From contig NHNW01000117.1 in the NCBI GenBank assembly GCA_002786025.1, positions 417 through 30,481 on the forward strand: a DNA stretch of 30,065 nucleotides. The letters are read 5' to 3'. Origin of the DNA: Zasmidium citrigriseum (Eukaryota > Ascomycota > Dothideomycetes > Mycosphaerellales > Mycosphaerellaceae). This document shows, piece by piece, positions 1 through 30,065 of the stretch (positions within the stretch are counted from its first letter, which is position 1; each line of letters opens with the position of its first letter). The notes beneath the pieces are model-generated. The model was not told where the DNA came from and ran no database searches. It worked only from the letters and a program-made list of their open reading frames with translations. The position numbers were made by a program, and so were the translations under genes.

Positions 1-2086
1 GCTATTAATACGTAGTCTACTAGGTTAATACGGGCGTCGTTCCTTAGTATTAAGGGCTATTAGATTAATCCTACTTAGATATACTATAAGGAGCTACTCG
101 ACTTCCCTACTATTTATAGCTAATATACTAGAGAGAATATAGCGAAACTAGTCGAGAAGGCGATAACTACCTATAGATATAATATAAAACTAACCGCCTT
201 AACGACTAATAACGCTAGTAATAATAGGACTCTATATTACGCCGTATACGTACTATAAAGATACAAAGCGCTAAACGTTCTAACGAATTATAGTCTAAAG
301 GTAGTTTAGAAGCTATCTCGTTCTACTAACCTTACCTAGCTTACGAGACTAGAAATATAGGTTAAGGCCGTAAGTATAGAGAATAAAATAGAGTCTAACG
401 AGTAGATTTACGATCTAGACGCGGATAGTCTAAAGATATATTACTTTCTATACTTTACGTATATTGTATAGTTAGCGATTTAGGCTCTATTCTTAGAGCT
501 AAAGCTAGAGCTAGAGAATAACGACCTAGAGAAGACGATTAATAATACTACCTCTTGTAAGGAACTTAAAAAGATTAAAGCTAGGAACAACGTAGATAAT
601 ATTCCCCTAGTCCTTTTTAAAGTAAGTTTTAGACTTAGCTATAGCTAGTACGCGTAGCTAGTAATAGATATCTCTAATTAATAATCTATAGATTTAATAA
701 ATAGCGATCTACGTTAATTAGAACTTACTACGGATAGAGGCTTTCGAACGTATTTAGGTCGAAGTAAATAAGAAACCTATTATAACTAAAGCCGCGATAG
801 CCTAGAACGAAAGATAGATATAGGATATATTTTAGAAGCTTCGACTTATCTAAGATATTAAGATACGATTCGACTCGATATACTATATACTTATTCGACT
901 ATATCTTCTCTAAGACTCTATTAATAAATACTATAAGGAGTATAAGCTCGACTAGCTAGAGCTCTCTAATACTAAGTAGAATTAAGTTAAATACCTTATT
1001 AAGTTAGCGAGACCTTTCGCCGAAGTAATAGCGCTTATAAGTTAGTTATATAGGCTAATACTATACCTTATCTTTAGGTTATATAACTATATTTTTAATA
1101 GTATAGATACTACTCGATAGCGACTTAAGAAGAAACGGAAGCTATAGAAAAAGAGAATACTTATAGCTCTAGAGGTAGCGTAGGAAAAGCTTAATAAATA
1201 CTACTCGTAGACGTTTAAATTATTCGGCGATCTATATAGTATTACTATCCTACTCTATCTATCGTAGAAGCGCGAGTTATAGTAGCTACCTAAATAGGCT
1301 TTAGAACTAGAGTAGGAAGAACATTATTAGAACTATCTTAAGAAGCTCTTTCGAAAGTATTCTAAAGCTAAAAGTAGCTTATAGTAGAACTCGTAAGGTG
1401 GATAGCGTAAGAGATAGAAGCTTACGAAATAGTTACGACTCTTTAGAGGAAATTTAAGTTAGACGAGCTCTTCTTAATACGTAGATAACGACCCTATAGA
1501 AGAGTTCTTTCGTTATAAACGAAAAGGTACGTTAACTATAGCTAGTACCTATCGCTAGTAGCCGCCGCTAGTTACTTATAGTAGTCTAACGTATCTAGAC
1601 TTTTCGAACCTCTATAATATAGTTAGTAACGATATCCTTACTTAGTAGGTATATATTAAGTAATAGTTCCCTACGATTACGAAGATTACTAGAGACGTAC
1701 TCTATATACCTAGAGTAGGAATCGGATACGAGAGGGCCTTTAGTATTACTCGCTACTAAGCTCGTTATAATCGGTTATACTATCTAGATATCTTTCGCGC
1801 TATTATAATATATCGCTACTATCTTCGTTAAGAGTTAAGGTAGATAGAATAGTCTAATAAGGATTCGTTCGAGTAGTAGATAGAGGACGACGTACTAGAG
1901 TATAAGATTACTACTAAGGAGGATCTCTACTATATTAGTAATAAAGAGGAAGGTAGCGTACTAAAGAGAAGAAAAACGCGTACCTAGAGTAGAAAGAAGC
2001 CTACTATATTAGATACTACTCTTAAGGCGTAGTTAGTAGGCGTAGCTAGCGTTTACGTACTTCTTAGCGTCTTAGCGGTAATTTAA
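1..2086 (+). pseudogene. hAT-family transposase, RIP-mutated, 5' end outside window
   Basis: Cut-and-paste DNA transposase of the hAT superfamily, read in frame 1. Near the left edge the frame gives ASFLSIKGY and YYKELLDF, followed at about 201-231 by LTTNNASNN, matching the hAT catalytic-core motif in which the acidic residue of DNAS has become N. The C-terminal hAT dimerisation domain is unmistakable at about 1681-1830: TRDVLYIPRVGIGYERAFSI, then a degenerate RYNRLYYLDIFRAIIIYRYY. A basic/acidic tail follows, with a possible stop TAA at 2084-2086. Dozens of in-frame TAG/TAA codons sit where Gln or Trp is expected and TGA is absent, so the gene is dead through RIP. The start and 5' terminal repeat lie outside the window. 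The sequence differs from the hAT copy at the right edge, so the two are different families. Confidence 0.88.
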
Positions 2087-2359
2087 AAGCTTCCCTTTTC
2101 CCTACTCTTACTATCTTCCTTTCTTTAACCTCTAAAACATACCTACTATCTACTCTAATTAATTCCTAAGTAATTAAGCCCTTCTTAATATACCTAGTCT
2201 AATAGATAAGGATAAATATAATAACGAACTCGATAATAATAATAAGGTTAATAACGATATACTATCCTCCTTACTACTATAAAAACGTATAGAAGTACTA
2301 CCTACTAGTTAACCCTTAGCTTCGGATACGGATAGACCTATATCGTAGAAGACTATAGT
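2087..2359. other. Spacer between hAT remnant and first H3-like gene
   Basis: About 270 bases of RIP-mutated DNA. I see no convincing reading frame. The 3' terminal inverted repeat and target duplication of the hAT element should lie here, but without the left end they cannot be paired. The promoter of the following H3-like gene should also be here. Confidence 0.3.
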
Positions 2360-2935
2360 ATAAAGTACCTATTGTTAGCTAAGTACCTAATCTAACGACG
2401 GTTTTAGAACCCTAAAGCTAGTCCGTCTTAACTATAAACGTCCTTAAAAGCTCCTCGTAAAATAGTACTAGTAAAGGCGCTATATAAAACTATAAAAGTA
2501 CCTTAATAAAAGAAGAGAGCTAAGATAGTAATTAGAAAGGTATAAAAAAGTATAGCCTAAACTAGGCGTAAGAAAGTTATTATAAAGAAAACGGATTATA
2601 ATATACCTTATAAACGACGAAAATTTAATACTAGTTAAGCTACTCTACGTAAGATCTAGAAATATTAGGGCTCTACGAAATCTAGGTATTCCCTCCTTAT
2701 ATAAAAGGTGCCCTTCTAACGACTAGTTCGAGAGATTTCTAGTAAGTAGGCTATAGGTAGGGAAATTACAAGATAGTAGGCGTCTACGATTAAGGTATTA
2801 TAAGAAGCCGCTAAAGCGTTCCTTATCTTAGAATTCGAGTACTTTAACCTACTAGCTATCTACGCGAAACGCGTTACCCTTATATCGAAGGATATAGCTC
2901 TATATAAAAAGCTATAGTAGTACTAGACTAGCTAA
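2360..2935 (+). pseudogene. Divergent histone H3-like gene 1 (CENP-A/H3 fold), RIP-mutated
   Basis: Histone H3-family protein, read in frame 2 with no intron needed. The N-tail contains KAPRK at 2447-2461, followed at the correct spacing by a second Lys (IVLVKALYKT against QLATKAARKS in canonical H3). A basic linker leads to RRKF (about 2612), then ATLRKI-KY (RIP-altered TALREIRKYQ), LLI-KVPF-RLVREI (2693-2734), the alpha-2 segment KVL-EAAKAFL, and alpha-3 LLAIYAKRVTLISKDIALYKKL, ending near 2914. This is the full H3 core in order. Relative to canonical H3, two or three extra residues sit between the KYQ and LLI blocks and loop 1 is divergent, as in CenH3 variants; placing it as centromeric is inference. 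About sixteen in-frame TAG/TAA codons, mostly at Gln positions, make it non-functional. The start is uncertain: ATA at 2360 is the upstream limit used here. It lies head-to-tail with the second H3-like gene. Confidence 0.88.
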
Positions 2936-3318
2936 AATTAGTAAGAATAGTACTAATAAATATCTATTCTTCCCTAAGTCTTTCCGTATATTTTCCCGCG
3001 TTTTTAAGTAGTATATAAAGGGTTTTTACCTATAGTATAGTATAAGGTAAAGTATAATCTCTATAGCTTACTATATATTTTTTCCTTAGCTTCTACTAGC
3101 TACGTAGGCTAGCTATAGCTCCTTTCCTATATTTTTCGGTATACCTACTATTATATATACCTATAACGTTATACGAAACGCTAGCATAAAATACTAGTCG
3201 TAATCTTAAACCCTCTAATACTATAATACCTACCTCTACCACTACTTTAGCCCGTTTTAAGCGCTCTAACTACCTACGACGCCTAGAAAAATTTATATAT
3301 ACTTTACCTTACCTTATT
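2936..3318. other. Spacer with TATA-like box between H3-like genes 1 and 2
   Basis: About 380 bases without a gene I can support. It contains AT-rich tracts and a TATATAAAG motif near 3013-3021 that could be the promoter of the downstream H3-like gene. No repeats or transposon ends were recognised. Confidence 0.35.
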
Positions 3319-3781
3319 ATAGCGCGTATAAAGAGACCTACCGCGTAAGCTAAGGCGTTAGTAGCGAAAGCGCCTTATAGGTAGCTCTCTACTAAGGCGC
3401 TACTAGATATCGCTTATACGCGTAATATTAAGATACTAGATATAAATAGTTAGGAAGGCTATACTTTAACGCCTTAGTAGTAACTTCGTAAGCCTATAGC
3501 TAGTACTCGTAGCTAGTAGGTCGCTAACGCTTTAATAGAGAGACACTTTTAAGAGACGCGACGTCTCTAGGAAATTCCGCCTAACTAGGAAATCCCCTTT
3601 ATACTATTCTCGCGCCTTATACGAGAAATAGTATAGAAAGAGTATATAGACTAGGCTAAGAGAGTTAGGCGTTATATTAAAGATAAGGGTAAATATATTT
3701 ATTTCGAGCTACGCTAGAAGAAAAATATAATCTAAGCCCTCTAATATACTATAGTATACGTACTATACGATATATTTAAAG

Positions 3782-3833
3782 GTATATTCTATATAGCTAG
3801 TAAGCGTAGCTAGCGTATACTAATAATTTTTAG
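3782..3833 (+). other. Intron 1 of H3-like gene 2 (52 nt)
   Basis: It begins GTATAT and ends TACTAATAATTTTTAG, so it has a CTAAT branch motif a few bases before the acceptor. Its removal joins frame 1 (..YDIFK) to frame 2 (ANLITLNGKRITL..), exactly where the H3 fold would otherwise be broken between alpha 2 and alpha 3. Length 52 gives the required phase change. Confidence 0.72.
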
Positions 3834-4130
3834 CCGCTAACCTTATTACGCTTAACGGAAAGCGTATTACGCTTATATAGAAGAATCTTTATACTCTTAG
3901 TTAGATCCTTAAGATCTATAATAACTTCGAGCTATATAGTATAATAGACGCTCTCTACCTAAGAGCTACTATTAGTATTAGTCTTAAGAAGCAAATTACC
4001 TACCTAAATAATAAGAGATAAGGTAAAGTTAACTCTCGTATTATTACGAACGATAATAACGAAGCGGTATTCTAGGCCTAAGAGGAGTAATATAAGGGTA
4101 ATAGAGGCTAGAAGCGCCTTATCTAGGGTA

Positions 4131-4290
4131 GCTAGCGTACGCTACGTAAGAGAACTCGAGTTACCTTACCTAAGCCTATTAGTAGCTAGCGTATACTATA
4201 TAAGAGAGGACCTTAAGTTACCTTACCTAAGCCCGTTAGTAGCTAGCGTAATCTACGTAAGAGAGCTCGAGTTACCTTACCTAAGCCCGT
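4131..4290 (+). repeat. Three in-frame 54/57-bp tandem repeats in H3-like gene 2
   Basis: The segments starting with GCTAGCG at 4131, 4185 and 4242 repeat with spacings of 54 and 57 bases, both multiples of three. They encode 18-19-residue units of the pattern R-x-L-x-K-R-x-x-x-V-T-L-P-K-P, then run into GAA(n) coding seven Glu. In-frame length variation supports a once translated region. Confidence 0.75.
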
Positions 4291-4454
4291 CGAAGAAGAA
4301 GAAGAAGAAGAATAAGATAGTAGTAATAAAGAAGCTCTTTAGCGTCGTATCGATAAAACGGATAGAGAGCTAAAACGATTATCGTCGCGCCTCGAGAGAA
4401 TAGAGGCTAATAACGAAGAAGGCTTAAGTAATAAGAGTACTAGCTATATAGACC

Positions 4455-4516
4455 GTATTATATAGTATAAGTTACGTAGCTAGTATACGTAGCTAGTATT
4501 TACTAATAATATCTAG
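4455..4516 (+). other. Intron 2 of H3-like gene 2 (62 nt, donor uncertain)
   Basis: The acceptor TACTAATAATATCTAG at 4501-4516 is clear. The donor GTATTA at 4455 gives the phase change needed to move from frame 2 (coiled coil) to frame 1 (Lys-rich block starting RKREKKIARKAK). Other GT dinucleotides in between give the wrong phase or an unusually short intron. Confidence 0.5.
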
Positions 4517-5261
4517 TAAAACGTAAACGAGAGAAGAAGATAGCTAGGAAGGCTAAGGTAAAGAAGAAGCTAGCTAACTAGAAGAAAGTAGAGAAGGCTA
4601 CTAAGAAGTAGACTAATAATAACTATAAATACTACTAAGTCCTCTAACGAGTCTAGGGCTAGGTCGATATTAAGGACTTTAAGATTACTATAGAGGAGGC
4701 TAAGTATATTAACGGCCTACTAAGGGACTTTTAGAACTACCCTAAGACGAAGGCTAGTTATAAGCCCCTACTATCTTAGATAAGTAATATAGTTAATCCT
4801 AACGTCTATCTAACTATAAAAGCCTAGCCTAGTAAGAAGGCGACCCCTAAGAAGGCTCTACTATAGTAAACGACTAGAGTAGTATAGGCGCCTAAGTCTA
4901 GCGTAGCTAGCGACTATAGCTAGTAGGAAGACGAAGAATAAAGGTAAGAATAGGTTATAAAGAAGGCGTAGCTAGTCGCCGAATACTTCTAGAACTAGAA
5001 GGATATCTAGGTCCTTAAGATCTAAAAGGATAAGGCGGACGCGGCTAACGCGCTACTTAAGTAGTAGTAGATAGAGTCTCGCGCCTAGCGCCCTAAACCT
5101 CCTATAGGTTATCCTCTCGAAGAGTAGGCTAAAGAGTAGCCTACTATTAGTAAACAAGATAGTATTAATATCTATTAGCTACCTAAGGAGCCTATAGCTA
5201 GTAGTAGTAGCTAGTAGCTAACTAAGGCTATTATAACTAATACTTAGGTATCGCTAACTAA

Positions 5262-5357
5262 GTAGCTAGTAGAGGCTAGTACGAAGGAGCCTAAGAATAT
5301 ACTAACCGAGTAGCTAGTAGAGGCTAGTACGAAAGAGACTTAGGACCTACTAGCGTA
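5262..5357 (+). repeat. 48-bp tandem duplication in the Gln-rich tail of H3-like gene 2
   Basis: The block beginning GTAGCTAGTAGAGGCTAGTA occurs at 5262 and again at 5310, a period of 48 bases (16 codons). It encodes two copies of a QLVEASTKE-type motif in the same frame as the Lys-rich block upstream. Confidence 0.65.
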
Positions 5358-5454
5358 GTAGTAGCCTAAGGAATAGTAGACTAAGAATAGTACTAGAGAG
5401 AATACCTTCTAAAGTAAAGGCTCGAGAGATAATTTATTTTTTAAGCGATATTAA

Positions 5455-6480
5455 GAGTAACGATACCTCTACTCCCCTCCCCCTCCTTAAAAGTTATATA
5501 GCTTACCTCTTTACTATACTACCTCCTCTACCTAATATTATATAGCCGATTAATACTTTATCTATATAAAGATTAAATATATCTTTTCTCTATCTATAGC
5601 CTACTTTAGCCTAGTAGGCCTACTAAAGCCTACTCGATTTTTCCTAGGCCTAGAAGCCTAACTTTAATAGGCCTAGTTCTAGGCTATTAGCCTAGCCTAA
5701 CCTAACCTAGCCTACCTTAGTATCTATTAAGCTATCTTAACTTCTTAAGAGTAAAGGCGTCTCTCCGTTAGGCCTCTTTAATTAGCGTTAATAATATTAA
5801 TAGTATATCCGAGTAATAGCTTTCTCCCTTTACGTACTCTATTACTCTCCTCCTTAAAGTATACCTAGCGTAACTAACGCGAGTCGATAGCGCCTCTTCG
5901 TCTCTTCGAGTTAGTATAGTAGATATTAATCCCTTAGTACTAGAAGTTATTATACTCCCGTAGGTATTACTTCGTAACCCTAGCGCCTTACTATCGTAAC
6001 GTTAAGCGCTTAATATTAGGGGTACTATAGTAGAGCCTAAGCTAGTCCCTTCCTATAAGGCTATAATCGAGCCTAACGACTCTCTATCGTTTATTATTCG
6101 CTCCTCTAGCGGTTCGCTATCTATCTAAGCTACCCCCTAGTAGACTAAGAGGTACTCGTTTATTCTAGAGGTATACGCCTATTAATTAGAAAACTTTAGG
6201 CGCTAAGCGAGAGTTTTATACTTATTAAGCGCTTAGACCTTCTATAGTCTTTCCTTACTACTAGTAGTATATAAAGGAGAATCTAGAGACTACGCTTAAC
6301 TCTAGGTAATCGCTAAGTTTACGTTAACGTTCCGAGTTTTATACTTATTAAACGCTTAGACTACTTATAGCCCTTCCTTACTACTAGTAGTACGTAAAAG
6401 AGAATCTAGAGACTAGGCTTAACCCTAGGTAACTACTAGGTTTACGCTAACGTCCCGTTCTTCGTAAATTATGCTTTATA
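5455..6480 (-). other. Degenerate 3' region of gypsy element 1, no integrase recognised
   Basis: About 1 kb between the end of RNase H and the second H3-like gene. A C/T-rich tract at 5465-5488 looks like the complement of a polypurine tract for a minus-strand element, which would put a 3' LTR to its left, but that stretch is occupied by the H3-like frame and I found no matching LTR at the right end of the element. CCTA-rich sequence with imperfect palindromes around AGTAGGCCTACT lies at 5590-5730. A 123-bp tandem repeat lies at 6211-6456. I did not recognise the HHCC finger or DDE core of an integrase. The identity of 5490-6200 is unresolved. Confidence 0.4.
6211..6456 (-). repeat. Two tandem 123-bp repeats
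   Basis: The segment beginning GAGTTTTATACTTATTAA at 6211 recurs at 6334, and the following sequence (CGCTTAGAC, CCTTACTACTAGTAGTA, GAGAATCTAGAGACTA, TTTACG-TAACGT) matches throughout, with C/T and G/A differences and a few others. The unit is 41 codons long. It lies directly downstream of the RNase H region of the minus-strand gypsy element. Confidence 0.8.
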
Positions 6481-6489
6481 GGATTAGTA

Positions 6490-8470
6490 ATATCGTTATA
6501 GTTACTTCTACGCGATCCTCTAGCTTATAGTTAGGGCGTTATAAGAGTCTATCTATAGGGTTCTTTTTCCCTTAGTAGTAGATAATCTAAATATTATATT
6601 ACGCTAGCTCTTTACTATATCTAGCCTAGCGAGAAGATAGCGTCTTCGTAGTACGGAAGTACTTAAGATTATCGTAATCCGTAATTATAGGGATAACGTC
6701 CTTATAAGATAAGACGTATTAACGCTAGTATCTTACGCTCTCGACGATAGCGAGTAGCTCTTAATCGTAAGTATAATACCTTAACTTAGCTCCCTTTATC
6801 TTACGGGAGTAGTATATAATCGGATACTAGTACTTATTATTTAGCTAGCGTTTATCCGTTAATACGAGCTATACTAGAATACCTAAGATAGTAAAGGTAG
6901 AGGCGTTAGTCTCGATCCTTATATCTATATCCTTCGAGAAGTAGGCTAGAATAGGCGCTATTATAAAGCGGGTTTTAAGCGCCTAAAACGCCTTAAGAGC
7001 TTCTTTACCTATAGGAAAGCAAGTCGTTCTCTTCTTTAAGGTTACGAGGAGGTCTATTATTAGCCCTACTACTCGCGTATAGCCTTTAATAAACTAGCGG
7101 TAGAAGTTCGTAAAGCCTAGGAATACCTATAGCTCCCGAAGGTTTATTAGAGTAGGCTATTTAAGGATACTTATAATACGCTTAGGTTCTATCGAGATTC
7201 CCTCTAGTATTATAATATATCCTAGAAAGTTAATCTTCTAAACTTCGAAAGTATACTTTAAGGGTTTAGCGTATAAGCTATACTTACAAAGCCTAGCTAG
7301 GACCTTCCTAATATATCGCTAGTATTCCTCTAGCGTAGAGCTATAGATAAGAATATTATTAAAGTAGATAATATAGAAGTTATCTACTAATCTAGTAAGG
7401 TACTAGTTTATATATACCTAAAAGGTAGCTAGCGTATTAGCTAAGCTAAAGGGTATAATAATATACTTAAAGTAGCCGTACTAATAGTAGAAAGCTATCT
7501 TCTACTTATCGCCTAGGCGGATTCGAATACGATAATAAGTATTATAAAGGTTAATCTTTATAAAGTACTTAGTACCCTATAACCTATTAAGTAGTTTAGA
7601 AATTAAGGGGAGGGAGTACCTATTCTTAGTAGTAATCGCGTTTAACTCGTAGTAGTCGACGTAGAGCTATAGGCCGCTATCCTTCTTAGGTACGAATAGG
7701 ATAGGGGCGCCTACTAGGCTAGTAGAAGGCTAGAGTCTACCTAGCTTTATATTCTCGAGTATATATACTCGAAGAACTTTAAGCTATTCTAAACTTAAGG
7801 GGTAAATTAGTCTATACGGCGGCGACTTACCGTCTTATACCTCGATAGTATAATCGTAAGGTATACTATCTAGTACTAAGGTAGCCTTCTTATAGTTAAA
7901 GACGTCTATATAGTCTTTAGCCTAAGCGAGGACTAGTTATATATCTAGTAGTCCGTTATTGTCGTCTATATTACGCTAGTCTAGGACGATAGCGTATATA
8001 TATAGCTCGCCTTTAATCTTAACTACGAAATCCTCAGGGTCTATAATAACTACTTTCTAGCCGCTATCGAGGAACTAGAAGGTCGCGTTTCTCTAGTTAA
8101 TAATAGGGTTATACTAGAATAACTATAGGCGGCCTAGAAGGATAGAAGGTTTATCTATCTTAATAGCTTCGAAACGCTAGCGACTCTCTAGCTTCTAGTT
8201 AGTACTATTAGAGGTTCTAATATTAAGGTAGTATATACCTAGGGATTAATATTCTTAATTAAAGATAGTTCGCGCCCTTATAATCGAGTACCTATCGATA
8301 TAAAGGTAGTATAATAGTACTAACTTCTATAATATAAAGTTATAGTTAGCTCCTAAGTCTACGAGTCTAGAAGCCTTAATAGGAGGAGTAGCGTCGTCTT
8401 AACTAAGCTCGACGTTAGCGTAAACACGGCGTAAAACTAGCGGTTTACTAGCTTCCTTCTTTAGTTATTC
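6490..8470 (-). pseudogene. pol: pol of gypsy remnant 1: protease, reverse transcriptase, RNase H
   Basis: The protease motif is at about 8340-8390: a LVDLGANYNFIL-like string where D-S-G is expected (TCA to TTA gives L). RT lies at about 7100-7720: FVPKKD, YVDYYELNAITTKNRYPLP, then FYIIYFNNILIYS at 7340-7380, where YFNN (7355-7366) replaces the catalytic Y-x-D-D through two G-to-A changes. LGFTNFYRQFIKGY and the FIIAPILAYF...RIETNAS segment (RNase H, first Asp as N) follow at about 6880-7130, then ELLAIVESV. The RNase H domain ends near 6560 with a degenerate form of the YRPGKENGRADALS-type motif. The enzyme would have copied element RNA into DNA in cytoplasmic particles; it is now inactive. 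Confidence 0.85.
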
Positions 8471-8499
8471 TAGTCCTAAGTATATAGAGGTAGTAGTAA

Positions 8500-9690
8500 C
8501 TAGGACTAGTCTTTTTTTAGCTATTAGTAATCTTTAGCCTAGTAGCCTAGTTTACTATAGTTAAAATAGGTATTGTCCTAATTCTAATTCCTAATAGGTA
8601 TATAGTTCGCGTTTAAAGCGCTAGCTCCTCGCTAGAGTCTATTATTTAGTCGTAAGATAAACTATAGACGATCGTTACCTTAGCGCTAAGGAGGTCTATT
8701 CCCTAAACCGTTCGCGTTACCCCTAGGGTTCGGCTTCTTATCCTTATCTTTATCCTTATCCTATAAAGGTTAGTAAAGGGTTCCTTTAAGGCGAGAGAGG
8801 AGAGGGAGAAGTTCTATCCTCTTAAGTAGTAGAGATCCTTAGCGAAGGAGTTCTATTCGTAAAGCCTAGGTAATACTAGCGATAAGTAGGTATAACTACT
8901 ATTTCTCTATAAACGGCTCTATATTAACTTCTTATTCTAGATTCTCTAGATACGTAGCGAAGTTAGCGACTCGCTAGCTAATACCTTACTTATACGTAAA
9001 GAGCTAGACCGCGAAATCTATTAATCGATTAATAGGGTCCTTAACTTAATCTATAAGCTAGGTACGTAGGATAGACTAGCGTTATCGCTCTTATCCCTCT
9101 ATCGATACGAAGGAGTCCTAATTAGTAGCTACTCGTCCCTTAAGATACGAGATAGTATAGGCGTATTACTCTTATAAGAAGTAGTAGATATAAGGTTATA
9201 TAGCGAAGACCGTATTATATAATCTAATAAACTCTTTCGTAGTAGTAATATTACCCCTACTAAAATCCTTTAGTATACTAGGGCGTAGGTTCCTCTTAAG
9301 CGTAATAAGTTATATCCTTATCTCTATAGGGAGAACCTATTAGGTATCCTTATCTTCGCTATCTTTAAGAGGGTTATAGGTAGTCGAGATTAGTAGGGTA
9401 CGGCCTATTATATTAGCCTACTAGCTTAAAGACTATAGTTCGTCGTCGCTATTAGATAGCGCTTATAGGCGTTTAGTACCTATAGCTACTTAGCCCTAGG
9501 CGAGTATAGTTTCGATAATAGCCTAGATATTATTAGCGGTAAGTAGTAGTACTAGTAGTAGTTTATCTTAGGGTTAGTCGAGCTCTAGCTATTCTTCGAT
9601 ATCTTAGAGCTACTTATCTAGGTTAGGGCTAGGGTTTAGAGTAGGCGTATTACCGCCTCTCTACCGTCTTATAGCTATCGTTACGCCGTA
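8500..9690 (-). pseudogene. gag: gag of gypsy remnant 1 with CCHC zinc knuckle
   Basis: Capsid/nucleocapsid gene. At about 8530-8600 the minus strand reads NTYFNYSKLGY.AKG, the RIP form of C-F-N-C-G-K-L-G-H, a retroviral-type zinc knuckle (Cys and His to Tyr). To its right is a Gag-like region with AYTISYLKGR, followed by a segment with NFATYLENLE; this order resembles fungal gypsy Gag. An Asp/Glu/Gln-rich N-terminal region extends to about 9690. The start codon cannot be fixed because ATG is lost throughout. In-frame TAR stops make it non-functional. Confidence 0.75.
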
Positions 9691-10860
9691 TAGCTAGATC
9701 CGTACGAATATAGAGTTATTAGAATATTAGGCTTTACCTAGATATATAGGCTAGGTTATATAACGAAAGCGGATAGCTATAGAAACGATAGTAGGCGAAA
9801 GTATCCCTCGGATACGACTTAGACTAATAACTAAGGAAGGAAGAGTATCTAAAGTATAGTATAAAAAGTACTATAGGCGCTAAGCTAGCGCTCCGTAGGC
9901 TTATCGCTTAAGGTATCCCTTAGACTACCTTTATTAGAGTAAAGCTATCCTTATAATAGTATAGCCGCTATAGTATAGTCCTTATATTAGACTCTAGGCT
10001 AGCTATAGTAACGACGATATACCCTCGTACGTATAATAGATACCCCTAGTATCTCCTTAATTCTACTAATATACGAGTAGTAACGCTTCTTACTATCGCT
10101 TAAGGCGTTAAACTTAGCTTAAGATAAAGCCTTATAGTACTAGCCTTAGGTAACTAGCTAATAGTACTAGGTACGAGTACTACGCGGCTAGCTACTATAA
10201 TTCGCTACTAGTACTACTAGAGCTAAGGGCGGCGGCGGAGCTAGAACTACTAGTACTAGTACTAGTACTAGTACTTATTAAGGTATAGATACCTTATCTT
10301 CTTCGTTACTCTCTAGGATATCGTAGACGGAAGTAGAAGTAGAAGTAGAGGTAGAGGCTATAGGCTACTAGCGACGACTACGGCGAGCGTATAGACGAGT
10401 AATAGGCCTAAGATAGCTACTTAGTACTACTACTAGGGTAGCGGCGGGTAGTAGCGACTCTCTATATAACTATTAGCTCTAGTATCCTAGTATCTAGCTA
10501 GCTCTAATTACGTTACCTTAATAGCGTACTAAAGATATTATTAAGTAGCTACTTACTCTACTACTACTACTATAGTAATAGTACTAGTAATCTATATATA
10601 TTAGTTAGCGCTCTATACTCGAATACGCGTATACTTACGAGTTAATAGCCTCCTTAGCTATAGCGAGAATCTCGTTAGCCTAGAGATCTTTAGCGGTAGA
10701 TATAATAGTAATATTAGTACTACGTCTAGTACGAGTAAGCGATTTACGAAGAAGGGTAGTAGTAACGACGACGAGCGCGATAATAAAGGCGGCGACGAGT
10801 ATAAAGGTTATATTACTACTAAAGAGAAGATAAAGTAGGATAAGAAATAGAAGTCTATTT
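9691..10860 (-). other. Low-complexity degenerate region, possible minus-strand coding remnant
   Basis: About 1.2 kb with no recognised protein. One minus-strand frame at 10600-10860 gives a hydrophobic stretch (LVAAFIIALVVVTTTLL) followed by TAKDL.ANEILAIAKEAINS. Further left come Ser/Thr/Val-rich simple sequence, an AGTACT-type microsatellite at about 10250-10276 and a GAAGTA repeat at about 10330-10352. A second fragment near 10000-10110 reads SDSKKRYYSYISRIKEILGV. It could be the 5' leader or upstream coding part of gypsy remnant 1, or an independent small gene. No 5' LTR was found here. Confidence 0.3.
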
Positions 10861-11074
10861 AAATACTAGCCTACTATTATTAACGCTCCTATTATCGAAC
10901 TCTCGCCTTACTTTACTTATTAGTTTTTATACGCGATTAACTTATTACGTATAATAACTATATAGATTAGGTTATAGGTTAGCTTATTACGTATAAAAAC
11001 TTAATTAGCTTAGATAATCCTACTTAACGACTACTCTACTAGATTACTACTATACTTAACGACTACTCTACTAC
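10861..11074. repeat. 3' flank of the DUF6589-type gene with two pairs of short direct repeats
   Basis: A 21-bp sequence beginning TACTTAACGACTACTCTAC occurs at 11021 and again at 11053 (period 32). CTTATTACGTATA occurs at 10941 and 10983 (period 42). Both pairs lie immediately downstream of the stop of the minus-strand gene. No gene is seen in this stretch. Confidence 0.7.
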
Positions 11075-11951
11075 TTATAATAGGTTACCCTTATCGTCGT
11101 ACTAGTTAATATCGTCCTACTCTATCTAATTAGTATCGATTATATCCTTATAATTAATATATCGACTATTAGTATTAGGATCTATATTAGTAATCTCTCT
11201 ACTACTATTACTATAGTCTCTAGTATCTCGAGTATTAGCGCTATCGATCTTATCTATACTATACGCCTTAGTATCGTCTGTCTAGCGACTCTAGCGTATT
11301 ACCTTCTACTTATTAGTAGCGTTAAAGGCGTTAATCTTCGCTATAAGCTAGTCTATACTAAGTTATAGGATATTAGGGGAGAGGAAGTAGTCCTTATTAG
11401 TAGTAGACGATAAATTAGTAGTAGTAGCGGCTATAGACGACGACGACCTAGTAGTAGCGGTAGTAGAAGACGATCTAGTTAATAATCTAGTAGGCTAATA
11501 CTTTACTAGTCCCTCTCTAAATAACTTATCTACGTAGCTATATATATTAACGAGAATATTCTTACTAGTATAATAGCTAGTACCCTTAACGCTAATACCC
11601 TTAACGAAGGTATTACGTAGAGTACGAGCTACCTTACTATTTAGACCCTTTCTCTCGTAGGTAGTAGCGATATTATAAGAGTTACTACTTCTAGTAGAGA
11701 TATCTTCTACGTAGTCCTTATTCTAGAGCTCTATTTCTTTATTAGAAGCGATAGCCTAGCTACGCTTACTAGAGGGATTAATTACTCTAGTAGCTAAGAT
11801 AGCTCTCTATAGTTCCTTATTATAAGCCTTACTTAATAGCTAACGCAAGTTTAACTTATACTAGCTATAGTTACCCTAGCTAGTACTAAAGAAGGAAGGG
11901 ATTAGATAGTTAATAATATAGTGTAGATAGCTAATATCTTCCTTATAGATA

Positions 11952-11956
11952 GCCGT
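11952..11956. repeat. Target-site duplication, left copy (GCCGT)
   Basis: GCCGT immediately precedes the left LTR. The same five bases follow the right LTR. Counting only one copy restores the reading frame of the interrupted DUF6589-type gene. Confidence 0.93.
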
Positions 11957-12124
11957 TAATACGGGCTTATAGAAGTAGGCACGAAATATATAAATTCGTA
12001 TCGTATCGAATACTCGCTATAAAGATCGAAAGGAAGGAATTACGTAGAGCGTAGATATCCTCTAATAAATAAAGAGTGTATATATAAGATATAAAGGCGT
12101 GGAAGCGTAGGTTACTCTATAATA
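11957..12124 (-). repeat. 3' LTR of nested gypsy (168 bp)
   Basis: It matches the right LTR over its whole length with no gap. The two differ at ten positions, all transitions: five of C/T or G/A type in ordinary contexts and clustered CG/TA changes at both termini. Compared with the other copy it keeps CA in GGCACG and TG in AGTGTA and CGTGG. Confidence 0.95.
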
Positions 12125-12529
12125 CTACCCCCCCCTTAAGGTAGGTATAAGCGCCTACGAAGTACAATAAAGGCCGTTATATTATATAGTCCTAATTAGC
12201 CGTAATATAGTATAAGAGAGTAATAGCTCCGCGTAATAGAAGAGATAGAACTAGCGTGCGTTATAGTATACGGCGTAAGCGAATAAGCGGTATATATATA
12301 TACTATAGTCGGAGGCTACCTTACGTACGAACGTTATTAGTAGCGCTATACTAGTAGTAGTTTAATACTTTATCGGAAGCGATATATATATAGAGCGTAA
12401 GGCGATATCGTACTAGTTAGTACCTATAGTATATAGAGCGTCGTAGCGTTAGTATCTCTATCGTATTAGGGCGCGGAAGCTATTCGATAGGTTCGTTTAG
12501 TACCTAAGCCTATAGCAGTAACTAGCTAG

Positions 12530-15500
12530 GCTATAGGCCCTTAGCTCGTAGATTATTATAATAGTAGTCCGTAATAGTATCTTTAGCCGTACCTCTTAGG
12601 TTATCGTATCTTTCTTCTATATACGCTCCTCTCTTCTACTAGATAGTATATAGTATCTTCTTACTATTCTTACGTAGCTAGTAGCTAGAGATAATATAAT
12701 TAACTTCCTAAGCTTCTTCTCCGTTAGCGTCGACTTCTAGAGGTAGTTTAGTATCGGTTTAGTTAGGGAATAGTTACTCGTTAGCCGGTTAGAGGACGTT
12801 AGTATAGAATACGTTATAAGTATATATAGTAGAAGGTAGGTCGAGGCGGTAGATATCTAGTACAATAACTTCGAGGATTGCGAACGGTCTAATATACTTA
12901 TAATTAAGCTTCTTACTAGGGCGTTTAGTTCGGATATTACGGGTATTAAGCTATACCTTATCTCCCGTAGAGTATATAGGTATAGGCTATCGTCGCTTAC
13001 TAGTAGTATCTATAATACGTACCTATATATAGGTTATCTATATAATATAGTAGTCGTAAAGAACTTCTATCTTATAGGCAAATTCGTCCGCTTTAAGTAC
13101 GTCTTAGCGCGTAGGCCTAGCTAGTAGAATAGGCGGAGCGGGTTTAGTACGTAATACTCGTACCTAAGGTATCTAGCCTAAAGTTACGAAGAAAGGAGCG
13201 ATATTAGTAGTTAAGGACTATACCGTATTACTCGTAAACTCTATATAAGGTAGCTTATTAACCTAATTATCTTAGGTGTAGTTAATAAAGGTACGGAGGT
13301 ACTACTCTAGTTCCTTATTCGTGTTTTTAGATTATCTATTAGTCTATAGGTAAAAGGCTATAGAGAAGCGCTACGTCGTACCTATAGCGGCGATAAGCCG
13401 CGAGAAGAAGATACTAAGCTACTAAGTGCCTCTATTAGTATAGATAACGGGGATAAAGCCTTAATCCTTCTAGATCTACTAAAAGAAAGCTTATACTATT
13501 CGCTCTACTAATAGATCGAGGATAGGGATAAAGTACTTACGTTTAGAGAGACGGTAGGTAACCGTAAGGTAGTTAGTATAGACGTTATTATCGAGGAGAC
13601 TCTTACTAGGCGGAAGTTCGATAATAAAGTCTATAGTAATTTCCTTATAGACGCCTATAGGTAACGGAAGTTAGTAGAGGTTTCCTTAATATATATCGTA
13701 CTAGGCTTTAATACGCTTATATATAAAGTAGGCTAGAATATACCGCCGGATATCCTTATATATACTAGGCTAGTAGAAGTTATAGTAGATAAGCTCGTAG
13801 GTACGCTTACGGCCTAGGTATCCTACTACTAGCTTATTATAATATAGCCGTATAACCTTAGGCCGTAGTTCTATTAGGACGTATATCTTATTATTAATCT
13901 TAATAAGTCCCTCGTTAACCTTATAATCGCCTAAGGAGATACGGGTATCTAAGCGTATAGGTAGGCGAGTAGACGTTAGATCCTTAAGGGTAGATTAAAT
14001 TACCGTAGCGACGTCGTCGTTATTATAGGCCTATTAAATAAGATCCTCCGTTAGTAGGAGACTAGCTAGGTTCGTTACTTCTAGTACGGCTAGTACGAGC
14101 TAATACTAGTCGTAAGTAGATTAGCGTACGTCTACTAGATCGATAGAGAGGTAAGCGATATAAGGCTATATACCTAGGCTAATATTATGTAATTTAAGAA
14201 GGACCTACTAACGGTTACGTACATTATCTATACTATCTTAATCCTAAGTACGTCTAGTAAGCGAATCGGCTTTAATATTGTCTTTACTAGGGCGATATTC
14301 GATCTTAAAGTCGAAGGCTAATAAGAATTCGCTCTAACAAGCTTATCTATAGTTAAGTTACTTCGTAGTTATAAAGTACTAAAGAGTTCGGTAATCCGAG
14401 AGAACGTAAACTAGCTTACGAGTACCTATAAGCTCTAGTCTCTATTCCTTAAAGGCGCGGATAATAGCTATAAGCTCTTTATTATAGATCTTATAGTTAT
14501 ATTCTATAGGTAGTATCTTAGTTAAGTAGAAGGCGATAGAGTATAGGATCCTATCGTCGCTAGGTTAAGAGAGTATACCTACTACGACCCGATTAGAAGC
14601 GTTAGCTTCTATAGTATAAGGGAGATCTAGATTATAATAGTAGAGTACTAGTATAGTTATAAAGGCGACTTTAAGAGCTTTAAAGGCTCGTTAGTAGTCT
14701 AACGTCTATATAAAGAAAGGCCTTATCTTCGGATCCTTCTAGTTAATACCTTTAGTAAGAGTAGTTATTAGTAAGGCGATCGAGGCGAATCCCTTAATAA
14801 ATCGTCGATAGAAGTTAGCTATCCTAAGGAAGGTAAGTATATCCTTTAGATTCTTAGGGGTTACCTAGGCGAGGATAGCTTCTACCTTAGATAGGTCTAT
14901 CTTAATTCTATCCGTCGTAATAATAATACTAAGATATTTAACCTCGTATTGGAAGAACTTACTCTTAAAGATATCTACTAGTAGCTTAAATTCTACTAGT
15001 CGTCGAAGGACTACCTAGACCTAGCTTATATATAAGTCTCGTTCGCCGTCCGTAAATATAACTATATCGTCTAGGTACGTAGAACAAAACTCGTTAAGGA
15101 AGTCGTAGAGGGCCTTATTAATATAGCGTTAAAACGTAGGTAGAGCGTTATAGAGCCCGAATAGTACTACAAGATATTCGTATATCCCGTAGCGTATAGT
15201 AAAAGTAGTCTTCTATTTATAGCCTTTCGTAATCCGGATTATATTAAAGGCGGCAATAATATTAAGGACGGTAAACTATTTAGCTCGTACTATCTTTAAA
15301 AGTGTCTTACGGATCTAAGGAATTAGATATCTGTCTTTAATCGTAATCTCGTTAATAGCTTAGTAGTCGATATATATACGTAACCTACCTCTAGGTTTAT
15401 AGACAATTAGTATAGGTAATACTACTCGTAAGGATAATAGCTAGATATAACGCTTACTATAGAGGTCTATAATATGCTTATAAATAACCTTATATTCTTA

Positions 15501-16400
15501 TACGTTTATTAGATATAGTCGCTTAAATAGAAGCTTAGCGCCTTCTTAGAAGTCGATAGTTAGATTAATGCCTTCGCGGTAAGGAGGTAGTTCTAATACT
15601 TTAGACTAGTCGAATACGTAGGCGAAGTCTTTAAACTCGTCTAGGAGTAGATCGCGTATAGTAGCCTTATTAACTAGAGGCTTACCTTTTATATAGATAT
15701 TAAGATCTTTAGGAGTTATAGTAGTAGCGTATAAGCTTATATAAGTAAGGGCGATAGAGTCGGAGACGTCTTCGTTAATCTCCTAGACTAAGTATACTTC
15801 CTAGTTAAAAGTATATTCTTAAGCCTTACTAATAGTTATAGAACTAATAGATAGCAGAGGCTCGGAAACGAATATAAGTAGAGGGGGTTAGTAACCCTAC
15901 TAGAGTTCGTAGCGAATCTATATACTATTACGAAGGGTAACGATACTATAGGCCTAGTCGATATCTATTAGGCGGTTACGTCGCTACTAATCTAGACTAA
16001 GTATAAAGTCGTATTAACCGATATTAGCTACCTAGTAGTTAATCTCTTCCTTATAACTATTAAGATCTAGCTAAGTATAAAGAACTTACGTAATATAACC
16101 GCTAGTAGTACCCTTATAGTCTTTAATACTAAGAGGCGTAGGTAATCGAGTACGTAAGTTAAGAGTCTTCGTAAACTTTTCGTTAACGAAGGAAGAGGTA
16201 TATCTACTATTAATTATATAGCGAACAAGTTAGTTACGAGGGCCGGCTATACTAGTAACGACGATATGTTTCTTAATAGCGGGAACTAGTAATAGGTCGA
16301 TATAAGCGGCTACCGTATTAATAACCTTAGGAAGCTAGGAAGAATTAGTAAATAGTTATTTCGTTAGTAAGATCTATCTATTAGGAGGATCTCTTATACG
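12530..16400 (-). pseudogene. pol: pol of nested gypsy: protease, RT, RNase H, integrase, chromodomain
   Basis: In order from the right. The protease region is at about 16170-16240 (INSRYTSSFVNEKF, where IDSGCTSSF is expected). RT carries YKPRGRLRIYID and INEITIKDRYLIP at about 15310-15410, and the catalytic YLDD at 15066-15077 (TYLDDIVIF), still intact. RNase H lies around 14300-14900. The integrase HHCC finger is at about 13740-13860 (NKLV-G-PRP-like with Cys/His mostly Tyr). The integrase core at about 13400-13640 has DFIIELPPSKSLLDNN, YRLSKRKYFIPILD and YTNRGT (SDRGT with D to N). A C-terminal chromodomain lies at about 12600-12730 (EA.EVNYIISS, RKNSKKILYTI), which in chromoviruses binds H3K9-methylated nucleosomes. 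Numerous TAR stops inactivate it. Confidence 0.88.
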
Positions 16401-16449
16401 GGATAAACTTCTCTTCCCCTAACTATTATACTTATAGTTAGAGGTTAGG

Positions 16450-18780
16450 CTTTTCCCTAATTCTTAATAGTATTAGTATTAGCGTCGGCAATATTAGTCG
16501 CGGTAGTAGTAGTAGGTTACCTACTAGTACGCTTATTCTTACTCTTATAATAATCGAAGAGTAGATAAGCTACTTATATACGGTTGTAGCCTAGCTACTT
16601 ATAAGTAAAACACTTCTCCTTCTTAGTATATTCGTCGGCGGTAATAGCCTTAAACTTATAGCCCTTAACTAGCTAGTTATAGTCGGCCTTAAGACGCTCG
16701 TTAGTCTACTCTAGCTTAGTCTTAGAGTCCTTATTATCGTCGTTAGCGGTCTTATCCTTCTTATTACCGCCTTTATTACCTCTACTACTACCTCCGCTAG
16801 ACTTACTAAGGTTACGGCCGACGAGGTCCGTATTAATAAGGCGAAGCTAGTCGCGTAAGTCGTAGATAGAAGGGAAGACACGACCCCTTATATTATAGTA
16901 GTAGTCGTTATTAAGCTTACCCTTAAGCTCTTACTATAGTTCGTTATCCTCTATACTAACGTATAGGATAAATATAATAAACTTAGCCTAGAAGGTATTA
17001 AAGGAGCTACCCTTAGTCTAGACGAGTGCTTTAAATTCGTTCTTCTTACGGATACGAAGGTATCTCTTACTCTAGGAGTTATCTATATTAGATAGTATAT
17101 CCTTATAGGTCTTAAACTAGTCTATAATTAGATAGAGCTAATTGTAGGTAGTAGAAGTAGTATTACTAATAGTAATAACTACCTTCTCTTCGTCGTTATA
17201 CTTAGTATCTAATAGTATATAAAATTGTATCTTCTACTTCTACTTAGGGAACGGTAACTCGCCCTTCTTCTACTCGCCTAAGAATATCGGAGGTAACTTA
17301 GAAGTATTCTTACGACGGACGGCAAGAGTAGGCCTAGTCTAAGCTTAGGCTTCGTCTTCGAACTCGTCGTTATCGTCGTTATCGGATACGGAATAGGCGA
17401 TTAGCTAAATAGGGCGGTTACGACGAGCTAGCGGTATATAGCCTACGGTATTATTAGCTTTTATAGCTATAAGACGTTAGTTTAATAGCGTATTGTTCGT
17501 AGTCTTAGTACTAACGCGGACTATCTATATAGTTCTACGAACTCGATTAGTTCGAGTAGTATAGTAGATATCGTCGTTAAGAAGGTCCTAAAGTTTATCG
17601 TTAACGTTACGTAGCGCTAGAGGAGCGATAGGAGCTATAGAGATACTCTAACGTAGTAGGTTATAGCGATAGTTCTACTAATACTATTACTACTACTCTA
17701 ATACTATAATACGACCTTCGAGCTAGCGAATTATATCCTCCTAATCCTTTACGCGCTTCTAATAGTTAATAATATAGGCCTTTATAGTAGTTATCGTCTA
17801 TACGTACTAATTAAGCTTAGCCTATATATTAGAGACTTAACCCTAGAGACGGTTATTATTATTAGTAGCGTTAGTATACGTACTCTATATTTTACTAAGG
17901 CGTTAATTAGTATCGGTAAGACTAGCCTCGAGGTCGTTAGCTTCGTTAGTATATTTCGTACGGAGCTCGTCGAGTTAGGCGATATAATTAAGTATATTAA
18001 GCTACTTATTTAGGACCTTCTTAATACGGTTAGTTAAGTTAGCTACATTAGTAATATTACGGAAATAATATAGCTTGTAACGATAGACTAATCTACTATT
18101 TTACGTCTTATCGACTAGTATAGTAAAGGTAAGATCGAGTATATTACCTTACTAAGCTACTATACCTTAATTAAGGTTAGGGATAATACGATTCCCTCTA
18201 TTATCTCGAGCGATATTAATAGTATCCTTAGGCTTAACTAGTACGCTCGTTAGAGAAGGTATACTAGTACTACTACTCTATTAGCGAGTATAGCTATAGG
18301 ACTAGTTAGAGGACTAAGAGCGCGAGCGAGGTAGGAGATCTAGATTATAGATATCCTTAAGATTACTAGTATCCTCTTCTATAAAGGCGTCGTTAATCGT
18401 AGGATAAGCGAGATATAAGTTATCTAGTAGGAGCTAAGTCTCTTCCGTCTCGTCTTACTACGTCTACTCTTAACGCTTACGCTAGAGCTTCTAGATACGC
18501 TCTTAAAGTAACTACTAGCGTTAGCTATCGTTAAAGGTAGCCGTCGTAGCCTAGGTTAGTTAGGTAAGAGGCTAGCCTACTATAGGCTCTTCGTCGGCTA
18601 TAGTACTAGTATACTCGTTAGCGTACTAGTAGTCTATAAACGTATCGTAGAGTAGCGAGCTCTACTATAATATACGATCCGTCGCTATTACTACCCTATT
18701 AGAGGGTTATTACTACTACTAAGGTAGGTTCTATTACTATAATAGATACGACGCCTTACCGCCGAGCGGTAGGTATCGTT
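16450..18780 (-). pseudogene. gag: gag of nested gypsy with CCHC zinc knuckle
   Basis: The nucleocapsid knuckle at about 16565-16625 reads KCFTYK.LGYNRI, the RIP form of C-x2-C-x4-H; the first Cys is retained and the second Cys and His are Tyr. Upstream (rightward) is a capsid-like region with KRYLRIRKKNEFKALV, followed by SSFNTF.AKFIIFIL and RGRVFPSIYDLRD.LRLI, then a Gly/Ser/Asn/Lys-rich linker with SSGGSSRGNKGG before the knuckle. The N-terminal half (17400-18780) is acidic and Gln-rich and less certain. The start codon is not identifiable. Confidence 0.75.
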
Positions 18781-18802
18781 TTTTAGAGTAGATAGCGAGT
18801 AA

Positions 18803-18970
18803 TAATACGGGCTCGTAGAAGTAGGTACGAAATATATAAATCCGTATCGTATCGAATACTCGCTATAAAGATCGAAAGGAAGGAATTACGTAGAGCGTAG
18901 ATATCCTCTAATAAACAAAGAGTATATATATAAGATATAAAGGCGCGGAAGCGTAGGTTACCCCGTAATA
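18803..18970 (-). repeat. 5' LTR of nested gypsy (168 bp)
   Basis: Begins TAATACGGGC on the plus strand and ends GTAATA, followed by the target-site copy GCCGT. It would have carried the promoter for the element. It keeps CA in TAAACAAAG, which is TA in the other LTR, showing that RIP hit the two copies independently. Confidence 0.95.
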
Positions 18971-18975
18971 GCCGT
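18971..18975. repeat. Target-site duplication, right copy (GCCGT)
   Basis: GCCGT directly follows the right LTR and matches the bases before the left LTR. Five base pairs is the usual duplication length for Ty3/gypsy integrases. Confidence 0.93.
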
Positions 18976-20265
18976 ATAGATAGTTATAGGCTTCTCGATC
19001 TTCTAGAGTATATAGTATATTATAGTAAAGGCTAGATCTACTACCTTCTCTATACTATACTTACTCTACTAGGCTTCCTTAGTAAAGACGTCGTTATAGA
19101 TCTTAAGAACTATATAAAGGTACTCCTCTAGCTTTAACTTAGAAATAGCCTTCTTAACGGTATCGATACGATTGTCTTCCCTAGTATATTCTACTTTCTT
19201 ACGGTTATTTAACTTCTAGATAAAGATAGTAGTAATACGAGACTAAAACGAGCGATAAAGTAGGCTACGGATAGTCTAGAACTTTAGGCTAGCCTTACTA
19301 ACGCCCTTAACGTTAAAGAAGGTATAGATAGCGTTTATTTCTATATATAACTATCTAGTAGGATAACTAAGCTCCTAGTTATATTAGTTACGAGCTCGCT
19401 ACGCTTCTACGCTCTTAGCCTATATACTCTTAATACGCTAGACGGTTATATTATTACTAATAAGTAACTAAAGCTACTCGTTAAATATTAGGTCTATTAG
19501 CTTAAACTTAAGGAAGTTCTCGAAGATATCGTTTTAAACTTAATAGGTACTAGAAATAGAGACCTCGTCGTATATTAAGATTTAAAGACGAAGGATATTA
19601 GCCTTTATAACCTTAAGCTAGTTAATCTCTAGCTAGGAGAACCGCTATATATTAGATTTAGTACTAGTAAAGTTAATATCCTCGAATCCCTTACTAAGGC
19701 TAGTATAGTCGAATCCCTTTATTAACTTAGATAGCTCTTCGCTAAACGGCTTACTAAGCGCTTAATCGATATAATAATATTAAGTCTATATATAAGGCTT
19801 ATTATTACCTAGACTCTTTAAGATATCTCGTAGGTCGAGAGGAACGTCTAGATATAGTATATCCTTCTTTAAGCTAGTAGCGGGGATATAGGGGTTCTTC
19901 GTAATATAGGAGGTAGTTATATTAATCTACTCCTTAGTATTACTAATAATATACGTACTACGCTTATTTCTACTATAGTTAAAATTATCGTATATAATAT
20001 ACGTCTATAGATCCCTTACTAACTCGATAGTAGCTTTCTTCTAAGCCTTCGTATTAGCCTTAATAATACGCTAGCTAGTCGAATACGAGTAATAAAGGCC
20101 TATATTTATAAGTAGGTTAACTTATAGACGAGTAGCTCTACTAGTAATAAGGTAGATATAAAGCGCCTTTACGAACTATAAGGCTAACTTAAGAGCGATT
20201 AAGCGGGTTATAATCTAAGTAATAGTTCTAACCCTCTTACGTATTATCTATCTATTACGCTTATC

Positions 20266-20314
20266 CTATCGAATATTAGTATCTACCTATAATAGCCCTT
20301 AGATATCTACTTAC
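20266..20314 (-). other. 49-nt intron in the DUF6589-type gene
   Basis: On the minus strand it starts GTAAGT and ends TACTAATATTCGATAG, a textbook fungal intron with donor, CTAAT branch motif and acceptor. Without it the frame from the ATG at 21481 is one base out of register with the DUF6589 motifs; removing 49 bases restores the register and makes the whole gene a multiple of three. Its signals survived because they contain few CpA/TpG targets. Confidence 0.88.
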
Positions 20315-21481
20315 CTCTAGCTTAAATCCCTTAGATACCTCCTCCTAAATAATACGCTAGTTTAGTAATAGGCCTTATAGAAGGTTATCCTACTCTAGCG
20401 TAGTCTCCTAGATAATCTCTTCTATCTCCGTAAGATCGATAGGCTCTATACTCTTATAAGGGTTATACTTATTAAAGAACTTCTTCTTCTTAGTTATAAG
20501 ACGCTTTAGTTTAGTCTATAAGATATAGCTACTAACTAAACGCTCCTTAGGGAATACCTTCTAGATCTACTATATATAGTTATAGTAAGTACGAGTACCT
20601 AGCTTACTAACCTATATAGTAAGGACCTTTAGAAATATTATACGGCTTCGCTTTATCTTATCTATTAAGTCGTTAAGCTTCTTATTCGAGTTTCGCCTTA
20701 GATAGCGCTATAGGCCTAAGCTAGTCTACTAAACCTATACGTCCTTAACTTACGTACTAACTCGTATAGCTTAGCTAGCCTCTTCCTATCCCTCTAGTAG
20801 TAACTTACTCTTAGTAAAGTTATAGCGCCCTAGGTTAGTATCTAGATCGTTACTAGCGAGGTCCTTAGTATTAAGCTTATTATTATTAAGCTTATCCTTA
20901 GATTCCTTAGAACTCTCTATCTCGTAGTTAGAATTAGAGTTATCGTTATCTAGCTCCTCGACTAGCTACTAGACTATCTAATCTTAAGGCTACTCGACTA
21001 GTAGCTACTCGACTAGTATCTCCTTAACTAGTAGCTACTTAGCTAGTAGCTACTCGACTAGTAGCTTCTTAGCTAACTAACCTTAGCCTATAGCTAGGGT
21101 ACGAGTATAGGTAACCTCGTCTTAATATACCTACTACTCTTAATTAAGTTCTTTAGTATAAGCTAGCTCGCTAAGGCCTTTACTATATACTTACTACTAG
21201 GCCTAGAGCTCTTATTAATAGGCCTCTTCCTCGAGGGGATTAGTATTAATCTACTCGCTAAGGTTAAGCTTACTAGTCGTATTCTAGAGGTCTTATATAC
21301 TTAGCTAGGTAGTACTAGTTACTACTATAGTAGTTAGTAGTAGTAGAGAGCTAGAGCTATTATTATAGTCGAGTATATTAGTATTAGCTATAGCTAGGTA
21401 GACTCGGACTAGATCTAGTATTAGAAATAGTCTAGTAATACTAGACGCGTTACTAGTAATACTAGACGTATCGTTAGACAT

Positions 21482-22056
21482 ACTACTAGGTAGATTAGTT
21501 AAGTTACTAGGCCTAGGGGCGACCTATATAGCTATTAGTAGATATTTAGTAACTAAAACGGGGTGCCTCGACGAAATAGCTTATATAAATAGTAATTATA
21601 AAGGTCGAAACTATAAGCTTTAAGTATTAGATATTAAGAAAAGCGGTATTAAGGGTTACGATATTTACTAGCTATCTATCGTAACTATCCTATAAGTAGC
21701 TAAGCTAGCCCTAATAGCTTATAATACGATAACCCTAGTAAATACCTAGACCTTACTAAGGGAAGGGAAGGAAAGGGTTCTTCGTCTTCCCTTCCTGCTA
21801 ATATTAGGAAGGGGAAGATAAAATAATATATAGTCTAGCTAGAAATTATAGACGCTAGGAAAGAAAGGGGAAAGAGAAATTATAGGGAAGACTAGTATAG
21901 CGACTAGCACGGTATACAGACAGGCTAAAATTATAAAGTAGAGCTAGAAAGATCTTAAATACAAGTACTAAAAGGTTAATTTATTTAGCTATTAGTATAT
22001 AGGTAAGTACTAGGTATCTCGATCGAAGCGAAGAAGGTATAGCGCTAAAGAACTAT
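21482..22056. promoter_or_regulatory. 575-bp spacer upstream of the DUF6589-type gene, with purine/pyrimidine hairpins
   Basis: No gene is seen. This stretch keeps more CA/TG than its surroundings (for example near 21796 and 21905-21925). Purine-rich GAAGGGAAGG-type sequence at 21760-21777 can pair with CTTCCCTTCCT at 21786-21796, which can also pair with AGGAAGGGGAAG at 21807-21818, so two mutually exclusive hairpins are possible. It should contain the promoter of the DUF6589-type gene and the 3' end of the H3-like gene on the same strand. Confidence 0.45.
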
Positions 22057-22873
22057 CTACTTATTATCGACATTCTCGTCGTCGTCGTTATTATTAACGA
22101 CTAGCTTCCGCTTTATAACGACCGTCTTACCCTTACCCTTTATAGACTTCCTACTACTACCTAAAAACTCTACTCTCGTTACGTTATATAGAGACGGCCG
22201 ATAGTACTTATTAGGAATCGATAGCTCTAAGCCCTTCGCTATAAGCTTCTTTATATTCTTAGCTATCGTAGTATTACGCTAGATTAAGGTACTAGTATAT
22301 ACCTTCTTTAGGCTAATATAGTAGATTATACTATAGGCCGCTACTATAGCTTATTAGTAAATAGACGGTTAAAGTCGGATTAAAAGTAGATATACTATTA
22401 AAGTATTATACGCCGAAGCCCTTTATAATACCCTAAAGGAGGATAGAGGTATCCTATAAGACGTATAGGCTACTCTTCTTAGTAGTAATAAGCTCTCGAA
22501 CTACGCGGTAGAACGCTAACTAAGGGATTAAGAAGAAGCGACCTAGGCGTGTATCGCTATCTAGTAGAGTATATATATCTACAACCTTACGTCTCGCCTC
22601 GCCTATAAAGTATTAGCTCTATCCTAACTAGTATAGGGACTAGTATAGTCTTAATATACGCGCCTTACTAGCTACTATTACTTTCTTAGCCTTTCTAATA
22701 CGAATCTTCTCTCTAAAGCGACTAATACGGTAGCCCGTAATACCGCTATAGGCTACTCTAAGAGCTCTAGTAGTAGTAGAGCTACTCTTTCGCTTCTACT
22801 ACTATACTTAGTTATAGGCGCTAGTAAGCCTCTTACTTAGCGCCTTTCTCGCGGTCTACTTAGTACGCGCTAT
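22057..22873 (-). pseudogene. Histone H3-like gene 3 with near-canonical N-terminus, RIP-mutated
   Basis: The minus strand from 22873 reads ATA-GCG-CGT-ACT-AAG-TAG-ACC-GCG-AGA-AAG, that is M-A-R-T-K-Q-T-A-R-K with ATG as ATA and CAG as TAG: the first ten codons of histone H3 including the K4 and K9 contexts. The residue after K9 is Ala rather than Ser10. A longer than usual basic tail (about 110 residues) leads to FFLIP.LAFYRVVRELI, equivalent to LLIRKLPFQRLVREIA, then SSLYVL.DTSILL (alpha 2), the 88-nt intron, and AAYSIIYYISLKKVYTS followed by TLI.RNTTIAKNIKKLI, matching HAKRVTIMPKDIQLARRI. A C-terminal extension (GSSRKSIKGKGKTVVIKRK, then an Asn/Asp-rich end) follows. Exons of 442 and 287 bases total 243 codons. 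The stop at 22057-22059 could itself be a mutated CAG. It is 575 bp upstream of the DUF6589-type gene on the same strand. Confidence 0.87.
22344..22431 (-). other. 88-nt intron in H3-like gene 3
   Basis: On the minus strand it starts GTATTA and ends TACTAATAAGCTATAG, giving a donor, a CTAAT branch motif and an acceptor. It removes sequence that would interrupt H3 helix 2 directly after the ALQ-equivalent and joins it to the AA-containing remainder of the helix. The total coding length becomes divisible by three. The donor at 22431 was chosen by this alignment; a second GT lies 20 bases further in. Confidence 0.65.
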
Positions 22874-22952
22874 AATATCGCTTCGATTTACTTGTTAATA
22901 ACGGCGATAATAGCGGTTTCGAATTATATATATAAGGGGTTTAGACGAAAGG

Positions 22953-22986
22953 CGAGCTCGCTATTAAAATATTAATAGCGAGCTCG
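22953..22986. repeat. 15-bp perfect inverted repeat (hairpin) in the divergent spacer
   Basis: CGAGCTCGCTATTAA and TTAATAGCGAGCTCG are separated by AATA. It lies 80 bases upstream of the H3-like gene 3 start, in the spacer (22874-23079) between that minus-strand gene and plus-strand sequence. It could be an operator-like palindrome, a mobile-element terminus or a replication/processing hairpin; nothing in the sequence decides. Both arms remain perfectly paired despite heavy mutation around them. Confidence 0.8.
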
Positions 22987-23079
22987 TAATAGTTAGTATA
23001 GTAACGTACGGCGGCGGCGACCTATCGCTATCGTTAGTATATCTAAACCGTAGGTAAGAATATATCGACGATATACTAG

Positions 23080-24070
23080 CTACTACTATACGTATATTAA
23101 AGAGCTAACCTAGAGTCGCTAGTAGGGGTATAGGTAAAGGGAAGAGGATTAAGTTTACTAGTAATACTATTATATAGTACCTTAGCCCGCTATAGCTTAC
23201 TCCTTCCCTTATCGAAGACTCCTATATAATACTATTAAAGCGAAGACACGAGTAAGGTATAGTAAAGCCGATCTAAGAATATAAAGGCTAGGATTAAAGT
23301 ATATAAGAGTAAGCGTACTAGTCGTAATAGTCTAAAGCCGAAAAGCCGATACTATTAGAAGTCCCTAGCGACGTAACACGAGAAGCTCTTACCGAAAGTA
23401 TAAGCTTTTAACTAGCGGATTATATAATCGAAGAGTCCTTTAGTAGGTAGGTAGGTAGTATAGTTAGGACTAGAGCTCGTAGTATATCCGTAGCGATAGT
23501 ATAGGTATAAGGGCCTAAGTAAGAGGATTTAATTAATATATAGGTATAGACGTTAATAGTAGCCTCTAGTAGTAGTATATTCTAAGATAGTCCTCGTACT
23601 AGCTCTTTATATACGAATAGGGATCGTAGCGATAGGCGATAAGAAAGGAGGTCGTCTTCTCGTAACTTAGCCTAAGGAATCCGTCGATATTAGTAGTAGT
23701 ATATTCTAAGCTAGTCTAGTATATAGATCTTCGAATATATATCGAGAAAGCGATCTAGTAGGCTAACGATATTAAAGACAGACTTAGTAAGAAGCGAAGA
23801 GAGACTTTATAGTAGGCGAATATCTAGGTAACGGATATTAAAGAGGTAGCTAGTCTTCGCTATACCGTAAATATACTATCGACGTATATTGTTAGAGAAG
23901 AGTCTATTAGTAGAGGTGTTATTAATACTAGAGCTAGGCCCTCGTAGGGGAAGAAGTTCGTACTAGTCGTACTAGTCTAGGGAAATAAGATCTTAAGCGT
24001 ATAGTAGACTTATCTACTTACGTCTATACTAGTAACTTATCTATTAGAAGAATCTTGTCTCGTAGTATTT
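23080..24070 (+). pseudogene. Possible coding remnant A, Ser/Arg/Gln-rich, unrecognised
   Basis: A plus-strand frame with blocks of coding-like composition, for example SPLQLTPSLIED, a stretch around 23370 reading VPSDVTREALTESIS, and an Arg/Ser-rich part NRDRSDRRQERRSSSRN at about 23613 (Q inferred from TAA). I know no family for it. Because TGA is absent in RIP-mutated DNA, a frame that is open when TAR is read as Gln carries little weight, so this is a weak call based on composition only. It is divergent from H3-like gene 3 across the hairpin spacer. Confidence 0.28.
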
Positions 24071-24149
24071 ATATAAGCCTTATATCTCTTTACTAAATTA
24101 TTACTCTTTTTGTATATAATATAAGATTAAGACTATATTTAAACTCGCG

Positions 24150-25748
24150 GACGAGGTGCGCCTTAGCGGCTTCTTATAGAGCGAATAATACGTTAGACTA
24201 GAAACGTAGGTTATACTTAAATATAGTAGCTACCTCGCGAACGAGTCGTATAAACGATATCTAAGGGATAATAAGGTCGTAAGTCTTCTATATCTATCGA
24301 ATCTTACGTAGAGTAACTATACCTAGCTTCTATTTACGATAGCTAGTTACTACTCTACCTAGTACTATTTTGCGGCTAGTCGACGATATCTTATTCTTAA
24401 GTAGCTTTCTAAATCGCCTCCTTCGTTTTAGAGTATTACTCTAAATTAGTACTATATATCGACCTTTCGTTAGCGTACGTTTAGCCTTTAGCTTAGTCGT
24501 TTTCCTCGCTAAGGATAGGTTTAGTAGTAGTATTATAGGACCGTCGCCTAGTTATAGAACTAGTAGTAGTATTTAGATAGTAGAGAAAGTATAGTCTACG
24601 GCTAGGCCTAAAGAAAACATTATAATCGTGTTAGTATAGTACTAAATAAAGACCTAGCCGTATAGGGGATTAATACTAAGGATATAAAGAGAAGACGCGT
24701 TAACGAGCTCTATTATAATAATACGGCTAGGTCTATACGGAAGTCGATATACCGTATACTATACCTATCGAACTATCGTATAACTAATCTAATTAACGAC
24801 GAAATTAGTACTACTTAGATATAGTTTAAGCTTAAAGCTAGCGCGGAAAATCTAGCTAAGGCTAGAGACTAGTACGACTACTACGACTACTACGGCTATT
24901 AGTTTTTAAATCGTTTAGGCTAGACTTTCGAACACTTACCGAGCTACGAGAAATAAGAAGCCCCTCCTTATATTATAGTCGATTCGATCGTTGTATCTAG
25001 TAAGAGGGCTATCTAGGTAGCCTAGGCTATATCCTACCTATCCTAGCTATAATAGGGATTAGTATCGTCTTAATATATAGAGCTAGCTATAAGCCTTTAC
25101 TTCGAGCGTCCGAGTTAGTCGTACCTTCTCCTTCGAAGGAGATTAGTATATTCTAATATACTAGCTTAGGTTCTCGTAATAGCTAAGGAAGTCGTTCCTT
25201 TAGTTAGTTACTAGCTTACTTCCTATATTAACTACCTACGATTATAAGCTTCCTAATACTATATTAGTACCTTCTCGTCGCTTCTAATCGTCTTCTTCTT
25301 CCTTATTACTAATAACCTCGATATTGCTATTAAAGAGGTATCGTCGTTACTAGGAGTCTATTACCTAGTAACGGCGATATTAATATAGCGACGCTAGCGA
25401 GTTTAGGCGATAATACGCCTTTCCTACGCCTCCTCTCGCTATTTATACTAATATCTAGCCGCTCGTTTATACATAAGTCGTATATTAATCGTATCGCTAC
25501 CCGTATACCTAAAAGCTATTATAGAGTACGACTTACTAGCGAGAATAAAGCGATAGAGATCTAATTCGCTAGTAACGCTATAGAAGCGTACGAAATCCGA
25601 GGATAAGACGCCTTTCCGTACTACGCTATAGTAGCAAAAGGCCCTAGAAGAGAAGTCTAAGAAGCCGAATACTATAAGAGAGAACTTATAAGCGCTATGT
25701 AAATCGAGCTCTAAGATAGGAGGCTATCGAGAAAGCGCGTACAAGTAA
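24150..25748 (+). pseudogene. Possible coding remnant B, unrecognised
   Basis: A plus-strand frame with several long stretches that are free of TAR and protein-like, notably at about 24680-24830 (KRRRVNELYYNNTARSIRKS, then LINDEISTT) and at 24855-24920 (KLKASAENLAKARD). A hydrophobic stretch near 25280 reads SSLLIVFFFLITNNLDIA, and a Lys-rich C-terminal part at 25590-25720 includes KRTKSEDKTPFRTTL and ALEEKSKKPNTIRENL. A neighbouring frame continues with NKDYLALSPTK.ATKLSEKE at about 25785-25840, which suggests an intron or shift near 25700. No family recognised. The composition argues for a former gene; the boundaries are guesses. Confidence 0.38.
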
Positions 25749-26049
25749 GCGTAAAGCTATCCGTCGTCTCGAGAGGAATAAAGACTACCTCGCGCTATCT
25801 CCTACTAAGTAGGCTACTAAGCTAAGCGAGAAAGAAGCGTTTTATAACTAGAAGATCCTATATATTAAGACTCCTTTAGTAGCGTAGTAGTCGTACTAGT
25901 TAGGATCTAGACTAATAGTATATATAGTATAGCCTAGTAGGCTACCTACTCTAAGCTAATAGATATTAATAATAAGCTAGAGAGCGAGGAAGAGTATATT
26001 TCTAGTAGTAGTATATTCTATTATAGTCTTAAATATAGCTAACTATATA

Positions 26050-27050
26050 TATAGTAAGATACTTAAGATAGTTAAGAAGGAAGAATAGTTAGCTGTTAGA
26101 TAGAAGCTATAAGTTTAAAGTCTCTATTAGTAGCGTACTAGTCTATACTAGTCTATACTTAAGCTAACGAAATATATAGCTTATAAGACTACTAGGCTAA
26201 TAACGATAACGATAACGAGCTCTTCGGAGAGCCCGATAATAAGGGATAGTAGGATCCTATCGAGGAGCTAGATAGTAAGGAGTTCGATAAGTTCGTAGAG
26301 ACTAGTCTAGTCCTTTTCTAGTAGGTTAATCGTATTATTTGTAAGAAGTAGTATACTATCGAGATAGAAGATAGTCTCGAACGTAGCCCTAGTAGGTACT
26401 AGATACGTATATACTAGACTTTAATACGGAAATAGCGCCTCTACGATATAGTCGTCTAATCGTAGCGCGTCCGCCCTCGCGCCTATAGCTAGCTAAATAC
26501 CTATAACGTAGCGATACTAGTCGACTCTAAGGGACTTCTCTTTATCGTTAAGGTTATTAGTAAGTATTAGTCTTTCCGTAAGACTTATTAGATCTCGATT
26601 AAGAATATTATAAGTATTTCTTTACTCTCTTAACAAATATAGCTAACGTATTTATAGGATACGTATAATATATCTATCGAGTAGATAAATGCTAGCTATC
26701 TAATACCTCGGCTATATAAGGTCTTTACGAAGGCCGAGATATCGTTATAGAGTAACTTAATATCGTAGAACGTAGAGGCTTAGTACCCTTAGTAGTTAAT
26801 ACGCCGCTAGTATAGCGTTAGAGAGGATAAGGAGGCTAAGGATAAAAATAAGTTTACGCTACCTAGTCTAGCTAAGGTCTAGCCTAATAATAATAATTAT
26901 CTAGAGAGGTTTAGCTTTATTACTACAAAGGATCCTAAGGAAGTAAGGGCGTTATTTAAGTATTACGAGGCCCTCGCGGATAATAAGGTAGATCTTAACG
27001 CGCTTTCTAAGAAGCGCTAGGTCTCTTTAGACCCTAATAAACTATCGTAG
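26050..27050 (+). pseudogene. Possible coding remnant C, unrecognised
   Basis: A plus-strand frame. The best-supported part is 26820-27020, where about 65 codons contain a single TAG: VREDKEAKDKNKFTLPSLAK, then YLERFSFITTKDPKEVRAL and FKYYEALADNKVDLNALSKK. Upstream in the same frame are NDNDNELFGEPDNKG and EELDSKEFDKFVETSLVLF (about 26205-26325), an acidic segment. No domain is recognised. It may be the C-terminal part of the same gene as remnant B, joined by introns I could not place. Confidence 0.4.
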
Positions 27051-28088
27051 GCATAAGCTTTCGTCTTTTAGATACTATAAATAAACATCTTAGACTACGT
27101 TTACTCGTTCTCTCGATTCTTAACTTCTATTATATAGTTTCTTAACGAAGGTTAAGAGGATTCTATATAGAACGCGTTTATTTACTTTAAAATTAGTAAA
27201 TATCCGAGCCTTAGAAAAATACTATTTTGTAATATTCCTCTATAGTAGCTGTAAATACTAAGGTATTCGCTTTAAATTAAAATAGTATTTTCTCTAACTA
27301 GTACGGACTAGTACGGCTTAATCTTAAGCTTATTAATTATCTTCTTACCTTATTGTCGCCGTCTTTCTATTAACTCTAAGCTATAATCGAGTAACCCTTA
27401 AGTTATAACCCTAACGCTAGATTAATTAAGAAACGATCGCCTTTATTTCTAAAGTACGAATAGTATAGGCGGCTAAGAGTTAGGCGTTAAGCTAGCTATA
27501 GTAGACTAGGCTTAATATAGTAGGCTTAGCGATAACGACCCGCGATTTCGAAATTATTAGACGAGGTATCTACTCTATACTTTAACGCTATCTTACTATT
27601 AACACTTACTTATCTTTTTATAGTTAAGCGTATAATAATCTTTATTATAAGGAGCTCGTATAGTATAGCTAGCGTAGTAAGTAGCGAGTAGCTCTAGCTA
27701 GCGGCCTACTAAGTATTAAAGTAGTAGTAGGAGCGTTCCTATAGCTTCCTAAACTTCTAGTAGGAAATTTATAACTATTTCCTTCTCTCTTTCTATACTA
27801 TTATTTACGTATACTATCTAGCGCGTTTCTATACTATATTATAGTTAATACTCCCTCTTACACCTACTCGTAGTACTAGTCGAGCCTTTTCTACTACCTA
27901 CCTCGACCCTAACGATAATTTATTATTTACTATATTACTAACGAATATACTATAGCGTTCCCTACGATATTAAGCGGTAGCTTCGTTATAGGAGCCTACG
28001 AATAATAGTCCTTCGTTAAGGACGCGTTTACGAGTCTCTAACTCCCTCGATAGCTAGCGTACGCCTATATATAATACTAATAAAGATA
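27051..28088. other. About 1 kb without a supported gene
   Basis: AT-rich, RIP-mutated sequence between coding remnant C and the right-hand hAT transposase. No domain motif was recognised on either strand. The 5' terminal repeat and promoter of the hAT element should lie in its right half. TGT/CAA/GCA traces at 27050 and 27223-27251 show slightly weaker mutation locally. Confidence 0.35.
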
Positions 28089-28490
28089 ATGCCTAAGTAG
28101 CTACAACGTTTACGAAGAGAGAGGACTACTATATCTTTAATCGAGAATATAAGAAGTAGTTTATCGACTTCTATAGCTACACCCCCTATACTAACCTAAT
28201 ACGTTTACGAGTTAGAGAAGAGAAAGCGAAGAAGCGATTTATATAATAGGGCTCTACGAAAAAGGCTACGGAATAGATAGTATTCGAAGAGGGTATATAG
28301 ATCTCTAACGGCGAGCCTAAGGTTATCTATAAGGTCTATCGTACTATACTAAAGCACCCGAGTATTAATAATATAGGGAACTCTAAATTAAAGTAGTACC
28401 TAGAGAAGAAATCTTATAAGGACTTATAGGTATCGACTATAAGCGGAAGGAAACGCTAGCTCGACCTTAACGAGGGATTTCGAGTTTAGG

Positions 28491-28535
28491 TACGCTAACT
28501 AGTACGCTAACTAGTACGCTAACTAGTACGCTAAC
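28491..28535 (+). repeat. 12-bp tandem repeat, 3.75 copies, inside hAT 2
   Basis: The unit TACGCTAACTAG starts at 28491, 28503, 28515 and 28527; the last copy is partial. It adds four residues per unit in any frame and lies between the BED finger and the catalytic region. Confidence 0.9.
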
Positions 28536-29876
28536 GATTTATAGAGGTAGAAGCTAGCCGAAAACGCGGTATATAAAGACGGATTCGAAGCTAATAGCCC
28601 TTACGACTTTAGAATCTATTAGGTGAACGCTTATATTAGTACTAGCGCACTAGTAACGTTTTTTAAGAATATCTATATATAGAGGAGCCTTAAGTACCTA
28701 TATAAGGACGTAAAGATACTATTACTATTAACGGTCCGCCGCTAGATTAAGGATACTACTAGTAATATTATTAAGAAGATTCGTAACAAACTATACTATC
28801 CTAAGAGTGTCGATTCGAAGGTAGCTATTACCCTCGACGCCTAGAGTACCTCTAATTGTCGACTAGCCTTTCTCGGTATTAAGGGCTTTTAGATCGATTA
28901 AGACTAGACGTACTATAAGGAGCTTCTATCCTTCGCCGAGATTAAGGGGTAGTATACTAGCGTAAACCTCTATTAATACGTAGATTAGATAATAATAAAC
29001 TTTAACCTAAAGGAGCGGATCTTAGCGTTTACTACTAATAACGCTTTAAATAATAAGACGCTTTATACTACTATATAAGCTCGAAAAGCCTACTACCCCT
29101 ATTTCCTATCTAATATTACTATAGCCTCTCTTATCTTCGGGCGTATACTAATAATACCTACCTAAACGGTAGTATAGGTACTAGGGACGGCTAGGTAGCG
29201 CTACTAGTAGTATAGGTTACGACTCTAGATAGGTAGAGCTTAACTATAACTATTATAGGCTTAGAACTAACTAAAGAGGAGTTGAAGAAATAGCTATAAC
29301 TAGTACTATACCTCGTATACGTTATTTAGCTCGCTATTAGTAATCTATATACCGCCCTTAAGATTCGTCTATCGAACAATAAGTTTAAACGGAACTATAA
29401 TAAAAAGGAGTAGAAGTAATTTATCGAAGACGCTAGGACTACTAACAAAGAATATAGATATCTATATATTCTCGCTAAGGTAAGTATAATTCTAAGCTAT
29501 ACTAGTCGTACTAGTTAAGCTTACGTCGCCTAGCTCCGAGCCTCTATTTTATGGATTCTCGCTAGTACGTAGCGACTTAAGAAGTTCCTAAAACTCTAAG
29601 AAGATACGCTACGTATAGAGGAAACGTTTAGTAACAAGTGTTACGGCTAGGGTATATTTAATACGAAATATCGACAAATAAGACCGTTAGTACTAGTATA
29701 AGATATTAAAACCCGCTAGGATTCTACTACCTATATACTTATCTAGTATATTAATCTATACCGCTTTATCGACTAGTATCTATATTAGGAAGGTTAGGAT
29801 TACCTCCGCGTTAATAATACCGAGTTACTCTAAGTCTAGGAAATCCTCTACCTCGCGTAGCCGTTTACTTACTATA

Positions 29877-29878
29877 NN
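29877..29878. other. Two undetermined bases (NN)
   Basis: The only ambiguous bases in the window, inside the hAT 2 gene at a Phe-Thr-Tyr-Tyr segment. They probably mark a polishing or scaffolding uncertainty in near-identical repeats. Confidence 0.95.
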
Positions 29879-30065
29879 TCGTTAATAAGCTCGTCGATAG
29901 GCCTAACTCTATACCTTATATACCTATACTACTCTAACCTCTTCGTTTAACTCGAGAAAGCCGAGTTAAACCTACGTAGGAAGTAGAACTAGTAGAAGTA
30001 CGCCCTACTTAATATAGTTAAGCTTATAAAGGCTAAGCTAATTAAGTATTATTCCGCTATAGCCT

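Follow-up and report, generated by a model that had tools for sequence, protein, structure and literature searches.

hAT elements with H3-like genes have been described in Pyrenophora (PMC3538342) and in Pseudocercospora, Cercospora and Sphaerulina (PMC6710886); according to the text of the second study, the 12 scanned genomes included that of Zasmidium cellare, which was not one of the six positives. In the Pyrenophora tritici-repentis element H3L (Manning et al. 2013, PMC3538342), the text describes a hAT with a dimerisation domain and an H3-like gene between its terminal inverted repeats (TIRs), an arrangement that the Zasmidium citrigriseum element reported here shares. The Pseudocercospora fijiensis hATs of Dhillon et al. 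2019 (PMC6710886), from the same fungal family, are described as 9.5-9.9 kb long with one or two H3-like stretches each, and resemble the present element in these respects as well as in their TIRs, 8-bp duplications, RIP inactivation and location in AT-rich blocks. Elements of this kind were formerly read mainly as cases of gene capture.

The present element conforms to the published Mycosphaerellaceae type, with H3-like genes between hAT TIRs and RIP mutations throughout, and differs from it in several ways. According to the text of Dhillon et al. 2019 (PMC6710886), the H3-like sequence is an intronless retrocopy matched mostly by the third exon, and the second H3-like copy differs by a 16-residue insertion. 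Of the two genes here, which we call H3a and H3b, H3b differs from an intronless retrocopy of host H3 in having an intron that host H3 lacks; the H3a core is unbroken. The main text of that study contains neither 'tail' nor 'N-terminal', whereas H3b has an H3-like start; the H3b core is missed by plain H3 searches, unlike the H3-like stretches described there, and the present element has a dimerisation domain where the text reports DUF659. Apparently new here are elements of three families that each carry a dissimilar pair of H3 genes, in which H3b has an intron and an H3-like start; the main texts of published reports yielded neither a two-gene H3 hAT nor an H3 with a K4-end tail carried by an element. 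In identity and architecture, the sequence under study is very probably H3b in a copy damaged by RIP, and H3b belongs to a tandem pair of H3-type genes of a hAT (Table 1).

Table 1. Features of the element, in window coordinates.
Feature	Position	Strand	Remarks
hAT element, family F1 subfamily A	21747..30065	.	left TIR TAGACCTTACTAAGGGAAGGGA from 21747; right end beyond contig end
H3b, H3-like gene	22057..22873	-	254 codons, one intron; start M-A-R-T-K-Q-T-A-R-K-A read through RIP
H3b exon 2	22057..22343	-	last fold helix, I-P-x-[KR]-[YF] motif, basic C-terminal tail
H3b intron	22344..22395	-	52 nt, phase 1, at codon aligning with H3 D106; alignment column and length shared with F1B, F4 and F2
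H3b exon 1	22396..22873	-	478 nt
H3a core	24060..24359	-	good H3 fold, tail not H3-like; phmmer, PF00125, protein search
Far half of element, probably transposase	28597..30065	+	no Pfam match in window

The hAT carrier

The window, the whole stretch of 30,065 nucleotides that was analysed, spans bases 417-30481 of contig C21 in a 44.4-Mb genome and reaches the end of that contig (30481). Among the best 120 of 1052 matches to the host protein TAF6, identity is 95% with Zasmidium cellare, 90% with Lecanosticta acicola, 88% with Dothistroma septosporum and 84% with Pseudocercospora eumusae, as for a fungus of the Mycosphaerellaceae close to Zasmidium and probably distinct from Z. cellare. It shows strong RIP-type damage, with CpA, TpG and TpA at 0.04, 0.03 and 1.86 of expectation, so the silenced repeat surroundings proposed from the letters alone are indeed RIP-mutated. 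The window contains no ORF of 100 amino acids, and bases 1-30000 gave no Pfam match at E 0.05 in one of the six frames. Damaged genes were read unrepaired: no base was restored, and stops were written as X or, in part of the searches, as Q.

The left end of the element is well defined, as 12 of the 14 other copies that reach it start at window position 21746/21747. Its terminal sequence TAGACCTTACTAAGGGAAGGGA has 15 copies in the genome, allowing up to 3 mismatches, and an inverted copy was found at all seven far ends fetched from relatives, about 2.0-2.2 kb past the position of the window end, so that the whole element measures about 10.4 kb. Perfect 8-bp duplications (agcgcgct, cgccgcct) flank two of the three copies with both ends on one contig (C133 and C76). 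In the third, on C90, the two flanks differ, and the left 8-mer recurs as the right flank of the C70 copy (atttcgag); the sharing of flanks between these two loci (L067 and L061) may reflect recombination between elements. Left and right flank 8-mers also agree across contigs for C129/C13 and C13/C133. A 15-base tandem repeat array lies immediately outside the element, at 20974-21090.

The hAT dimerisation domain Dimer_Tnp_hAT (PF05699) has 11 matches in the genome. Seven of these lie on the + strand 376-382 bases past the position of the window end, outside the window itself, and an eighth (C96) adjoins the inverted repeat of the element; in the relative L065 the match has an E of 4.5e-6. Within the window, where the frame is too damaged for DDE catalytic residues to be read, a transposase was sought in nine translated stretches of 24900-30065, none of which scored above a Pfam cut-off. 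DUF659, with seven matches in the genome, is a mark of other hATs, and none of its matches is close to a histone-domain H3 match; C72 carries both a DUF659 match and an F1 fragment, separated by over 600 kb. On sequence grounds (TIRs, 8-bp duplications and a hAT domain) the carrier is a hAT transposon, in agreement with the original prediction that the gene was borne on a once mobile repeat.

The two H3-type genes

H3a is readily recognised. Its core matched yeast H3 in phmmer (E 8.5e-15) and PF00125 (E 9.1e-11), and 56 of 104 candidates from 5.8 billion proteins reached E <=0.001, all with a histone domain; the best match covered 55% of the query at 48% identity, and the best E was 1.2e-16. 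The core has no intron. The tail is not H3-like: upstream of the core, even the best matches to an H3 start differed at 6 of 21 bases.

H3b is the converse. On the minus strand from 22873 the codons are ATA GCG CGT ACT AAG TAG ACC GCG AGA AAG GCG, translated as I-A-R-T-K-stop-T-A-R-K-A, and would read as the start of H3 if ATA derives from a RIP-mutated ATG and TAG from CAG. These are the H3 codons first noticed at this locus, and I-A-R-T-K-stop-T-[A/T]-R-K-A stands in all nine close copies (subfamily F1A); the first base and the last base of the stop (22057) also agree with the predicted gene ends. Scored against the H3 tail ARTKQTARKS, residues 1-9 were found in 9/9 F1A copies (Q from TAG), with residue 7 being Ala in six and Thr in three; K4, K9 and Ala10 are present and Ser10 absent in all nine. 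In the window, positions 10-12 are Ala10, Leu11 and Ser12, and H3 Ser10, Thr11 and Gly12 are all lost. When up to 2 mismatches are allowed, a 27-base pattern of this tail occurs 11 times in the 44.4-Mb genome (the nine repeat copies, the host H3 gene on C71 and one probable chance match on C83) and its reversal not at all. The start is H3-like and not like a CenH3 tail. A separate host gene at L003, with the start MPPKKTSRKSTGGKAPQKG, is presumably CenH3. At L002 (C69) the host has an H3 variant whose core is readable and whose start is MARTSKLRCTLI..., a non-canonical tail unless an intron lies there.

The intron had been proposed too, and fits the fungal consensus (GTATAT...CTAAT...TATAG) in a 52-nt, phase 1 model whose donor and branch site are kept in both F1 subfamilies, including all three sister-subfamily copies that reach it. 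An 88-nt model (donor GGTATT) was dropped; its donor GT is suspected to be made by RIP, since one of the nine copies, C13b, has GC at that site. Every translated copy of H3b in F1, F4 and F2 carries internal stops. The copies differ mostly by whole CG to TA dinucleotide swaps in the alignment, as if CpG decay had given CpA/TpG and RIP had then completed the change.

Single-sequence searches do not recognise the H3b core. Pfam scans with X at stops gave no match at E 0.1 (query 22888 to 22350, five codons early and in the right frame), a protein database search with exon 1 returned 35 candidates and none at E <=10, and a PDB sequence search with exon 1 had none at E 10 (both queries 22888 to 22411, again five codons early with the frame right). 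Yeast H3 against H3b of F1 gave best domains of 2-9 bits in the nine of 12 copies listed by phmmer. A single-sequence structure model, built with no alignment, had a pLDDT of 60.5, which is low confidence. For H3b of F2, on the other hand, yeast H3 gave E values of 1.1e-5 to 9.7e-4 in 8/8 copies with the search size set to 1000.

At the level of profiles the divergent H3 core of the original prediction was recovered where Pfam had found nothing, and it is at this level only that the H3-type fold is seen in the H3b of the window. In HHalign, a profile of 11 H3b core rows scored 36.1 (P 2.6e-5) with one built from 39 H3-type cores, as against a maximum of 19.9 in 200 column shuffles, none of which was as high; with the F1 cores removed from the template the score was 33.1. 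Single-sequence H4, H2A and H2B controls are fairly compared only with single H3, not with the H3-type profile: the H3b profile scored 27.0 with single H3 and 8.8-13.4 with single H4, H2A and H2B, and in a second set, with F4 added, 27.8 and up to 17.5, respectively. The incomplete B_C58 and the F4 copy on C121, which has a one-base insertion, were left out of HHalign. Shuffles as high as the real alignment numbered 0/200 for subfamily A alone, 23/200 for subfamily B alone, 1/200 for F4 alone and 0/200 for the three lineages together; the subfamily B core alone is thus not recognisable as H3 from its sequence. A chance origin of the likeness is rejected on the shuffles and the reversed-pattern control.

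Compared with canonical H3, the element retains residues 1-9 in subfamily A, the H3a core and the fold alignment of H3b. H3b itself has lost S10, T11, G12 and most core residues, and has gained the codon-106 intron and a C-terminal extension.

Relatives and selection

At least 49 histone-domain matches occur in the genome, all inside the stretches examined. Those in RIP-damaged sequence are all best to H3, and matches to H2A, H2B and H4 are confined to GC-rich host loci. The H3-carrying repeats were sorted into six families (F1-F6), with F1 comprising subfamily A, that of the window, and its sister B. A core tree of 105 columns, made from damaged sequences and with 7/20 inner branches weak, joins F1 with F4 (99/97) and places F2, F3 and F6 together (96/94), with host H3 separate from both groups. 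DNA near F4 copies is shared with the far half of F1 at 68-72%, and an F4 element end starts TAGGTATTACTATAGG.

The tandem H3a and H3b pair is seen in F1, F4 and F2, with H3b about 1.3 kb downstream of H3a in F4 and about 0.4 kb in F2. H3b starts with M-G-K-T-K-R-T in F1B (Met through RIP; the translated copies exclude the incomplete one on C90) and with M-A-K-T-K-Q-T-A-S-S in five F4 copies, with Ile for Ala7 in C96 (Met and Gln read through RIP); the F4 copy on C90 has M-A-R-T-K-T-T-T-G-G (Met through RIP). In F2 the gene reads M-A-R-I-K-R-P-T-A-Q-A-K-A-L-A-A-K-A-P-R-R-x-L-S-T-K-A, its tail likeness extending through K-A-P-R-R-x-L-S-T-K-A, and helices 2-3 align to H3 almost gap-free; the least damaged copy, on C120, has a real ATG. 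The F2 start was found in 8/9 loci searched (L032 had no match; L045 lay outside the search). Among copies with a located start, K4 is kept in 9/9 of F1A, 4/4 of F1B, 7/7 of F4 and 8/8 of F2. The tail feature common to the families is therefore the K4 end, [AG]-[RK]-[TI]-K; F1B, F4 and F2 have no ARKSTGG, and the A-R-K9 context is restricted to F1A. Of the claim that both the K4 and K9 contexts are preserved, the K4 half thus extends to the relatives and the K9 half to the window's own subfamily.

The 52-nt phase-1 intron lies in the same column in every copy tested (9/9 F1A, 3/3 F1B, 6/6 F4, leaving out C96, whose H3b diverges from the rest beyond its start, and 8/8 F2), at a codon where the host H3 core is unbroken. 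Since the intron is at the same codon, H3b is one gene, older than the split of F1, F4 and F2. The I-P-x-[KR]-[YF] motif of exon 2 is also common to F1B and F4. Tail likeness by itself is weak: matches with 3 mismatches also arise by chance in unrelated loci, and in a tail-only phmmer search the F2 and F1 starts scored 6-10 bits. The case for kinship, as read from the sequences, is carried by position, order and intron and not by tail likeness alone. F6 has a weaker H3b candidate whose start lacks K4 (2/2 copies), no H3b was seen by eye in three F3 loci, and F5 has two neighbouring H3-like genes.

Several other loci may be recorded here. The window itself holds an F2 H3a core at 2615-2914 (+), with an H3b beginning I-A-R-I-K-R-P-T-A from 3319 (+) and a like 52-nt intron. 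L004 (C120:307504-310866), the least RIP-damaged F2, has a hAT dimerisation domain (C120:310126-310260) upstream of H3a on the same strand, unlike the layout of F1. L044 (C1:303500-312500) has three H3-like stretches in 9 kb, and the gene at 2341-2796 of L005 seems by eye to retain an intron at the host KPG|T site.

Codon-position tests used transversions, a type of change that RIP cannot produce. In comparisons between families, these are in excess at third positions of the H3a core (for example 16/10/32 for F1B-F4, p 5e-4), and 10 of 16 pairs reached p <0.05, two of them involving host H3; four of the other six pairs are within-family, with at most two transversions each. The corresponding excess in H3b is unclear: 82/73/96 for F1A-F4 (p 0.058), 63/57/65 for F1A-F1B (p 0.33), 28/34/31 for the F4 pair (p 0.54) and 76/80/98 for F1B-F4 (p 0.045). 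Taken over its full length, H3b gives no clear sign of amino-acid selection in these sequences. Between subfamilies A and B, transversions per 100 bases amount to 0-2% in the H3a core, 3-16% in the inter-gene spacer, 9-35% in the H3a tail region, 14-30% in H3b and 9-37% in the stretch upstream of H3a (B_C133, a locus that stops short of the left end, was left unaligned there). Exchange between subfamilies may have contributed to the low values of H3a, since they include third positions. The divergence of H3b exceeds that of the spacer and not that of the stretch upstream of H3a, which fits relaxed change as well as adaptive change.

The start of H3b stands out from the rest of the gene between F1A and F4, and less so in the other pairs. 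With the start codon and the stop-for-Q taken as positions, the first seven are alike in 6/7 between F1A and F4, against 61/230 in the remainder; the values are 4/7 against 87/238 for F1A-F1B and 5/7 against 169/260 for F4 C60-C90. Exchange could also keep the starts alike, as F1A and F4 C60 are nearly identical at the DNA level, too, over their first 8 codons.

Possible function of H3b

The closest experimental parallel to H3b is a set of ectopic H3 tail mutants in Neurospora (Adhvaryu et al. 2011, PMC3248561). As reported in that text, S10A, T11A, G12P or K9 changes in ectopic H3 reduced DNA methylation semi-dominantly, and S10A and T11A beside wild-type H3 led to loss of DNA methylation in 5/5 and 5/5 tested, while K4L gave no reporter reactivation (0/6); DIM-5 needs R8-G12 and is inhibited by K4 dimethylation. 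H3b is like these mutants in having Ala10 and changed residues 11-12, an intact K4 and a normal H3 beside it, and is unlike them in that they were laboratory-made true H3 with an unchanged core and were not element-borne (PMC3248561). The original prediction had read the loss of Ser10 as a missing phospho-switch. Ser10 is absent, and Thr11 and Gly12 have gone with it; because A-L-S replaces S-T-G, a poor DIM-5 substrate that poisons chromatin would fit better.

The function that we tentatively prefer for H3b is that of a dominant anti-silencing histone. Live elements would have made both histones, and H3b would have entered host chromatin or competed for it. Once incorporated, it would still carry K4 marks and would be a poor substrate for the K9 methyltransferase, and the extra H3 of this make would weaken silencing as in Neurospora. 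Elements would then carry a dominant anti-silencing histone, since comparable extra H3 weakens silencing in Neurospora. It is conceivable, if rather doubtful, that an old hAT lineage carried a standard H3 pair for this purpose, with H3a supplying the core and H3b a tail that keeps K4 and disables the K9 site, the target being host K9 methylation and RIP-linked heterochromatin. Against an anti-silencing H3b stand its lack of a clear third-position excess, the internal stops in every translated copy and the start without K4 in F6. Taken as a whole, a two-H3 hAT with a proposed anti-silencing H3b is the best explanation and a fairly probable one, the anti-silencing function by itself being less likely than not. 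If true, a transposon attacks silencing by supplying a defective histone, in a natural version of the S10A/T11A experiment in Neurospora. Fungal DNA transposons are also said to carry TET/JBP genes.

Passive transduplication, with H3 captured accidentally by hATs and the tail a remnant yet to decay, is a serious contender that we nevertheless hold to be less likely than not. It is the main reading in the published texts on Pyrenophora and Pseudocercospora (PMC3538342, PMC6710886), and the fast divergence of H3b, with its unclear codon-position bias, would suit it. It does not readily account for a same-order H3 pair with a shared intron in families as distant as F1/F4 and F2, for a conserved H3a core, or for the retention of start, frame and intron phase in a gene whose identity elsewhere has dropped to 61/230 between F1A and F4. 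From the paired H3 genes, the shared intron, the split between core and tail and the distance of the families we argue instead that the histones were working parts of the element. A recent tail swap would explain the exact match of the window subfamily as young, its start having been gene-converted from exon 1 of host H3, and the first codons are near the host exon in DNA when RIP changes are allowed, with a less exact start in the sister subfamily. The starts of F1B, F4 and F2 are also H3-like, however, so the ancestor already had one, and among the seven codons that follow the start, Thr6 and Ala7 depart from the host sequence through non-RIP changes, leaving such a swap quite improbable.

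The H3b core may be too diverged for nucleosomes, which would count against an anti-silencing role. H3b might alternatively be a non-histone whose free N-terminus imitates H3 residues 1-6 and recruits or blocks K4-end readers, the divergent part serving otherwise, for instance by helping the transposase. The conserved K4 end, the unconserved K9 end and a core beyond the reach of Pfam are consistent with such a mimic, as is Ala or Gly at position 1, which permits removal of the initiator Met. The H3b of F2 is still histone-like, with tail likeness running past the K4 end and helices 2-3 that align, and F6 is without K4, so we consider a mimic unlikely, although less so than a tail swap. Some large DNA viruses carry histones, and an endogenous virus in place of a transposon was weighed for that reason; it is rejected as highly improbable, given TIRs with 8-bp duplications, the hAT domain and RIP-damaged histone matches that are all to H3 and none to H2A, H2B or H4.
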